DNA from: Ensifer adhaerens
Lineage (GTDB): Bacteria > Pseudomonadota > Alphaproteobacteria > Rhizobiales > Rhizobiaceae
Length of the DNA: 64,000 nt
Assembly: GCF_001270265.1 (NCBI RefSeq)
Contig: NZ_LGAP01000002.1
Span: 432,001-496,000 of the forward strand
Direction: 5' to 3'
The translations under genes were made by a program, and so were the position numbers. Below are positions 1 to 64,000 of the stretch, piece by piece; position 1 is the first letter of the stretch; the number at the start of each line of letters is the position of its first letter. The notes beneath the pieces are model-generated. The model had not been told where the DNA came from, made no database searches, and saw only the letters and a program-made list of their open reading frames with translations.

Positions 1-2022
1 GCCGGCTTTGTCGTGGCGCTCTCCATCCCGCTGACGCTGGCGATCACCTTCGTCTTCATGTCCTATTGGGGGATCTCGCTGCAGCGCGTTTCGCTCGGCG
101 CGCTGATCATCGCGCTCGGCCTGCTTGTCGACGATGCGATGATCGCGGTGGAAATGATGGTGGCACGGCTTGAGGTCGGCGATTCGCTGCGCAAGGCGGC
201 GACCTACGTCTATACCTCGACCGCCTTTCCGATGCTGACGGGCACACTCGTCACCGTTGCCGGTTTCATTCCGATCGGCCTCAACAACAGCGCGGCCGGC
301 GAATTCACCTTCACGCTGTTCGTCGTCATCGCGATTTCGCTGCTGGTCTCGTGGATCGTGGCGGTGATTTTCGCGCCGCTTTTGGGCGTCACGATCCTGC
401 CGAAGACGATGAAACAGCATGCCGGCGAAAAAGGTCGGATCGGACGGCTGTTTTCCAAGCTGCTCGACCTCTGCATGCACTGGCGCTGGACGACGATCAT
501 CGCCACGATCGCCGTCTTCGGCCTCTCGGTCTTCGGCATGGGCTTCGTGCAGCAGCAGTTCTTCCCGTCCTCGGACCGGCCTGAAATCATCGTCGACTGG
601 TCGCTGCCGCAGAATTCCTCGATCGAGGAAACCAATGCGCAGATGGCGAAGTTCGAGAAGGAGAAGCTCGTCGGCAACCAGGATGTGTTGCGCTGGTCGA
701 GCTATGTCGGCGAGGGGGCCGTGCGTTTCGTCCTGTCCTTCGACGTGCAGCCGCCGCATCCGTCCTTCGGGCAGATGATCATCGTCACCAAGGGGCTCGA
801 CGTGCGCGACAAGGTGCGTGCCGATCTGCAGGCCTATCTCAAGCAGACTTTCCCGGGAACGGATGCCTATGTGAAATTGCTCGATATCGGCCCGCCGGTC
901 GGACGCCCGATCCAGTATCGCGTCAGCGGACCGGATATCGACCAGGTGCGCAAACATGCGCTCGACCTCAGCACTGTCCTCGGACGCAATCCGCTGCTCG
1001 GCGAGATCGTCTATGACTGGAGCGAGCCGGCGCGCATGATCAAGGTCGATGTCCTGCAGGACAAGGCGCGCCAGCTCGGCGTCACCTCGCAGGATATCGC
1101 GACGGCGCTCAACGGCATCGTCGGCGGCACGACCGTCACCCAGGTCCGCGACGACATCTACCTGATCGACGTCGTCGGCCGGGCGCGCGAATCCGAGCGG
1201 CAATCGATAGAGACGTTGCGCGATCTCCAGCTTCCCGGCGCCAGCGGCAATTCCGTGCCCTTGGCGGCGGTCGCCAACTTCCGCTACGAGATGGAGCAGC
1301 CGGTCGTCTGGCGCCGGTCGCGCCTGCCGACGATCACGGTCAAGGCGGCGGTCAACGGCATTGCACAACCGTCGACGGTTTCGGCGCAGTTGGAAAAGGA
1401 CGTGGCGGCGTTCGCCGCTGGGCTTCCCGACGGCTACAGAATAGAGATCGGCGGCACGATCGAGGAAAGCGCCAAGAGCCAGGCACCGATCGCCGCCGTC
1501 GTGCCGCTGATGCTGTTCACCATGGCGACGATCCTGATGATCCAGCTTCAGAGCTTCTCGCGCCTGTTCCTGGTCTTTGCCGTGGCGCCGCTGGCGCTGA
1601 TCGGCGTCGTCGCAGCGCTGCTTCCGAGCGGCGCACCGCTCGGCTTCGTCGCGATCCTTGGGGTGCTGGCGCTGATCGGTATCCTCATTCGCAACTCGGT
1701 CATCCTCGTCGTGCAGATCGAGGATCTGCGCAAGGAAGGGGTGGCCGCCTGGGATGCGGTGCGGGAGGCGACCGAACATCGCATGCGACCGATCATGCTG
1801 ACGGCGGCGGCCGCGAGCCTCGGGCTGATCCCGATTGCGCGGGAAATCTTCTGGGGGCCGATGGCCTATGCGATGATGGGCGGCATCATCGTCGGGACGG
1901 TGCTGACGCTGCTGTTCCTGCCGGCGCTTTATCTCGCCTGGTTCCGTATCAAGCCACCGGTCGAGAGCGGCAGTGCCGAAGGAGAGGCGACGCCGAGCGA
2001 TGGTGAGGCAGTGCCTGTGTAG
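1..2022 (+). CDS. RND efflux transporter, C-terminal part (5' end outside window)
   Basis: Inner-membrane proton-driven resistance-nodulation-division pump of the AcrB/HAE type. The frame is open from base 1, so the N-terminal third or more lies upstream of the window. The visible 673 residues begin in a membrane helix and carry the RND motif GLLVDDAMIAVEMM, with the paired Asp residues of the proton relay, at about residues 40-53. A large periplasmic porter domain follows, then a second block of five or so helices including LALIGILIRNSVILVVQIED. The C-terminus is short and acidic. The adaptor (membrane fusion protein) gene is not visible and is probably upstream. The substrate cannot be told from sequence. 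It ends 43 bases before the convergent cysQ-like gene. Confidence 0.9.
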   Translation, partial: AGFVVALSIPLTLAITFVFMSYWGISLQRVSLGALIIALGLLVDDAMIAVEMMVARLEVGDSLRKAATYVYTSTAFPMLTGTLVTVAGFIPIGLNNSAAGEFTFTLFVVIAISLLVSWIVAVIFAPLLGVTILPKTMKQHAGEKGRIGRLFSKLLDLCMHWRWTTIIATIAVFGLSVFGMGFVQQQFFPSSDRPEIIVDWSLPQNSSIEETNAQMAKFEKEKLVGNQDVLRWSSYVGEGAVRFVLSFDVQPPHPSFGQMIIVTKGLDVRDKVRADLQAYLKQTFPGTDAYVKLLDIGPPVGRPIQYRVSGPDIDQVRKHALDLSTVLGRNPLLGEIVYDWSEPARMIKVDVLQDKARQLGVTSQDIATALNGIVGGTTVTQVRDDIYLIDVVGRARESERQSIETLRDLQLPGASGNSVPLAAVANFRYEMEQPVVWRRSRLPTITVKAAVNGIAQPSTVSAQLEKDVAAFAAGLPDGYRIEIGGTIEESAKSQAPIAAVVPLMLFTMATILMIQLQSFSRLFLVFAVAPLALIGVVAALLPSGAPLGFVAILGVLALIGILIRNSVILVVQIEDLRKEGVAAWDAVREATEHRMRPIMLTAAAASLGLIPIAREIFWGPMAYAMMGGIIVGTVLTLLFLPALYLAWFRIKPPVESGSAEGEATPSDGEAVPV

Positions 2023-2064
2023 CATTCTGCGGGCGATGCGGCTCGCTTGGGGCCGGTGTCGGCC

Positions 2065-2841
2065 TCAGATCTTGCCGCGCGAAACAAACCAGGGATTGGC
2101 GAAATCGCTGTCGCTTTTCTGGTTGCGCTTGCCATAGGTGAGCGGCGTGCCTTCCATCGTCAGCGTCTCGCCGCCTGCCGCACGCAGGATGGCATCGCCT
2201 GCGGCCGTGTCCCATTCCATCGTACGGCTGAAGCGCGGATAGACGTCGGCAAGCCCTTCGGCCAGCAAACAGAACTTGAGCGAGGAGCCGACGGCCTCGT
2301 GGTCGGTGACCCCATGTTCGGCGAGATAGGCGATGGTCTCTGCGCTGTTGTGCGAACGGCTCGCCAGCGCCACCAGCCGATCGCCGCGACTGCGGCAGCC
2401 GATGACGGTTTCCTGCTGGACCTGAAAGGTTTCGGAGACGACGGATTTCAACGCCTTGCCGCCGGCCGCGGCGTAGAGGATACCGAGTGCTGGCGCGTAG
2501 ACGACGCCGGCAACCGGAGCGCCGTTTTCGATGAGCGCGATGTTGACGGTGAAGTCGTTGTGGCGGCCGATGAATTCCTTGGTGCCGTCGAGCGGATCGA
2601 CGAGGAAGAACGATTTGCCCGAGATGTCGGGAATGGAGCCGGCCGTGACCGATTCTTCGGCCACAACAGGAATTTCCGGAAAAGCTGCCGTGAGATCAGC
2701 CAGGATGATGCGCTCGGCACATTCGTCGGCGTCCGTCACCGGTGAACAGTCGGGCTTGTAGGTCACCGCCGGACCGGAGTTGTAGATGTCGAGGATGGCG
2801 CGCCCGGCGGCGATCGCGGTTTTTTGCAGAATGTGCAGCAT
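2065..2841 (-). CDS. cysQ: 3'(2'),5'-bisphosphate nucleotidase CysQ-like
   Basis: Predicted Mg-dependent, lithium-sensitive inositol-monophosphatase-fold phosphatase that removes the 3'-phosphate of PAP (3'-phosphoadenosine 5'-phosphate), a by-product of sulfate activation. Seen in the 258-residue protein: metal-binding VAEES at about 60-64, the signature DPLDGTKEF at 82-90, and the second signature WDTAAGDA near residue 211. Length matches CysQ (about 250-270). The start is placed at the ATG giving MLHILQK; an in-frame ATG 33 bases further upstream (2874) would add 11 basic residues unlike the family. It is divergent from soxB with a 228-base gap. A generic inositol-1-phosphatase is the main alternative. 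Confidence 0.85.
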   Translation of the reverse strand: MLHILQKTAIAAGRAILDIYNSGPAVTYKPDCSPVTDADECAERIILADLTAAFPEIPVVAEESVTAGSIPDISGKSFFLVDPLDGTKEFIGRHNDFTVNIALIENGAPVAGVVYAPALGILYAAAGGKALKSVVSETFQVQQETVIGCRSRGDRLVALASRSHNSAETIAYLAEHGVTDHEAVGSSLKFCLLAEGLADVYPRFSRTMEWDTAAGDAILRAAGGETLTMEGTPLTYGKRNQKSDSDFANPWFVSRGKI

Positions 2842-3069
2842 TGCTTCTCGTCTTTCGGGCCTTTGTCGCGCCATACCACACTCGGCGGCGGAAGTTGCCC
2901 ATAGTTTTCGACGGTTATGGCGAAATGTCTTCTTGCAAATGCCAGTGCGGCGAATTCTCGGGCCTTACGGCAAAAGGCCAACCTGATTTTTGCACCTGCG
3001 AGAAGCTTGCATCTTTGCTCCTCGCGTCGGCTGTGCAAATGTGCCGATGCAACTGAACTGGATGCCTTC

Positions 3070-4320
3070 ATGCGTTATTCCGCATTCTCGATCGTCAGGA
3101 ACGCCCTTTCCGGAAACCTGAACTGGAAACCGCAATGGCGACAGCCGCAGCCGAAATCCCATTATGACGTGATCATTGTCGGCGGCGGCGGCCATGGCCT
3201 TTCGACCGCCTACTACCTCGCCAAGGAATTCGGCGTGAAAAACGTCGCGGTGCTCGAAAAGGGTTATCTCGGATCGGGCAATGTCGGCCGCAACACCACG
3301 ATCGTGCGCTCCAACTACATGCTGCCCGGCAACGAACCCTTCTACGAGTTTTCGATGAAGCTCTGGGAGGGGCTGGAGCAGGATCTGAACTACAACGTCA
3401 TGCTGTCGCAGCGCGGCGTCATCATGCTCTACCACAGCGACGCGCAGCGCGACGCCTATGTCAGGCGCGGCAATGCGATGTGGATGGAAGGGGTAGAGGC
3501 CGAGTTGATCGAGCGCGACCAGCTGAAGAAGATGATCCCCTTCCTCAATTACGATCATGCGCGCTACCCTATCCTCGGCGGCCTTTTGCAGCGGCGCGCC
3601 GGCACGGCCCGCCATGATGCCGTCGCCTGGGGTTACGCCCGCGGGGCCGACCAGCACGGCGTCGATATCATCGAGCATTGCGAGGTGACTGGCATTCGCC
3701 GCGAAAACGGCGTCGTTACCGGGGTGGAGACGTCGAACGGCTTCATCGGTTGCGGCAAGCTGGCTCTGGCGGCGGCCGGCAATTCCTCCCGCGTCGGTGA
3801 GATGGCGGATCTGAAGCTGCCGCTCGAAAGCCATGTGCTGCAGGCCTTCGTGACCGAGGGGCTGAAGCCATGCATCGATCATGTGATCGTCTATGGCGGC
3901 GGCCATTTCTACATCTCGCAGTCGGACAAGGGCGGACTGGTCTTCGGCGCCGAGATCGACGGTTATTCCTCCTATGCCCAGCGCGGCAATCTCGCGACGG
4001 CCGAGCATGTGATGGAGGAGGGGGTGTCGATGATCCCCGGCCTGTCGCGCGTCCGGGTGCTGCGCGCCTGGGGCGGCGTCATGGACATGAGCATGGACGG
4101 CTCGCCGATCATCGACCGCACCTCGATCGACAACCTCTACCTCAACTGCGGCTGGTGCTACGGCGGCTTCAAGGCGACGCCGGCATCTGGCTACTGTTTC
4201 GCACATCTGATCGCCAGGAACGACACCCACCCGGTGGCGCGCGCCCTGCGGCTCGATCGTTTCGCGCGTGGCTATGCGGTCGACGAGGCCGGCGCCGGAC
4301 CGCAACCCAATCTTCACTAA
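3070..4320 (+). CDS. soxB: sarcosine oxidase, beta subunit
   Basis: Catalytic beta subunit of heterotetrameric sarcosine oxidase, which oxidises N-methylglycine to glycine, producing H2O2 and 5,10-methylene-THF or formaldehyde. The 416-residue protein has the dinucleotide-binding motif VIIVGGGGHGLSTAYYL at about 35-51 and ARHDAVAW near 180-187, whose His corresponds to the residue known to carry covalent FMN in this family. The start at 3070 gives the usual family length (about 417); the frame runs upstream to 2917, but that part is Ala/Arg-rich and unlike the family. It is first in a soxB-D-A-G operon with the usual order, and soxD follows after 81 bases. Confidence 0.93.
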   Translation: MRYSAFSIVRNALSGNLNWKPQWRQPQPKSHYDVIIVGGGGHGLSTAYYLAKEFGVKNVAVLEKGYLGSGNVGRNTTIVRSNYMLPGNEPFYEFSMKLWEGLEQDLNYNVMLSQRGVIMLYHSDAQRDAYVRRGNAMWMEGVEAELIERDQLKKMIPFLNYDHARYPILGGLLQRRAGTARHDAVAWGYARGADQHGVDIIEHCEVTGIRRENGVVTGVETSNGFIGCGKLALAAAGNSSRVGEMADLKLPLESHVLQAFVTEGLKPCIDHVIVYGGGHFYISQSDKGGLVFGAEIDGYSSYAQRGNLATAEHVMEEGVSMIPGLSRVRVLRAWGGVMDMSMDGSPIIDRTSIDNLYLNCGWCYGGFKATPASGYCFAHLIARNDTHPVARALRLDRFARGYAVDEAGAGPQPNLH

Positions 4321-4401
4321 AGCGGCGTCTGTCGGATGACGACCATCCGGCTGTCCAGGAATATGAGCGAGCCGCGTTGGGGCTCCAGGATACGGAAGAC
4401 A

Positions 4402-4680
4402 ATGGCAAGCCTGATCACCTGCCCCCATTGCGGGGTCCGTCCCAAGGAAGAGTTCGCAATTCGCGGCGATGCGTCGCTCATTCGGCCCGCGCCCTCGGCA
4501 TCGGATGAAGCCTGGCATGACTATGTCTATGTGCGCGCCAATCCGCGGGGCCGAACGGTAGAGCATTGGCATCATATTGCCGGCTGTCGCCGTTTCCTGG
4601 TCGTCGAGCGCGATACGGTCACCCATGAGGTCTATTCGGTTGTCGACGGCACGGCCGCCGCGCGGGAGGCCCGGCGATGA
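4402..4680 (+). CDS. soxD: sarcosine oxidase, delta subunit
   Basis: Small structural, zinc-binding delta subunit (92 residues) of heterotetrameric sarcosine oxidase. The start MASLITCPHCGVRP is typical, with Cys7, Cys10 and a later Cys in HHIAGCRRF as likely zinc ligands. A GGAAG Shine-Dalgarno lies just upstream of the ATG at 4402; a longer in-frame start at 4336 is less likely. The stop overlaps the soxA start (ATGA at 4677-4680), which implies translational coupling. Confidence 0.9.
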   Translation: MASLITCPHCGVRPKEEFAIRGDASLIRPAPSASDEAWHDYVYVRANPRGRTVEHWHHIAGCRRFLVVERDTVTHEVYSVVDGTAAAREARR

Positions 4681-7634
4681 CCGCCTATCGCCTGTCCTCC
4701 GGCGGTCTTGTCGATCGCAGCAAGGCACTGAGCTTCACCTTCGACGGTCGGCCGCTGCGCGGCTTTGCCGGCGACACACTCGCGTCTGCCCTGCTTGCCA
4801 ACGACCAATTGCTGGTCGGACGCAGCTTCAAGTACCACCGGCCGCGTGGCATTGTCAGCGCCGGGCCATCGGAGCCGAACGCGCTGGTGACCCTCGGTTC
4901 GGGTGCCCGCAGCGACCCCAATACCAAGGCAACCGTCGCCGAGCTCTATGCCGGTTTGACGGCCCGCAGCCAGAACCGCTGGCCCTCGCTCGGCTTCGAC
5001 GTCGGTGCGGTCAACGGCCTGCTTTCGCCGTTTCTCGGTGCCGGCTTTTACTACAAGACCTTCATGTGGCCGCGGCAACTCTGGGAAAAGCTCTATGAGC
5101 CCGTGATCAGGCGGGCTGCGGGTCTCGGGCGGGCGGGGCTCGAACGCGACCCGGAGAGCTATGAAAAGTCCTGGGCCTTCTGCGATCTGCTTGTCGTCGG
5201 TGGTGGCCCGGCAGGTTTGATGGCGGCCCTGACGGCCGGCCGCGCCGGACTTCGCGTTATCCTTGCGGACGAGGATTTTCGCCTCGGCGGATCGCTGCTC
5301 TCGGAAACCGAAACGGTCGACGGCGGGGCGGCGCCGGCGTTTGCAGAGCGCGTCGTCGCCGAACTGCAGTCGCTCGAAAACGTCACTTTGCTGTCGCGCA
5401 CTACGGTCTTCGGCTGGTATGACGATAATGTCTTCGGGGCCGTCGAGCGGGTGCAGAAGCACGTGGCCGAACCATCGGCCAAGCTGCCGACCGAGCGCGT
5501 GTGGCGTATCGCCGCCAAGCGGGCATTGCTGGCGACCGGTGCCGAAGAGCGGCCGCTGGTGTTTGGCGGCAATGATCGTCCCGGCGTGATGATGGCCGGC
5601 GCGATTGGCACCTACGCCCATCGCCATGGCGTTTCTGCCGGCAAGTCGGTCGCGATCTTCACCAGCGGCAGCAGCGGCTATCGCACGGCGCGCAGCCTGT
5701 CGGCGAAGGGTGTGACCGTCTCGACGATCATCGACAGTCGGCCGGAGGCCAGCGACGCTGTACCCCATGGCGTGCGCGTGATCCGCTCCGGTTCGATCGT
5801 TGACACAAAGGGCCGCCAGCGACTGTCGGGCATCGTCGTCGAGCGCTCGGGTTTCGAGGAACTGATTGCCTGCGATGCGCTCGGCATGTCCGGGGGGTGG
5901 AGCCCGGTCGTTCATCTCGCCTGCCAGCGGGGCGCGCGGCCGGTGTGGTCGGATGCGCTGAAGGCATTCGCAGCACCCGACGTCGGCGACACCCTTCGCG
6001 TCGTCGGCGCGGCCAATGGTGTCTACACGCTTGCCGGTTGCCTGCGCGACGGCGCCGAGAAGGCGGCGGCGATTGCCGCCGAGTTGGGCTTCAACGCCGC
6101 CGCAGCGCCGCTGCCGGTGACGGAGACCGAGGCGGAACCTTCTTTTGCAGCCCTCTGGTATGTGCCGGGCGCCAAGTCGAAAGCCTTCGTCGATTTCCAG
6201 AACGATGTGCATACCAAGGATCTCGGCCTCGCGCTGCGCGAGGGTTTCGGCCATGTCGAGCACGCCAAACGCTATACCACCAGCGGCATGGCCACCGACC
6301 AGGGCAAGCTTTCCAACATCAATGCGGTCGGCATTCTCGCCGGCATGCGCGGGGTGAGCCCGGCCGAGGTCGGCACGACCACGTTCCGGCCGTTCTACAC
6401 GCCGGTTTCCTTCGGTGCGTTGGCAGGCACGTCTCGCGATGTCCATGCGACACCGACCCGCAAGTCGCCCTTGCATGAATGGGGGAAGAAGCACGGTGCG
6501 ACCTTCGTTGATTCCGGGCTCTGGTTCCGCTCGGCCTGGTTCCCGCGGGCCGGCGAAAAGACCTGGCGCGAAAGCGTCGACCGGGAGGTCCTCAACGTTC
6601 GCGCCAATGTCGGGCTCTGCGATGTGTCGACGCTCGGCAAGATCGAAGTCTTCGGCCCGGACGCGGCGGAGTTTCTCAACCGCCTCTACTGCAACGCCAT
6701 TCTGAAGCTGCCCGTCGGCAAGGCCCGATACGGATTGATGCTGCGCGAGGACGGTTTCGTCTTCGACGACGGCACGGTGAGCCGGCTTGCGGACGACCAT
6801 TTCTTCGTGACGACGACCACGGCCATGGCCGGCGCCGTCATGTCCCATATGGATTATTGCGCGCAGGTGCTGTGGCCCGATCTCAAGGTGCGGTTCTGCT
6901 CGGTGAGCGATCAATGGGCGCAGATGGCCATTGCCGGCCCGAATGCACGCGAGGTGCTGCAGCAACTGGTCGACGAGGACATTTCGGAAACGGCGTTCCC
7001 GTTTCTGTCGGCACGCGCAACGGCTCTTCGCGGCGGCATCAATGCCCGGCTGTTCCGCATTTCCTTTTCCGGTGAACTCGCCTTTGAGCTCGCGGTTCCC
7101 GCCGGTTACGGCGAAGCCGTTGCCGACCAGATCATGGAGGCGGGAAGGGCGCACAAGATCTGCGCCTATGGCGTCGAGGCATTAAACGTGCTGCGGCTGG
7201 AGAAAGGTCTGCTGACCCACGCCGAATTCGACGGTCGCGTGACGCCCGACGATGCCGGGCTTGGACGCATGTTTTCGGCGCAGAAGCCCGACTTCATCGG
7301 CAAGCACCTGTCGGCGCGCTACGGCCTGACGGCGGCAGACCGTATGCAGATTGTCGGGCTGAAGCCGGTGGACAAGGACAAGGACATACGCGCGGGCGCC
7401 CATCTTCTAAAAGAGGGCATGAAACCGTCGACGCTCAACGATCAGGGCTGGGTCAGCTCCGCCGGCTACTCGCCGGTCCTGGGGCACCACATCGCGCTGG
7501 CCTTCCTCAAATCCGGGCGCGAGCGTTATGGCGAGAAGGTCGCCGTATGGGACAAGCTGCGCGATCACGAGGTCATCGCCGAGGTCTGCGATCCGGTGTT
7601 CGTCGATCCCGAAAACAAGAAGCTGAAAGCCTGA
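4677..7634 (+). CDS. soxA: sarcosine oxidase, alpha subunit
   Basis: Large alpha subunit, 985 residues. Domain order seen: an N-terminal 2Fe-2S-ferredoxin-like fold (about 1-100); a FAD/NAD-binding Rossmann domain starting at LVVGGGPAGLMAALTAG near residue 170; a linker; and a C-terminal aminomethyltransferase (GcvT-like) domain from about residue 590, which binds tetrahydrofolate and accepts the methyl carbon. Length is normal for heterotetrameric enzymes (about 960-1000). It overlaps soxD by four bases, and soxG follows after 10 bases. In rhizobia this enzyme finishes glycine betaine breakdown by taking sarcosine to glycine. Confidence 0.95.
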   Translation: MTAYRLSSGGLVDRSKALSFTFDGRPLRGFAGDTLASALLANDQLLVGRSFKYHRPRGIVSAGPSEPNALVTLGSGARSDPNTKATVAELYAGLTARSQNRWPSLGFDVGAVNGLLSPFLGAGFYYKTFMWPRQLWEKLYEPVIRRAAGLGRAGLERDPESYEKSWAFCDLLVVGGGPAGLMAALTAGRAGLRVILADEDFRLGGSLLSETETVDGGAAPAFAERVVAELQSLENVTLLSRTTVFGWYDDNVFGAVERVQKHVAEPSAKLPTERVWRIAAKRALLATGAEERPLVFGGNDRPGVMMAGAIGTYAHRHGVSAGKSVAIFTSGSSGYRTARSLSAKGVTVSTIIDSRPEASDAVPHGVRVIRSGSIVDTKGRQRLSGIVVERSGFEELIACDALGMSGGWSPVVHLACQRGARPVWSDALKAFAAPDVGDTLRVVGAANGVYTLAGCLRDGAEKAAAIAAELGFNAAAAPLPVTETEAEPSFAALWYVPGAKSKAFVDFQNDVHTKDLGLALREGFGHVEHAKRYTTSGMATDQGKLSNINAVGILAGMRGVSPAEVGTTTFRPFYTPVSFGALAGTSRDVHATPTRKSPLHEWGKKHGATFVDSGLWFRSAWFPRAGEKTWRESVDREVLNVRANVGLCDVSTLGKIEVFGPDAAEFLNRLYCNAILKLPVGKARYGLMLREDGFVFDDGTVSRLADDHFFVTTTTAMAGAVMSHMDYCAQVLWPDLKVRFCSVSDQWAQMAIAGPNAREVLQQLVDEDISETAFPFLSARATALRGGINARLFRISFSGELAFELAVPAGYGEAVADQIMEAGRAHKICAYGVEALNVLRLEKGLLTHAEFDGRVTPDDAGLGRMFSAQKPDFIGKHLSARYGLTAADRMQIVGLKPVDKDKDIRAGAHLLKEGMKPSTLNDQGWVSSAGYSPVLGHHIALAFLKSGRERYGEKVAVWDKLRDHEVIAEVCDPVFVDPENKKLKA

Positions 7635-7644
7635 GGAGGCGGTG

Positions 7645-8199
7645 ATGGTTCGCGACTACAACAACCGCCATGCGCTCGACCAGAAGCTGCGCGGCACGCC
7701 GAAGCCCGCCAATGCGGATCACCTGGAGGTCGGCCATTGGCAGGCGATCGCGACGGTGCTTGCGCATGTCGGACTTGAAACGGCCGTGGAGCGGGCGCTT
7801 TCGTCGACGCCTGAGCTGTCTCTGCGCTATTGCGGACCCGGCGAGTGGCTGGTCGTATCCGAGGTCGACACACCGGTCGGCCTCATGCGCCGTCTCGACA
7901 TGCTTTGTGGCACGCAGGCGCATGTCGTCGACCAGAGCGACGGCCGCGTTCTCATGCGTCTGTCCGGGCCGTGCGCGCGGCGGATCCTTGCCAAGGGCAT
8001 CGGCGTCGATCTCCACCCTGCAGCCTTCGCACGCGGCGGCAGCACCAACGTGCTTTGCGGCCATATCGCCATCAATCTGGCGCGTACCGGCGAGGATCTC
8101 TTCGAACTGATCGTTTCGCGCAGCTTTGCCGAATCGCTGTTCGACGACCTGATGACGATGGGGCGCGCGTTCGACCTTTCGGCCGCTTTTTCCGACTAA
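7645..8199 (+). CDS. soxG: sarcosine oxidase, gamma subunit
   Basis: Gamma subunit of sarcosine oxidase (184 residues), a GcvT/YgfZ-like fold that packs against the alpha and beta subunits. The start is the ATG at 7645, six bases after a perfect AGGAGG; a GTG immediately before it in frame is a weaker choice. Sequence identity is low across this family, so the call rests largely on its place as the last gene of soxBDAG and on segments such as GEWLVVSE and MRLSGPCARRIL. A perfect hairpin follows within five bases of the stop. Confidence 0.88.
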   Translation: MVRDYNNRHALDQKLRGTPKPANADHLEVGHWQAIATVLAHVGLETAVERALSSTPELSLRYCGPGEWLVVSEVDTPVGLMRRLDMLCGTQAHVVDQSDGRVLMRLSGPCARRILAKGIGVDLHPAAFARGGSTNVLCGHIAINLARTGEDLFELIVSRSFAESLFDDLMTMGRAFDLSAAFSD

Positions 8200-8203
8200 A
8201 AAC

Positions 8204-8228
8204 AAATGCGGCATCGAATGCCGCATTT
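8204..8228 (+). terminator. hairpin after soxBDAG
   Basis: Perfect 11-bp stem (AAATGCGGCAT with ATGCCGCATTT) and a 3-base loop directly after soxG. The 3' arm ends in TTT but no longer U-run follows, so termination may be partial or may only stabilise the transcript end. Confidence 0.5.
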
Positions 8229-8441
8229 GGGTCGCCGATCCGCCAGCGGATGGCGGAAACGGACAAGCCTCCTTCGCAGCCACGTCTTTATCGCAGCCGC
8301 CTTTCTGACTAGGCTTTCCTTGTTCGCCACTTGCCGTTCCCGTGCCGGAACAGACCTGGGCGGGCGGCAGTCGTGCCTGATCCTTTTCCCCTGAAAACTG
8401 AGCCGCGCTTCGCCGGATGCGCGGGAAAGCGGAGTGCGCGC

Positions 8442-10868
8442 ATGAAAAGCCATGTCAGAGTCGTCGTGATCGGTGGCGGCGTTGTCGGTTGCTCGATCCT
8501 CTACCACCTCACGAAGTTCGGCTGGACCGACGTGGTGCTGCTCGAGCGATCGGAGCTGACCTCCGGCTCGACCTGGCACGCAGCCGGCGGCATGCACACG
8601 ATCAACGGCGACCCCAACGTCGCCAAGCTGCAGAAATATACCGTCGAGCTCTACAAGGAGATCGAGGAATATTCCGGTCAGGACATCGGCCTGCACATGA
8701 CGTCGGGCATGATGCTGGCTGCGACCAAGGAGCGTTTCGACTGGATGAAGTCGATCCTCGCCAAGGGACGTTACATGGGGCTCGAGGCCGAGCTGCTGAC
8801 GCCCAAGGAAGCGCACGATCTGATGCCGCTGCTGGATCCCGATCAGTTCGTCGGCGCGGTGTTCGATCCGGTCGAGGGGCATCTCGATCCCTATGGCACG
8901 ACGCATGCCTATGCCAAGTCGGCCAAGAAGAATGGCGCCGAGATCTATCTGCACACGAAGGTCGAGGATCTCACGCAGCGCGAGGACGGGTCGTGGCGCG
9001 TCATCACCAATCAGGGTGAAATCATTGCCGAGCATGTGGTCAATGCCGCGGGCCTCTGGGCGCGCGAGGTTGGTCGCATGGTCGGGCTGGAACTGCCTGT
9101 TCTGGCGATGGAGCACATGTATCTCATCACCGAGGACATGCCCGAGGTCATCGAGTTCAACCAGACGCGCGGCAAGGAGCTGATGCACTGCGTCGATTTC
9201 GACGGCGAGATCTATCTGCGCCAGGAGCGCAACGGCATGCTGATGGGCACCTATGAGAAGGCCTGCCGCCCCTGGTCGCCGGTGACGACACCCTGGGATT
9301 TCGGCCACGAACTGCTGGCCGAAGACATCGACCGGATCTCGCCGGAGCTCGAAGTCGGCTTCCGGCATTTCCCGGCCTTCAACAAGGCGGGCATCAGGAA
9401 AGTCATCAACGGCCCCTTCACCTTCTCGCCGGACGGAAACCCGCTGGTCGGGCCGGTGCGGGGCCTGCGCAATTTCTGGTCGGCCTGCGCCGTCATGGCC
9501 GGGTTCAGCCAGGGCGGAGGCGTCGGACTGGCGCTCGCCAACTGGATGATCGAGGGCGATCCCGGCTTCGATGTCTTTGCCATGGACGTGGCGCGCTATG
9601 GCGATTTCGCCACGCTCGCCTATACCAACGCCAAGGTGCGCGAGAACTATTCGCGTCGCTTCTCGATCCGCTACCCCAACGAGGAGCTGCCGGCGGCACG
9701 ACCGCTGCTGACGACGCCGATCTATGACAGGCTGAAGGCGGCCGGCGCTGTGTTCGGCGCTTCCTATGGTCTGGAAACTCCGCTTTGGTTTGCGCCTGCC
9801 GGCGTCGAGGATCACTTCTCCTGGCGCCGCTCGACCGACTTCGACACTGTCGGCGATGAGGCCCGTGCCGTGCGTGCCGCCGTCGGGCTGATGGAAACCT
9901 CCGGCTTTGCCAAGTACGAGATCAAGGGTGCGGGGGCGGAAGCCTGGCTCGACTGGATGCTCGCCTGCCGCATTCCGGCGGTGGGCCGGATGTCGCTGGC
10001 GCCGATGCTGAAGGACGACGGCAAGCTGATCGGCGACTTCACGCTCGCCAAACTCGGCGAGCAGGATTTCCTCCTCATCGGTTCCGGCATCGCCGAGGAT
10101 TACCACATGCGCTGGTTCGAGGCGCACTTGCCGGATGATGGCTCGGTCTCGATCCGTCCGCTGAAGCTGGAACTGGTCGGCTTGTCGATCGCCGGGCCGA
10201 AGGCGCGCGACGTCCTGGCGGCGCTGACACATCTCGATGTCGCTGATTCGGCCTTTGCCTTCATGGACATTCGCCGGATGGATCTCGGCATGGTGCCGGC
10301 GATCGTTGGCCGCGTCAGCTATACCGGCGATCTCGGCTACGAAATCTGGATGAAGCCGGAATACCAGCGCTATCTTTTCGACCTGATGCTGGAGAAGGGA
10401 GCGGCTTTCGGTATCAGGCTGTTTGGCCTTCGTGCCCTCAATGCACTCAGGGTCGAAAAGTCCTTCGGCAGCTGGTCGCGTGAGTTTCGGCCGCTCTACG
10501 GCCCGCTGGAGGCCGGCCTTGGCCGGTTCGTCGCGCTCGGAAAACCGGCGGATTTCATTGGAAAGGCGGCAGCGACCCGCGAGAAAGCAGAGGGCGGGCA
10601 GCTTCGTCTGCGCACCTTCCTGCTGGAGACCCAGGATACCGACGTCATCGGCGACGAACCGATCTACTTCGGCGGTGCCGTGCGCGGTTGGGTGACATCA
10701 GGCGGCTACGCTCATGCCAGCGGCGTGTCGGTGGCGCTCGGTTACGTGCCCAAGGAGATCGCCGATGAAGCGGAAGGTTGGGCGATCGAGCTGCTCGGCG
10801 AGATCCTGCCGGCGCGGTTGCAACCCTATCCATTGTTCGACGCAAACGGTGAGCGCATGCGTGCCTGA
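8442..10868 (+). CDS. FAD-dependent dimethylglycine/sarcosine dehydrogenase-like protein (DAO + GcvT domains)
   Basis: Predicted N-demethylating flavoprotein (808 residues) that oxidises dimethylglycine, sarcosine or a related N-methyl amine and passes the one-carbon unit to tetrahydrofolate. Seen: VVVIGGGVVGCSILYHL at 7-23 (FAD-binding), GSTWHAAGG at 42-50 whose His matches the covalent-FAD His of mitochondrial dimethylglycine/sarcosine dehydrogenases, a DAO fold to about residue 430, then a GcvT-type aminomethyltransferase domain to the end (LVGLSIAGPKARDVL and YTGDLGYEIWM are typical). The start at 8442 has GGAG upstream and removes a basic, non-conserved 37-residue extension. It lies 240 bases after soxG. 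Which methylamine it uses cannot be settled from sequence. Confidence 0.85.
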   Translation: MKSHVRVVVIGGGVVGCSILYHLTKFGWTDVVLLERSELTSGSTWHAAGGMHTINGDPNVAKLQKYTVELYKEIEEYSGQDIGLHMTSGMMLAATKERFDWMKSILAKGRYMGLEAELLTPKEAHDLMPLLDPDQFVGAVFDPVEGHLDPYGTTHAYAKSAKKNGAEIYLHTKVEDLTQREDGSWRVITNQGEIIAEHVVNAAGLWAREVGRMVGLELPVLAMEHMYLITEDMPEVIEFNQTRGKELMHCVDFDGEIYLRQERNGMLMGTYEKACRPWSPVTTPWDFGHELLAEDIDRISPELEVGFRHFPAFNKAGIRKVINGPFTFSPDGNPLVGPVRGLRNFWSACAVMAGFSQGGGVGLALANWMIEGDPGFDVFAMDVARYGDFATLAYTNAKVRENYSRRFSIRYPNEELPAARPLLTTPIYDRLKAAGAVFGASYGLETPLWFAPAGVEDHFSWRRSTDFDTVGDEARAVRAAVGLMETSGFAKYEIKGAGAEAWLDWMLACRIPAVGRMSLAPMLKDDGKLIGDFTLAKLGEQDFLLIGSGIAEDYHMRWFEAHLPDDGSVSIRPLKLELVGLSIAGPKARDVLAALTHLDVADSAFAFMDIRRMDLGMVPAIVGRVSYTGDLGYEIWMKPEYQRYLFDLMLEKGAAFGIRLFGLRALNALRVEKSFGSWSREFRPLYGPLEAGLGRFVALGKPADFIGKAAATREKAEGGQLRLRTFLLETQDTDVIGDEPIYFGGAVRGWVTSGGYAHASGVSVALGYVPKEIADEAEGWAIELLGEILPARLQPYPLFDANGERMRA

Positions 10869-11159
10869 AACGGCCGAACCGGCAAGCTGGTCTTGTTGTT
10901 TGCCGATTCATCCACAGCCCGGATTGCTCGCCGTTTTAGACTAAAGTTGACTATTGCGCAGGCGAGACGTGCATTTTTTTTGTTTTTTCTGACTTCAAAA
11001 GCGTCAAATCGATTTTATCGGCGAAGATTTTGCCAGTCCCACGTTTTTTAGCTTTTCTTTTCGTTTGAAAGAGGTATGGAATCGATCAAACAGAACGCTC
11101 AACAATGAGCTCAAAAAACAAGAGACCGGACCTTAGGGATCTGGTCCAGGGGAAGATTG
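10869..11159 (+). other. AT-rich leader/promoter region of livH
   Basis: A 291-base gap, much more AT-rich than its surroundings, with T-runs near 10973-10985 and 11044-11062. A weak sigma70-like pair is TTGACT (10947-10952) with TGCATT 17 bases later. Close to livH there is a short inverted repeat, GGACC-N10-GGTCC, ending in the purine-rich Shine-Dalgarno AGGGGAAG before the livH ATG. It could mask the ribosome-binding site. No conserved riboswitch was recognised. Confidence 0.35.
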
Positions 11160-12062
11160 ATGGAGTATTTCGTCCAGCAGCTCGTCAACGGGCTGACTCT
11201 TGGGTCTATTTATGGTATGATCGCAATCGGTTATACCATGGTCTACGGCATCATTGGCATGATCAACTTCGCCCACGGCGATATCTTCATGCTGGGCGGC
11301 TTTGCCGCATTGATTGTCTTTCTGCTTCTCACCTCATTTATAGCAGGCGTGCCGGTTGTACTTGCGCTTTTGCTCATGATGGTCGTGGCTATGCTCGCGG
11401 CGTCGCTGTGGAACTGGACGATCGAAAAGGTGGCCTACCGGCCGTTGCGCGGGTCGTTCCGGCTGGCGCCGCTGATCACCGCGATCGGCATGTCGATCGT
11501 GTTGTCGAACTTCATCCAGGTGACGCAGGGACCGCGCAACAAGCCGATTCCGCCGCTCGTTTCCTCGGTCTATGAGGTTTTCGGCATCTCCATTTCGCTG
11601 AAGCAGATCATCATCATCATCATCACGGCGATCCTGCTTTCCGTCTTCTGGTACATCGTCAACAGAACGCCGCTTGGTCGTGCACAGCGCGCCACCGAGC
11701 AGGATCGCAAGATGGCGGCTCTGCTCGGCGTCGACGTCGACCGCACCATCTCGGTGACCTTCATCATGGGTGCGGCACTCGCTGCTGTCGCGGGAACCAT
11801 GTACCTGATGTATTACGGCGTGGTCGTTTTTACGGACGGCTTCGTTCCCGGGGTCAAGGCATTCACCGCCGCCGTTCTCGGAGGCATTGGCTCGCTGCCG
11901 GGCGCTGTTTTGGGCGGACTTCTGATCGGTCTGATCGAGTCCCTGTGGTCGGCCTATTTCACCATCGACTACAAGGACGTTGCGACATTCTCCATTCTCG
12001 CAATCGTCCTGATCTTCAAGCCGTCGGGTATTCTCGGACGACCGGAAGTCGAGAAGGTATAA
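11160..12062 (+). CDS. livH: branched-chain amino-acid ABC transporter permease LivH
   Basis: Inner-membrane permease of a HAAT-family (branched-chain/hydrophobic amino acid) ABC importer, 300 residues, about eight hydrophobic helices. Family hallmarks seen: [15 protein letters not shown] near residues 27-41, [20 protein letters not shown] in the cytoplasmic coupling loop, and [20 protein letters not shown] near the C-terminus. The start is the ATG at 11160, preceded by AGGGGAAG; a TTG directly upstream is less likely. A run of isoleucines is encoded by ATC repeats at about 11608-11625. First gene of the livHMGF-DUF6867-livK operon. Confidence 0.93.
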
Positions 12063-12066
12063 TTCA

Positions 12067-13452
12067 ATGGCAAACATTGCTTCTACAACTGCAAGCGCCG
12101 GCACTGAGGTGACGGCGCGGGCCCTGCGCGAGTCTGTCTTCGCGGGCCTTATCACGCTCGGACTGTTCGTGCTCTTCGTCGGCCTCAAGACCGACCAGAA
12201 CATCCGCAACGAGCTGATCCTGACACAACGTTGGGGCCTGCTGGCGATCTTCGTGATCATCGCCATGGTTGGCCGCTTCCTCATGGTCGCCTACGTCCAG
12301 CCGCGGCTTGCCCAGCGAAAGGCTGAAAAAGCGGCGGCACCGGAAGTTGCCAAGGAAGAAAGCTTCTTCAGCCGCAATTTCTCGACGATCGCGATCGCTG
12401 CCTTGATTCTTTATCCGCCGGTCATAGTCGCGCTAACCGGTGTTCAGGGCTCGCTGAAATGGGTGGACAATTTCGGCATCCAGATCCTGATCTATGTGAT
12501 GCTCGCCTGGGGCCTGAACATCGTCGTCGGCCTCGCCGGCCTTCTGGACCTCGGTTACGTCGCTTTCTACGCAGTCGGTGCCTATTCCTACGCGCTGCTC
12601 TCCACCTATCTGGGCCTGTCCTTCTGGGTGTTGTTGCCGGTGGCCGGCCTCCTCGCCGCCTGCTGGGGCGTGGTCCTCGGCTTCCCGGTGCTTCGTCTGC
12701 GCGGTGACTATCTGGCGATCGTCACGCTCGCCTTCGGCGAAATCATCCGTCTTGTCCTGATCAACTGGACCGAGGTCACCAAAGGTACGTTCGGCGTGTC
12801 CGGCATTGCCAAGGCAACGCTGTTCGGCATCAAGTTCGATGCCTCCAAGGATGGCTTTGCCGCATTGATGGGGCTGCCGATCTCGTCGGTCTACTACAAG
12901 ATCTTCCTATTCTACCTGATCCTCGGTCTTTGCTTGATCACGGCCTTCGTCACGATCCGCATGCGTCGGATGCCGATCGGGCGCGCCTGGGAAGCGCTGC
13001 GCGAAGATGAGATCGCCTGCCGTTCGCTCGGCATCAACACGGTTACCACCAAGCTGACGGCCTTTGCCATGGGCGCCATGTTCGGCGGCATCGCCGGGTC
13101 CTTCTTCGCGGTGCGCCAAGGCTTCGTGTCGCCGGAATCCTTCGTCTTCCTCGAATCGGCGGTGATCCTCGCAATCGTCGTTCTCGGCGGCATGGGGTCG
13201 CTGACCGGCATTGCGATCGCAGCGATCGTCATGATCGGCGGCACCGAAATCCTGCGTGAGCTTACGTTCATGAAGCTGATCTTCGGACCGAACTTCACGC
13301 CGGAACTCTACCGCATGCTGATCTTTGGCCTGGCCATGGTCGTCGTCATGGTCTGGAAGCCGCGCGGCTTCGTTGGATCGCGTGAACCGACCGCGTTCCT
13401 GCGCGAACGCAAGGCCGTCTCCGGCAGCTTTACCAAGGAAGGGCATGGCTGA
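12067..13452 (+). CDS. livM: branched-chain amino-acid ABC transporter permease LivM
   Basis: Second permease of the HAAT transporter, 461 residues. It is longer than many LivM proteins because of an N-terminal extension of about 120 residues with two helices and a charged Lys/Glu/Ala-rich cytoplasmic stretch ([16 protein letters not shown]). The core has [25 protein letters not shown]-like family sequence near 145-170 and [20 protein letters not shown] in the coupling loop. It follows livH by four bases. Its TGA shares a base with the livG ATG (13450-13454), so the two are probably translationally coupled. Confidence 0.93.
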
Positions 13453-14345
13453 TGGCCCTCGAGACCACGACGATGACAATGACACAAGACCCCATTCTCA
13501 AGGTTGAGCACCTGTCGATGCGCTTCGGCGGTCTGATGGCCATCAACGACTTCTCCTTCGAGGCCTATCGCGGCGACATCACCGCGCTGATCGGCCCGAA
13601 CGGAGCGGGCAAGACGACGGTATTCAACTGCATCACCGGTTTCTACAAGCCGACGATGGGTATGATCACGATGAAGCAGCAGTCCGGAAAGGAGTATCTC
13701 CTGGAGCGGCTGCCGGACTTCGAGATCACCAAGCATGCAAAGGTGGCGCGCACGTTCCAGAACATCCGGATGTTCTCCGGCATGACCGTGCTCGAGAACC
13801 TGCTGGTCGCACAGCACAACAAACTGATGCTGGCGTCGGGCTATACCGTGCTCGGGCTCCTTGGATTTCCTGCCTACCGGCAGGCCTCCAGGGAGGCGAC
13901 TGAACTCGCCAAGCATTGGCTCGAAAAGGCATCGCTGATGGACCGGGCAGACGACCCGGCCGGGGACTTGCCCTATGGCGCGCAGCGGCGGTTGGAGATT
14001 GCTCGTGCCATGTGCACGGGACCGGAGTTGCTGTGCCTCGATGAGCCTGCGGCTGGCCTCAATCCGCGCGAATCGCATGCCCTCAATGAACTGTTGCAGG
14101 GCATCCGCAGCGACACCGGCACCTCCATCCTGCTGATCGAGCATGACATGTCCGTGGTCATGGAGATATCGGACCATGTCGTCGTGCTCGAATATGGGCA
14201 GAAGATCTCTGACGGCACCCCGGATTTCGTCAAGAACGATCCAAGGGTCATCGCGGCCTATCTGGGTGTCGAGGATGAAGAGGTTGAACAGGTGATCGAA
14301 CAAATCGAGGAAATCGAAGGCGGGCAGGGAGGCACCAAGCAATGA
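13452..14345 (+). CDS. livG: branched-chain amino-acid ABC transporter ATPase LivG
   Basis: Cytoplasmic ATPase of the Liv importer, 297 residues. Walker A GPNGAGKTT at 48-56, Walker B LLCLDEPAAGLNP, and H-loop IEHDMSVVM are present. The signature reads LPYGAQRRLEIARA in place of LSGGQ, which is usual for LivG. A short acidic C-terminal tail (EDEEVEQVIEQIEEIEGG) is probably coiled. Possible internal starts (the ATGs at residues 8 and 10) cannot be excluded. It overlaps livM by one base and livF by four. Confidence 0.93.
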   Translation: MALETTTMTMTQDPILKVEHLSMRFGGLMAINDFSFEAYRGDITALIGPNGAGKTTVFNCITGFYKPTMGMITMKQQSGKEYLLERLPDFEITKHAKVARTFQNIRMFSGMTVLENLLVAQHNKLMLASGYTVLGLLGFPAYRQASREATELAKHWLEKASLMDRADDPAGDLPYGAQRRLEIARAMCTGPELLCLDEPAAGLNPRESHALNELLQGIRSDTGTSILLIEHDMSVVMEISDHVVVLEYGQKISDGTPDFVKNDPRVIAAYLGVEDEEVEQVIEQIEEIEGGQGGTKQ

Positions 14346-15067
14346 CTGCGCCGCTGCTGCAAGTGAAAGCCGTCGAAACCTACTACGGCAACATTCGGGC
14401 GCTGAGCGGCGTCGATGTCGAGGTCCATCGCGGAGAAATCGTTTCGCTGATCGGTGCCAACGGCGCGGGCAAGTCGACATTGATGATGACGATCTGCGGC
14501 AGCCCGCAGGCGCGTACCGGCACGGTGATGTTCGACGGCCATGACATCACGCGCCTGCCGACCCACGAAATCGCGCGTATGAGGATTGCCCAGTCGCCGG
14601 AAGGCCGCCGCATCTTCCCGCGCATGACGGTTTTCGAAAACCTGCAGATGGGGGCGAGCCTCGACAACCTGAAGCATTTCGACGAGGACGTGGAAAAGAT
14701 CTTCAGGCTCTTTCCCCGGCTCAAGGAGCGTAAGGCGCAGCGCGGCGGCACGCTGTCAGGCGGCGAGCAGCAGATGTTGTCGATCGGCCGAGCGTTGATG
14801 GCCCGGCCGAAGCTCTTGCTGCTCGACGAGCCGTCGCTGGGTCTTGCCCCGCTGATCGTCAAGGGCATCTTCGAGGCGATCAAGAAACTCAACAAGGAGG
14901 AAGGTCTGACGGTCTTCCTCGTCGAGCAGAACGCCTTCGGAGCGCTCAAGCTTTCGGATCGCGGCTATGTGATGGTCAACGGCAGGGTGACGATGAGCGG
15001 CACCGGCAAGGACCTGCTTGCCAATCCCGAAGTTCGTGCGGCCTATCTCGAAGGCGGCCGTCATTGA
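14342..15067 (+). CDS. livF: branched-chain amino-acid ABC transporter ATPase LivF
   Basis: Second ATPase of the Liv importer, 241 residues. Walker A GANGAGKST, signature LSGGEQQML, Walker B LLLLDEPSLGLAP and H-loop VEQNAFGAL are all present, and EGRRIFPRMTVFENL is typical of LivF. The start ATG overlaps the livG stop (ATGA). It pairs with LivG to drive the LivH/LivM pore. Confidence 0.94.
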   Translation: MTAPLLQVKAVETYYGNIRALSGVDVEVHRGEIVSLIGANGAGKSTLMMTICGSPQARTGTVMFDGHDITRLPTHEIARMRIAQSPEGRRIFPRMTVFENLQMGASLDNLKHFDEDVEKIFRLFPRLKERKAQRGGTLSGGEQQMLSIGRALMARPKLLLLDEPSLGLAPLIVKGIFEAIKKLNKEEGLTVFLVEQNAFGALKLSDRGYVMVNGRVTMSGTGKDLLANPEVRAAYLEGGRH

Positions 15068-15091
15068 CGGGCTGCATCTGGAGCAAGTGAC

Positions 15092-15436
15092 ATGCAGGGA
15101 ATTCTCTACGAAGAAGCGTCGATCTGGCAGTTTCTTTTCATCAGCTGTGTGCTTGGCGGCTGGACCGCATGGCGTACCGGCAAGAGTGTCGCCGAAAGTT
15201 GGCATAACGTTCCGCGGCTGCTGCTCTATGTGGCGTTGCTCGGGCTGGCGATCCGTTTCATCCATCACGCCCTCTTCGGCGGCACGATGTTCAGCCTGCA
15301 ATACTATATCGTGGACACGATCGTGCTTTTGTTGTTTGCTACCGTAAGTTTCCGGTACTATCGGACCAAGCAAATGACCAACATCTACTACTGGCTCTAC
15401 GAGAAGGCTTCGCCCTTCTCCTGGAAGACCAAATAA
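15092..15436 (+). CDS. small membrane protein, DUF6867-like, in liv operon
   Basis: Function unknown. A 114-residue protein with three or so hydrophobic segments (about 13-26, 40-58, 68-86) and a basic C-terminus with aromatic residues ([16 protein letters not shown]). It sits 24 bases after livF and 115 bases before livK in the same direction. Homologues of this kind are, to my recollection, found between livF and the binding-protein gene in other Rhizobiales, which argues for a role tied to the transporter, but nothing in the sequence indicates what. Confidence 0.7.
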
Positions 15437-15551
15437 AGGGAACAGCGCGTGCCGGTCCGCCGCGGCCGGTGCGAAGGAAACACCGGCGCAACTATGGTGG
15501 GCATTGCGCAGGTTGATAACGAGACCCGCTCGAATATTTGGGAGTAACAAG

Positions 15552-16670
15552 ATGAAAAAATCTCTTCTGTCGGCCGTTGCGCTGACGGCTATGGTCGCCT
15601 TCAGCGGCACCGCCTGGGCTGATATTCTCGTTGGTGTCGCTGGCCCGCTGACTGGCCCGAACGCCGCCTTCGGTGCGCAGCTCCAGAAAGGTGCCGAACA
15701 GGCCGCTGCCGACATCAACGCCGCTGGCGGTATCAACGGGGAACAGATCAAGCTTGTGCTCGGCGACGACGTTTCGGACCCGAAGCAGGGCATCTCGGTC
15801 GCCAACAAGTTCGTCGCTGACGGTGTGAAGTTCGTCGTTGGTCACTTCAACTCCGGTGTGTCGATCCCGGCATCGGAAGTCTATGCCGAAAACGGCATCC
15901 TGGAGATCACGCCGTCTGCGACCAACCCGCAGTTCACCGAGCGGGGTATGTGGAACACGTTCCGCACCTGCGGCCGTGACGACCAGCAGGGCGCAGTTGC
16001 CGGCGCCTTCCTCGCCGCCAACCATAAAGACGCGAAGATCGCCGTCATTCACGACAAGACCCCCTATGGTCAGGGCCTTGCCGATGAAACCAAGAAGTCG
16101 ATGAACGAAGCCGGCCTCACCGAGGCCCTCTATGAAGGTGTCAACATCGGCGACAAGGACTTCTCCGCACTGATCGCCAAGATGAAGGAAGCCGGCGTTT
16201 CGGTCGTCTACTGGGGCGGTCTGCACACCGAGGCCGGCCTGATCATGCGCCAGATGAAGGACCAGGGCCTGAAGGCAACGATGATGTCGGGTGACGGTAT
16301 CGTTTCGAACGAACTGGCCTCGATCGCCGGCGACGCCGTCGACGGCACGCTGATGACCTTCGCGCCGGATCCGCGCAAGAACCCCGCTTCCAAGGAACTC
16401 GTCGAGAAGTTCCGCGCTGCCGGCTTCGAGCCGGAAGCCTATACGCTCTATTCCTACGCCGCTCTCCAGGTCATCGCAGAAGCTGCGAAGGCTGGCGGCA
16501 CGACCGATGCGCAGGCGGTTGCCGAAGCGATCAAGGCCAAGGGTCCGTTCAAGACCGCGATCGGCGAGCTCGGCTATGACGAAAAGGGCGACATCACCCG
16601 CCCGGACTACGTCATGTACACCTGGAAGAAGGGCGAAGACGGCAAGTACACCTACTTCGAAAACGAGTAA
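15552..16670 (+). CDS. livK: branched-chain amino-acid ABC transporter periplasmic binding protein LivK
   Basis: Periplasmic Leu/Ile/Val-type binding protein (372 residues) delivering ligand to LivHMGF. A cleavable signal peptide is visible ([19 protein letters not shown], cleavage about residue 22 after TAWA). The mature protein starts [20 protein letters not shown], the usual Peripla_BP_6 opening, and includes [11 protein letters not shown]. The start at 15552 is preceded by GGAGTAAC; an upstream in-frame ATG at 15504 would bury the signal peptide. Separate promotion is plausible given the 115-base gap. A strong terminator follows. Confidence 0.94.
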
Positions 16671-16708
16671 GTCTCGCTTCGGATTCGCTGAACCACGTCA
16701 GAACTTCG

Positions 16709-16740
16709 AAAGCCCGGCGAGCGATCGCCGGGCTTTCTCA
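16709..16740 (+). terminator. intrinsic terminator after livK
   Basis: Perfect 12-bp stem (AAAGCCCGGCGA / TCGCCGGGCTTT) with a GCGA tetraloop, followed by CTCATTTC. It ends the liv operon and, being symmetrical with an A/T-flanked stem, may also serve the converging minus-strand marR transcript. Confidence 0.85.
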
Positions 16741-16894
16741 TTTCTCGATGGGCCGGCTGGTGCCTGAAGCACGTGGCCCGAGGACGGATTCAGGTGACGT
16801 ACTTTTCTCGCATGTCGCTGCAGCGAAACCGCCGTACATTTTCGGGCCGACACGTGCGGCGCTGTCGTTGGCAGACGGGCGGGTGCCAGGCGCG

Positions 16895-17344
16895 CTATTT
16901 CAGCAAGGTGTTCCGCAAGCTCGAGACCTCAAGGCGCAGCCGCTCGAGATCCTCGGCGCTGAGATGCATGACATCCATCAAGCCGCGTGGCACGTCGGTC
17001 GCCTTTTGGCGCAGCGAGCGGCCGATATCGGTCAGCTGCACGCGCACTTGCCGCTCGTCGGCCTTATCCCTGACGCGGGAGATATAGCCCGCCGCCTCAA
17101 GCCTTTTCAGCATCGGCGTCAAAGTGCTCGATTCCAGGAACAGCTTTTCGCCAAGGCTTCCGACCGTCTGGTCGTCGTTGTCCCAGAGCAGCACCATGAC
17201 GAGATACTGCGGGTAGGTGAGGTCGAGTGCCTCCAGCAGCGGCTTGTAGACACGCGTAAAGGCGTGGTTGGCGGAGTAGACCGCGAAGCAGAGGAAGTTG
17301 TCGAGCTTCATCAACTCGTCGTCGGCTTTGGCATCGGATGTCAT
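16895..17344 (-). CDS. OhrR-like MarR-family peroxide-sensing regulator
   Basis: Winged-helix dimeric repressor, 149 residues from the ATG at 17344, chosen because AGGA lies eight bases upstream; an ATG at 17365 would add seven residues. It matches OhrR closely: the N-terminal LDNFLCFAVYSANHAFTRVY places a single reactive Cys (Cys19) where B. subtilis OhrR has Cys15, followed by LTYPQYLVMVLLW and SSTLTPMLKRLEAAG in the recognition helix. No second Cys is present, so it is of the 1-Cys type. Divergent from a hydrolase gene, with three similar palindromic boxes between them. Known OhrR proteins are inactivated by organic hydroperoxides; its ligand here is inferred. Confidence 0.85.
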   Translation of the reverse strand: MTSDAKADDELMKLDNFLCFAVYSANHAFTRVYKPLLEALDLTYPQYLVMVLLWDNDDQTVGSLGEKLFLESSTLTPMLKRLEAAGYISRVRDKADERQVRVQLTDIGRSLRQKATDVPRGLMDVMHLSAEDLERLRLEVSSLRNTLLK

Positions 17345-17380
17345 CGTTTCAGTCCTGCTTTCCATTTCTTAAAATAAATC

Positions 17381-17524
17381 GTTCGCGATCTAATCGCAAG
17401 GCATTGACATCGGAAATATCGACAGATAATCATTATCGCACGATCTAATCGACAGCGATACAATGGAAGCGGCTACTGTAGCTATGTAAATCTCCGCTCT
17501 TTGATATCGTGCACGATTTAATCG
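17381..17524. promoter_or_regulatory. three CGATYTAATCG boxes, likely MarR/OhrR operators
   Basis: The box CGATCTAATCG occurs at 17386-17396 and 17441-17451, and CGATTTAATCG at 17514-17524. Each is an imperfect palindrome preceded by another ATCG. The first lies 42 bases upstream of the regulator's start at 17344 and the third about 50 bases upstream of the hydrolase start. Position and repetition suggest autoregulation plus control of the divergent gene. Confidence 0.6.
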
Positions 17525-17572
17525 CTAGCTATTCAACAGAAGCGGCGCAGCCGCGAACAAGGAGCGGTACCC

Positions 17573-18571
17573 ATGAGCAAGGCAGAGACAATGACCAACG
17601 ACAATCGCATCTCCCGCCGGGACATTCTGGCTGGCGCTATGGGCGCAGCCGGTGCCGCCGCTGCGATCGCATCCGTTAGGCCCGCTTCGGCTGCCGAAAC
17701 CGCGACGCCCACGAGCAAGCCTGCTGGTGGCAACGCGTCCGGCAGCCGCATCATCACCCGCGATGGCGTCGAGATCTATTACAAGGACTGGGGGCACCGG
17801 GATGGCCCGGTGGTCGTGCTCAGCCACGGCTGGCCGCTGTCATCAGACAGCTGGGAGGCGCAGGCCTTCCATCTCGCCAACAACGGCTTCCGCGTCATCA
17901 CCCATGACCGTCGCGGCCATGGCCGCTCCTCGCAGCCGTGGGACGGCAACGACATGGATCACTATGCCGACGATCTCGCCGACCTGATCAATGCGCTCGA
18001 CCTGAAGGACATCTTCCTCGCCGGTTTCTCCACCGGCGGCGGCGAGATCACCCGTTATATCGGCCGCCATGGAACGAGCCGCGTCGCCAAGGCCGGGCTG
18101 ATCTCGGCGGTGCCGCCGCTGATGGTCAAGACCGACAGCAATCCTGGCGGCCTGCCGAAGGAGGTGTTCGACGGGTTGCAGGCGGCCAGCCTGAAGGATC
18201 GCTCCAAGCTCTATCGCGACATCGCCTCGGGTCCGTTCTTCGGCTTCAACCGGCCGGGCGCCGTCGCCTCGCAGGGCATGATCGACAGTTTCTGGCTGCA
18301 GGGCATGATGGGCGGGCACAAGAACACCTATGACTCGATCGTCGCCTTCTCGCAGACCGACTTTACCGAGGACCTGAAGACGTTCGACGTGCCGACACTG
18401 ATCATCCATGGCGACGACGACCAGATCGTGCCGATCGATGCCGCCGCCCGCGCCTCGAAGCAGCTGGTGCCGAGCGCCACTCTGAAGGTCTATCCCGGCG
18501 CCCCGCACGGGATCACCGACACCCACAAGGACCAGCTCAACGCCGACCTGCTGGAATTCGCTCGGTCGTAA
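17573..18571 (+). CDS. Tat-exported alpha/beta hydrolase (haloperoxidase/perhydrolase-like)
   Basis: 332-residue alpha/beta-hydrolase of the non-heme chloroperoxidase/arylesterase group. An N-terminal twin-arginine signal (ISRRDILAG, then an Ala-rich hydrophobic stretch to about residue 43) predicts export folded to the periplasm. The catalytic triad is visible: nucleophile Ser in GFSTGGG, Asp in HGDDDQIVP and His in PGAPHG; the oxyanion HGWPL loop is present. AAGGAG precedes the ATG. It is divergent from an OhrR-like regulator, so hydroperoxide-dependent expression is likely. Members can hydrolyse esters or form peracids from H2O2; which occurs here is unknown. Confidence 0.85.
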
Positions 18572-18599
18572 CGTCTGAAGCTCGAAGGCCTGTATCAGG

Positions 18600-18625
18600 G
18601 AGGCGCTCATTGTGGCGCCTCTTTT
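18600..18625 (+). terminator. intrinsic terminator after the alpha/beta hydrolase
   Basis: Stem GAGGCGC / GCGCCTC with an 8-base loop, followed immediately by TTTT. It lies 29 bases after the hydrolase stop and separates it from the next gene. Confidence 0.75.
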
Positions 18626-18702
18626 CGTTGGCGTCGCCCGGGCTGACCGCCGCCGCCAATTCGTGCACTATCGCCGAACGATTCTGTTTCGGAGGTTGCC
18701 CC

Positions 18703-19677
18703 ATGAGTTCCAAGCCGCGCATTCTCGTCACCCGCCGTTGGCCCGAAGCGGTGGAGCGTGTGCTGGCCGATCGCTTTGACATGGCGTTCAACGGCAACGA
18801 TGTGGCGATGCCGGCGAATGCATTGGCACAGGCGCTTCGCGAATTCGATGCAGTGCTGCCGACGGTCTCCGACCGGTTGCCGGCAAATCTGTTCGACGGC
18901 GGCGGCATCAAGGCAAGGATCCTCGGCAACTATGGTGTCGGCTATAACCATATCGACGTTGCGGCGGCCAAGGCAGCCAATATCGTCGTCACCAATACGC
19001 CGGGCGTTCTGACCGATTGTACCGCCGATATCGCCATGACATTGCTATTGGCCGTTGCGCGGCGTGCGGGCGAGGGGGAGCGCCAGATCAGGGCGGGCGA
19101 ATGGACCGGCTGGCGACCGACTCACATGATCGGCAGCAAGGTGACCGGCAAGACGCTCGGCATCATCGGTTTCGGCCGGATCGGCAAGGCGATGGCAAAG
19201 CGCTGTCACTTTGGCTTCGACATGGAGGTGGTGTTCTACAACCGCTCGCCTATCGATGCGGCGGAAGCTGCACGCTACGGCGCACGTCAGCTCGATACCG
19301 TCGATGAGGTGCTGAAGGTCGCCGACTTCGTCTCGCTGCACTGCCCGGGTGGTGGCGAGAACCGGCACCTCATCAATGCCGAGCGGCTGGCGATGATGAA
19401 AAAAGGCGCCCACCTCGTCAACACTGCGCGCGGCGATGTGGTGGATGAGCCGGCGCTGATCGAGGCGCTGAAGAACGGGGTCATCAGAGGCGCCGGCCTC
19501 GACGTCTTCGAGGCGGAACCGAATGTCCCGGCCGGCCTGCGAGTGCTCGAGAACGTCGTTCTGCTGCCGCATCTCGGCAGTGCGACCGAGGAAACACGCG
19601 TCGCGATGGGCATGAAGGTGGTCGACAACATCACCGCCTTCTTCGACGGGCGTGAGCCACCGGATCGGGTGGCGTGA
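18703..19677 (+). CDS. D-2-hydroxyacid dehydrogenase (glyoxylate/hydroxypyruvate reductase type)
   Basis: Cytoplasmic NAD(P)H-dependent oxidoreductase, 324 residues. Seen: the NAD-binding GKTLGIIGFGRIGKAMAKR near 150-168, substrate-binding Arg in NTARGDVVDE, Glu in GLDVFEAEP, and catalytic His in LPHLGSAT. The start at 18703 has GGAGG eight bases upstream. The family includes GyaR/GhrB-type glyoxylate and hydroxypyruvate reductases. It stands alone between a terminator and the urease operon. Confidence 0.88.
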   Translation: MSSKPRILVTRRWPEAVERVLADRFDMAFNGNDVAMPANALAQALREFDAVLPTVSDRLPANLFDGGGIKARILGNYGVGYNHIDVAAAKAANIVVTNTPGVLTDCTADIAMTLLLAVARRAGEGERQIRAGEWTGWRPTHMIGSKVTGKTLGIIGFGRIGKAMAKRCHFGFDMEVVFYNRSPIDAAEAARYGARQLDTVDEVLKVADFVSLHCPGGGENRHLINAERLAMMKKGAHLVNTARGDVVDEPALIEALKNGVIRGAGLDVFEAEPNVPAGLRVLENVVLLPHLGSATEETRVAMGMKVVDNITAFFDGREPPDRVA

Positions 19678-19788
19678 GGACTTGGTCGCTCGTTGGGCAT
19701 TGATTGCTCATAAAGCGGTCACTCTGATGATTTTCTTTGCAAAACAATAGCTTGACTTGACGTCTCCGGATGCCGACGATGGCGACGG

Positions 19789-20628
19789 ATGAACATGAGC
19801 AATGCGGCAATCATCGCCCCGCAGCGGGCGTTCGGAAAAGGACGGCTGGTGGCCAAGGCGGCCGTCGGCCGAACGCGCATTGCCGAGCTTTACCAGGAAG
19901 GCTGCGCCAAGATTCGGCTGCCGAAAACCTTCGACGGTTCCATGGAGGCCGTTTTGATCAATTCGTCGGGCGGGCTGACCGGCGGTGATCGCATGGCCTG
20001 GAAGATCGAAGCCGGTGCGGCGACCGAGCTGACCGTCACCACGCAGGCCTGCGAGAAGATCTACAAGGCCAGTGCCGGCACGGTCGATGTCACGACACGC
20101 ATTGACGTGGCAGCCGGGGCGCGGGTCGAGTGGCTGCCGCAGGAGACGATCCTGTTCGATCGCGCATCGCTCACGCGCTCGCTTGACGTCGAGCTTGACG
20201 ACGGCGCAACATTTCTTGGCGTCGAAGCCGTGCTGCTCGGCCGCAAGGCCATGGGCGAGGCGATGCAGACTGGCCTCTTTCGCGATCGGTGGCGCATTCG
20301 CGTCGACGGCCGGTTGCTGCACGCTGAAAACCTGACCTTTGCCGACGATATCGCCGCCCTTGCAGCGCGCGCCGCGGTCCTCGGCGACAGGGTGGCCTTT
20401 GCGACGCTGTTTTATACCGGACCCGATTGCGAATTGCTGCTGCCACGACTGCGCGCACAGCTCGAAACGCAAGCTGGGGCCGGCGTCAGCCACGTCCAAG
20501 TCGGCGGTCGTGACAAGCTGGTTGCGCGCTTTGCAGCAGCGGACGGCTTCTCGCTCAGAAAAATCCTCATCCCGGTCATTTCGCACTTGCGCAAGCAAAC
20601 GACAGTGCCGAAAGTCTGGGTTCTCTAA
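19789..20628 (+). CDS. ureD: urease accessory protein UreD
   Basis: UreD (UreH) acts as the scaffold that docks on apo-urease and recruits UreF and UreG for nickel insertion. 279 residues, normal for the family. Characteristic stretches: [13 protein letters not shown] near 57-69, [11 protein letters not shown] near 84-94, and [12 protein letters not shown] near 114-125. The ATG at 19789 is followed by another at 19795; either may be used. First gene of the urease operon, and ureA follows 25 bases after its stop. Confidence 0.93.
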
Positions 20629-20653
20629 TCCGCAATCAAACCGGTGGCGACGC

Positions 20654-20956
20654 ATGAATCTTACCCCGCGCGAAAAGGACAAGCTGTTGATTTCCATGGC
20701 CGCGATGGTTGCCCGCCGCCGCCTGGAGCGCGGCGTCAAGCTCAACCATCCCGAGGCGATCGCGCTGATTACCGACTTCGTCGTCGAAGGTGCGCGTGAC
20801 GGTCGATCGGTCGCGGAACTGATGGAAGCGGGGGCCCATGTGATCACCCGCGCGCAGGTGATGGAAGGCATTCCTGAAATGATCCACGACCTCCAGGTCG
20901 AGGCGACCTTCCCGGATGGCACCAAGCTTGTCACCGTGCACGAACCGATCCGCTGA
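20654..20956 (+). CDS. ureA: urease gamma subunit
   Basis: Structural gamma subunit of urease, 100 residues, the standard length. The N-terminus [20 protein letters not shown] and the [16 protein letters not shown] region are diagnostic. Forms the (alpha beta gamma)3 holoenzyme with UreB and UreC, hydrolysing urea to ammonia and carbamate. Confidence 0.97.
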
Positions 20957-20968
20957 GGAGGCGAAGAG

Positions 20969-21223
20969 ATGCTGGCACTGCGCCCGAACTGCGAATGCTG
21001 CGACAAGGATCTGCCGCCCGACAGCCGCGAGGCGATGATCTGCACTTTCGAGTGTACCTTCTGCGTCGATTGCGTCGAAGGCACGCTCGGTGGCACCTGC
21101 CCGAACTGCGGCGGTGAGTTTACGCGCCGCCCGGTTCGCCCGGCCGCGCTGCTGGCAAAGTATCCGGCATCGACTGAACGGGTGCTGAAGCCGCAAGGCT
21201 GCGCCGGCGCCGACGCGGCCTGA
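20969..21223 (+). CDS. DUF1272 cysteine-rich protein in urease operon
   Basis: 84-residue protein with four Cys pairs, [21 protein letters not shown] and CPNCGGEF, a pattern expected for a small treble-clef or zinc-ribbon metal site. Family DUF1272 has no settled function. An AGGAGG lies upstream of the ATG. Its place between ureA and ureB, 12 bases after ureA and 16 before ureB, ties it to urease; a metal-handling role is possible but unproven. Confidence 0.85.
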
Positions 21224-21239
21224 CAGGGGAGAGGGACAG

Positions 21240-21551
21240 ATGATTCCAGGGGAAATCATTGCCGCAAGCGGCGATATCGAGCTCAATCACGGCCTTGAGA
21301 CGGTGACGATCGAGGTCTCCAACACCGGCGACCGACCGGTGCAGGTTGGCAGCCACTATCATTTTGCCGAAACCAATGCCGGGCTCGACTTCGACCGCAG
21401 CGCTGCCCATGGCAAGCGGCTCGACATTCCCGCAGGCACCGCCGTTCGTTTCGAGCCGGGACAGACGCGGCAAGTGACACTGATCCCGCTTTCGGGCAAA
21501 CGCGAGGTTTATGGTTTCCGCCAGCAGGTCATGGGAAAGCTAGAGGGATGA
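21240..21551 (+). CDS. ureB: urease beta subunit
   Basis: Structural beta subunit, 103 residues. Begins [16 protein letters not shown] and contains [11 protein letters not shown] and KREVYGF, all standard. It overlaps the following LprI-like gene by four bases (ATGA at 21548), so that gene is co-translated with urease. Confidence 0.96.
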
Positions 21552-21970
21552 TGACGCGAACGACACTTATCGCAGGCGCCTTGCTGCTTGCGGCCATGCC
21601 CGCCCTGGCGCAGGAGGACGATGTCGATTGCGCCAATGCGATGACGCAGGCGGATATGAACATCTGCTCCAACAAGGATTATGAGGCGGCCGATGCCGAA
21701 CTCAACACGGTCTACAAGCTGACCGTTGCGGCGATGCGGGCCAAGGACAAGGACTTTGGAGACATCAGCGCCGACTATGTCGGTGCGGAGGAGACGTTGA
21801 AAAAAGCGCAGCGTGCCTGGATCGGCTACCGTGACGGCCAGTGCGAGCTTGCCGGCTTCGAAGCGCGCGGCGGATCGATGGAGCCGGCGCTGGTGTCCGG
21901 TTGCCTGGCGCAATTGACCACGGCACGGACCAAGGAACTCAAACAACTGCTCGAGCCCACAGAGAACTGA
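21548..21970 (+). CDS. exported LprI/DUF1311-like protein
   Basis: 140-residue protein with a signal peptide (about residues 1-21, cleavage after ALA) and a lysozyme-inhibitor-LprI-like (DUF1311) domain. Four Cys in the mature part fit the family's disulfides; the typical QAQRAW-type motif appears as [14 protein letters not shown]. Coupled to ureB by an ATGA overlap. DUF1311 proteins elsewhere bind lysozyme or have unknown envelope roles; why one sits in a urease operon is unclear. Confidence 0.8.
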
Positions 21971-21975
21971 CCCAG

Positions 21976-22620
21976 ATGTCTCGCCGCACCATCATGATCG
22001 TGGGGAACGGAGAGCTGCCGGACGGCGCTGCCGCAACGATCGATGCGGCCGATATCGTCATCCGCTTCAACGATTGCCGTTCCGTCGGCGCCGGCGGGAT
22101 GAGGACCGATATCGTCGCCGTCTGCAACACGGGCCGGCCGGCGTTTGCCATGCTCGGCGGCGGGCGCTGGAAGAACAGCGCCCCTGTGCGACAGGCGCGC
22201 GAGATCTGGAGCGTGCGTTCGGCTGAGAAGTTTGCCGGCATGCGCGCGGCATTGGCCGAAACGCACCCGGACCTCGATGATTTCTGTGACGACTACACGG
22301 CCGGTTTCGAGAGTTTTGCGGTGTCGACCGGTCGGGCTCATCGGGTCATCTCCAGCGCGTCTCATGAGCGGTTGGACCGGGATTTGTCCCGGTTTGCGCC
22401 CGCGCCTTATGTGGTGCCGTCGAGCGGCATGGTGGTGATCGCCGACGTGCTGTCCGGCTTTGCAGCACCTGACGATGATGTCGTTCTTGCCGGTTTCGGC
22501 CATGCCGGTTGGGCGTTGCATCCCTTCGCTGCCGAGCGGCAGTTCGTCGACGCTCTTGTTGCCGAACGCCGTCTTCGTCGTCTTTCCCCTTCTTCTTCAG
22601 ACTTGTCCCAAGGAGCCTGA
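21976..22620 (+). CDS. urease-operon accessory protein with GT29 sialyltransferase-like motifs
   Basis: 214-residue cytoplasmic protein. The N-terminal [10 protein letters not shown]...[13 protein letters not shown] resembles the L sialylmotif of GT29 sialyltransferases (VGN-G, ID-D-V-R-N). Near residue 140, [14 protein letters not shown] with [10 protein letters not shown] resembles the S motif and motif III, and HPFAAE fits the H-x4-E motif VS. It lies five bases after the LprI-like gene and five before ureC. Rhizobial relatives are commonly labelled 'urease operon accessory protein'. No signal peptide is visible, so any glycosyl transfer would be cytosolic. Donor and acceptor are unknown, and loss of catalysis is possible. 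Confidence 0.7.
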
Positions 22621-22624
22621 GCCC

Positions 22625-24337
22625 ATGCCCTACAAGATGTCGCGCGCGGCCTATGCCAACATGTTCGGCCCGACGGTCGGCGACAAGGTTCGGCTCGCCG
22701 ATACGGAACTGTTCATCGAGGTGGAGAAGGACTTCACCACCTATGGCGAGGAAGTGAAATTCGGCGGCGGCAAGGTCATCCGCGACGGCATGGGCCAAAG
22801 CCAGGTGACGCGTGCGGCGGGTGCCGTCGATACGGTGATCACCAACGCGCTGATCGTCGATCACTGGGGCATCGTCAAGGCGGATATCGGGCTCAGGGAC
22901 GGGCGCATCGCGGCGATCGGCAAGGCCGGTAATCCCGACATGCAGCCTGGTGTGACGATCATCGTCGGCCCCGGCACCGAGGTGATTGCCGGCGAAGGCA
23001 AGATCGTCACCGCCGGCGGCATGGACAGCCACATCCACTTCATCTGCCCGCAGCAGATCGAGGAAGCGCTGATGAGCGGGCTCACCTGCATGCTTGGCGG
23101 TGGCACGGGTCCTGCGCATGGGACGCTCGCAACCACCTGCACGCCTGGCCCGTGGCATCTCGCCCGCATGATCGAGGCGGCGGACGCCTTCCCGATGAAC
23201 CTTGCCTTTGCCGGCAAAGGCAATGCCTCGTTGCCGGGCGCGCTGGTCGAAATGGTGCTTGCGGGCGCCACGTCGCTGAAGCTGCACGAGGACTGGGGCT
23301 CGACGCCGGCCGCCGTCGACTGCTGCCTTGGTGTCGCCGACGAATACGACGTGCAGGTGATGATCCACACCGATACGCTGAACGAGAGTGGCCTCGTCGA
23401 GGACACGATCGCGGCGATCAAGGGCCGCACGATCCATGCCTTCCACACGGAAGGGGCAGGTGGGGGGCATGCGCCCGACATCATCAAGATCTGCGGCCAG
23501 CCGAACGTCATTCCATCGTCGACCAATCCGACGAGGCCCTACACCAAGAACACGCTGGCGGAACACCTCGACATGCTGATGGTCTGCCATCACCTGTCGC
23601 CGTCGATCCCCGAGGATATCGCTTTCGCCGAAAGCCGGATCCGCAAGGAGACGATCGCCGCCGAAGACATCCTGCATGATATCGGCGCCTTCTCGATCAT
23701 TTCGTCCGACAGCCAGGCGATGGGACGCGTCGGCGAGGTGGCGATCCGCACCTGGCAGACGGCCGACAAGATGAAGCGCCAGCGCGGAGCGCTGCCGCAG
23801 GAAAGCGGCGACAACGACAATTTCCGGGTCAAGCGCTATATTGCCAAATACACGATCAACCCGGCGATCGCTCATGGCCTCAGCCATGAGATCGGTTCGC
23901 TCGAAGTCGGCAAGCGTGCCGACCTCGTCCTCTGGAACCCCGCCTTCTTCGGCGTGAAGCCCGATATGGTGCTGATCGGCGGAACGATCGCTGCAGCGCC
24001 GATGGGTGACCCCAATGCATCGATCCCGACGCCGCAGCCGGTGCATTACCGACCGATGTTCGGCGCCTATGGCAAGAGCCGGACGAATTCCTCCGTCACC
24101 TTCGTATCGCAGGCCTCGCTCGATGCGGGGCTCGCGGCGAGGCTCGGCGTCGCCAAGCAACTCGTTGCCGTCAAGAACACCCGCGGCGGCATCGGCAAGG
24201 CGTCGATGATCCACAACAACCTGACGCCGCATGTGGAGGTCGATCCGGAGACCTACGAAGTGCGAGCCGACGGCGAGCTTCTCACCTGCGAGCCGGCGAC
24301 CGTTCTGCCGATGGCGCAACGCTATTTCCTGTTCTGA
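22625..24337 (+). CDS. ureC: urease alpha subunit (catalytic)
   Basis: Catalytic alpha subunit, 570 residues, the usual length. Nickel ligands and active-site segments are seen: HIHFI, the carbamylated Lys219 in [30 protein letters not shown], and the flap CHHL motif ([12 protein letters not shown]). The start at 22625 ([17 protein letters not shown]) is standard; the frame is open further upstream but that part overlaps the preceding gene. Apparently fully active. Confidence 0.98.
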
Positions 24338-24349
24338 GCGGCAAACGCA

Positions 24350-25051
24350 TTGTCTCGAAAAAACGGCAGCTGGCGGGTCCTCAAGTGGGCCGCATACGGA
24401 CTGCTGGGCCTTGTCCTGGCTGTCGTTCTCGGAACGATCGTCCCACGGCCGCTGCTGCCGAAGACGGCCACGGCCGCTGCGGTTGCGTCGGCTGAAGCCG
24501 GCGAGCGTATCCTGATCCTTTCCGGCCCGATCCACACTGATATCGCCATCCCGCTCAATGAGGAGACCCGGGCCCGGTTCGCCTTCGCCGGCGAGGCGGG
24601 CGTGCCTCTCGATCACCCGCAGGCGCGATGGTTGATCTTCGGCTGGGGCGGTCGCTCGTTTTACCTGGAAACGCCGACATGGTCGGAGCTGAAGCCGATG
24701 CCGGTCGTAAGGGCGCTGACGCTCGACCGCTCGGTCATGCATGTGGATATCGCCGGGGCAATCGTCGAACCCCAGCCTTCGGTCGAAAGCGTCGATCTCG
24801 AGCGTACCGAGTTCGAGACGCTCATGACGTTCATCTCTGAAAGCTTTGCCAGGAACGGCAGCGCCGTCGTTCCAGTCGGGGGCTTTTCCTATGGCTATGC
24901 CGACCGCTTCTTCGAGGCGGAGGGCACGTTCAATGCACTGTTCGGATGCAACACCTGGACGGCGCAGGCTCTGAGAGAAGCCGGATTGCAGACGGGGTTC
25001 TGGAGCCCCTTGCCTTCCACCCTCGGCCTGTCCTTGCGGCTCCACAACTGA
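24350..25051 (+). CDS. DUF2459 (TIGR02117-type) urease-region membrane-anchored protein
   Basis: 233-residue protein with one N-terminal transmembrane segment (about 12-30) and a periplasmic DUF2459 domain (ILSGPIHTDIAIPLN, WGGRSFYLETP, FGCNTWTAQAL). The TIGR02117 group is known for association with urease genes and carries a conserved Cys/His pair seen here (GCNTW, GPIHTD), which could be catalytic (papain-like), though function is unassigned. The start is a TTG 12 bases after ureC; no ATG or GTG gives the complete anchor, so a rare start is likely. Confidence 0.8.
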   Translation: MSRKNGSWRVLKWAAYGLLGLVLAVVLGTIVPRPLLPKTATAAAVASAEAGERILILSGPIHTDIAIPLNEETRARFAFAGEAGVPLDHPQARWLIFGWGGRSFYLETPTWSELKPMPVVRALTLDRSVMHVDIAGAIVEPQPSVESVDLERTEFETLMTFISESFARNGSAVVPVGGFSYGYADRFFEAEGTFNALFGCNTWTAQALREAGLQTGFWSPLPSTLGLSLRLHN

Positions 25052-25243
25052 GACATTGTCGGGCTTGATGCGACACCATCACAGGCATGCGTCGGTCGCA
25101 TGCCTGCCATGCATGGGCGTGAATCGAAGCCTTTCGTGCTGCACCGCAGCGGAATTTCCGGTAGGAAGCGGGCTGATATTTCCGATCACGACTGTTCTCC
25201 CAAGACCGCTCGCGATCGAGTGCCTGCACTGAAGGAGATGACC

Positions 25244-25783
25244 ATGCTCGGCAGAAAAGTACCCTCCGTAACGTTCCGCACCCGCGTTCGCGATGAAGCC
25301 GTCGGCGGCTCCAACCCGTTCCGTTGGCAGGACGTTTCCTCCGACGACTATTTCGTCGGCAAGCGCGTCGTGCTGTTTTCGCTGCCGGGCGCCTTCACGC
25401 CCACCTGCTCGACCTTCCAGTTGCCCGACTTCGAAAAGCTGACGGCCGAGTTCAGCGCCGAAGGCGTTGACGAAATCTATTGCATCTCGGTCAACGACGC
25501 CTTCGTGATGAACGCTTGGGGCAAGTCGCAGAACCTCGCAAACGTCAAGCTGATCCCGGATGGTTCGGGCGAGTTCACCCGCAAGATGGGCATGCTTGTC
25601 GCCAAGGACAATCTCGGCTTCGGCATGCGCTCCTGGCGCTACGCCGCCGTTGTCAACAACGGTGTCGTCGAGCAGTGGTTCGAAGAAGAAGGCTATTCCG
25701 ACAATTGCGACAGCGATCCCTACGGCGTTTCCTCGCCGCAGAACATTCTCGAAACGCTGAAGTCGCAGAAGCTCGCCGCCTGA
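25244..25783 (+). CDS. peroxiredoxin (Prx5-like, thiol peroxidase)
   Basis: 179-residue peroxiredoxin. The peroxidatic Cys55 lies in LPGAFTPTCSTFQLPDFE; further family segments are CISVNDAFVMNAWGK and DNLGFGMRSWRYAAVV. Reduces H2O2 and alkyl hydroperoxides with thiol reductants. The start at 25244 follows GAAGGAG by six bases; the ATG at 25238 overlaps that site. It lies 192 bases after the DUF2459 gene, in which gap no other gene is seen, and is followed by a large nested hairpin, so it may form its own unit within the urease cluster. Confidence 0.9.
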   Translation: MLGRKVPSVTFRTRVRDEAVGGSNPFRWQDVSSDDYFVGKRVVLFSLPGAFTPTCSTFQLPDFEKLTAEFSAEGVDEIYCISVNDAFVMNAWGKSQNLANVKLIPDGSGEFTRKMGMLVAKDNLGFGMRSWRYAAVVNNGVVEQWFEEEGYSDNCDSDPYGVSSPQNILETLKSQKLAA

Positions 25784-25810
25784 TCGGGCCGACGGACTAA
25801 CCGATTTTTG

Positions 25811-25886
25811 AAACCCCCGTGCGCGCGCCAGGCCCATGGAAAATCCTACGGATTTTCGGGCCTGGTGCTAGCACCGGGGTTTTTTC
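25811..25886 (+). repeat. nested palindromic element / terminator after peroxiredoxin
   Basis: Three coaxial stems: the outer AAACCCCCGTGC (25811-25822) with GCACCGGGGTTT (one mismatch, 25871-25882); CCAGGCCC (25828-25835) with GGGCCTGG (25858-25865); and GAAAATCC with GGATTTTC around a TAC loop (25839-25857). A T-run (25880-25885) follows the outer stem, so it can terminate transcription rightward. The arrangement looks like a mobile rhizobial palindromic unit inserted in a terminator. Confidence 0.7.
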
Positions 25887-25924
25887 TTGCTACACTGACC
25901 AGCGAAAAAGATGTCGAGGGTTCA

Positions 25925-26221
25925 ATGGTTTACATTATCGCATATCTGACGGCTCACCCGGGCAAAGGCGCGGACGTGTTGCCACTAGCCGGCCCCTTGA
26001 TCGAGGCGACGCGGCGGGAAGCGGGCTGCATCAGCTACGAGCTCTATCAAAAGCCTGCTGACCCCGACACGCTGGTGTTTGTTGAAACCTGGAAGGACAA
26101 GGCTGCGGTCGATGCGCATTTCGCCGAGCCGCATCTGAAGGCTTTCCAGGCCGCAATGGCAGACCTGCTGATCGAAGCGCGCATCGAACTCGTTCATCCG
26201 GAAAAGGTCGAGGTGCTCTGA
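25925..26221 (+). CDS. antibiotic biosynthesis monooxygenase (ABM)-fold protein
   Basis: 98-residue ferredoxin-like alpha+beta barrel protein of the YgiN/ABM group ([51 protein letters not shown]). Relatives act as quinol monooxygenases or as small ligand-binding proteins, so the reaction is uncertain. The ATG at 25925 follows GAGG; the longer in-frame extension to 25808 runs through the hairpin and is rejected. It is one base before ureE and so likely co-transcribed with ureEFG. Confidence 0.85.
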
Positions 26222-26222
26222 C

Positions 26223-26696
26223 ATGCCCTATCGCTCGACCGAGGTGCTCTCGCCCGGACCCAAGGACAAGGCGCCGTTGCACAGCGTCATCTTGGCCCAT
26301 GATGCGCGACATCTGCGCCGCAAGCTGCTGCATCTCGAAAACGATGATGTGGTCATGCTTGACCTGAAGGAAGCGGCGATGCTGGCCGATGGTGACCTGC
26401 TCGTGCTGGAAGGCGGCGGCTATATCCGCATCGTCGCCGCACCCGAAGCGCTTTACGAGATCCGCCCACGCGATCCGTTGCACCTGGTCGAACTGGCCTG
26501 GCATCTGGGCAACCGCCACCTCCCGGCCCAGATCGAGACGAACCGCATTCTGATTTCCCGCGATCCGGTCATTCGGGCGATGCTCGAGGGGCTGGGTGCC
26601 ACGGTCGTCGACGTTTCCGAGCCGTTCCAACCGCTGCGCGGCGCCTATCACGCGGCCGGCGGCCACGATCATGGCCATCATCATAACCATGGCTGA
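26223..26696 (+). CDS. ureE: urease nickel metallochaperone UreE
   Basis: 157-residue UreE that brings Ni(II) to the UreD-F-G complex. The family fold is recognisable ([15 protein letters not shown] near 97-111, with the conserved metal-binding His in GNRH). The C-terminal tail [12 protein letters not shown] is a His-rich nickel store. The ureF start codon lies inside the codons for that tail (8-base overlap, 26689-26696), coupling the two genes. Confidence 0.95.
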
Positions 26697-27360
26697 ACGG
26701 GTCGATACGCAGGCGCTGCTTCGCCTCGTGACCTGGCTGTCGCCGGCCTTCCCCGTCGGTGCCTTCTCCTATTCGAATGGGTTGGAACAGGCGGTTCACG
26801 ACGGCCATGTAACAGATGCCGAAAGCCTGCGATTGTGGCTGGAGACGCTTCTGCGCCACGGATCCGGGTGGAACGATGCAGTGCTTCTGGCCGAAGCCTA
26901 TCGAGCCTTCGACGATCCTGCGCGGCTTGCTTTGGTCATCGAGCTTGCCGAGTCGATGGCGGCAAGCCGTGAGCGGCACATGGAAACCATGTTGCAGGGC
27001 GAGGCTTTTCTCGCAGCGGCGCGGCATTGGCCGCATCCTGTGCTAGATCGGCTGGGTGACGGCGTCGCCTATCCCGTCGCCGTCGGTGCAGTTGCAGGTG
27101 CCCATGCCACCGGCCTCGAGCCGGCGATCGCCGCCTATCTCCATGCATCCGTTTCGAATGCGATATCGGTGGCGATCCGCTGCGGCGTCACCGGTCAGCG
27201 CGATGGCGTCGGCCTGGTTGCGGCGCTGGAGCCGACGATCGCTGCAGTGGCGCGCGAAGCGGAGGCTGCGTCGCTGGAAAACCTTGGCTCGGCTACGATA
27301 ACAGCCGATATTTCATCTCTCAGACACGAGACCCTGCATTCGCGGCTTTTCCGCTCTTAA
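26689..27360 (+). CDS. ureF: urease accessory protein UreF
   Basis: 223-residue all-helical UreF that bridges UreD and UreG and gates GTP-dependent nickel delivery. Diagnostic segments: [21 protein letters not shown] near 16-36 and the C-terminal [15 protein letters not shown]. The start at 26689 gives the standard N-terminus; the open frame further upstream is within ureE. A palindromic repeat of about 70 bases separates it from ureG. Confidence 0.95.
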
Positions 27361-27390
27361 AGTGCGCCGCGATCTTTCAGATTCGCTTGA

Positions 27391-27462
27391 CGCGCTTTAA
27401 GCTCTTGTTTTTGTGCATGTCGTTATCGCAAAATCGCTGCGGACTTTTGCGCGACATGCTCT
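27391..27462. repeat. rhizobial palindromic repeat between ureF and ureG
   Basis: Nested inverted repeats GCATGTCG (27415-27422) / CGACATGC (27452-27459) and CGCAAAA (27427-27433) / TTTTGCG (27445-27451), flanked by CGCGCTTTAAGCTC. From memory this sequence type is scattered in intergenic regions of many Rhizobium/Sinorhizobium genomes. It sits inside the urease operon and may act as an RNA stability or attenuation element between ureF and ureG. Confidence 0.75.
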
Positions 27463-27489
27463 AGCAGCCGCTTTCGAAAGGAACGTCAC

Positions 27490-28101
<612 letters not shown>

Positions 28102-28189
28102 GGCCGCGCGCCGACAGGCTCGAACCGAGGCCACTGTGAGGAATTCTCGAACACCGTTGTCGCACGGGATAAGGACGCGCTTCGGTGCC

Positions 28190-28292
28190 AGAGCATGTCC
28201 AGGAAAAGTGCGAGGCGGCTTTCCGTCAGGAAATACCTAAAAACAAATAGATAGAGCGTTTCCGCGACTCCGCCCAAGGCGGAAGCGCTCTA
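28190..28292. repeat. dispersed palindromic repeat (CTAGAGC family), copy A
   Basis: Runs from AGAGCATGTCCAGGAAAAGTG to GGAAGCGCTCTA, with internal TTTCCGTCAGGAAAT. It resembles copies C (29113-29218) and D (44141-44246) in the opposite orientation. Together with copy B it fills most of the 309-base gap after ureG; the remainder (28102-28189) shows no gene. Confidence 0.7.
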
Positions 28293-28308
28293 GGTCCGGC
28301 TGCGACCG

Positions 28309-28413
28309 CTAGATCATTTCATTGTTTCGTTGAAACAGTGAAATGATCTAACTCTTTGAAACTACGCAATTCCGGGCGGAAAACCGTTTCACACTTTTCC
28401 TGGAATTGCTCTA
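28309..28413. repeat. dispersed palindromic repeat (CTAGAGC family), copy B
   Basis: Hairpin TAGATCATTTC / GAAATGATCTA (28310-28350), then ACTACGCAATTCCGGGCGGAAAACCG-like sequence ending CACTTTTCCTGGAATTGCTCTAG. The last bases supply the TAG stop codon of the minus-strand Crp/Fnr gene (28411-28413). Confidence 0.75.
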
Positions 28414-29091
28414 GAAGCGCTCCAGGGCTTGGCGGTCGTGGATCTCGATCATGCGGCCCTTGACCGTGACGCCCGAGCGGCGAAGGGCAGAAAAGGCGCG
28501 CGAAAGTGCCTCGGGTGCCAGGCCCAGCTTGCCGGCCAGCACGTTCTTCTGGAACGGCAGCCTGAACGAGAAGGTCGTCGAACCATCGGGGCAGTGGCCC
28601 AGGATGTAGCTCGCGACGCGCTGCGGCGCCGTCAGGAGACGGTCCTCGGCCAGGCAATCCTCGGCCATCTGGCCGTGACGGCAGAGCAGTTCCATCAGCG
28701 CCTGGGCGATATCCGGATGCTGCTCGGCAAGCCTGCGCAGATTGCGGCTGTCGAGCCGGGCAATCATCGAGGATTCGACCGCCTGCGCATTGGCGGTGGC
28801 GCGGTTGCCGAGGAACATCGCGTTCTCGCCGAAAATCTCACCCCTGGGGAAGACGGCGATGTCAGCTTCGCGCCCATCCTTGCCGAGCCGATAGACGCGC
28901 ACGAGACCGGACGACACGCAGAAGACACTGTCCACCGGCTCATCCTGGTGAAACAGAATATCGTGTTCCTCGTGGTTGGAAACGACCGCGCCTTCGAGAA
29001 TGGCATCGGATGCCGCTGCCGACAGCTTCTCGAAAAAGCGAGAGCCCAGCAGAACCGCTCTGTCATTCGAGTTCAATCGCAAGGTCTTCAT
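28411..29091 (-). CDS. Crp/Fnr-family transcriptional regulator
   Basis: 226-residue regulator: cyclic-nucleotide-binding fold (HDILFHQDEPVDSVFCVSSG, GEIFGENAMFLGNRAT) at about 15-130, and a Crp-type helix-turn-helix near 165-215 (LPFQKNVLAGKLGLAPEALSRAF). The N-terminal Cys cluster of oxygen-sensing FNR is absent, so an Fe-S switch is unlikely; whether it binds cAMP is not clear. The start is the ATG at 29091; a GTG immediately upstream is also possible. The stop codon is formed by a dispersed repeat. It lies just downstream of, and in the same direction as, an RND efflux operon, with a terminator and a repeat between them. Confidence 0.85.
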   Translation of the reverse strand: MKTLRLNSNDRAVLLGSRFFEKLSAAASDAILEGAVVSNHEEHDILFHQDEPVDSVFCVSSGLVRVYRLGKDGREADIAVFPRGEIFGENAMFLGNRATANAQAVESSMIARLDSRNLRRLAEQHPDIAQALMELLCRHGQMAEDCLAEDRLLTAPQRVASYILGHCPDGSTTFSFRLPFQKNVLAGKLGLAPEALSRAFSALRRSGVTVKGRMIEIHDRQALERF

Positions 29092-29112
29092 CACACCGGC
29101 CCTGAGTAAAAG

Positions 29113-29218
29113 TCTAGAGCGCTTCCGCCTCAGATGAAGTCACGGAAACGTTCTAGCTCCTTGTTCCTACGCATTTCCTGACGAAGAACCGCTTCGGACT
29201 TTTCCTGGAAATGCTCTA
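29113..29218. repeat. dispersed palindromic repeat (CTAGAGC family), copy C
   Basis: Starts CTAGAGCGCTTCCGCC and ends CTTTTCCTGGAAATGCTCT, with internal CTACGCATTTCCTGACG. Very similar to copy D at 44141-44246. It lies in the 5' region of the Crp/Fnr gene. Confidence 0.75.
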
Positions 29219-29275
29219 CCGTCAGGGTAACCGGGCTTTTGAAACGTAAATTGACCTCGATCAAACAATTCTTAC

Positions 29276-29305
29276 AAAAAAGGCCCGCACCGGTGGGTGC
29301 GGGCC
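29276..29305 (-). terminator. intrinsic terminator of RND efflux operon
   Basis: Read on the minus strand: a perfect 10-bp stem GGCCCGCACC / GGTGCGGGCC with a 4-base loop, followed by TTTTTTG. It lies 23 bases after the pump gene stop and is a classical strong terminator. Confidence 0.9.
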
Positions 29306-29328
29306 GATTGTCAGGTGATTTGTGCCGG

Positions 29329-32300
29329 TTACTCGGCAGCAAGCGCCGGATGATTGATCACCTTGCCCGTTTGCTTGCCTTTCGACTGGCCGTCCTCGAT
29401 CGTCTTCAGGCGCTCTTCCAGGCCTTCGATCGTCTTGCCCTGATCGTTGACGAGCTCCGTCAGCGCCCCGCGATCGAGAGGCAGGTTTTCCTCGTCCTTC
29501 TTGCCGACGAAGCGGCCGAAGATCCGGGCGAGCAAGCGCGACAGGTCGTCCATGATCAGGAAGAAGGACGGCACGACGACGAGGCTCAAGACGGTCGAGA
29601 CGATGATGCCGCCGATAACGGCAATCGCCATCGGCGCTCGGAAGGAACCGCCTTCACCGACACCAAGCGCCGATGGCAGCATGCCTGCAGACATGGCGAT
29701 CGAGGTCATGATGATCGGGCGGGCGCGCTTGCGGCCGGCTTCGATCATCGACAGCGTCCGGTCCATGCCGTGATGCATCATCTCGATACCGAAATCGACA
29801 AGCAGGATCGCATTCTTCGTGACGATGCCCATCAACATCAGAATACCGATCAACACCGGCATCGACAGCGCGTTCTGGGTGAGGATCAGCGCACCTGCCA
29901 CGCCGCCGATGGCAAGCGGCAGCGAGAACAGGATGGTGAAGGGTTGGATCACGTCCTTGAACAACAGGATCAACACCACCAGCACCAGCATCAGGCCGAG
30001 CAGCATGGCATTGCCGAAGCTCTGCTGCATCTCCGCCTGCACCTCGGCGTCGCCGCTTTCGAGGAACTGCACCGAAGACGGAAGCTCGGCGCCATCGGCG
30101 ATCTGCTTGAAGCGTTCCGACGCGGTGTTGAGGGCGACGCCGATCGGCAGATCGGCGCCCAGCGTGACCACGCGATTGCGGTCATAGCGTTTGATCGAGC
30201 TTGGGCCCTCGGAGTAGTTGATGTCGGCAACGCTCGACAACGGCACCGTCGAGCCCGAGGCCGTCTGGACCTTCAGATTGCGGATTGCGGCGATATCCGT
30301 ACGGAAGTCGCGGTTGATCTGGACCCGGATCGGAATGAGCCGACCATCGAGCGCAATCTTCGTCAAGGCAGCATCGATGTCGCCGATAGTCGCCACACGG
30401 ATCACTTCCGAGATCTGGGCGGTCGTGATGCCGAGGCGCGACATCTGCTCGTCACGCGGACGGATCTGCAGCTCCGGACGCGGCAGGGCGCCATCGGGGC
30501 TGACATTGGCGAGAAGCGGATCGCTGCGCAGCTTCGATTCGAGCGTCGCAACGGCCTTGTCGAGATCGGCCTCGTTGTTGGAGAGCAGGTTGAACGAGAG
30601 GTCACGTTCGCCGCGGTCGTTGAGCTTGATGACCCGGACATCCGGAATCGAGCCGACCCGTGCGAAGATTTCCTTTTCGATCTGCGACTGCGGAATGATG
30701 CGACCGGCCGGCGGCAGCTTCGGCAGGTACTGGCCGATGACCGGCAGGCCGCCAATGACGTCGTTGACGATCTTGTTGAGCAGCGAATGATCGAGCTTTT
30801 TCAGAAGCACCGTTACCGCAGCGCGGCGCAGCTCGAGGTCGCCCTTCGGCGAGGCGCCGCCGAGTACGAAGACGCTTTCGACGCCTTCGAGGTCCTTGAC
30901 CCGTTCGTAGATCTCCGCGGTCGTCCGGTCGGTATCCTCGAGCATGGCGTCCGGCGGCAGCTCGATCGACAGGCTGACGCGCGAGGCGTCCTCCGGCGGC
31001 AGGAAGCTGCCGGGCACCTGGAACAGGAAGTAAACCGAGATCACCAGGCTGGCGATGGCGGCGAGCAGCGTCGTGTAGCGCCAGCGCGTCGTCACCCGTA
31101 TCAGCCCGACATAGAGCTTCATCAGGCCGGTATCTTCGTCGCTGTGATGCTTGCCGACATCCGATGCTCGCATCAGGTAAGCGGCCATGACAGGGGTGAT
31201 CAGGCGGGCAACGAGAAGCGAGAAGAACACCGACACGGCGACGGTCAGGCCGAATTGGATGAAGTACTGGCCCGGTATGCCCGGCATGAACGACACGGGC
31301 ACGAACACGGCGATGATGGTGAAGGTCGTGGCAATGACGGCGAGGCCGATTTCATCCGCTGCTTCGATCGCCGCTCGATAGGGCGACTTGCCCATGCGGA
31401 TGTGCCGCTCGATATTCTCGATCTCGACGATCGCGTCGTCGACCAGAATGCCAGTAGCGAGCGTCAGCGCCAGGAAGCTGACGAGGTTCAGCGAGAAGTC
31501 GAGCATATCCATGATCCAGAAGGTCGGGATCGCGGATAGGGGCAAGGCGATGGCAGAAATCAGCGTTGCGCGCCAGTTGCGCAGGAACAGCATGACGACG
31601 ATGACGGCGAGCAGCGCGCCCTCCATCAGCGTATGCAGCGCCGCTTCGTAGTTGCCGTAGGTGAAGTAGACGGAATCGTCGACCATCTCGATGGTGACAT
31701 CGGGGTTCGCCGCCCGGATCTTTTCCAGCGACTTGGCAACGGTCTCGGCAACGCTGACTTCGCTGGCGCCCTTGGCGCGGAAGACCGCGAAGGTCACGCC
31801 GGGATTGCCGTTGAAGCGCGAGAAGGAGCGGGGCTCCTCATAGGTATCGGTGACGGTGCCGAGTTCGGACAGGCGGACGAAGCGGCCGCTTGGAACCGAG
31901 ATCATCGTGTTGGCGAGTTGGTCGACGTTGCGGGCGTCGCCGAGCGTGCGGATCGCCTGCTCGCTGCCGCCGACCTGGCCGCGGCCGGAGCCTAAGTCCA
32001 TGTTCATGCGGCGAAGCTGGCCGTTGACGTCGGCGGCGGTTATGCCGAGCGAGTTGAGCCTGTCTTCGTTGAGCTCGACGCGGACTTCGCGGTCGGCACC
32101 GCCGTAACGGTCGACGCGGCCGATGCCGCTCTTGCCCTGGATTTCGCGCTTGATGACGTCATCGACGAACCAGGAGAGTTCTTCCAGCGACATGCCGGGC
32201 GAGGAGACCGCAAAGGTCTGGATCGCCTGGCCCTCGACATCGACCTTGGAAACGATCGGTTCTTCGATCGAGGTCGGCAGATCGCCGCGAATACGGTCGA

Positions 32301-32640
32301 TCGCGTCCTTGACGTCCTGTACCGCCTGGGTCGTCGGCACTTCCATGCGGAAGATGACGGCCGTTGTGGAGGCTCCGTCGCTGATCGTCGACTGGATGTG
32401 GTCGACGCCGGTAATGCTGGCGACCGCGTCCTCGATTTCCTTGGTGACCTGCGTTTCGAGTTCAGCCGGCGAGGCGCCGCTCTGCGCGACGTTGATCGAG
32501 ACGATCGGCACGTCGATATTGGGGAAGCGGGTGATCGGCAGGCCGACGAACGACTGATAGCCGAGAACCAGCAGCACGAAGAAGGCGAGGATCGGGGCGA
32601 TCGGATTTCGGATGGACCAGGCTGAGAAGTTCATGGTCAC
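29329..32640 (-). CDS. RND efflux pump inner-membrane transporter
   Basis: 1103-residue AcrB/MexB-like RND transporter. N-terminal helix then GLPITRFPNIDVPIVSI, two periplasmic porter halves, the motif ATGILVDDAIVEIENIERH near 400-418 with the Asp pair of the proton path, and a second helix block with GIVTKNAILLVDFGIE near 920. The C-terminus carries an unusual charged extension of about 60 residues (LVNDQGKTIEGLEERLKTIE) predicted to be coiled coil. It is eight bases downstream of its adaptor gene and ends at a strong terminator. No outer-membrane channel gene is adjacent, so a shared TolC is expected. Confidence 0.93.
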   Translation of the reverse strand: MTMNFSAWSIRNPIAPILAFFVLLVLGYQSFVGLPITRFPNIDVPIVSINVAQSGASPAELETQVTKEIEDAVASITGVDHIQSTISDGASTTAVIFRMEVPTTQAVQDVKDAIDRIRGDLPTSIEEPIVSKVDVEGQAIQTFAVSSPGMSLEELSWFVDDVIKREIQGKSGIGRVDRYGGADREVRVELNEDRLNSLGITAADVNGQLRRMNMDLGSGRGQVGGSEQAIRTLGDARNVDQLANTMISVPSGRFVRLSELGTVTDTYEEPRSFSRFNGNPGVTFAVFRAKGASEVSVAETVAKSLEKIRAANPDVTIEMVDDSVYFTYGNYEAALHTLMEGALLAVIVVMLFLRNWRATLISAIALPLSAIPTFWIMDMLDFSLNLVSFLALTLATGILVDDAIVEIENIERHIRMGKSPYRAAIEAADEIGLAVIATTFTIIAVFVPVSFMPGIPGQYFIQFGLTVAVSVFFSLLVARLITPVMAAYLMRASDVGKHHSDEDTGLMKLYVGLIRVTTRWRYTTLLAAIASLVISVYFLFQVPGSFLPPEDASRVSLSIELPPDAMLEDTDRTTAEIYERVKDLEGVESVFVLGGASPKGDLELRRAAVTVLLKKLDHSLLNKIVNDVIGGLPVIGQYLPKLPPAGRIIPQSQIEKEIFARVGSIPDVRVIKLNDRGERDLSFNLLSNNEADLDKAVATLESKLRSDPLLANVSPDGALPRPELQIRPRDEQMSRLGITTAQISEVIRVATIGDIDAALTKIALDGRLIPIRVQINRDFRTDIAAIRNLKVQTASGSTVPLSSVADINYSEGPSSIKRYDRNRVVTLGADLPIGVALNTASERFKQIADGAELPSSVQFLESGDAEVQAEMQQSFGNAMLLGLMLVLVVLILLFKDVIQPFTILFSLPLAIGGVAGALILTQNALSMPVLIGILMLMGIVTKNAILLVDFGIEMMHHGMDRTLSMIEAGRKRARPIIMTSIAMSAGMLPSALGVGEGGSFRAPMAIAVIGGIIVSTVLSLVVVPSFFLIMDDLSRLLARIFGRFVGKKDEENLPLDRGALTELVNDQGKTIEGLEERLKTIEDGQSKGKQTGKVINHPALAAE

Positions 32641-32648
32641 GGTTCCTG

Positions 32649-33836
32649 TCAGTTGGTCGCTGGTTGCGCTGATTTGACGGGGTTGATGCGGTCGCCGTCG
32701 CGCACATAGGCGCCGGCCCTTGCCACGACCTGCTCGCCCGCTTTCAACCCCTCGACAACCTCGACGAACTTGCCGTCGGAAATGCCCGTTTTCACCGGCA
32801 CGATGTTCACCACACCATTGTCGACCTTGCGGACGATGGTTTTGCCGTTCTCATTGGTAACCGCCGTTTGCGGCAGAACGACAGCCTGCTTTTCCTGGGC
32901 GGTGATGACGGCGTTGGCATACATGCCCGAGCGTGCCTTGGTGGTGTCCTTGAGACTGATGAAGACGGTGCCGAGACGAGACACGGGATCGACCGTCGGT
33001 GCGATCAGTCGAATGGCGCCCTCGACCTTGGTGTCGCCGCCCGCTAGCGTAATCGTCGCCGGTTGGCCGACCGCAAGCTTGATGATGTCGGCTTCGGCGA
33101 CGTCCGCCTTCATCTCGATCGCGCCGTCGCGGATCATCGCAAACAGCGGCTCGCCGCTGCCATTGGCGATCGCGCCGATCTTGGCGTTCTTGGCGGAGAT
33201 GACACCGGCGACCGGGGCTTTGACCTCGGTGCGGGTGAGGCGAAGATCGATGTCGTCGATCTGGGCTTGCGCCACCTTGATATCGGCACTGGAGACAGCA
33301 ACGGCCTGTTCGGCGGAGCGGACGCGGGCACGGGTGGCTGCGGCAAGAGCGCGGACACGATCGGCCTCGGCCGTCGAGACGGTGCCGTTCTTGGCAAGCT
33401 CTGCGTTGCGATCGCTGACGCGTGTCGCTTCCTCGGCATTGGCCGTGGCCTCGCTGAGTTGGGCGTTGAGCTGTGCGAGGCCGGCTTCCGCCTTGGCGAG
33501 TGCCGCTTCGAGCTGGCTCTTTTCAAGCCGCAGCGCGTCGTCGTTGAGAACGACGAGGACACTACCTTCTTCGACGTTGTCGCCGATATCGACATTCAGG
33601 GAGCGGATCGACAAACCCTCGACCAGCGGCGCGACATAGACCTGCTCCACTGCCTGTATCGTCCCGGTTGCAACGACGCGATCGCTGATTGACTGATCGA
33701 CCGCCTCGGTGACGACGATCGACGGCAGGCTCTGCGCCGGCTGGACCTTGGTCGCTTCCTCGGCAAATGCACTTGAATACGGAGCAATGATCATCGCAAC
33801 GCAAACGCTGAGAACAGGTAATACTTTCTGAGCCAT
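32649..33836 (-). CDS. RND efflux periplasmic adaptor (membrane fusion protein)
   Basis: 395-residue HlyD/AcrA-type adaptor linking the RND pump to an outer-membrane channel. Signal peptide at about 1-25 (ends AFAEE). Then come a lipoyl half-motif (VAPLVEGLSIRSLNVDIGDNVEEG), a long Ala/Glu-rich coiled-coil hairpin at about 105-185, the second lipoyl half (RLTRTEVKAPVAGVISAKNAKIG), a beta-barrel and a membrane-proximal domain. First gene of the two-gene pump operon. Upstream is a 535-base gap with inverted repeats that could be regulatory. Confidence 0.92.
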   Translation of the reverse strand: MAQKVLPVLSVCVAMIIAPYSSAFAEEATKVQPAQSLPSIVVTEAVDQSISDRVVATGTIQAVEQVYVAPLVEGLSIRSLNVDIGDNVEEGSVLVVLNDDALRLEKSQLEAALAKAEAGLAQLNAQLSEATANAEEATRVSDRNAELAKNGTVSTAEADRVRALAAATRARVRSAEQAVAVSSADIKVAQAQIDDIDLRLTRTEVKAPVAGVISAKNAKIGAIANGSGEPLFAMIRDGAIEMKADVAEADIIKLAVGQPATITLAGGDTKVEGAIRLIAPTVDPVSRLGTVFISLKDTTKARSGMYANAVITAQEKQAVVLPQTAVTNENGKTIVRKVDNGVVNIVPVKTGISDGKFVEVVEGLKAGEQVVARAGAYVRDGDRINPVKSAQPATN

Positions 33837-34371
33837 CGGCTTTACAATCCTGGCAACGGAAACGACATAAAAGCGGATCTGTGCCTTACAAGGCCGGATC
33901 CCGGTACAATCAAGCGATTTTCAGTTTCGCCGACGCCTCGTTTTCGCGGACCGGGCGAAGCAAGGCATAGGCGCACAGCCATTGTATTCATGCGCCGCTC
34001 ACACGGTATCAGACCGTGAGCGCAGGCAGAACTGGGACCTAATCCCGCAGGCAAAACATTCGGAAAATGAACTCCTCCGTGTTGCTTGCCTCCAACAAAC
34101 ATCCGCGCCTATGTAATCTTCACATCATGTGCTTACAAGTGCGGTGAAGTGATGGTTCCTCAATATTTCTTCTGTTCTGCAGTCTTGGTTGCAATCTCGA
34201 CACGATCTTGACAATCGAGGCGCATCAACGGCCCGTTGACCCGAATTACCACCCCCACGCCCGGAAATTCGCGGCAACCCTGGCGGGCCATGAATGGCCT
34301 CCCACGGAAACGGAAGAGGGCCGCGCGATTGCCGTCGCGCGACCCTTTCCTGTCGTTCAGCCCGGTTCTTC
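33837..34371. other. non-coding gap between RND operon and ABC-transporter operon
   Basis: No convincing gene. It contains a bulged inverted repeat near 33996-34023 (CGCTCAC...GTGAGCG), a pair CTTCAC (34118-34123) / GTGAAG (34144-34149), and a GC-rich hairpin at 34318-34345. The first two lie upstream of the adaptor gene and are candidate operators for the pump. Small open frames here lack ribosome-binding sites and family resemblance. Confidence 0.5.
34318..34345 (-). terminator. possible terminator after ABC substrate-binding gene
   Basis: Inverted repeat GGG-CC-GCGCGA / TCGCGC-GA-CCC (two-base internal loop) 27 bases beyond the stop of the minus-strand binding-protein gene. On that strand a weak CTCTTCCG tract follows, so termination is uncertain. 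Confidence 0.4.
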
Positions 34372-35364
34372 CTACTTCAGCGCAGCGTCGGTGATCTCGT
34401 GCGTCCAGGCGCCTTCCGGCTCCTTGGAGATGACCGGATCGGAACCGCCCGCAAGGAGCGACTGCACGGTGCGCTTGTAGTCGGCTTCATCCAGAGCGCC
34501 GTTCGAGCCGGCGGTCAGCTTGGCCACTTCGCCCATCATGCGCTTCTGGTGTTTTTCCGTCTGCGCCCCGGTCGAGTCATTTTCGAGAACGATGCCGGCG
34601 GCCTCATCCGGGTTTTCCTCGGCGTATTTCCAGCCCTTCATCGAGGCGCGCACGAACTTGACCATCTTCTCCTTGAAGGCCGGGTCCTTGAGCTTGTCTT
34701 CGAGCACGTAGAGGCCGTCTTCGAGCGTTGCGACGCCCTGGTCCTCGTACTGGAAGGTCACGAGATCGTCCGGCTTGATGCCGGCGTCGATGACCTGCCA
34801 GTATTCGTTATAGGTCATGGTCGAGATGCAGGCCGCCTGCTTCTGGATCAGCGGGTCGACGTTGAAGCCCTGCTTCAGAACGGTCACGCCGTCCGGCCCG
34901 CCGTCCGTCGGGATCTTCAGGTGCGCCATCCAGGATAGGAACGGATATTCGTTGCCGAAGAACCAGACGCCAAGTGTATGCCCCTTGAACTTGTCCGGGC
35001 TGGTGACGCCGCTCTCCTTGAGGCAGGTCAGCATCATGCCCGACTTCTTGAACGGCTGGGCGATGTTGACGAGCGGCACGCCCTTTTCGCGGGTGGCAAG
35101 GGCCGAAGGCATCCAGTCGACGACGACGTCGGCGCCGCCACCTGCAATCACCTGCGCCGGCGCGATATCCGGGCCGCCGGGCTTGATGTCGACGTCGAGC
35201 CCTTCTTCCTCGTAGAAGCCCTTGTCCTTGGCGACGTAGTAACCGGCGAACTGGGCCTGGGTGACCCATTTCAGCTGCAGCGTCACCTTGTCGGCGGCTT
35301 CGGCCTGGAACGCTGCGAGCGAAAAGACGCCTGCGGCGAGAAGCGATGCAAGTTTCTTGTTCAT
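34372..35364 (-). CDS. ABC transporter substrate-binding protein, NMT1/THI5-like
   Basis: 330-residue periplasmic binding protein. Signal peptide at 1-23 (MNKKLASLLAAGVFSLAAFQ, cleavage before ADKVTLQL). The mature start LQLKWVTQAQFAGYYVAKDKGFYEEEGLDV is characteristic of the NMT1/THI5-like group, whose members bind pyrimidines such as thiamine precursors, or riboflavin-like and other planar ligands. The start at 35364 follows GAGGGAAC. Last gene of the ABC operon, 94 bases after the permease and separated from it by a repeat. Pyrimidine or hydantoin uptake is inferred from the nearby dihydropyrimidinase and carbamoyl-amidase genes. Confidence 0.85.
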   Translation of the reverse strand: MNKKLASLLAAGVFSLAAFQAEAADKVTLQLKWVTQAQFAGYYVAKDKGFYEEEGLDVDIKPGGPDIAPAQVIAGGGADVVVDWMPSALATREKGVPLVNIAQPFKKSGMMLTCLKESGVTSPDKFKGHTLGVWFFGNEYPFLSWMAHLKIPTDGGPDGVTVLKQGFNVDPLIQKQAACISTMTYNEYWQVIDAGIKPDDLVTFQYEDQGVATLEDGLYVLEDKLKDPAFKEKMVKFVRASMKGWKYAEENPDEAAGIVLENDSTGAQTEKHQKRMMGEVAKLTAGSNGALDEADYKRTVQSLLAGGSDPVISKEPEGAWTHEITDAALK

Positions 35365-35392
35365 GTCAGTTCCCTCTTGTTTTTGCTTCATT

Positions 35393-35450
35393 TTCTTTGA
35401 ACTACGCCATTCCAGGAACACCGTTTCACGCTTTTCCTGGAATGGCTCTG
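35393..35450. repeat. partial dispersed repeat (CTAGAGC family), copy E
   Basis: CTTTGAACTACGCCATTCCAGG followed by ACCGTTTCACGCTTTTCCTGGAATGGCTCT. It matches the right half of copy B. Located between the ABC permease and binding-protein genes, where it may reduce read-through or stabilise the binding-protein mRNA. Confidence 0.65.
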
Positions 35451-35458
35451 CGTCTTTC

Positions 35459-36328
35459 TCAGGCGCGCCCTCCGCGAATGGAAGGATGCCAGAAGGTGAC
35501 AGCGCGCTCGACGAGCGCCACCACCCCGTAGAAAACCGAACCTGCCACCGCCGCGACGGCGATTTCAGCCCAGACCATGTCGACGTTCATGCGGCCCACT
35601 TCCGTGGAGATCCGGAACCCCATGCCGACAATGGGGGTTCCGAAGAATTCGGCGACGATGGCGCCGATCAGCGCCAGCGTCGAATTGATCTTGAGCGCAT
35701 TGAAGATGAACGGCCAGGCAGCCGGCAGACGCAGTTTGACGAGCGTCTGCCACCAGGAGGCGGCATAGGTGCGCATCAGGTCGCGCTCCATGTGGCTGGC
35801 CGCCGCCAGGCCGGCGATGGTGTTCACCAGCATTGGGAAGAACGTCATGATGACGACGACGGCGACCTTGGACTGCCAGTCGAAGCCGAACCACATGACC
35901 ATGATCGGCGCGACGCCGATGACCGGCAGCGCCGAGACGAAGTTGCCGAGCGGCAGCAGCCCCTTTTGCAGGAACGGCGAACGATCGATGAGGATGGCGA
36001 CGACGAAGCCGAGGCCGCAGCCGAGCGCATAGCCGACCAGCACCGCCTTCAGGAAGGTCTGGCGGAAGTCTGCCGCCAGCGTCGGCAGCGAGTTGATCAG
36101 GCGCTGCCAGATCATCGACGGCGCCGGCAGCAGGACCGAAGGCACGGAAAAGCCACGCACGATGCCCTCCCAAAGCACCAGGAGAGTGACGCCGAAGAGG
36201 ATTGGAACGGCGAAACGCGCGGCCCGGTTGGCGGCATCGCCTTCAAAACGCTGGCGCACCAGCCATTCGTTGACGGCCCAGGCCGCAAGCCAGAAAACGA
36301 TGGCACTGACGAGGATCGGAAGGTTCAT
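35459..36328 (-). CDS. ABC transporter permease (SsuC/TauC/ThiX type)
   Basis: 289-residue inner-membrane permease with five or six helices and the BPD coupling motif in the ERDLMRTYAASWWQTLVKLRLPAAWP region near 195-220. An unusual N-terminal helix (about 1-20) and charged loop precede the core. It overlaps the upstream permease by four bases (ATGA), so the two are translated together and probably heterodimerise. Confidence 0.88.
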   Translation of the reverse strand: MNLPILVSAIVFWLAAWAVNEWLVRQRFEGDAANRAARFAVPILFGVTLLVLWEGIVRGFSVPSVLLPAPSMIWQRLINSLPTLAADFRQTFLKAVLVGYALGCGLGFVVAILIDRSPFLQKGLLPLGNFVSALPVIGVAPIMVMWFGFDWQSKVAVVVIMTFFPMLVNTIAGLAAASHMERDLMRTYAASWWQTLVKLRLPAAWPFIFNALKINSTLALIGAIVAEFFGTPIVGMGFRISTEVGRMNVDMVWAEIAVAAVAGSVFYGVVALVERAVTFWHPSIRGGRA

Positions 36329-37215
36329 GGCTTGGCCCCCATGCGCTTCAGGACGGCCGTATGTGCAAAGCCGACGATCATGACCAGGACGGCAGCCAGC
36401 GCTGCCGCCATGAACAAGGCCGACCAGATCTGCACGGTCTGGCCATAATAGGAGCCAGCCAGCAGGCGGGCGCCGAGACCGGCCACGGCGCCGGTCGGCA
36501 GTTCGCCGACGATGGCGCCGACAAGCGAAATCGCGACGGCGACCTTCAGCGAGGTGAAGAGATAGGGCATCGACGACGGCCAGCGCAGTTTCCAGAAGGT
36601 CTGTGCCTGCGAGGCATTGTAGGTGTGCATCAAATCGAGCTGGATCCCCTCGGGGCTGCGCAGGCCCTTCACCATGCCGACGACCACCGGGAAGAACGAC
36701 AGGTAGGTCGAAATCAGCGCCTTCGGCAGCAGGCCGGAGATGCCGATCGCGTTCAGAACGACGATGATCATCGGCGCGACGGCGAGGATCGGGATCGTCT
36801 GGCTGGCGATCACCCAGGGCATCAGCGAGCGGTCCATGGCACGGTTGTGCACAATGCCGATGGCCAGCAGAATACCGAGCGCAGCACCGATGCCGAAACC
36901 GAGTAGGGTCGCCGAAAGTGTGATCCAGGCGTGATAGACCAGGCTGCGTTTCGAGGTGATCGGCTTGTTGACGGTGGTGTCCCAGATCTCGGCGATCACC
37001 TGGTGCGGCGCCGGCAGCACCGGCCGCTCCTGCGCCATGGTGTTGTGGACGATTTGCGAGAAACCGATCTCGGTGCCTGCACGGGCAGCGGTGTCACGCT
37101 CGAACGGCGCATTCAGGAATATAACTGCGACATACCAGACCAGGATCAGCAGCGCGACGACGGTGCCGACGGGCAAGAGTTTGTCTCTGAGAAAGCTTTC
37201 CTCGCGCATCGTCAT
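36325..37215 (-). CDS. ABC transporter permease (SsuC/TauC/ThiX type)
   Basis: 296-residue permease paralogous to the neighbouring gene. Core helices with the coupling stretch GIQLDLMHTYNASQAQTFWKLRWPSSMPYLF near 205-235. A periplasmic segment of about 45 residues after the first helix (RDTAARAGTEIGFSQIVHN) is longer than usual. The start MTMREES is four bases inside the preceding small membrane-protein gene (ATGA overlap). Confidence 0.88.
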   Translation of the reverse strand: MTMREESFLRDKLLPVGTVVALLILVWYVAVIFLNAPFERDTAARAGTEIGFSQIVHNTMAQERPVLPAPHQVIAEIWDTTVNKPITSKRSLVYHAWITLSATLLGFGIGAALGILLAIGIVHNRAMDRSLMPWVIASQTIPILAVAPMIIVVLNAIGISGLLPKALISTYLSFFPVVVGMVKGLRSPEGIQLDLMHTYNASQAQTFWKLRWPSSMPYLFTSLKVAVAISLVGAIVGELPTGAVAGLGARLLAGSYYGQTVQIWSALFMAAALAAVLVMIVGFAHTAVLKRMGAKP

Positions 37216-37547
37216 GCCTTTCCGCTTGCCGGCAGCAACATCAGGCCCATGGCGGCGATACCGAGCATGACGCCGGCCGCCTGGGTGAGGCTCAGCCTTT
37301 CGCCGAACACGGCAAAGGCGATGATGTTGACGAGAACCAATTGGACTATGGCCGACAGCGAGATCGCGAAGCCAAGGCCGCCGTCACGCATCAGCTTCAC
37401 CATGATGATGTTGCCGACCATGTAGAGCCCGAGCGCCAGAACCAGCACGCCGACGTTGCTGTTGGAGACGTAGGCGCGCGAGGCCGTCGCGCCGCCGAGA
37501 AAGATGGCCGTGGCGAGCAAGAGCCAGAGGGCGTAGGCAAGGTTCAT
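37212..37547 (-). CDS. small four-helix SMR/EamA-like membrane protein
   Basis: 111-residue protein with four hydrophobic helices (about 3-20, 29-49, 57-78, 85-106), including LLATAIFLGGATASRAYV and FAVFGERLSLTQAAGVMLGI, the latter resembling the GE-x-LT motif of EamA/SMR transporters. The conserved Glu14 of drug-exporting SMR proteins is not evident. The start at 37547 overlaps the GNAT stop (ATGA) and its stop overlaps the permease start, so it is embedded in the ABC operon. Function is unknown; a half-size DMT transporter or accessory is likely. Confidence 0.7.
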   Translation of the reverse strand: MNLAYALWLLLATAIFLGGATASRAYVSNSNVGVLVLALGLYMVGNIIMVKLMRDGGLGFAISLSAIVQLVLVNIIAFAVFGERLSLTQAAGVMLGIAAMGLMLLPASGKA

Positions 37548-38020
37548 GGCCGCACCTCCGCTCCACGCCAATGGTAGAGAATGTCCGGCAGGCCTTCCTC
37601 ATTGTCGCCATCGGTGCGGCGAACGGCCGAAAAGCCCTGCCGCTCGTAAAAGCGCTGGGCGTGCGTGTTGGCTTCAAAGGTCCAGAGGTTCAACTCGCTT
37701 GCGGACAGCGATTTGGCGGTCTTGAGCAGATCGCTGCCGACGCCCGTGCCGCGGCAGGCGTCGTCGACATAAAGCGCCGTCACATAATGATCGCTGGAGA
37801 GGGCCATGAAACCCGCGATCCGGTCGTCCCGCTCAGCGACGACCACCGTCCGTTCGAGAAAAACCGTCCCGACATAAAACCGCTCGACGTCGGCGTGCTC
37901 GTGTATCCGCGGCATCCACGGGGTCGCGTCGATCCAGCGATTGAGAATGTCGGCGCAGGCGCTCATGTCGGCCCGTGCTGCAGCACGGCAGATGGTCGAA
38001 GACGCCCCGCTATTCCTCAT
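37544..38020 (-). CDS. GNAT-family N-acetyltransferase
   Basis: 158-residue acetyl-CoA-dependent acetyltransferase. The CoA-binding signature VDDACRGTGVGSDLLK (motif A, Q/R-x-x-G-x-G/A) is near 86-101, and NTHAQRFYERQGF near 117-129 is motif B. It overlaps the ATPase gene by 11 bases upstream and the small membrane-protein gene by four downstream. The acceptor is unknown. Confidence 0.85.
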   Translation of the reverse strand: MRNSGASSTICRAAARADMSACADILNRWIDATPWMPRIHEHADVERFYVGTVFLERTVVVAERDDRIAGFMALSSDHYVTALYVDDACRGTGVGSDLLKTAKSLSASELNLWTFEANTHAQRFYERQGFSAVRRTDGDNEEGLPDILYHWRGAEVRP

Positions 38021-38801
38021 AGCTGTGCCCCGCTCTCAGGCCTTCGCGGACGCGATGGGCGACCTCGAGAAACTCAGGCGTTTCGCGAATGCCGAGCGGA
38101 CGCTCGCGCGGCAGAGGCGATTCGATGATGTCGGTGACGCGGCCGGGCCGCGGGCTCATCACCACGATCTTGGTGGAGAGATAGACGGCTTCGGGAATGG
38201 AATGGGTGACGAAACAGATGGTCTTGTTGGTGCGAGCCCAGAGCTTCAGGAGCTGCTCGTTCAGGTGGTCGCGAACGATCTCGTCGAGCGCGCCGAAGGG
38301 TTCGTCCATCAAGAGAAGATCGGCGTCGAAGGCGAGCGCACGGGCGATCGAGGCACGCTGCTGCATGCCGCCCGACAGCTGCCACGGGTATTTCTTGCTG
38401 AAGCCGGCGAGGTTGACGAGTTCCAGTGTGCGGTCGATGCGCGCCTTCTGCTCCTGCCTCGAGTAGCCCATGATCTCCAGCGGCAAGGCAATGTTCTTCT
38501 CGATCGTGCGCCAGGGATAGAGGGCCGCCGCCTGGAAGACATAACCATAGGCGCGCTGGTGCCGGGCTTCTTCGGGCGTCATGCCGTTGACGGTGATCGT
38601 GCCGGAGGTCGCCTTTTCGAGATCGGCGATGACCCTCAGGAACGTCGTCTTGCCGCAGCCGGAAGGGCCGATGAAGGAAACGAAATCGCCCTTGGCGACA
38701 TCGAGATTGACGCCGGTCAGCGCGTTGACCGGGCCGTCGGCGGTCTCGAAGGTCAGGCAGAGGTTCCGGGCCGAAACCACGGATGCGGTATTGGACGTCA
38801 T
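38010..38801 (-). CDS. ABC transporter ATPase (SsuB/TauB/ThiZ type)
   Basis: 263-residue ATPase. Walker A GPSGCGKTT near 45-53, Q-loop in YVFQAAALYPWRTI, signature LSGGMQQRASIARAL, Walker B LLLMDEPFGALDEI and H-loop FVTHSIPEA are intact. The start at 38801 (MTSNTAS) is preferred; a longer frame begins at 38939 but would overlap the divergent cupin gene. First gene of a six-gene, largely overlapping operon (ATPase, GNAT, small membrane protein, two permeases, binding protein). Confidence 0.9.
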   Translation of the reverse strand: MTSNTASVVSARNLCLTFETADGPVNALTGVNLDVAKGDFVSFIGPSGCGKTTFLRVIADLEKATSGTITVNGMTPEEARHQRAYGYVFQAAALYPWRTIEKNIALPLEIMGYSRQEQKARIDRTLELVNLAGFSKKYPWQLSGGMQQRASIARALAFDADLLLMDEPFGALDEIVRDHLNEQLLKLWARTNKTICFVTHSIPEAVYLSTKIVVMSPRPGRVTDIIESPLPRERPLGIRETPEFLEVAHRVREGLRAGHSYEE

Positions 38802-38922
38802 CGGCGAATACTCATTCTGGCTTGGCTGTGTCAGACTGCTATCCGGACCGGCAACATGCAATCGCGGATTTGTAAGCGGAGCCGTTTTCTGCTGGTTTTT
38901 CAGGGAATTCTGGAGAACAGTC

Positions 38923-39603
38923 ATGTCTCGATCATCCAATCCTGGCTGTCGCGTGGTTCGGCCCGGCGGTGGACGCGCCGGAAGGCAGGGGCTCAGCTAT
39001 TTCGAGGGCATCGCCGCGGAAACCATCGGCGCGACGGGCATCTGCATGCATCTGCCCGGCGCCCGTGCCAAGGCGCATCTGCACGAGGGCCATGAGACGG
39101 CGATCTATCTGCTGTCGGGGGAAGCGCATGCCTGGTTCGGCGAGCGACTCGAGGAGCACGTCGTCGTGCGCGCCGGCGAGATGTTCTACATTCCGGCCGG
39201 CGTGCCGCATCTGCCGGCGAACCCCTCCGACGCGCCCTGTTCCGCGGCGATCGCCCGCACCGACCCCAGGGGGCAGGAAAGCGTCGTCCTCTGGCCGGAG
39301 CTCGCCGCTCTCGTGCCTGGATGGCGCGACCTGAAAGCGCGCCGAAGCGTCCCGCCGGTTCGGCGGGACATGTCCGGTGGGGCAGAGCGGTGTGAAGACG
39401 TGCAGGCCGCGAAACACCAAGGGTACACCCCGGGTGCCGGGATGCCGCTGCGCTGGACGGCGCGGGGAGCGGTGACTTCCTTCCAGGTGGAGAGCGCGGT
39501 GCTGACGGCCGGGAACGGATCGCGGCGGACGAATTCGCCATGGCCCTCGCGGGTCTTGATCGTGCTTTCCTCGATGGCGACGACGCCGCGCGTCAGCGTG
39601 TAA
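38923..39603 (+). CDS. cupin-domain protein with 3' extension over hydA
   Basis: 226-residue open frame; the recognisable part is residues about 1-125. It is a single cupin: GARAKAHLHEGHETAIYLLSGEA (G-x5-H-x-H-x3-4-E metal-binding motif 1) and motif 2 GEMFYIPAGVPHLPANP. Metal-dependent isomerase, dioxygenase or storage function is open. From about residue 135 onward the sequence (RRSVPPVRRDMSGG...) looks non-biological and is antisense to the 3' end of dihydropyrimidinase. A 9-bp hairpin at 39349 lies inside this extension. The true end may originally have been near 39340. Divergent from the ABC operon. Confidence 0.7.
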   Translation: MSRSSNPGCRVVRPGGGRAGRQGLSYFEGIAAETIGATGICMHLPGARAKAHLHEGHETAIYLLSGEAHAWFGERLEEHVVVRAGEMFYIPAGVPHLPANPSDAPCSAAIARTDPRGQESVVLWPELAALVPGWRDLKARRSVPPVRRDMSGGAERCEDVQAAKHQGYTPGAGMPLRWTARGAVTSFQVESAVLTAGNGSRRTNSPWPSRVLIVLSSMATTPRVSV

Positions 39604-40877
39604 CGCGGCAGGCCCTTCACCTCCTTGCCCTCGAAGACGTTGTAGTCGATCGCCGATTGCTGGGTCTTGGCGGAGATGGTCTTCGTGCGCTTCGGATCCC
39701 AGACGACGAGGTCGGCATCGGCGCCGACGAGAATGGCGCCCTTCTTCGGGTAGATGTTGAGGATCTTGGCGATGTTGGTCGAGGTGACGGCCACGAACTC
39801 GTTCATGGTGATGCGGCCGGTGTTGACGCCGTGGGTCCACAGCATCGGCATGCGGTCTTCGAGCCCGCCGGTGCCATTGGGGATCTTGGTGAAGTCGCCG
39901 ATGCCAGAGCGCTTCTGCGCGCTCGTAAAGGCGCAATGATCAGTCGCGACCACCTGCAGCGAACCGGATGCAAGGCCTGCCCAGAGACTGTCCTGATGCA
40001 GCTTGTTGCGGAACGGCGGTGACATCACGCGGCGGGCGGCGTGGTCCCAGTCCTTGTTGAAATACTCGGTTTCGTCGAGCGTCAGGTGCTGGATCAGCGG
40101 CTCGCCGAAGACGCGCATGCCCTTGGCGCGGGCGCGGCGGATCGCTTCATGTGCCTGTTCGCAGGAAGTGTGGACGATGTAGACGGGGCTGCCGGCCATG
40201 TCGGCGATCATGATCGCGCGGTTGGTGGCCTCGCCCTCGACTTCGGCCGGTCGCGAATAGGCATGGGCTTCCGGCCCGTTGTTGCCTTCAGCCAGCAGCT
40301 TTGCCTGCAGTTGGGCGACCACGTCGCCGTTTTCCGCATGGACGAGCGGCAGCGCGCCAAGTGCGGCGCAGCGCTGGAAGGACGAGAACATCTCGTCGTC
40401 GTCGACCATCAGCGCGCCCTTGTAGGCCATGAAGTGCTTGAAGGTGTTGATGCCCTTGTCTTTGACGATGGTCTCCATCTCGTTGAAGACCTGCTCGCTC
40501 CACCAGGTGATCGCCATGTGGAAGGAATAGTCGCAATTGGCGCGCGTCGACTTGTTGTCCCACATGATCAGGGCTTCGAGCAGCGACTGGTTGGGCGAGG
40601 GCAGCGCGAAGTCGACCACCATCGTCGTGCCGCCGGCAAGGGCCGCGCGCGTGCCGCTTTCGAAATCGTCGGAGGAATAGGTGCCCATGAAGGGCATTTC
40701 GAGATGCGTGTGCGGGTCGATGCCGCCGGGCATGACGAAACAGCCGCTGGCGTCGAGCGTCTCGTCGCCGGAAAGATTGGGTCCGATCTCGACGATCTTG
40801 CCGCCTTCGATCTTCACATCCGCCTTGTAGGTCAGGTCGGCCGTGACGATGGTTCCACCCTTGATGACAGTGCTCAT
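39186..40877 (-). CDS. hydA: dihydropyrimidinase / D-hydantoinase with C-terminal extension
   Basis: Zinc amidohydrolase that opens dihydrouracil or dihydrothymine (and hydantoins) to N-carbamoyl-beta-amino acids, step two of reductive pyrimidine breakdown. Seen: metal motif DPHTHLEMPF near 55-64, carbamylated Lys in HFMAYKGAL near 150, and TDHCAFTSAQKRSG with the catalytic Asp near 320. The family usually ends near residue 484 (here SGIPAPGV). This frame continues 79 residues beyond, starting with a Tyr codon at 39423-39425 where a stop would be expected. The extension is Arg/Ser-rich and antisense to the cupin gene. The enzyme core is complete. Confidence 0.9.
   Translation of the reverse strand: MSTVIKGGTIVTADLTYKADVKIEGGKIVEIGPNLSGDETLDASGCFVMPGGIDPHTHLEMPFMGTYSSDDFESGTRAALAGGTTMVVDFALPSPNQSLLEALIMWDNKSTRANCDYSFHMAITWWSEQVFNEMETIVKDKGINTFKHFMAYKGALMVDDDEMFSSFQRCAALGALPLVHAENGDVVAQLQAKLLAEGNNGPEAHAYSRPAEVEGEATNRAIMIADMAGSPVYIVHTSCEQAHEAIRRARAKGMRVFGEPLIQHLTLDETEYFNKDWDHAARRVMSPPFRNKLHQDSLWAGLASGSLQVVATDHCAFTSAQKRSGIGDFTKIPNGTGGLEDRMPMLWTHGVNTGRITMNEFVAVTSTNIAKILNIYPKKGAILVGADADLVVWDPKRTKTISAKTQQSAIDYNVFEGKEVKGLPRYTLTRGVVAIEESTIKTREGHGEFVRRDPFPAVSTALSTWKEVTAPRAVQRSGIPAPGVYPWCFAACTSSHRSAPPDMSRRTGGTLRRAFRSRHPGTRAASSGQRTTLSCPLGSVRAIAAEQGASEGFAGRCGTPAGM
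39349..39369. terminator. hairpin between convergent cupin and hydA genes
   Basis: Perfect GTCCCGCCG / CGGCGGGAC stem with a 3-base loop, where a shared terminator of the two convergent genes would be expected. No U-run on either side. It is now inside both open frames. Confidence 0.45.
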
Positions 40878-40926
40878 TGCTTTTCATCCTCGCGATTGTG
40901 CTTCCGGTGGCCCGGGGGCCGCCACG

Positions 40927-40953
40927 AAAAAGGGCGGAACTTTCGTCCCGCCC
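40927..40953 (-). terminator. intrinsic terminator after hyuC
   Basis: On the minus strand: stem GGGCGG-GAC / GTT-CCGCCC with a GAAA tetraloop, followed by TTTTTCG. It lies seven bases after the hyuC stop and separates hyuC from hydA transcription, at least partly. Confidence 0.85.
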
Positions 40954-40959
40954 GCAAAC

Positions 40960-42210
40960 TCATTCGACGATTTCGGCCGTTTCGACGACGGCGTGGAAGA
41001 GGACGTCGGCGCCGGCGCCAGCCCACTCCTTGGAGATGTCCTCCGCCTCGTTGTGGCTGAGGCCCCCGACGCAGGGGCACATGACCATCGTCGTCGGCGC
41101 GACCTTGGCGGCCCAGCAGGCATCGTGGCCGGCGCCCGAAATGATGTTCATGTGGCTGTAGCCGAGCCTTTCGGCGGCGTTGCGCACGGCGGTGACGAGT
41201 TTCGGATCGAAGGTCACCGGCTCGAAGTGGCCGATGGCCTCGACGGAGCAGCCGACGCCCAGGGCGTCGGCGATGCCCGGCGCTTCGGCCTCGATCTTGG
41301 CGCGCATGCGGTCTAGTTTCGCCTTGTCGGGCGAGCGGATATCGACGGTGAAGACCACCTTGCCCGGCAACACGTTGCGCGAGTTGGGCGAGAAGACCAC
41401 CTGGCCGACGCCGCCAACGGCGCCCGGCTGGTTTTCCATCGCCACACCCTGAACCATCTCGATGATGCGGGACATGGCAAGGCCGGCGTTGACGCGCATG
41501 TTCATCGGGGTCGAGCCGGTATGCGCCTCGCGCCCGGTCAGCGTGAACTCCAGCCACCACAGGCCCTGACAGTGAGTGACGACGCCGATGTCCTTGTTTT
41601 CAGCTTCGAGGATCGGGCCCTGCTCGATGTGATATTCGAAATAGGCGTGCATCCTGCGGGCGCCGACCTCCTCGTCGCCGACCCAGCCGATGCGCTTCAG
41701 TTCGTCGCCGAATGTCTTTCCTTCCGGATCCTTGCGGCCATAGGCAAATTCCTGGCTGTGGACGCCGGCAAAGACGCCGGAGGCGAGCATCGCCGGCGCA
41801 AAGCGTGCGCCTTCCTCGTTCGTCCAGTTGGTGACGACAACAGGGTGCTTGGTCTTGATGCCGAGGTCGTTCATCGAGCGCACGACCTCGAGGCCGGAGA
41901 GCACGCCGAGCACGCCGTCGAACTTGCCGCCGGTTGGCTGCGTGTCGAGATGCGAGCCGACATAGACGGGCAGGGCATCCGGGTCGGTGCCGGCGCGGGT
42001 GAAGAACATGTTACCCATACTGTCGACGCCCATGGTGAGGCCCGCCTTCTCGCACCAGGACTCGAACAACCGGCGCCCCTCGGCGTCCGCGTCGGTCAGT
42101 GTCTGGCGGTTGTTGCCGCCGGCGACACCAGGGCCGATCTTGGCCATTTCCATAAGTGAATCCCACAGGCGGTCGGCATTGACGCGCATGTTCTCGCCAG
42201 GTGCAGCCAC
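40960..42210 (-). CDS. hyuC: N-carbamoyl-beta-alanine / N-carbamoyl-L-amino-acid amidohydrolase
   Basis: 416-residue M20-family metal amidase that releases NH3 and CO2 from N-carbamoyl-beta-alanine, step three of reductive pyrimidine breakdown. Metal ligands are visible: VGSHLDTQPTGGKFDG near 85-100, NWTNEEGARFAPAML near 125-140, and a C-terminal SGAGHDACW and GLSHNEAE. The start is a GTG at 42210, six bases after a perfect GAGGAG, giving VAAPGENMRVNADRLW; the ATG at 42189 has a weaker site. A long frame beyond 42210 is not coding. Divergent from the RutR-like regulator. Confidence 0.9.
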   Translation of the reverse strand: MAAPGENMRVNADRLWDSLMEMAKIGPGVAGGNNRQTLTDADAEGRRLFESWCEKAGLTMGVDSMGNMFFTRAGTDPDALPVYVGSHLDTQPTGGKFDGVLGVLSGLEVVRSMNDLGIKTKHPVVVTNWTNEEGARFAPAMLASGVFAGVHSQEFAYGRKDPEGKTFGDELKRIGWVGDEEVGARRMHAYFEYHIEQGPILEAENKDIGVVTHCQGLWWLEFTLTGREAHTGSTPMNMRVNAGLAMSRIIEMVQGVAMENQPGAVGGVGQVVFSPNSRNVLPGKVVFTVDIRSPDKAKLDRMRAKIEAEAPGIADALGVGCSVEAIGHFEPVTFDPKLVTAVRNAAERLGYSHMNIISGAGHDACWAAKVAPTTMVMCPCVGGLSHNEAEDISKEWAGAGADVLFHAVVETAEIVE

Positions 42211-42343
42211 GGCGGTCTCCTCATTCTTTTCGGCGGCACCTTGGGTGGTGCATGCCCTCACGTTCCCTTGGTCAAATCCAGGCTTGGTTTTTTCTGGTGC
42301 CCTTCGATCAGTCGTTGCCTTTGCTGGCGAACTGACTGATAAT

Positions 42344-42359
42344 TTGACCGGTTGGTAAA
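42344..42359. promoter_or_regulatory. RutR-like operator between hyuC and its TetR regulator
   Basis: TTGACCGGTTGGTAAA matches the E. coli RutR consensus TTGACCANNTGGTCAA at 12 of 14 fixed positions. A second half-site TTGGTCAA is at 42268-42275. It lies near the centre of the 285-base divergent region, about 135 bases from each start. Confidence 0.65.
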
Positions 42360-42495
42360 CATTACAACTTCCGTTGCGGCACTCAAGCCGGAAAAACAAA
42401 AAAACGAAGTTGTTGCCCGAAAAGATGGCGGCGCCGAAATTTGGGCAGAGACCGTCTGCGCGGATTGTCACGCGCAGGCACCGGCAGGGGACGAA

Positions 42496-43149
42496 ATGGT
42501 ACTTCCGAGAGCGGCCAAGACCCAGAGGCGTACACGCATCCAGGAGGAGAAGGAAGAGCGCATCCTTGAGGCGGCGCTGGAGGTGTTTTCGGCCCACGGC
42601 TTTCGCGGTGCGACGGTCGATCAGATCGCCGATGTGGCCGGCATGTCGAAGCCGAACCTGCTCTATTATTTCCGCACCAAGGAAGCGATGCACCGGGCGC
42701 TGATCGACCGCGTGCTGGATACCTGGCTCGACCCGTTGCGCGCCTTCGATGCCGAGGGAAACCCGGTTGCCGAAATCCGCAGCTACATCAGGCGGAAGCT
42801 GGAGATGGCGCGGGATTTTCCGCGCGAAAGCCGGCTCTTCGCCAATGAGGTCCTGCAAGGCGCGCCGCATATCGAAGACGAACTCAAGGGGCCGCTGAAG
42901 GAACTTGTCGACGAGAAGGCGGAGGTCATCCGCGCCTGGACGAAAGCCGGCAAGATCGCCAAATGCGACCCCTACCATCTGATCTTTGCGATCTGGTCGA
43001 CGACGCAGCATTATGCCGACTTCGACGTCCAGGTCAGGGCCGTGCTTGGGCAAGGCAATTCCGGCGAGGGGCGGTTCGAGGACGCGGCGCGTTTTCTCGA
43101 ACGCCTGTTCGTCGACGGGCTGCAGGTGAGCGAACAGCCGATCTCCTGA
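42496..43149 (+). CDS. TetR-family pyrimidine-catabolism regulator, RutR-like
   Basis: 217-residue TetR repressor. Helix-turn-helix: ILEAALEVFSAHGFRGATVDQIADVAGMSKPNLLYYFRTKEAMHRAL, at about residues 22-68. The C-terminal ligand domain contains LIFAIWSTTQHYADFDVQV, typical of RutR (TetR_C_13), which senses uracil or thymine. The start at 42496 follows AGGGGACGAA; the frame is open upstream from a TTG at 42352 but that would overlap the operator-like sequence. Divergent from hyuC, with a RutR-type site between. Confidence 0.88.
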   Translation: MVLPRAAKTQRRTRIQEEKEERILEAALEVFSAHGFRGATVDQIADVAGMSKPNLLYYFRTKEAMHRALIDRVLDTWLDPLRAFDAEGNPVAEIRSYIRRKLEMARDFPRESRLFANEVLQGAPHIEDELKGPLKELVDEKAEVIRAWTKAGKIAKCDPYHLIFAIWSTTQHYADFDVQVRAVLGQGNSGEGRFEDAARFLERLFVDGLQVSEQPIS

Positions 43150-43161
43150 ACGCTGTCGCGA

Positions 43162-44091
43162 TCAGTCGGGCAGCAACGCCATCAGCGCCAGCCCGCAGGC
43201 CGTCGTCAGCGCGCCGGCGAGAACCGGCAGGCTGACCCAGCCGTGGCCGAGAATACCTTCAAGCAGAATGATGAAGCTGGGCGTCAGATAGCCGTAGCCG
43301 AGCACCTTGGACGACGGCAGGCGTAGGGACGCATATTGCAGCAGCAGGAAGGTGATCGCTGTCGTCACGATGGCGAGATAGACGACGGCAATCCACACGA
43401 TCGCCGGCAGGCTCGTGAAGTCGGTGGTGGCAAGACCGGCGGCGCCGGGAACCAGGAGCCATGGCACGGTGAAGGCGGCGATCCAGAAGCCGAAGGCGAA
43501 GGGGTTCTCCTTGCGGTCGAACTTGCGGATGAGCGGCACGTAGATCGCGTGACAGATGACGCCGACGAAGAAGATCAGCTCGCCCTGGCCGATATCGAAG
43601 GCGAGGATCGCCTGGATATTGGCGCGAAAAATCACCCAGACGGCGCCAAGCGCTGCGATGATCAGGCCCGCGAGCACGCCTGGGCGGGTGTGCTGGCCGA
43701 GCAGCAGAAAGGCAAAGCCCGCGCTCAAAAGCGGCATCAGCGTGAAGACCGCGCCCGTCGATACCGGGTCGGTAAACTCCAGAGCCTTGAACATCGTCAG
43801 CATGTAGACGGCGATCAGCCCGCCGAGGATGAGGAAGCGCCACAACTGCTTGGGAATATGAAACGGCACCCTGGCATAGCCGAAGGTCAGCACACCCAGC
43901 ACAACGACGGTCAGCAGGTAGCGCCAGAGCGTCAGCGGGCCGGCTCCCATATGTTGCGCCGCCAATCCGCCGAAGGAGAAGGAACCGGCGATCAGGGCAG
44001 AAAAGGTCAGCATCGCCAGATGGGCCTTGAGCTTCTCGACGCCGGTGGCGTGGCTCTGGTGCGCCGTTTTCGGCGAGACGTCCTGTTTCAT
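43162..44091 (-). CDS. DMT-superfamily (EamA) transporter
   Basis: 309-residue inner-membrane protein with ten predicted helices in two EamA repeats (SALIAGSFSFGGLAAQHMGAG in the first, GVICHAIYVPLIRKF in the second). It is probably an exporter or uptake carrier for a small metabolite; the substrate is unknown. The start at 44091 (MKQDVSPK) is preferred over a proline-rich extension. Convergent with the RutR-like gene. A dispersed repeat lies just upstream. Confidence 0.85.
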   Translation of the reverse strand: MKQDVSPKTAHQSHATGVEKLKAHLAMLTFSALIAGSFSFGGLAAQHMGAGPLTLWRYLLTVVVLGVLTFGYARVPFHIPKQLWRFLILGGLIAVYMLTMFKALEFTDPVSTGAVFTLMPLLSAGFAFLLLGQHTRPGVLAGLIIAALGAVWVIFRANIQAILAFDIGQGELIFFVGVICHAIYVPLIRKFDRKENPFAFGFWIAAFTVPWLLVPGAAGLATTDFTSLPAIVWIAVVYLAIVTTAITFLLLQYASLRLPSSKVLGYGYLTPSFIILLEGILGHGWVSLPVLAGALTTACGLALMALLPD

Positions 44092-44140
44092 GCTTGCTTC
44101 CGGAACTGGAGGTGGCGGGGCGCACGTGCGCCCACGCACC

Positions 44141-44246
44141 TATAGAGCGTTTCCGATGTAAACGGAGTCACAGAAACGCCCTATCTCTCTGTTTCTACGC
44201 ATTTCCTGACGGAAAACCGCTTCGCACTTTTCCTGGAAATGCTCTA
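44141..44246. repeat. dispersed palindromic repeat (CTAGAGC family), copy D
   Basis: From TATAGAGCGTTTCCG to CTTTTCCTGGAAATGCTCTA. Near-identical right half to copy C (CTACGCATTTCCTGACGGAAAACCGCTTCG). Its right edge provides the TAG stop codon of the CyaC-like cyclase gene. Confidence 0.75.
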
Positions 44247-45920
44247 AGCCGGAGCCACTGACGGTTGCAAGGCCTTGGCGATATCTCCGGCGTCCTCGAC
44301 GATCCAGGTTTCGAGCGTCGCCTGACGCCCGCGAAGGCTGATGTCGAGCCGTTTGTGCGCCTCCATCACCACGCCGGCGCGGTTGACGAGTTCGGCCGAG
44401 ACGGCGAGCTGGGCGTCGTGCTCCTTGGCAAGCCCTTCCAGGCGGCTTGCCGTGTTGATGGTGTCGCCGACGGCGGTCAGCGATGTTGCCTGGCCGTAGC
44501 CGATCTCACCGATGATGGCGGGGCCGGCATGCATGCCGATCGCGATCCGCAGCGGCTCGTCGAGTTCGCCGTGGAAGGTCTGGTTGAGGGCATCGATGCC
44601 CTTGGAGATGCGCACGGCGGCGGCAAGCGATTGCTGGCAGGCTTCGGTAAAGGAGTTCTTCAGGCCAAAGATGGCGAGAGCACCGTCGCCGATGAACTTG
44701 TCGATGACGCCGCCCGAGTCTTCCACCGCTTCGCCGACCATCTCGAAATAGCGGTTCAGGAGGAAGACGGTGTCGAACGGCAGCTTGTGCTCGGCGATGC
44801 TGGTAAAGCCGCGCAGGTCGCAGAAGAGCACGGCGATGCGCCGTTCACGGCCTTCGCCGTCCTGGCGCACGAGTTGCTTCTTGATGCCGATGCTGTCGGT
44901 ATCGAGGATAGGAACGACGGTGACGTTGTGGATCGGGCGGAACTGGCAGGCAAGGCGGACATTGTCGGGTGCGCCGATCCGCGTCAGCGTCGTCAGCTCG
45001 GCATCTTCGGGCTCCGGTTGGCCTTCGAGGCCCTGGATCACGCGTACGCGGCAAGTGGAGCAGCGGCCGCGACCGCCGCAGACCGAGACATGCGGGATGC
45101 CGGCGGCGCGGCTTGCCTCCAGCACGCTGAAGCCGAGATTGACGGTGGCGACGCGGCCATCGGGATAACGCACGCGGATGCGGCCACCCTTGGGCAGGAC
45201 ACGCAAGGCGAAGGTGCCGGCGATCAGGCCGGCAAAGCCGAGATAAAGACCGAGCCGGATATTTTCGAGCAGGTCGACATCGTAGGGCGGCTTGGCTACC
45301 GCGCTGTCGCCATAGCCGCCGTGCTCCGCATAGACGCGCTCGAGCGAGCGGGCGCTGCTGAAGAAGCCGAGAAGCGCGAAGATCGGCACGAGGATCGCGA
45401 TCGTATAGAGCAGGATCTCGTAGCGCGGAAACCAGGTCCGTCCGCGCATCCAGAACCAGGCGCCGAGACAGCCGTGGCTCCAGGCGAGCAGGAGGGCCAG
45501 CGACTGGCGGGTGGCATTGGTCCAGCTGGACCAGAGCGCCCGCAGCATGCCGGGATAATCGGCCTCCACACCGGTCAGCAGCGGCTCGACCCGCGCGGCG
45601 GTCACGTGGCCCATCAGCAGGAAAGGCAGGCTGAGACCAAAGACGATCTTGAGCGCCTCGCGCATGGGCATGCGCAGCGTCTGGCGGCGATAGAGGCTAT
45701 CGAGCGCCATGGTGAAATGCGCCAGCAGCGCACCATAGAGCAGGATCGTGCCGGGCACGCTGTGCCAGACGGCGTTGAAGACCTCGCGGCCGGCCTCCAT
45801 CGCATCGATGGAAATCAGGCCGAGCGAATGATTGAGAAAATGGGCAAGGATGAACGTACCAAGCACGGCCCCGGAAATGAGGTGTATGCGCTTGCGTCTA
45901 TTGGCGGAAATGATCGTCAA
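44244..45920 (-). CDS. cyaC: membrane adenylate cyclase with heme-type anchor and 2Fe-2S domain (CyaC-like)
   Basis: 558-residue class III adenylate cyclase. Residues 1-240: six hydrophobic helices with His27, His31, His53, His68, His105 and His149, resembling the heme-binding anchor of succinate dehydrogenase/fumarate reductase. Residues 245-335: a ferredoxin domain with Cys281, Cys287, Cys290 and Cys325 in 2Fe-2S spacing (CGGRGRCSTC). Residues 355-550: catalytic domain with metal Asp368 and Asp412, adenine-selecting Lys408 and Asp486, and transition-state Asn489 and Arg493, all intact. S. meliloti CyaC is described as a redox-controlled cyclase with a diheme anchor; this protein appears orthologous. 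The stop codon comes from a dispersed repeat. Confidence 0.88.
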   Translation of the reverse strand: MTIISANRRKRIHLISGAVLGTFILAHFLNHSLGLISIDAMEAGREVFNAVWHSVPGTILLYGALLAHFTMALDSLYRRQTLRMPMREALKIVFGLSLPFLLMGHVTAARVEPLLTGVEADYPGMLRALWSSWTNATRQSLALLLAWSHGCLGAWFWMRGRTWFPRYEILLYTIAILVPIFALLGFFSSARSLERVYAEHGGYGDSAVAKPPYDVDLLENIRLGLYLGFAGLIAGTFALRVLPKGGRIRVRYPDGRVATVNLGFSVLEASRAAGIPHVSVCGGRGRCSTCRVRVIQGLEGQPEPEDAELTTLTRIGAPDNVRLACQFRPIHNVTVVPILDTDSIGIKKQLVRQDGEGRERRIAVLFCDLRGFTSIAEHKLPFDTVFLLNRYFEMVGEAVEDSGGVIDKFIGDGALAIFGLKNSFTEACQQSLAAAVRISKGIDALNQTFHGELDEPLRIAIGMHAGPAIIGEIGYGQATSLTAVGDTINTASRLEGLAKEHDAQLAVSAELVNRAGVVMEAHKRLDISLRGRQATLETWIVEDAGDIAKALQPSVAPA

Positions 45921-46059
45921 ATAGCGAGCCCAGCTCCGCCGGCGAAACGCCGGCTTCGGTTATTTTCCCCTTTATTATCCAGATCGCATACGCCGACAAC
46001 TTACCTTTTCTACACAATCTGTTTCGTTTTCGTGTCTTGCGCGTCATCTGCTGCCGGCG

Positions 46060-46431
46060 CTATTCGGCGGGGTTCGGCTGCCAGAGCTCGATCGGGTTGC
46101 CCTCGGGGTCGTAAAGCCTGGCGAAGCGGCCGTTCGGATAGGTTTGCGGGTCGATCGTCACCGCGATGCCCGCGGCGCGAAGTTGCTCCGTCATGGCGTC
46201 GAGATCGTCAACGCGAAAGTTCACCATCCACATCTGCTCGCTGCGGCCGAAATAGTCGGTATCGCGCTTGAACGGGGCAAAGACCGTGCTGCCGGCGCGC
46301 TGCTGCCAGCAGGTGTCGTCGTAGCTCGACGGCACAGTGTCGATGCCGAGATGGGTCTGGTACCAGGCGGCCAACCCGTCCGGATCGTCGCTGCGGAAGA
46401 AGAGCCCGCCGATGCCTGCCACTTTCTGCAT
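46060..46431 (-). CDS. VOC-family (glyoxalase/bleomycin-resistance fold) protein
   Basis: 123-residue vicinal-oxygen-chelate protein (GIGGLFFRSDDPDGLAAWYQTHLGI at the start and YDPEGNPIELWQP at the end, with the C-terminal metal-binding Glu). Dimeric metal enzyme or antibiotic-binding protein; the reaction is unknown. It is upstream of cyaC in the same direction with a 139-base gap containing a GCCGGCG-AAA-CGCCGGC hairpin. Confidence 0.85.
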   Translation of the reverse strand: MQKVAGIGGLFFRSDDPDGLAAWYQTHLGIDTVPSSYDDTCWQQRAGSTVFAPFKRDTDYFGRSEQMWMVNFRVDDLDAMTEQLRAAGIAVTIDPQTYPNGRFARLYDPEGNPIELWQPNPAE

Positions 46432-46490
46432 GTCGATCGCCTCCCTGACTTATGCGTTGGCCACGCTCACAACGGCGGCGGCCGTTACAG

Positions 46491-47390
46491 TCATTCCATC
46501 ATGGGCGGCAGGCGCGCGGCAAGCGTATCGATGAGCAGGCGCAGCTTTGGCGGCATATATTGGGTTTTCGGCCAAACGACATAGGTGCCGTAGGAGAGGG
46601 CGGGCGCATCGGCCAGTATGCGCACGAGCGAGCCGGAGGCGATGCGGTTGCCCACGAGCCAGCATGGCAGCCAGGCGATGCCGAAGCCGCCGGCCGCCGC
46701 ATCGGCGATCGACGTCAGGTCGTCGAGCCGCAGTCGTGCCGGCGGCGTGATGGCCTGGGTCTGGCCGGCCTTCACCGGAAAGGACCAGGCGAGTGGTTGC
46801 CCGCTGCGCCGATAAAGGATCGCCTGATGCGTCATCAGGTCTTCGATCTTTTTCGGCACGCCGTTCGCCTCGATATAGGCCGGAGAGGCGCACACGATCA
46901 TGCGCTGGTCGGCGATCTTGCGCGTCATCAGCTCGGGGTCGCTGCGCAGCGGGCCGCTGCGGATGGCGAGGTCGAAGCCGTCCTCGACGAGGTCGACGTT
47001 GCGGTCGCTGAAGTTGAGGTCGAATTCCAGGCGCGGATGCTGGCGCAGCAGGTCCGATAGCAGCGGCATGATGCATTGGCGGCCGAGATGCACCGGCATC
47101 GACAGGCGCAGACGTCCCTGTATTTCCTGTTTACCGGACTCCAGCAGGGCCTCACCGGCCCTGATTTCGCTGAGCGCCCTCAGGCAGTTTTCATAGAACA
47201 ACTGGCCCTCGTCGGTCAGGCTCTGGGTGCGGGTGGTGCGATGAAACAGGCGAACGCCCAGCCTTTGCTCCAGCTTGGCAACCGTCTTGCCGACGGCGGA
47301 CCGCGACAGGTTGAGCCTTTCGGCGGCTGCCGAAAAGCCGCCCGCGTCGGCCGCTTCCACGAACACCGAAACGCCGTTCAGGTAGCTCAT
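46491..47390 (-). CDS. LysR-family transcriptional regulator
   Basis: 299-residue LTTR: winged helix at 1-60 (VFVEAADAGGFSAAAERLNLSRSAVGKTVAKLEQRLG) and an inducer-binding domain to the end. The start at 47390 (MSYLNG) fits the family; an upstream ATG at 47426 would add 12 residues. Divergent from the alcohol dehydrogenase gene, which it probably controls; the 105-base gap contains GCGA-N7-TCGC, a possible LysR box. Confidence 0.9.
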   Translation of the reverse strand: MSYLNGVSVFVEAADAGGFSAAAERLNLSRSAVGKTVAKLEQRLGVRLFHRTTRTQSLTDEGQLFYENCLRALSEIRAGEALLESGKQEIQGRLRLSMPVHLGRQCIMPLLSDLLRQHPRLEFDLNFSDRNVDLVEDGFDLAIRSGPLRSDPELMTRKIADQRMIVCASPAYIEANGVPKKIEDLMTHQAILYRRSGQPLAWSFPVKAGQTQAITPPARLRLDDLTSIADAAAGGFGIAWLPCWLVGNRIASGSLVRILADAPALSYGTYVVWPKTQYMPPKLRLLIDTLAARLPPMME

Positions 47391-47495
47391 TTTGTATCCT
47401 TCATGGAACCAATATGGCGAAATCATATCGCAACTGGAGAGATAATTTCAACGCTATGCTTCCTTCATCAGATCAATCCGATGAAAGGAAAGACC

Positions 47496-48518
47496 ATGGC
47501 AAGACTGATGAAGGAATGGACCATCGATGAATTCGGCGCTCGGAACCTGAAGCTCACGGAGCGGCCCGTTCCGCAGGCGGGGCCGGGCGAGGTGCTGGTC
47601 CGCACGACCGCCGTGTCGCTCAACTTTCGCGACAAGCTGGTGCTGGAAAACGGCATGGGCATGCCGCTCGCCTTTCCCTTCGTGCCGGGTTCCGACATGG
47701 CGGGCGTGGTCGAAGCGGTCGGCAGCGATGTGTCGCGCTTTCGAGCCGGCGATCGTGTCATTTCCGTCTTCGACCCCTCATGGATCGACGGTCAAAAACC
47801 GGGGACTGCCCGCCGGCCAACGTCGTTTGCGCTAGGCGGTCTCAACCCGGGTGTCGCTTCCGAATATGTCGCATTCCCGCAAGACTGGTTCGTGCATGCG
47901 CCGAAGAGCCTCGACGACGGGGAGGCGAGCACGTTGCCCTGCGCCGGTGTGACCGCCTGGTTTGCGCTGGTCGAAAAGGGACGCCCGAAGGCTGGCGACC
48001 GCGTCGTCGTGCAGGGGACGGGCGGTGTTTCGCTGTTCGGGCTGCAGATCGCCAAGGCGCATGGGGCCGAAGTCATCGTGACGTCGGCAAGCCGGGACAA
48101 GCTCAAACGCGCCCTCGAACTCGGCGCCGACCATGGCATCGATCGCGCGAACGAAGACTGGGTGGAACGTGTTCTTGAGATCACCGGCGATCACGGCGCC
48201 GATCATATCCTGGAGCTCGCCGGTGGCGCCAATCTCGGCCGGTCGCTGCAGGCGGTGGCGGTGCAGGGCCGGATCTCGGTCATCGGGGTGCTCGAAGGCG
48301 CCGAGCTCTCGGCACCGGTGTCGTCGGTGCTGTTGAAGTCGCCTGTCATTCAGGGCATCGGCGTTGGCCATCGCCGGGCGCTGGAGGATCTGGTGGCGGC
48401 TGTCGATCAGACCGGTCTGAAGCCTGTGGTCGATGCGCGCTACCGGTTTGCGGATTTCCGCGAGGCACTGGCGCATCTCGATCGCGGTGCCTTCGGCAAG
48501 GTGGTTGTCGAGGTCTGA
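47496..48518 (+). CDS. zinc-independent MDR alcohol dehydrogenase-like oxidoreductase
   Basis: 340-residue medium-chain dehydrogenase/reductase. GroES-like N-terminal domain (GPGEVLVRTTAVSLNFRD), NAD(P)-binding GTGGVSLFGLQIAKA near 173-187. The four-Cys structural zinc loop is missing, so it is of the quinone-reductase-like group. The start at 47496 follows AGGAAAG; an ATG at 47481 would add five residues. Divergent from the LysR gene. Substrate unknown. Confidence 0.87.
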   Translation: MARLMKEWTIDEFGARNLKLTERPVPQAGPGEVLVRTTAVSLNFRDKLVLENGMGMPLAFPFVPGSDMAGVVEAVGSDVSRFRAGDRVISVFDPSWIDGQKPGTARRPTSFALGGLNPGVASEYVAFPQDWFVHAPKSLDDGEASTLPCAGVTAWFALVEKGRPKAGDRVVVQGTGGVSLFGLQIAKAHGAEVIVTSASRDKLKRALELGADHGIDRANEDWVERVLEITGDHGADHILELAGGANLGRSLQAVAVQGRISVIGVLEGAELSAPVSSVLLKSPVIQGIGVGHRRALEDLVAAVDQTGLKPVVDARYRFADFREALAHLDRGAFGKVVVEV

Positions 48519-48535
48519 TCGGGCATGATTTCGAA

Positions 48536-48572
48536 ACGCCGCCGCCGGACAAAAATCCGGCGGCGTCGGTTT
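48536..48572. terminator. bidirectional terminator between adh and preA
   Basis: Stem CGCCGCCGGA (48540-48549) / TCCGGCGGCG (48556-48565) with a CAAAAA loop, followed by TCGGTTTTGG on the plus strand and, in reverse, by GGCGTTTCG. It is shared by the converging dehydrogenase and preA genes. Confidence 0.8.
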
Positions 48573-48575
48573 TGG

Positions 48576-49889
48576 TTATTCCGCGGCCTGGCGGGCCATC
48601 GGGTTGTTGGGATGCGTCGTCCAGTTGGCATAGTTCGGATCGACCGGCTTGCCGGTGCGCTGGTCCATGGCTCCGGCCGGCAGCTCTTCCATGGTGATGC
48701 AGTTCTCGACGGGACAGACGCTGACGCAGAGATTGCAGCCGACGCACTCGTCGTCCATTACCTCGAAGTGGCGCACGCCGTTGACGAACTGGGTGATCGC
48801 CTGGTGAGAGGTGTCTTCGCAGACGATGTGACAGCGGCCGCATTTGATGCAGGAATCCTGATCGATCTTGGCCTTGGCGATGTAGTTGAGGTTGAGATAC
48901 TGCCAGTCGGTGACATTCGGCACGGCGCGGCCGGTGATGTCGTCGAGGTCGCGGTGACCCTTGGCATCCATCCAGTCCGAAAGGCCGGAGATCATTTCCT
49001 GGACGATCTTGAAGCCGTAGGTCATCGCCGCGGTGCAGACCTGCACGTTGCCGGCGCCAAGCACCAGGAACTCGGCCGCATCGCGCCAGGTGGTGATGCC
49101 ACCGATGCCGGAGATCGGCAGGCCGGAGGTTTCGGGATCGCGGGCGATTTCGGCGACCATGTTGAGCGCGATCGGCTTGACCGCCGGGCCGCAATAGCCG
49201 CCATGGGTGCCCTTGCCGCCGACCGTCGGGTTCGGGGCGAAGTTGTCGAGATCGACGGAGACGATCGAGTTGATCGTGTTGATCAGCGACACGGCGTCGG
49301 TGCCGCCGGCCTTGGCGGCGCGCGCCGGCTTGCGGATGTCGGTGATATTCGGCGTCAGCTTGGTGATGACAGGCATACGCGTGTATTGCTTGCACCAACG
49401 CACGACCATTTCGATGTATTCCGGCACCTGGCCGACCGCAGCACCCATGCCGCGTTCGGACATGCCGTGCGGACAGCCGAAGTTGAGCTCGATGCCGTCG
49501 GCGCCGGTTTCTTCCACCAGCGGCAGGATCGCCTTCCACGCCTCTTCCTCGCAGGGCACCATGATCGAGGCGATCAGGGCCCGGTCCGGCCAGTTCATCT
49601 TGACCTGCTTCATTTCCCGCAGGTTCACATAAAGGTCGCGGTCGGTGATGAGCTCGATATTGTTGAAGCCCAGCAGCCGGCGGTCGGCACCCCAGATTGC
49701 GCCGTAGCGCGGCCCGTTGACGTTGACGACAGGCGGTCCTTCCTCGCCGAGCGTCTTCCAGACGACGCCGCCCCAGCCCGCCTTGAAGGCGCGCTCGACG
49801 TTATAGGCCTTGTCCGTCGGCGGCGCGGACGCCAGCCAGAACGGGTTCGGGGATTTGATGCCGACAAAATTGTTGCGAAGATCAGCCAT
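48576..49889 (-). CDS. preA: NAD-dependent dihydropyrimidine dehydrogenase subunit PreA
   Basis: 437-residue catalytic subunit that reduces uracil and thymine to their dihydro forms, step one of the reductive pathway. FMN-binding dihydroorotate-dehydrogenase-like barrel (KSPNPFWLASAPPTDKAYNVE at the N-terminus; active-site Cys in ELNFGCPHGMSERGMG) followed by two [4Fe-4S] motifs, CIKCGRCHIVC and CVGCNLCVSVCPVENC. The start at 49889 follows GGAGG; frame continuing upstream is antisense noise within preT. Downstream of preT by 20 bases. Confidence 0.94.
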   Translation of the reverse strand: MADLRNNFVGIKSPNPFWLASAPPTDKAYNVERAFKAGWGGVVWKTLGEEGPPVVNVNGPRYGAIWGADRRLLGFNNIELITDRDLYVNLREMKQVKMNWPDRALIASIMVPCEEEAWKAILPLVEETGADGIELNFGCPHGMSERGMGAAVGQVPEYIEMVVRWCKQYTRMPVITKLTPNITDIRKPARAAKAGGTDAVSLINTINSIVSVDLDNFAPNPTVGGKGTHGGYCGPAVKPIALNMVAEIARDPETSGLPISGIGGITTWRDAAEFLVLGAGNVQVCTAAMTYGFKIVQEMISGLSDWMDAKGHRDLDDITGRAVPNVTDWQYLNLNYIAKAKIDQDSCIKCGRCHIVCEDTSHQAITQFVNGVRHFEVMDDECVGCNLCVSVCPVENCITMEELPAGAMDQRTGKPVDPNYANWTTHPNNPMARQAAE

Positions 49890-49909
49890 TGTTCCGTCCT
49901 CCCGATCCG

Positions 49910-51271
49910 TTATGCAACGGCACTCGCCTGCGGCGTGGCCGCGGCGAAAGCCCGGTTGATCGCTTCTGCGGCATCGCGGCCCATGGCGACGGCGGAAACC
50001 GTCAGGTCCTCGCCGCCCAGCACGCAGTCGCCGCCGGCCCAGACATTGGCGGCTGAGGTTTTGCCTTCTGCATCGGTGACGATGCGGCCGGCTTCGAACG
50101 CCAGCGATCCGAGGCCGGACGCCTCGAAGGTCTGACCGATCGCCTTGAAGATCTGGTCGGCGGCAATAATACCCGTTTCGCCCGTCGTCGTCAGCTTTCC
50201 ATCTTCGAGCCTGGTGTATTCGAGCTCGATGCCGGCAACCTTGCCGTCCTTGAGCGCGATGCGCTTCGGCTGCAGCCAATGGCGGATGGTGACGCCCTTG
50301 GACGCCGCCAGATCCTGCTCGAATTCGGAAGCGTTCATGTGTTCCTTGCCGCGGCGGTAACAGATCGTCACTTCCTCGGCGCCGAGCAATTTGGCCTGGA
50401 CGGCGGCGTCGATGGCGGTCATGCCGCCGCCGAGAACGACGACCCGGCGACCGACGGGAATGTCCGCCTTGGTCTTCGACTGGCGAAGAGCGGCGATGAA
50501 GTCGACGGCGTCGTCGAGCCCTTCCGCGTTTTCCCCCTCGATGCGCAGTGCGTTGACGCCGGCGAGGCCGAGGCCGAGGAACACGGCGTCATATTGCTCG
50601 GTCAGATCGCCAAGCGAGAAGTCGCGGCCGAGTGCCTGGCCGTGGCGGACTTCGATGCCGCCGATCGACAGCACGTAGTCGACCTCGCTCTGGGCGAAGT
50701 CGTCGACGGTCTTGTAGGCGGCGATGCCGTATTCGTTGAGGCCGCCGGATTTCTCACGGGCGTCGTAGATGACGACCTCGTGGCCCTTGACCGCAAGACG
50801 GTGAGCGCAGGCAAGTCCCGCCGGCCCGGCGCCGACGACGGCAACCTTTTGCCCGGAGGACGCGGCACGGGTATAGAACTGCTTGTTCTCCTTCATCGCG
50901 ATGTCGGTCGCGTACCGTTGCAGACGGCCGATCTCGACCGGACGCTCCTCGGCCGTGTTGCGCACACAGGCCTGTTCGCAGAGCGTTTCGGTCGGACAGA
51001 CGCGGGCGCACATGCCGCCCAGAATGTTCTGGTCGAAGATGGTCTTGGCCGAGCCGATCGGGTTGCCCGTCGATATCTGCCGAATGAACAGCGGGATATC
51101 GATGGAGGTGGGACAGGCCGTCATGCAGGGTGCATCATGACAGAAATAACAGCGGTCGGAGGCGACCAATGCCTCGTGCCTGTCGAGGGCTGGATGAAGG
51201 TCGGAGAAATTGGTTTCGTAGTCCGCGAGCGGCAGGCGGCCGCCGAGGATCCCAGATTGCGTCGTTCCCAT
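49910..51271 (-). CDS. preT: NAD-dependent dihydropyrimidine dehydrogenase subunit PreT
   Basis: 453-residue electron-entry subunit, related to the glutamate synthase small chain. N-terminal Fe-S Cys region (CYFCHDAPCMTACP near 41-54; CARVCPTETLCEQAC near 87-101), FAD-binding VAVVGAGPAGLACAHRLAVKG near 143-163, and NAD(P)-binding VVVLGGGMTAIDAAVQA near 270-286. Transfers electrons from NAD(P)H to PreA. First in the preTA operon. The upstream gap has an inverted repeat TCAAAC-N7-GTTTGA. Confidence 0.93.
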   Translation of the reverse strand: MGTTQSGILGGRLPLADYETNFSDLHPALDRHEALVASDRCYFCHDAPCMTACPTSIDIPLFIRQISTGNPIGSAKTIFDQNILGGMCARVCPTETLCEQACVRNTAEERPVEIGRLQRYATDIAMKENKQFYTRAASSGQKVAVVGAGPAGLACAHRLAVKGHEVVIYDAREKSGGLNEYGIAAYKTVDDFAQSEVDYVLSIGGIEVRHGQALGRDFSLGDLTEQYDAVFLGLGLAGVNALRIEGENAEGLDDAVDFIAALRQSKTKADIPVGRRVVVLGGGMTAIDAAVQAKLLGAEEVTICYRRGKEHMNASEFEQDLAASKGVTIRHWLQPKRIALKDGKVAGIELEYTRLEDGKLTTTGETGIIAADQIFKAIGQTFEASGLGSLAFEAGRIVTDAEGKTSAANVWAGGDCVLGGEDLTVSAVAMGRDAAEAINRAFAAATPQASAVA

Positions 51272-51328
51272 TTTTGGCTCCCAATGTTTTCTCAGGATGA
51301 TGGAACGGTAACACGCTTTATTTTTTTA

Positions 51329-51347
51329 TCAAACGGTAAAAGTTTGA
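51329..51347. promoter_or_regulatory. inverted repeat upstream of preTA
   Basis: TCAAAC-N7-GTTTGA, 57 bases upstream of the preT start in an AT-rich stretch. Probable operator; it does not resemble the RutR-like site at 42344, so control of preTA may differ. Confidence 0.45.
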
Positions 51348-51454
51348 GATCGAAATGACCGGAAAGCCTTGCGATCCGGGACTTTGCGGCAGACCTGCCA
51401 AGCCATTGTTCTTGGCCGCTGTTTGACAGGGCAGGGCAAATAGTGGCAGCAAAT

Positions 51455-51506
51455 TAGAGCGGGATGAGGAAAGGTGTGTGCGGTTTTCCGCCCGCATCCC
51501 GCTCTA
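51455..51506. repeat. TAGAGCGGGATG palindromic repeat
   Basis: Perfect 12-bp arms TAGAGCGGGATG / CATCCCGCTCTA around a GTGTGCGGTTTTCCGCCC-type centre. From memory a widespread Sinorhizobium intergenic repeat, related in design to the CTAGAGC family elsewhere in the window. Confidence 0.75.
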
Positions 51507-51517
51507 ACTTAGGGGAA

Positions 51518-51566
51518 GCGATCACGATGTTTTTGGGTTGATTCGACCCAAAAACATCGTGATCGC
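51518..51566. repeat. 21-bp-arm palindrome upstream of smoC
   Basis: Perfect 21-bp arms (GCGATCACGATGTTTTTGGG... and its complement) around a TGATTCG loop, ending 20 bases before the smoC start and abutting its Shine-Dalgarno region (GGAG at 51574). As RNA it would be a very stable hairpin directly ahead of smoC. With the previous repeat it occupies most of the 315-base gap; the rest (51348-51454) shows no gene. Confidence 0.75.
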
Positions 51567-51586
51567 GGGGGGAATGGAGAATAGGC

Positions 51587-52540
51587 ATGGCGCGCAGGGC
51601 TGAGGCGAACAACAGGTTGGACGATGCTGCCCGCGCGGGCTGGCTCTACTATGTCGCCGGCCGCACCCAGGACGAGATCGCTACGGTCATGGGCATCTCG
51701 CGCCAATCGGCCCAGCGGCTGGTTTCGCTCGCCATGGCGGAACGCCTGATCAAGGTCAGGCTCGATCATCCGATCGCGGCATGCCTGGAGGCTGCCGAAA
51801 GGCTTCGCGAGAAATATGACCTCAGGCATGTGGACGTTGTTCCGAGCGATCCTGGATCGACCTCGACGACGGTCGGCATTGCAGAGGCAGGCGCCGCCGA
51901 GATCGAGCGCTGGCTCAAGTCACCGGAGCCGCAGGTCCTGGCGATCGGCACGGGTCGTACCCTGAAGGCGGCGATCGACCAATTGCCGGCGATGGAATGT
52001 CCGCAGCACCGCATCGTGTCACTGACCGGCAATATCAGGCTCGACGGCTCGGCCGCCTATTACAACGTCATCTTCAGCATGGCCGACGCCGTCAAGGCAC
52101 GGCATTTTCCGATGCCGTTGCCGGTGCTTGCCTCGTCGCCGGAAGAACGCGCGGTGCTGCACAGCCAGAGCCTCGTCCAGGTGGCGCTGAAGCTCGGCGC
52201 GGAAGCCAATGTCGCCTTTGTCGGTGTCGGCGAACTCGGCGCCGAAGCGCCGCTTTGCCAGGATGGATTTCTGTCACAGGACGAAATGGGGGAACTGACG
52301 AAGTCGGGCGCCGCCGGGGAAATCTGCGGCTGGATGTTCGATCACGACGGCGCCTTGCTGGCGGGTAGCTTCAACGACCGCGTCGCCTCGGTTCCGCTGC
52401 CGTCGCGCGACAACGCGTCGGTGATCGGGCTTGCCAAGGGACGGCGCAAATACGAGGCGCTGAGGGCCGCGGTCAAGGGCCGGATCATCAACGGCCTTAT
52501 CACCGACGAGGCGACTGCCGCCTATCTGCTCAACGCCTGA
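51587..52540 (+). CDS. smoC: sugar-binding transcriptional regulator SmoC (SorC/DeoR family)
   Basis: 317-residue regulator. N-terminal helix-turn-helix at about 25-55 (GRTQDEIATVMGISRQSAQRLVS) and a SorC-type sugar-binding domain (VLAIGTGRTLKAAIDQLP, GVGELGAEAPLCQDGFLS). Position at the head of smoEFGK-smoS-mtlK and resemblance to S. meliloti SmoC support control of sorbitol/mannitol use. It is separated from smoE by a terminator and 208 bases carrying a promoter and operator-like palindrome. Confidence 0.9.
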   Translation: MARRAEANNRLDDAARAGWLYYVAGRTQDEIATVMGISRQSAQRLVSLAMAERLIKVRLDHPIAACLEAAERLREKYDLRHVDVVPSDPGSTSTTVGIAEAGAAEIERWLKSPEPQVLAIGTGRTLKAAIDQLPAMECPQHRIVSLTGNIRLDGSAAYYNVIFSMADAVKARHFPMPLPVLASSPEERAVLHSQSLVQVALKLGAEANVAFVGVGELGAEAPLCQDGFLSQDEMGELTKSGAAGEICGWMFDHDGALLAGSFNDRVASVPLPSRDNASVIGLAKGRRKYEALRAAVKGRIINGLITDEATAAYLLNA

Positions 52541-52561
52541 TCGCAGCGAATCCGTTTGAAG

Positions 52562-52585
52562 AGGCCGGCCATGCGCCGGCCTTTT
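52562..52585 (+). terminator. intrinsic terminator after smoC
   Basis: AGGCCGGC / GCCGGCCT stem with a CATGC loop followed by TTT, 21 bases after the smoC stop. Confidence 0.8.
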
Positions 52586-52673
52586 GGCGTTCATATGACT
52601 GCTTGCTGATAAAAAATCGACAATCAAAACAGCTTCGTAACGTCTCTGGTTGCAACGCAGCAACGAAAGCGGC

Positions 52674-52727
52674 TTGACATTCTTTCGCGATAAGTGAGTA
52701 ATTGCCCATGAGCAAAGCAAATGCTCA
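52674..52727 (+). promoter_or_regulatory. smoE promoter with overlapping palindrome
   Basis: TTGACA (52674-52679), 17-base spacer, AGTAAT (52697-52702) fits a sigma70 promoter. TGAGCA-N7-TGCTCA at 52709-52727 overlaps the expected transcription start and is a probable SmoC operator. A strong GGGAGG Shine-Dalgarno precedes smoE. Confidence 0.6.
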
Positions 52728-52748
52728 ATTTCTTCTGGGAGGAAGTCG

Positions 52749-54059
52749 ATGAATTTGAGAACTTTCCTGCTGGGCACATGCTCGGCAGTCGCTCTGGCAG
52801 GTCTGGCCCAAGCAGAAACGCTGACCATTGCGACCGTGAACAACGGCGACATGATCCGGATGCAGAAGCTGACGGATGATTTCACGTCCAAGAATCCGGA
52901 CATTACGCTCGAGTGGGTAACGCTCGAGGAAAACGTGCTGCGCCAACGCGTGACGACGGATATCGCCACCAAGGGCGGCCAGTACGACATCATGACCATC
53001 GGCACCTATGAAGTGCCGATCTGGGCCAAGCAGGGCTGGCTGCTGCCGCTCGACAATCTCGGCGCCGACTACGACGTCGACGACCTGCTGCCGGCGATCC
53101 GCTCGGGCCTGACCATCGACGACAAGCTCTATGCCGCACCATTCTACGGCGAAAGCTCGATGGTGATGTACCGCAAGGACCTGTTCGAGAAGGCGGGGCT
53201 GACGATGCCCGACGCGCCGACCTGGGACTTCATCGCCGACGCGGCGCGCAAGATCACCGACAAGGGCAACGAAGTCTACGGCATCTGCCTGCGTGGTAAG
53301 GCGGGCTGGGGCGAGAACATGGCCTTCCTGACAGCGACTGCGAACGCCTTCGGCGCGCGCTGGTTCGACGAGAACTGGAAGCCGCAGTTCGACCAGCCGG
53401 AATGGAAGAATGCGCTCGACTTCTACGTCAAGCTGATGAACGACGCCGGACCGCCCGGTGCGTCCTCGAACGGCTTCAACGAAAACCTGTCGCTGTTCCA
53501 GACCGGCAAGTGCGGCATGTGGATCGACGCCACGGTCGCGGCCTCGTTCGTGACCAACCCGAAGGAATCGACCGTTGCCGACAAGGTGGGTTTCGCGCTT
53601 GCGCCCGATACCGGCCTCGGCAAGCGCGGTAACTGGCTCTGGGCCTGGAACCTCGCCATCCCCGCCGGTTCGCAGAAGGTGGCCGCGGCCGAGAAGTTCA
53701 TCGCCTGGGCAACCGGCAAGGACTATCTGAAGCTCGTTGCCGACAAGGAAGGCTGGGCCAACGTTCCTCCGGGCACGCGCACCTCGCTCTACGCCAACCC
53801 CGAGTACCAGAAGGCAGCGCCGTTTGCGAAGATGACGCTCGACTCGATCAACGCTGCCGATCCGAAGAACCCGGCCGTCAAGCCGGTGCCTTATGTCGGC
53901 GTGCAGTTCGTGGCGATCCCTGAATTCCAGGGTCTCGGCACGGCGGTCGGACAGCAATTCTCGGCGGCCCTTGCCGGTCAGATGAGCGTCGACGATGCGC
54001 TTGCCAGCGCCCAGAAGCTGACCGAACGCGAAATGACCAAGGCCGGCTACATCAAATAG
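52749..54059 (+). CDS. smoE: sorbitol/mannitol ABC transporter binding protein SmoE
   Basis: 436-residue family-1 (SBP_bac_1) periplasmic polyol-binding protein. Signal peptide at 1-22 (MNLRTFLLGTCSAVALAGLA, cleavage before ETLTIATV). Mature features include NPDITLEWVTLEENVLRQRV and YGESSMVMYRKDLFEKAGL, usual for sorbitol/mannitol binders. First gene of the smo transport operon. Confidence 0.94.
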   Translation: MNLRTFLLGTCSAVALAGLAQAETLTIATVNNGDMIRMQKLTDDFTSKNPDITLEWVTLEENVLRQRVTTDIATKGGQYDIMTIGTYEVPIWAKQGWLLPLDNLGADYDVDDLLPAIRSGLTIDDKLYAAPFYGESSMVMYRKDLFEKAGLTMPDAPTWDFIADAARKITDKGNEVYGICLRGKAGWGENMAFLTATANAFGARWFDENWKPQFDQPEWKNALDFYVKLMNDAGPPGASSNGFNENLSLFQTGKCGMWIDATVAASFVTNPKESTVADKVGFALAPDTGLGKRGNWLWAWNLAIPAGSQKVAAAEKFIAWATGKDYLKLVADKEGWANVPPGTRTSLYANPEYQKAAPFAKMTLDSINAADPKNPAVKPVPYVGVQFVAIPEFQGLGTAVGQQFSAALAGQMSVDDALASAQKLTEREMTKAGYIK

Positions 54060-54202
54060 CGCTCCCAAGGGCCCGGGGTGCCGGCCGCAAATGGCTGGTG
54101 CCCCGGTAATTCCCATGGGGCAGCCAAGGGGCCCGCGCGGAAAAACGCGCCGGCCCACCCGATCTCGAAACAGCGTTGAATTCCGTCATTTGGGGGGACG
54201 CC

Positions 54203-55075
54203 ATGGCGACCTTGCACACCCGCTCCGCCGCGCGTCTGATGATCGCGCCCTCGGTGCTTCTGCTTCTGGCCTGGATGATCGTTCCGCTGGCCATGACAAT
54301 CTACTTCTCGTTCCTGCGCTACAATCTGCTGATGCCGGGGATGGAAGAGTTCGCGGGCTTTTCGAACTACAGCTACTTCCTCACCGATCCCGCCTTCTTC
54401 CAGGCGATCTTCAACACGCTCGCCATCGTGCTCGGAGTGCTGTTCATCACCGTCGTCGGCGGCATCGCGCTGGCGCTTCTTCTCGACCAGCCGATGTTCG
54501 GGCAGGGGATCGTGCGCATCCTGGTGATCGCGCCGTTCCTGATCATGCCGACGGTTGCCGCGCTGGTGTGGAAGAACATGTTCATGAACCCGGTCAACGG
54601 GCTGTTCGCCTGGGTGGCCAAGCTCTTCGGGCTGCAGCCTTTCGACTTTCTCGCCAATGCGCCCTTGATGTCGGTGATCCTCATCGTCGCCTGGCAGTGG
54701 CTGCCCTTTGCGACACTGATCCTTTTGACGGCGCTGCAATCGCTCGACGAAGAACAGAAGGAGGCAGCCCAGATGGATGGCGCCAGCGCCTGGAGCCGCT
54801 TCATCTATCTCGTGCTGCCGCATCTTTCCCGGGCCATCACCGTGGTCATCCTGATCCAGACGATCTTCCTGCTCTCGGTCTTTGCGGAAATCCTGGTGAC
54901 GACCAATGGCGGGCCGGGCACGCAGAGCACCAACCTGACCTTCCTCGTCTATGCGCAGGCTTTGCTGCAGTTCGACGTGGGCGGTGCATCCGCCGGCGGC
55001 ATCATCGCCGTCATCCTCGCCAACATCGTCGCATTCTTCCTGATGCGCATGATCGGCAAGACGCTGGAGGCTTGA
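54203..55075 (+). CDS. smoF: sorbitol/mannitol ABC transporter permease SmoF
   Basis: 290-residue MalF-type permease with six helices and the coupling EAAQMDGASAWSRFIYLVLP near 190-210. The start at 54203 follows GGGGGGACG; an upstream in-frame start at 54176 would add nine residues. It is 143 bases after smoE, in which a GC-rich stretch might stabilise smoE mRNA. smoG follows after five bases. Confidence 0.93.
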   Translation: MATLHTRSAARLMIAPSVLLLLAWMIVPLAMTIYFSFLRYNLLMPGMEEFAGFSNYSYFLTDPAFFQAIFNTLAIVLGVLFITVVGGIALALLLDQPMFGQGIVRILVIAPFLIMPTVAALVWKNMFMNPVNGLFAWVAKLFGLQPFDFLANAPLMSVILIVAWQWLPFATLILLTALQSLDEEQKEAAQMDGASAWSRFIYLVLPHLSRAITVVILIQTIFLLSVFAEILVTTNGGPGTQSTNLTFLVYAQALLQFDVGGASAGGIIAVILANIVAFFLMRMIGKTLEA

Positions 55076-55080
55076 TACCC

Positions 55081-55911
55081 ATGGCACGCAATGTCTCCAC
55101 CCAAAGAAAGATCGTGGTCACCGTCGTCGCCTGGACGATCGGCATCCTGATCTTCTTTCCGATCCTCTGGACGTTCCTGACGAGCTTCAAGACCGAGGCC
55201 GAGGCGATCGCCTCGCCGCCGTCCCTGTTCTTCTTCGATTGGACGACAGAGAACTACCATGAGGTGCAGAGCCGATCGAACTACTTCCTGCACTTCATGA
55301 ACTCGGTCGTCGTCTCCTTCGGTTCGACCCTGATCGGTCTGATCATCGCCATTCCGTCCGCCTGGGCTATGGCGTTCTCACCGACCAAGCGCACCAAGGA
55401 CGTGCTGATGTGGATGCTCTCCACCAAGATGATGCCGTCGGTCGGCGTGCTGGTGCCGATGTACCTGTTGTTCCGCAACACCGGGCTGCTCGATACCCGC
55501 ACCGGGCTGGTGATCGTGCTGACGCTGATCAACCTGCCGATCATCATCTGGATGCTCTACACCTACTTCAAGGAGATCCCTGGCGAGATCCTGGAGGCGG
55601 CACGCATGGACGGCGCGTCGCTGACCAAGGAGATCATCTACGTGCTGACGCCGATGGCGATCCCCGGCATCGCCTCGACGCTGCTGCTCAACATCATCCT
55701 TGCCTGGAACGAGGCGTTCTGGACACTGAACCTCAGCGCCGCGAAGGCAGCGCCGCTGACCGCCTTCATCGCCTCTTATTCGAGCCCCGAGGGCCTGTTC
55801 TACGCCAAGCTTTCGGCGGCCTCGACCATGGCCATCGCCCCCATCCTCATACTCGGCTGGTTCTCGCAGAAACAGCTCGTGCGCGGCCTCACCTTCGGCG
55901 CGGTCAAATAA
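55081..55911 (+). CDS. smoG: sorbitol/mannitol ABC transporter permease SmoG
   Basis: 276-residue MalG-type permease; six helices, coupling motif [20 protein letters not shown] near 173-192. Partner of SmoF. The start is the ATG at 55081. An open frame upstream in the same phase is a shadow of smoF. Confidence 0.94.
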
Positions 55912-55922
55912 GGGATACGACA

Positions 55923-56920
<998 letters not shown>

Positions 56921-56924
<4 letters not shown>

Positions 56925-57694
56925 AACGTCTTCAAGGGAAAAGCGCGCTGATCACCGGATCCGCGCGGGGTATCGGTCGCGCCTTCGCCGAAGCCTATGT
57001 GCGTGAAGGCGCCAGGGTGGCAATTGCCGACATCAATGTGACGCGGGCGCGTGAGACCGCATCGGAAATCGGCCCGAGCGCCTATGCCGTCGAGATGGAC
57101 GTGACGCAGCAAGGCTCGATCGATGCGGCGATCGCATCGGTCGTCGCCGAGGCTGGGGGGCTTGATATTCTCGTCAACAATGCGGCGCTGTTCGATCTCG
57201 CACCGATCGTCGATATCACCCGCGAAAGCTATGACCGGCTGTTTGCAATCAATGTTTCGGGAACGCTGTTCACGATGCAGGCTGCGGCCAGGCAGATGAT
57301 CGCGCAGGGCCGGGGCGGCAAGATCATCAATATGGCAAGTCAGGCAGGCCGACGCGGCGAGGCGCTGGTCGCCGTCTATTGCGCCACCAAGGCGGCAGTC
57401 ATCAGCCTGACCCAGTCGGCCGGGCTGAACCTGATCAAGCACCGCATCAACGTCAACGCCATCGCGCCTGGCGTGGTCGACGGCGAGCACTGGGACGGCG
57501 TCGATGCACTGTTTGCCAAATACGAGAACCGTCCGCGCGGCGAGAAGAAAAAGCTCGCAGGTGCGGAAGTGCCCTATGGGCGCATGGGAACGGCCGAGGA
57601 TCTCACAGGCATGGCGATCTTCCTCGCCTCGGCCGAGAGCGATTACGTCGTTTCGCAGACCTACAACGTCGATGGCGGCAACTGGATGAGCTGA
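56921..57694 (+). CDS. smoS: sorbitol dehydrogenase SmoS (SDR family)
   Basis: 257-residue classical short-chain dehydrogenase oxidising D-sorbitol to fructose (also galactitol-type polyols in relatives). [11 protein letters not shown] near 11-21, NNAA near 87-90, catalytic Ser in NMASQAGR and YCATK near 151-155. Coupled to smoK by an ATGA overlap. Confidence 0.94.
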
Positions 57695-57734
57695 GGCCAG
57701 TCTTCGGACGGTGCCTCGATAAGGAAACGGGACC

Positions 57735-59219
57735 ATGACGACCAAACTCTCTCTTGCGGCGCTCGACGCAGTGAAGGCCAGGGCCGGCGTGCCGAGCTAC
57801 CACCGCGCCGGGCTCAAAGCCGGTATCGTGCATTTCGGTGTCGGCAATTTTCACCGCGCCCATCAGGCCGTCTATCTCGACGATCTCTTCAACTCCGGAC
57901 ACGACCACGACTGGGCGATCATCGGCGCAGGTGTTCTGCCCTCCGACGAACAGATGCGGGCAAAGCTTGAGGCACAGGATTTCCTGACGACGGTGGTCGA
58001 GCAGGACAACAACCGCACCGGTGCGCATGTGACCGGCGCGATGATCGATTACCTGAAGCCCGGGGATGTCGCTGGCATCGTCGCGAAGCTGGCCGACCCG
58101 GCGATCCGCATCGTTTCGCTGACGATCACCGAGGGTGGCTATTTCATCGACCCGGCCTCCGGCGTCTTCAATCCGACCCACCCAGCCATCGTCGACGACG
58201 CCCAAGATCCGGCTTCGCCGAAGACGGTTTTCGGCCTGATCGTCGCCGGGCTGAAGGCGCGTCGCGACAGCCAGGTCCCGCCGTTCACCGTGATGTCCTG
58301 CGACAACATTCCGGGCAATGGCGAGGTGACGCACGCGGCAGTGTCCGGCCTTGCGCGGCTCTTCGACCCTGATTTCGCCGACTGGATCGATGCCAATGTC
58401 GCCTTCCCCAACGGCATGGTGGATCGCATAACGCCGGCCACAGGCGCACGCGAAATCGGCATCGTGGCTGCGGACTACGAGATCGAGGACGCCTGGCCGG
58501 TGTTCTGCGAAGAATTCAAACAATGGGTGCTGGAGGATCATTTTCCGCAAGGACGCCCGGCGCTCGAGAAGGTCGGCGTGCAGTTCGTGCCCGATGTCGC
58601 GCCCTACGAGCACATGAAGATCCGTATCCTCAATGGCGGCCATGCGGCGATCGCCTATCCCGCCGCCTTGCTCGACATCCATTTCGTCCACGAGGCGATG
58701 GAGGAGCCGCTGATCCGTGCCTTCCTCGCCAAACTTGAACATGACGAGATCATTCCCGTCATTCCGCCGGTGCCGGACACCGATCTCGGCGATTATTACA
58801 AGCTGATCGAGACGCGTTTTTCCAACCCCAAGATCGGCGATACGATCCCGCGGCTGGCGCAGGACGGCTCCAACCGGCAGCCGAAATTCATCCTGCCCTC
58901 GACAGCCGACCGCCTGGCGCGCGGCGAAGACGTAATCGGCCTGGCGCTGGTCTCGGCGCTCTGGTGCCGCTACTTCGCCGGCACCACCGACGGCGGCAGG
59001 CAGATCGCCTTCAACGACCACAACGCCGATCGGCTGAACAAGGCGGCGCTCGCCGCCAAGGACGACCCGATGGCCTTTCTGGCGCTTACCGATATCTTCG
59101 GCGATGTCGTGCAGTCCGATCTCTTCCGCCGGCGTTTCAGCCACGCATTGAAAACCCTTTGGGAAAAGGGTACGCGCGCTACGCTCCAGCTTTATCTGGA
59201 CGGCAAGCTTACTGCATAA
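57735..59219 (+). CDS. mtlK: mannitol 2-dehydrogenase MtlK
   Basis: 494-residue polyol-specific long-chain dehydrogenase that oxidises D-mannitol (and D-arabinitol) to ketose. NAD-binding IVHFGVGNFHRAHQAVYLDD near 30-49 and the catalytic K-x4-N-x2-H pattern in MKIRILNGGHAAIAYPA. It is 40 bases after smoS in the same operon. A repeat follows and probably ends or attenuates the transcript. Confidence 0.95.
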   Translation: MTTKLSLAALDAVKARAGVPSYHRAGLKAGIVHFGVGNFHRAHQAVYLDDLFNSGHDHDWAIIGAGVLPSDEQMRAKLEAQDFLTTVVEQDNNRTGAHVTGAMIDYLKPGDVAGIVAKLADPAIRIVSLTITEGGYFIDPASGVFNPTHPAIVDDAQDPASPKTVFGLIVAGLKARRDSQVPPFTVMSCDNIPGNGEVTHAAVSGLARLFDPDFADWIDANVAFPNGMVDRITPATGAREIGIVAADYEIEDAWPVFCEEFKQWVLEDHFPQGRPALEKVGVQFVPDVAPYEHMKIRILNGGHAAIAYPAALLDIHFVHEAMEEPLIRAFLAKLEHDEIIPVIPPVPDTDLGDYYKLIETRFSNPKIGDTIPRLAQDGSNRQPKFILPSTADRLARGEDVIGLALVSALWCRYFAGTTDGGRQIAFNDHNADRLNKAALAAKDDPMAFLALTDIFGDVVQSDLFRRRFSHALKTLWEKGTRATLQLYLDGKLTA

Positions 59220-59223
59220 TTCC

Positions 59224-59315
59224 TTAGAGCGAAGTCGATTTAAGGACGAAATTATGCAGCAATTCAAAGTGTTACAGCGACCTTGGCGCGTCTTAAAAGA
59301 CGCGCGGCGCGTAAG
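59224..59315. repeat. rhizobial intergenic repeat after mtlK
   Basis: Begins TTAGAGCGAAGTCGATTTAAGG, contains GCAGCAATTCAAAGTGTTACAGCG and ends with the palindrome GCGCGTCTTAAAAGACGCGC (59286-59305). From memory a common intergenic element in Sinorhizobium/Rhizobium. It can fold as a hairpin between mtlK and the HAD gene. Confidence 0.75.
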
Positions 59316-59327
59316 GGGTAGGGTGTG

Positions 59328-59996
59328 ATGGCGGACGGCGCGTCCAGGCTGGTGATCTTCGATTGCGACGGCGTGCTGGTCGACAGCGAACCGATCTCGC
59401 TGGAAGTGCTGGTGGACGTGCTGGCTGCAGCCGGCGTGTCGATGACCACGGAGGAGGCGACCGAACGCTTCCTCGGCCGCAGCCTGAAAAGCATGTCTGC
59501 CATTCTTCACGACGAATATGGCCTGGCGACTGACGACGCCTTTCTCGAAGATATGCGCACGCGGCTCTACCAGCGCTTCCGCACCGAGCTGCAGCCGATT
59601 GCCGGCATCCGCCGGGCGGTCGAAGGGCTTGGTGTCGCCCGTTGCGTCGCCTCGTCCAGCCAGCTGGAACGCATCCGCCTGTCTTTGACGGTCACCGGCC
59701 TGATCGATCTTTTCGAGCCGAATATCTTCTCTGCAACGATGGTCAAACATGGCAAGCCGGCACCCGACCTGTTTCTGCTGGCGAGCCGGGAGATGGGCTA
59801 CGCGCCCAAGGACTGTATCGTCGTCGAAGACAGTCCGGCCGGCATCGAGGCGGCGCATGCCGCCGGCATGCGGGCTTTTGCTTTCGCCGGAGGCGGACAT
59901 GCGCGTAGCGACCGTCATCGACAGACACTGGCCGAGCTCGGCCCCGATGTGCTGTTTGACGACATGGGCGAATTGTTACAGTTTGTCCGCCAATAA
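59328..59996 (+). CDS. HAD-superfamily hydrolase (phosphoglucomutase/sugar-phosphatase-like)
   Basis: 222-residue HAD subfamily IA protein. Motif I FDCDGVLVDSEP near 12-23, motif II Ser in VASSSQ, Lys in KHGKPAPDLF, motif IV VEDSPAGIEAA. Likely acts on a phosphorylated sugar or polyol arising in this pathway; the exact substrate is open. The ATG at 59328 is directly preceded by an in-frame GTG. It lies in the polyol operon, 18-21 bases before the kinase. Confidence 0.88.
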   Translation: MADGASRLVIFDCDGVLVDSEPISLEVLVDVLAAAGVSMTTEEATERFLGRSLKSMSAILHDEYGLATDDAFLEDMRTRLYQRFRTELQPIAGIRRAVEGLGVARCVASSSQLERIRLSLTVTGLIDLFEPNIFSATMVKHGKPAPDLFLLASREMGYAPKDCIVVEDSPAGIEAAHAAGMRAFAFAGGGHARSDRHRQTLAELGPDVLFDDMGELLQFVRQ

Positions 59997-60017
59997 CAGG
60001 CACGGGGACCTCCATTG

Positions 60018-61601
60018 ATGCGTGAATTCGTCGTTGCGGTCGATGTCGGTACCGGCAGTGCCCGCGCCGGTATCTTCGATCGGAATGGCAGGCTGCTGGC
60101 GCGCGCCGACCTGCCGATCGCCATGAACCGGCCGGAGGAAAATCATGCCGAACACGATTCGGAAGATATCTGGAGGGCTGTCTGCGGCTCGGTGAAGGCC
60201 GCAAGAGACAAGGCCGGCATCTCACCGGAAGACGTCGCTGCCATCGGCTTCGACGCAACGTGTTCGCTCGTGGTTCGCGACCAGGACGGTGCGCAGCTTT
60301 CCGTCAACCGAAAGGGCGAGGCGCGCTGGGACACGATCGTCTGGCTCGATCATCGGGCGCTGGCGGAAGCCGATTTCTGCACCGCCACCGAACACCCGGT
60401 TCTCGACTTCTCCGGCCGCGTCATGTCGCCGGAGATGGAGATGCCGAAGCTGATGTGGCTGAAGCGGAACCTGCCGGCGCAGTGGGAGAAGGCGGGCTTT
60501 TTCTTCGATCTTGCCGACTATCTCTCCTGGCGGGCGACGGGAAGTGCGGCGCGCTCGCGCTGCACGCTGACCGCGAAATGGAATTATCTCGCTCATGAAC
60601 AGCGCGGCTGGCAGGCGGACTATCTCGCGCGCATTGGCCTTGAGGATCTGCTGACACGGGGCGGATTGCCGGAAGAAACGCTGCCGGTCGGAAGCTCGGT
60701 CGGCGGCCTGTCGGCGAAGGCTGCCGCGGAGCTCGGCCTCGATACCGGTTGCCAGGTGGCGCCGGGATTGATCGATGCCTATGCCGGCGCGCTCGGCGTG
60801 CTCGGCGGCTTTGCCGGAAAACCGGAAAAGCTCGAGCGGCAACTCGCGCTGATCGCCGGAACCTCCAGCTGCATCGTCGCCTTCTCCAAGGACATGAAGC
60901 CCGGCTTCGGTATGTGGGGGCCGTATTTCGAAGCGGTGCTGCCCGGGGCCTGGCTGATCGAGGGAGGTCAATCGGCAACCGGCGCCTTGCTCGATCACAT
61001 CGTGCGGGTCCATGGCGGCGGATTGGAGCCGACGGCCGAGACCCACGGCCGGATCATTGCACGTGTCCAGGAACTGCGCGCCCTGCACGGAGCGCAATTT
61101 GCCGAGCGGCTGCATGTGTTGCCGGATTTCCATGGCAATCGTTCGCCGCTTGCCGATCCGCATGGGCTCGGCGTCATCAGCGGTCTGCCGCTCGATTCGT
61201 CGTTCGATGCGCTGTGCCGGCTCTATTGGCGCACCTGCGTGGCGATCGCGCTCGGTATCCGCCATATCCTCGAGACGATGCGTGAGGTCGGCTACGAACT
61301 CGACACGCTTCACGTCACCGGCGGCCACGTTCGCAATGCGCTTCTGATGGAGCTTTATTGCGATGTCACGGGGTGCCGGGTCGTTGCGCCCGATGCGCCT
61401 GACGCAGTGCTGCTTGGCACGGCGATGGCGGCAGCGGTTGCCGGTCGGGTTCACCTCGATCTCGGTGCGGCCGGCGCGGCCATGGCGTCCGGCGGGCGAG
61501 AGCAGTTGCCGAACGCCGCCATGCGCGAAATCTACGACCGTGACTACCGCCGCTTCCTTGCACTTTATCGTCATCGGGACGAGCTCGACGCACTCCAATA
61601 A
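60018..61601 (+). CDS. FGGY-family pentulose kinase (ribulokinase-like)
   Basis: 527-residue sugar kinase. N-terminal phosphate loop VAVDVGTGSARAGIFD, GFDATCSLVV, and C-terminal LHVTGGHVRNALLMELY and LLGTAMAAAVA are FGGY hallmarks. The opening and length fit the D-ribulokinase/5-carbon kinase group more than true xylulokinase, though S. meliloti annotations use xylB for this position. It would phosphorylate the ketose made from a pentitol or hexitol. The start at 60018 is next to an in-frame TTG. Last gene of the polyol cluster. Confidence 0.87.
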   Translation: MREFVVAVDVGTGSARAGIFDRNGRLLARADLPIAMNRPEENHAEHDSEDIWRAVCGSVKAARDKAGISPEDVAAIGFDATCSLVVRDQDGAQLSVNRKGEARWDTIVWLDHRALAEADFCTATEHPVLDFSGRVMSPEMEMPKLMWLKRNLPAQWEKAGFFFDLADYLSWRATGSAARSRCTLTAKWNYLAHEQRGWQADYLARIGLEDLLTRGGLPEETLPVGSSVGGLSAKAAAELGLDTGCQVAPGLIDAYAGALGVLGGFAGKPEKLERQLALIAGTSSCIVAFSKDMKPGFGMWGPYFEAVLPGAWLIEGGQSATGALLDHIVRVHGGGLEPTAETHGRIIARVQELRALHGAQFAERLHVLPDFHGNRSPLADPHGLGVISGLPLDSSFDALCRLYWRTCVAIALGIRHILETMREVGYELDTLHVTGGHVRNALLMELYCDVTGCRVVAPDAPDAVLLGTAMAAAVAGRVHLDLGAAGAAMASGGREQLPNAAMREIYDRDYRRFLALYRHRDELDALQ

Positions 61602-61627
61602 AAAATTGAACGCAACGCACGCTGTCG

Positions 61628-61652
61628 GGAACCTTTGCCTGCGTCACGCATT
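61628..61652 (+). promoter_or_regulatory. EcfG/RpoE2-like promoter ahead of candidate sRNA
   Basis: GGAAC (61628-61632), 16-base spacer, CATT (61649-61652); the consensus is GGAAC-N16/17-CGTT, so one mismatch in the -10. Predicted start near 61658-61660, at the first base of a structured non-coding stretch. Confidence 0.5.
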
Positions 61653-61657
61653 TTATT

Positions 61658-61789
61658 GAAGACCGGACGGTGGCGCGCATCGCCCCCAATGTGGCGCCGG
61701 AGGTAATCCGCCGGTCTGCAACTCACACTCCCCCTGTGAGTTGAACAATGTCAGCCAGTGCCTTCCCTCGGCACTGGCTGTTTTTGTTT
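61658..61789 (+). ncRNA. candidate trans-acting small RNA with three hairpins
   Basis: In the 318-base gap between the kinase and phyR. Stem 1: GACCGG (61661-61666) / CCGGTC (61711-61716) with internal GGCGC / GCGCC. Stem 2: perfect 9-bp CAACTCACA (61719-61727) / TGTGAGTTG (61735-61743) presenting a C-rich loop CTCCCCC. Stem 3: CAGCCAGTGCC / GGCACTGGCTG (61752-61780) followed by TTTTTGTTT, a strong intrinsic terminator. No open frame. An EcfG-like promoter sits at the right distance upstream. The layout (structured 5' end, exposed C-rich loop, terminator) is that of a regulatory sRNA. It could instead be only the 3' UTR and terminator of the kinase transcript. Confidence 0.6.
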
Positions 61790-61868
61790 CGAGCACTTTC
61801 CATCAATGGATCTGAAGGTTGAGACAACCGTGACGACAGGCGGGCGCCGGAAGACGGCGGCAAGCGGA

Positions 61869-61899
61869 CAAACGAAAGCCGGCGACCGAAGCCACCGGC
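61869..61899 (-). terminator. intrinsic terminator of phyR
   Basis: On the minus strand: GCCGGTGGC / GTCGCCGGC stem (two G-T wobbles) with a TTCG tetraloop, followed by TTTCGTTTG. It starts 21 bases after the phyR stop. Confidence 0.8.
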
Positions 61900-61919
61900 G
61901 ATATAGGCTGTGTCGATGA

Positions 61920-62714
61920 TCAGGCTGCGGCCTTCGTCGACTCGTTGAAGAACAGTGCCTGGCTGATCAGCGCCTTGACCATGTCAGGGTTGAAGGGCTT
62001 GGTGACCAGGAAGGTCGGCTCAGGACGTTCGCCGGTCAGCAACCTCTCGGGGAATGCGGTGATGAAGATCACCGGGATGGCGCTGGTCTTCAGAATGTCG
62101 TTGACCGCGTCGATGCCGGAGCTGCCGTCGGCAAGCTGGATATCTGCAAGCACCATGCTCGGCCGGGTCTTCTTGTAGAGGGCGATCGCCTCATCGCGGG
62201 TGCGGGCGATGCCTGTCACCCGATGGCCGAGGCTCTCGACCATGTTTTCGATATCGATGGCAATCAGCGGTTCGTCCTCGATGATCATGATATCGGTTGC
62301 GACCTGTCGCGAGATTTCCTGCGAGGCGCGGTCGAGAAGGGCGCCGACCTTGTCGTCGCTGACGTCAAGGATTTCGCTGGCTTCCTCGGGCCGGAAACCT
62401 TCGACCGAGACGAGAAGGAAAGCTTGGCGGGCAAGCGGAGACACGCTTGCCAGGTTGACCGAGGCGCGCTGCTCCCAGGCAAAGGGCGAAACTGGTTCGG
62501 GAACCAGCACTGAAGAGGAGCCGAAGAGCGACGTATAGAGGCGGAACAGCGAGACTCGGTCATTGCTGGCCTCCGGGAAAATGGAGGTGTCGGCAATCAG
62601 GGCCTCAAGTACGGCGGCCACATAGGCGTCGCCGGATGTCTGCGAGCCAGTCAATGCGCGCGAGTAGCGGCGCAGATAAGGCAGCAGCGGCGCGATCCGT
62701 GTGGACAATGTCAT
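61920..62714 (-). CDS. phyR: PhyR general-stress response regulator (anti-anti-sigma factor)
   Basis: 264-residue PhyR. The N-terminal ECF-sigma-like domain (about 1-140; VSPLARQAFLLVSVEGFRPEEASEIL mimics sigma region 4) binds the anti-sigma NepR when the C-terminal receiver domain is phosphorylated. Receiver features: acidic pair Glu146/Asp147, phospho-acceptor Asp191 in MVLADIQLAD, and Lys in VTKPF. The start at 62714 follows GGGAG (GAACTCCC in the plus strand). Divergent from nepR-ecfG. An EcfG-type promoter lies 43 bases upstream. Confidence 0.95.
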   Translation of the reverse strand: MTLSTRIAPLLPYLRRYSRALTGSQTSGDAYVAAVLEALIADTSIFPEASNDRVSLFRLYTSLFGSSSVLVPEPVSPFAWEQRASVNLASVSPLARQAFLLVSVEGFRPEEASEILDVSDDKVGALLDRASQEISRQVATDIMIIEDEPLIAIDIENMVESLGHRVTGIARTRDEAIALYKKTRPSMVLADIQLADGSSGIDAVNDILKTSAIPVIFITAFPERLLTGERPEPTFLVTKPFNPDMVKALISQALFFNESTKAAA

Positions 62715-62756
62715 TGGGAACTCCCTCGAGTATATTTCTTGCAGTGACGCCCCCAA

Positions 62757-62781
62757 AACGTTTCACGCAAAAAAAAGTTCC
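62757..62781 (-). promoter_or_regulatory. EcfG/RpoE2-type promoter of phyR
   Basis: Minus strand GGAAC (62781-62777), 16-base spacer, CGTT (62760-62757), an exact match to the alphaproteobacterial EcfG consensus. Implies positive feedback on phyR. Confidence 0.85.
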
Positions 62782-62786
62782 GGGAG

Positions 62787-62812
62787 GGAACATTTCATTT
62801 TTCAGACGCGTT
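62787..62812 (+). promoter_or_regulatory. EcfG/RpoE2-type promoter of nepR-ecfG
   Basis: GGAAC (62787-62791), 17-base spacer, CGTT (62809-62812), exact consensus, 38 bases upstream of the nepR ATG. Back-to-back with the phyR promoter, only five bases between the two -35 elements. Confidence 0.85.
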
Positions 62813-62849
62813 AAGGCGGTAATGAACACCACAAGGCGACAGATTGACA

Positions 62850-63044
62850 ATGAAATATAAAACAGGGGCGGGGCGCACTTCCGGTACGACCTCATGGACC
62901 GAAGACCCGAACGCGCAGATCGCGGCCAAGCTGAAGGCGCTCTACCAGTCCGTCCAGGAAGAAGCGATCCCCTCACGTTTTCTCGATCTTCTGGAGAAAC
63001 TCGACGCAGCCGAGCAGCAGGCGGTTCTGCAGGGTAGGGAGTGA
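62850..63044 (+). CDS. nepR: NepR anti-sigma factor
   Basis: 64-residue anti-sigma factor that sequesters EcfG until phosphorylated PhyR displaces it. The core QIAAKLKALYQSVQEEAIPSRFLDLLEKLD contains the two helices typical of NepR. The ATG at 62850 is used here; a TTG at 62844 is nearer to the AAGGCG site and would add two residues. The stop overlaps the ecfG GTG start (63041-63044). Orthologue of S. meliloti RsiA1. Confidence 0.92.
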   Translation: MKYKTGAGRTSGTTSWTEDPNAQIAAKLKALYQSVQEEAIPSRFLDLLEKLDAAEQQAVLQGRE

Positions 63045-63607
63045 ACGCCGGAATGTCGTCGGAAAAGAATGATTTCAAGCGAGAGATGCTCGCCGCTCTG
63101 CCGAGCCTTCGCGCCTTTGCCATGTCCCTCATCGGTCGCCATGACCGGGCCGACGATCTTGTCCAGGACACGATCATGAAAGCCTGGGCCAAGCAGGACC
63201 ATTTCCAGATGGGCACCAACATGAAGGCTTGGCTGTTCACGATCCTGCGCAACGAGCTTTACAGCCAGATGCGCAAGCGCGGACGGGAGGTACAGGACAG
63301 CGACGGCCATTTCACCGAATCGCTTGCCCACCATCCGGAGCAATATGGTTCGCTCGATCTGCAGGATTTTCGGCGGGCGCTGGAGATGCTGCCGCCGGAT
63401 CAGCGCGAGGCGATCATTCTCGTCGGTGCGTCGGGCTTTTCCTATGAGGAGGCGGCGACGATCTGCGGCTGCGCCCTCGGTACGATCAAGAGCCGCGTGA
63501 ACCGTGCCCGCCAGCGCCTTCAGGATATCCTCCAGGTGCAGGGCGAGAACGACTACGGTCCGGACGAGACGTCCGCCCCCATTACGTCACGGGCATTCGT
63601 TTCCTGA
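63041..63607 (+). CDS. rpoE2: ECF sigma factor EcfG/RpoE2, general stress response
   Basis: 188-residue ECF sigma factor. Region 2: RHDRADDLVQDTIMKAW and MKAWLFTILRNELYSQMRK at about 30-75; region 4: LPPDQREAIILVGASGFSYEEAATICGCALGTIKSRVNRARQRL at about 115-160. No region 3, as expected. The GTG start overlaps the nepR stop (GTGA); an ATG at 63053 would shorten it by four residues. Directs GGAAC-N16/17-CGTT promoters such as the two found upstream. Confidence 0.94.
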   Translation: MNAGMSSEKNDFKREMLAALPSLRAFAMSLIGRHDRADDLVQDTIMKAWAKQDHFQMGTNMKAWLFTILRNELYSQMRKRGREVQDSDGHFTESLAHHPEQYGSLDLQDFRRALEMLPPDQREAIILVGASGFSYEEAATICGCALGTIKSRVNRARQRLQDILQVQGENDYGPDETSAPITSRAFVS

Positions 63608-63622
63608 TCCGAAAGCGTTTTT

Positions 63623-63672
63623 GGCCGCCAGGGCGTTGCAAATCGAGAGCAGCCCTGCTTTCACTGGCGGCC
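63623..63672. other. hairpin between rpoE2 and sensor kinase
   Basis: GGCCGCCAG (63623-63631) / CTGGCGGCC (63664-63672) enclosing a smaller GGGC / GCCC pair. No U-run follows, so a partial attenuator or processing site is more likely than a full terminator. The rest of the 147-base gap shows no gene. Confidence 0.4.
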
Positions 63673-63754
63673 TGAACGCCTCCGCAGACAAGCGCCGTGC
63701 GCAAATGGCAATCGGCGCGGGCTGAAGGATGCGGCAGATTGGAGTTGAGGCGGG

Positions 63755-64000
63755 ATGCGCGAAAAAAGAGAAGAAAAAACCGCCCCGCCGGCCACGTCGT
63801 TGCTCGACGCCCCTGAGCGCCTGAGTGTGCTGCACGCGACGGTGCCCGACATGGCGGTGCCCGACGCGGACTTCGACGGCATTGCCGAAATCGCCGCAGG
63901 CCTTTTCGACGCGCCGATCGCGCTCGTGAGCCTTCTCGATCGCGAGTGGCAATGGTTCAAGGCTGCCGTTGGCACAACGGAGACGCGGGCGTCGTCGGAA
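63755..64000 (+). CDS. sensor histidine kinase, N-terminal part (3' end outside window)
   Basis: 82 residues are visible before the window ends with the frame open. After a charged start (MREKREEKTAPP), the sequence DFDGIAEIAAGLFDAPIALVSLLDREWQWFKAAVG is the beginning of a GAF domain as found in HWE/HisKA_2 kinases. A GGAG lies 11 bases upstream of the ATG. Immediately downstream of rpoE2, the position of the S. meliloti RsiC-type kinase that phosphorylates PhyR; the kinase domain itself is not in view. Confidence 0.75.
   Translation, partial: MREKREEKTAPPATSLLDAPERLSVLHATVPDMAVPDADFDGIAEIAAGLFDAPIALVSLLDREWQWFKAAVGTTETRASSE

Follow-up and report, generated by a model that had tools for sequence, protein, structure and literature searches.

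A three-hairpin small RNA gene with an EcfG-type promoter beside phyR in Ensifer adhaerens, probably orthologous to ReC64 of Rhizobium etli

Does the short stretch of DNA between a carbohydrate kinase gene and phyR in Ensifer adhaerens encode a small RNA of its own, and does that RNA belong to the general stress response? The alphaproteobacterial general stress response aids the stress survival of rhizobia, and outside Caulobacter its RNA arm is described through predictions and expression data. We addressed the question in a window, meaning the whole analysed stretch of 64,000 nucleotides whose positions are used below, and in related genomes. The element is a real three-hairpin small RNA (sRNA) gene with an EcfG-type promoter and an intrinsic terminator. 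We place a probability of roughly 0.75 on the reading that this sRNA is a single-copy, trans-encoded counterpart of ReC64 in the general stress response whose C-rich loops act on mRNAs.

The upstream neighbor of the sRNA gene, on the same strand, encodes an FGGY-family carbohydrate kinase (60015–61601, plus strand). Convergent to the sRNA gene is phyR (61920–62714, minus strand, ATG at 62714), in which a Pfam scan covering 61920–62711 found the domains PhyR_sigma2, PhyR_sigma-like, and Response_reg; a terminator-like hairpin (61878–61899, minus strand) is a candidate end of the phyR transcript ahead of the sRNA gene. Transcribed away from phyR are nepR, encoding the anti-sigma factor (62844–63044, plus strand; NepR domain), and ecfG, encoding the sigma factor (63041–63607, plus strand; Sigma70_r2 and Sigma70_r4_2), the start codons of both being uncertain. 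EcfG-type promoters belong to phyR (GGAAC-N16-CGTT, 62757–62781, minus strand) and to nepR-ecfG (GGAAC-N17-CGTT, 62787–62812, plus strand). Compared with Ensifer sp. LC163, the nearest named relative, the kinase is 97%, PhyR 98%, and EcfG 99% identical. Elsewhere in the window there is a further GGAAC-N16-CATT site at 44939 (plus strand), and the Rfam family 5_ureB_sRNA matches 22777–23066 (minus strand) at 121 bits, above its gathering score, possibly reflecting just conserved ureB coding sequence.

The EcfG-type promoter of the sRNA gene (61628–61652, plus strand) consists of GGAAC at 61628–61632 and CATT at 61649–61652, separated by 16 nt, and lies ahead of the first hairpin as a preliminary description of this DNA had proposed. 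The gene itself, of about 127 nt, is predicted to span 61658–61785 on the plus strand, with the 5' end placed 6–8 nt past the -10 element and the 3' end at the T-run. Hairpin 1 (61660–61717, plus strand) carries the apical loop CGCCCCCA at 61681–61688, and hairpin 2 (61719–61743, plus strand) has 9 bp and the loop CUCCCCC at 61728–61734. Hairpin 3 (11 bp, 61752–61780), with the loop UUCCCUC at 61763–61769, forms an intrinsic terminator together with the T-run (61752–61785, plus strand); its identification as a terminator with a U-run had been made beforehand and holds, this hairpin being the longest among 11 terminator-like sites between 59 and 64 kb (mean of 4.5 in shuffles). The minimum free energy of 61656–61789 is -66.2 kcal/mol, compared with -43.0 (sd 3.9) in dinucleotide shuffles (z of -6.02), and 0 of 200 shuffles fold as well; in eight relatives z ranges from -3.7 to -7.7. 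Two details of the preliminary description need amendment: the three hairpins stand, but they are not all perfect or near-perfect, since hairpin 1 has one bulge and an 8-nt internal strand, and the C-rich middle loop on its 9-bp stem is real but not alone, as all three loops are C-rich. No Rfam 15 family matched the sRNA at its gathering score, and we dismissed matches of mir-6827 and Scr3202 below the threshold as chance.

The RNA is shared with many relatives. A BLAST search with a 199-base query found matches at E <= 0.01 in 24 of 101 genomes, including all 15 other genomes of the same genus; alignments to 14 of these 15 begin at query base 25–27, which corresponds to the promoter, and all 199 bases are covered in one. 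We also scanned a collection of named genomes with a pattern that prescribed GCCCCCAA and both arms of hairpin 2; neither the promoter nor the helices of the other two hairpins formed part of it. The scan returned 48 loci, 39 of which are titled Ensifer, Sinorhizobium, Rhizobium, or Xaviernesmea. PhyR is present in 42 of the 48, and in the remaining six the fetched stretch ends less than 1 kb away on the PhyR side.

A family model, R2, was built from 32 sequences that include the window and genomes of the R. etli genus, strain CFN42 being left out. In searches that score 8 to 23 candidates per genome (9 in the class-wide draw), which diverged copies may escape, R2 found matches at E <= 0.001 in 67 of 394 genomes from the family of Ensifer, presumably Rhizobiaceae (one match, in G156, is weak at 30.7 bits), in 8 of 397 genomes in an order-wide draw, all from that same family, and in 3 of 387 in a class-wide draw, two from the family and one weak (G1156, 31 bits). 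The matches within the family fall in 14 of 106 genera, and most of its genera therefore gave none. The search for the three-stem structure in relatives that the preliminary description had suggested thus shows conservation within the family, whereas at order and class level nothing beyond it appeared save one weak match. All 148 R. etli-genus genomes gave one match each, so that the gene is single copy at the threshold used. An earlier model, R1, had matches in 88 of the 394 family genomes at E <= 0.01, many of which were second, weaker matches of about 85 nt. Those at L139–L141, L143–L146, L148, L150, L153, and L154 were dropped as a common coding-like stretch, by eye a membrane transporter, as were L151, which resembles the terminator alone, and L152. 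The coding-like DNA of L139–L141 and L143–L146 resembles the terminator hairpin.

Taken alone, the promoter motif is near chance, the strict form GGAAC-N16-CGTT having 90 matches in the genome of the window against 74 for a reversed control. The motif gains weight because an EcfG-type promoter occupies the same position in all 74 RNAs that we examined, with N16 in 73 and N17 in one, as scored with a script that tolerated spacings of 15–17 and N[GA]TT. These 74 comprise the pattern loci other than L070, which is cut by the locus edge (47 of 48), the window, and 26 model matches; the -10 element reads CGTT in 37, CATT in 22, TGTT in 14, and AATT in one. Such constancy speaks against the possibility that the element is simply where the carbohydrate kinase operon ends, as its 3' untranslated region and terminator, and gives rise to no separate RNA, an arrangement that the window itself would permit, given that the RNA lies on the same strand 57 nt past the kinase stop and that the plus strand has no terminator-like site from 61601 to hairpin 3. 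Against this possibility there is also the absence of the FGGY kinase within about 2 kb of the RNA in each of 12 loci from the R. etli genus, all of which keep the RNA, and the start of ReC64 mapped by 5' RACE at an EcfG motif (PMC3892343). In L116 and CFN42 a different gene, pointing away from the RNA, takes the place of the kinase, and the RNA and its promoter are kept. We consider an origin as a kinase 3' end very improbable.

Gene content flanking the RNA varies by clade. In L116, L233, and further R. etli-genus loci, an HWE histidine kinase gene stands between the RNA and phyR, and a dehydrogenase-like gene replaces that of the sugar kinase. In L127–L138 PhyR identity is just 54–57%, yet the promoter and hairpins of the RNA are kept; the terminator loop lacks CCC in 9 of these 12.

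Compensatory changes, the absence of which from related genomes had been named beforehand as evidence against the RNA, are present in hairpins 1 and 3. Among 40 distinct sequences (alignment A2, without L070 and without 8 identical sequences), 7 of 28 pairs showed changes in both partners, compared with a mean of 2.0 in 500 shuffles, none of which reached as many. Standard pairs make up 98.2% of the cells in the 28-pair structure and 25–35% when the partner is slid by 1 to 3 columns; in slid structures such two-sided changes still occurred in as many as 5 pairs and 13 cells, compared with 7 pairs and 26 cells in the actual structure, where one pair accounts for 15 of the 26 cells. Hairpin 2 is constant in this alignment because the search pattern fixed it, and in the model matches it varies with pairing retained. 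When folded individually, 62 of 65 distinct RNAs form three hairpins and the other 3 form four.

These paired changes also bear on whether the transcript encodes a small stress peptide. The preliminary description had seen no open frame, which does not hold strictly: short GTG, TTG, and ATG frames exist in the RNA, and a GTG frame recurs at the same place in five of 10 printed loci (window, L037, L074, L052, and L083). This frame is missing from the other five, four of which have only other frames and one of which has none of at least 10 codons; together with the paired changes in the stems, its patchy occurrence makes a peptide product extremely unlikely.

CCC occurs in three loops in 53 of the 65 distinct RNAs, in two loops in 11, and in one loop in one; it is missing from the terminator loop in 9, from loop 1 in three, and from loop 2 in one. 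The preliminary description had suggested looking for G-rich target sites near ribosome-binding sites, and our tests on the leaders of phyR and katG lent no clear support. One candidate arose in the window itself, where UUGGGGGCG in the 5' region of the phyR mRNA (62748–62756, minus strand), near the expected mRNA start, is a perfect 9-nt complement to the loop and edge of hairpin 1. This match could suggest that the RNA regulates phyR itself, as an antisense RNA or by pairing with the phyR leader. The 9-nt site is found in only 1 of 62 phyR leaders, that of the window, with a shorter UUGGGG in one more (L076), and we rejected the phyR 5' end as a target on this restriction. We compared loop pairing among 62 phyR, 56 nepR, and 52 kinase leaders drawn from the 74 RNAs. 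The matched means were -11.1 kcal/mol for phyR leaders, -10.6 for the kinase control, and -7.4 for the nepR control, and the RNA of a leader's own clade scored best for phyR leaders in 1 of 6 clades. Specific loop pairing to phyR leaders near the start codon was accordingly rejected: phyR leaders outscore nepR leaders, but they are about equal to the kinase control, and matched pairs show no advantage. As a terminator-like site also separates phyR from the RNA gene, we regard phyR as a most unlikely object of regulation.

A broader action is harder to set aside. The RNA might block Shine-Dalgarno sequences at large, in the manner of SmelA075/SmelA099 and RS0680a, rather than act on chosen mRNAs as GsrN does. 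Several hairpins with C-rich loops would suit such a role, as would the CCUCC that the R. etli copy carries in hairpin 2 and the similar loop scores on phyR and kinase leaders, and the anti-SD loops of SmelA075/A099 and RS0680a have been tied to stress adaptation (PMC3927594). The window RNA (61658–61785), by contrast, contains no CCUCC, the anti-SD motif, and nepR leaders score clearly weaker (-7.4), and loop pairing is therefore unequal among leaders. We judge general Shine-Dalgarno blocking to be unlikely, though it deserves to be kept in mind.

The reading that we favor, a ReC64 counterpart acting on mRNAs, draws on what is known of R. etli. In the genome that we assign to CFN42, based on three contigs that are 100% identical over their first 1000 bases to the plasmid records NC_004041.2, NC_007766.1, and NC_007764.1, R2 found one copy (93.7 bits, E of 3.3e-21). 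This copy lies beyond the HWE histidine kinase gene that follows phyR and adjoins a dehydrogenase-like gene that points away from it. An EcfG-type promoter precedes this copy, which also has three hairpins and C-rich loops, with CCUCC in hairpin 2. ReC64 was described downstream of phyR-tcrY with a RACE 5' end that fits the EcfG1 motif; its expression was lost in ecfG1 mutants, and both EcfG1 and EcfG2 activated it in Escherichia coli (Jans et al. 2013, PMC3892343). EcfG stress control is thus established in a relative. ReC64 rose in salt shock and is not among the heat-raised RNAs reported by Lopez-Leal et al. (2014, PMC4167512), whose predicted SigA and RpoH promoters for ReC64 count against the EcfG reading. 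With the CFN42 copy taken to be ReC64 from its place and promoter, the window sRNA is very probably the ReC64 orthologue, which supports the earlier proposal of a stress-sigma-controlled sRNA beside phyR, nepR, and ecfG. Since an R. etli counterpart was already published, the window sRNA adds a strain to a known kind; what is new here is how far the family extends, its structure and covariation, and an account that may explain the 88-nt product in print.

We propose that stress would free EcfG through PhyR and NepR, and that EcfG would then transcribe the sRNA from 61628–61652, as was demonstrated for ReC64 in R. etli. The RNA of about 127 nt is predicted to fold into the three hairpins, the last serving as terminator, and its C-rich loops, chiefly those of hairpins 1 and 2, would most likely pair with G-rich sites near mRNA 5' ends or ribosome-binding sites, which may alter the translation or stability of these mRNAs. 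Our literature search, covering main texts, found no publication naming a ReC64 target. In a more speculative extension, which we hold tentatively and consider doubtful as a whole, the family would be the post-transcriptional arm of the general stress response across many genera of the rhizobial family and would have arisen apart from GsrN; the RNA of about 127 nt would be cleaved ahead of the terminator, leaving a stable RNA of 88 nt and two hairpins, and two different C-rich loops would act on different sets of stress mRNAs.

Compared with ReC64, the likeness lies in the R2 copy at the published ReC64 place in CFN42, with its EcfG-type promoter, three hairpins, and C-rich loops. The two loci differ in that CFN42 has an HWE histidine kinase gene separating the RNA from phyR, and a dehydrogenase-like gene in the position of the sugar kinase gene, and the RNAs differ in length, 88 nt being reported for ReC64 (Jans et al. 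2013, PMC3892343) versus about 127 nt predicted for the window RNA. In CFN42, 88 nt counted from the presumed start end at the 3' foot of hairpin 2, ahead of the terminator hairpin, and we infer that the 88-nt product consists of hairpins 1 and 2 without the terminator. The larger transcript that appeared beside ReC64 on a Northern blot and was left unexplained where it was reported (Vercruysse et al. 2010, PMC2881028) could therefore be the full RNA of about 125 nt.

A second counterpart is suggested in Sinorhizobium meliloti. The family copy in strain 4H41 is located about 290 kb past RNase P and about 46 kb past the segment of a trpE-like gene that encodes chorismate binding; RcsR1 is the trpE leader. 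SmelC601 (SMc06778) is a 127-nt RNA encoded on the minus strand, with a predicted RpoE2 promoter, and its coordinates put it 268 kb past RNase P and 49 kb past RcsR1 (reviewed in PMC7143759). It shares its strand with the 4H41 copy at similar distances, and SmelC601 is therefore, judging by the map, probably the S. meliloti member of the family. Reinkensmeier et al. (2011, PMC3927594) gave R. etli relatives to ten S. meliloti RNAs, a group in which SmelC601 is not included; SmelC601 and the R. etli family members are far apart in sequence.

GsrN of Caulobacter crescentus pairs with katG mRNA through a C-rich loop (Tien et al. 2018, PMC5869019), and the window RNA resembles it in its probable control by an EcfG-type sigma factor and in exposing a C-rich loop in its 5' hairpin. 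This family differs from GsrN in mostly having three C-rich loops and in that katG leaders of the window's genus give no clear fit. Of 17 such leaders, one contains a run of four G, far upstream, and that of the window's strain contains none; GGGAG occurs at the katG ribosome-binding site in 9 of the 17, where loop 2 could pair over 5 nt. We found no clear support for katG as a target in these leaders. GsrN-like pairing via C-rich loops is plausible by analogy, and the analogy is fair but already in print: GsrN-like RNAs were predicted in R. etli, S. meliloti, Brucella, Agrobacterium, and others based on expression, EcfG site, and location, whereas the BLASTn matches reported for GsrN were confined to Caulobacteraceae (Tien et al. 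2018, PMC5869019). As these authors cite Jans et al., their R. etli counterpart is presumably ReC64.

SmelA075/SmelA099 and RS0680a of Rhodobacter, described as multi-hairpin RNAs with anti-SD loops and a role in stress adaptation (PMC3927594), resemble the family in their several hairpins, C-rich loops, and stress link. They differ from it in being multicopy RNAs with an anti-SD loop motif, the family being single copy in 148 of 148 genomes and the window RNA lacking CCUCC. Defined by its structure, promoter, and limits, the family brings together ReC64, probably SmelC601, and presumably the GsrN counterparts predicted for rhizobia as a single object open to testing, and it supplies both a gene to delete in model strains and a reason for the larger ReC64 band.
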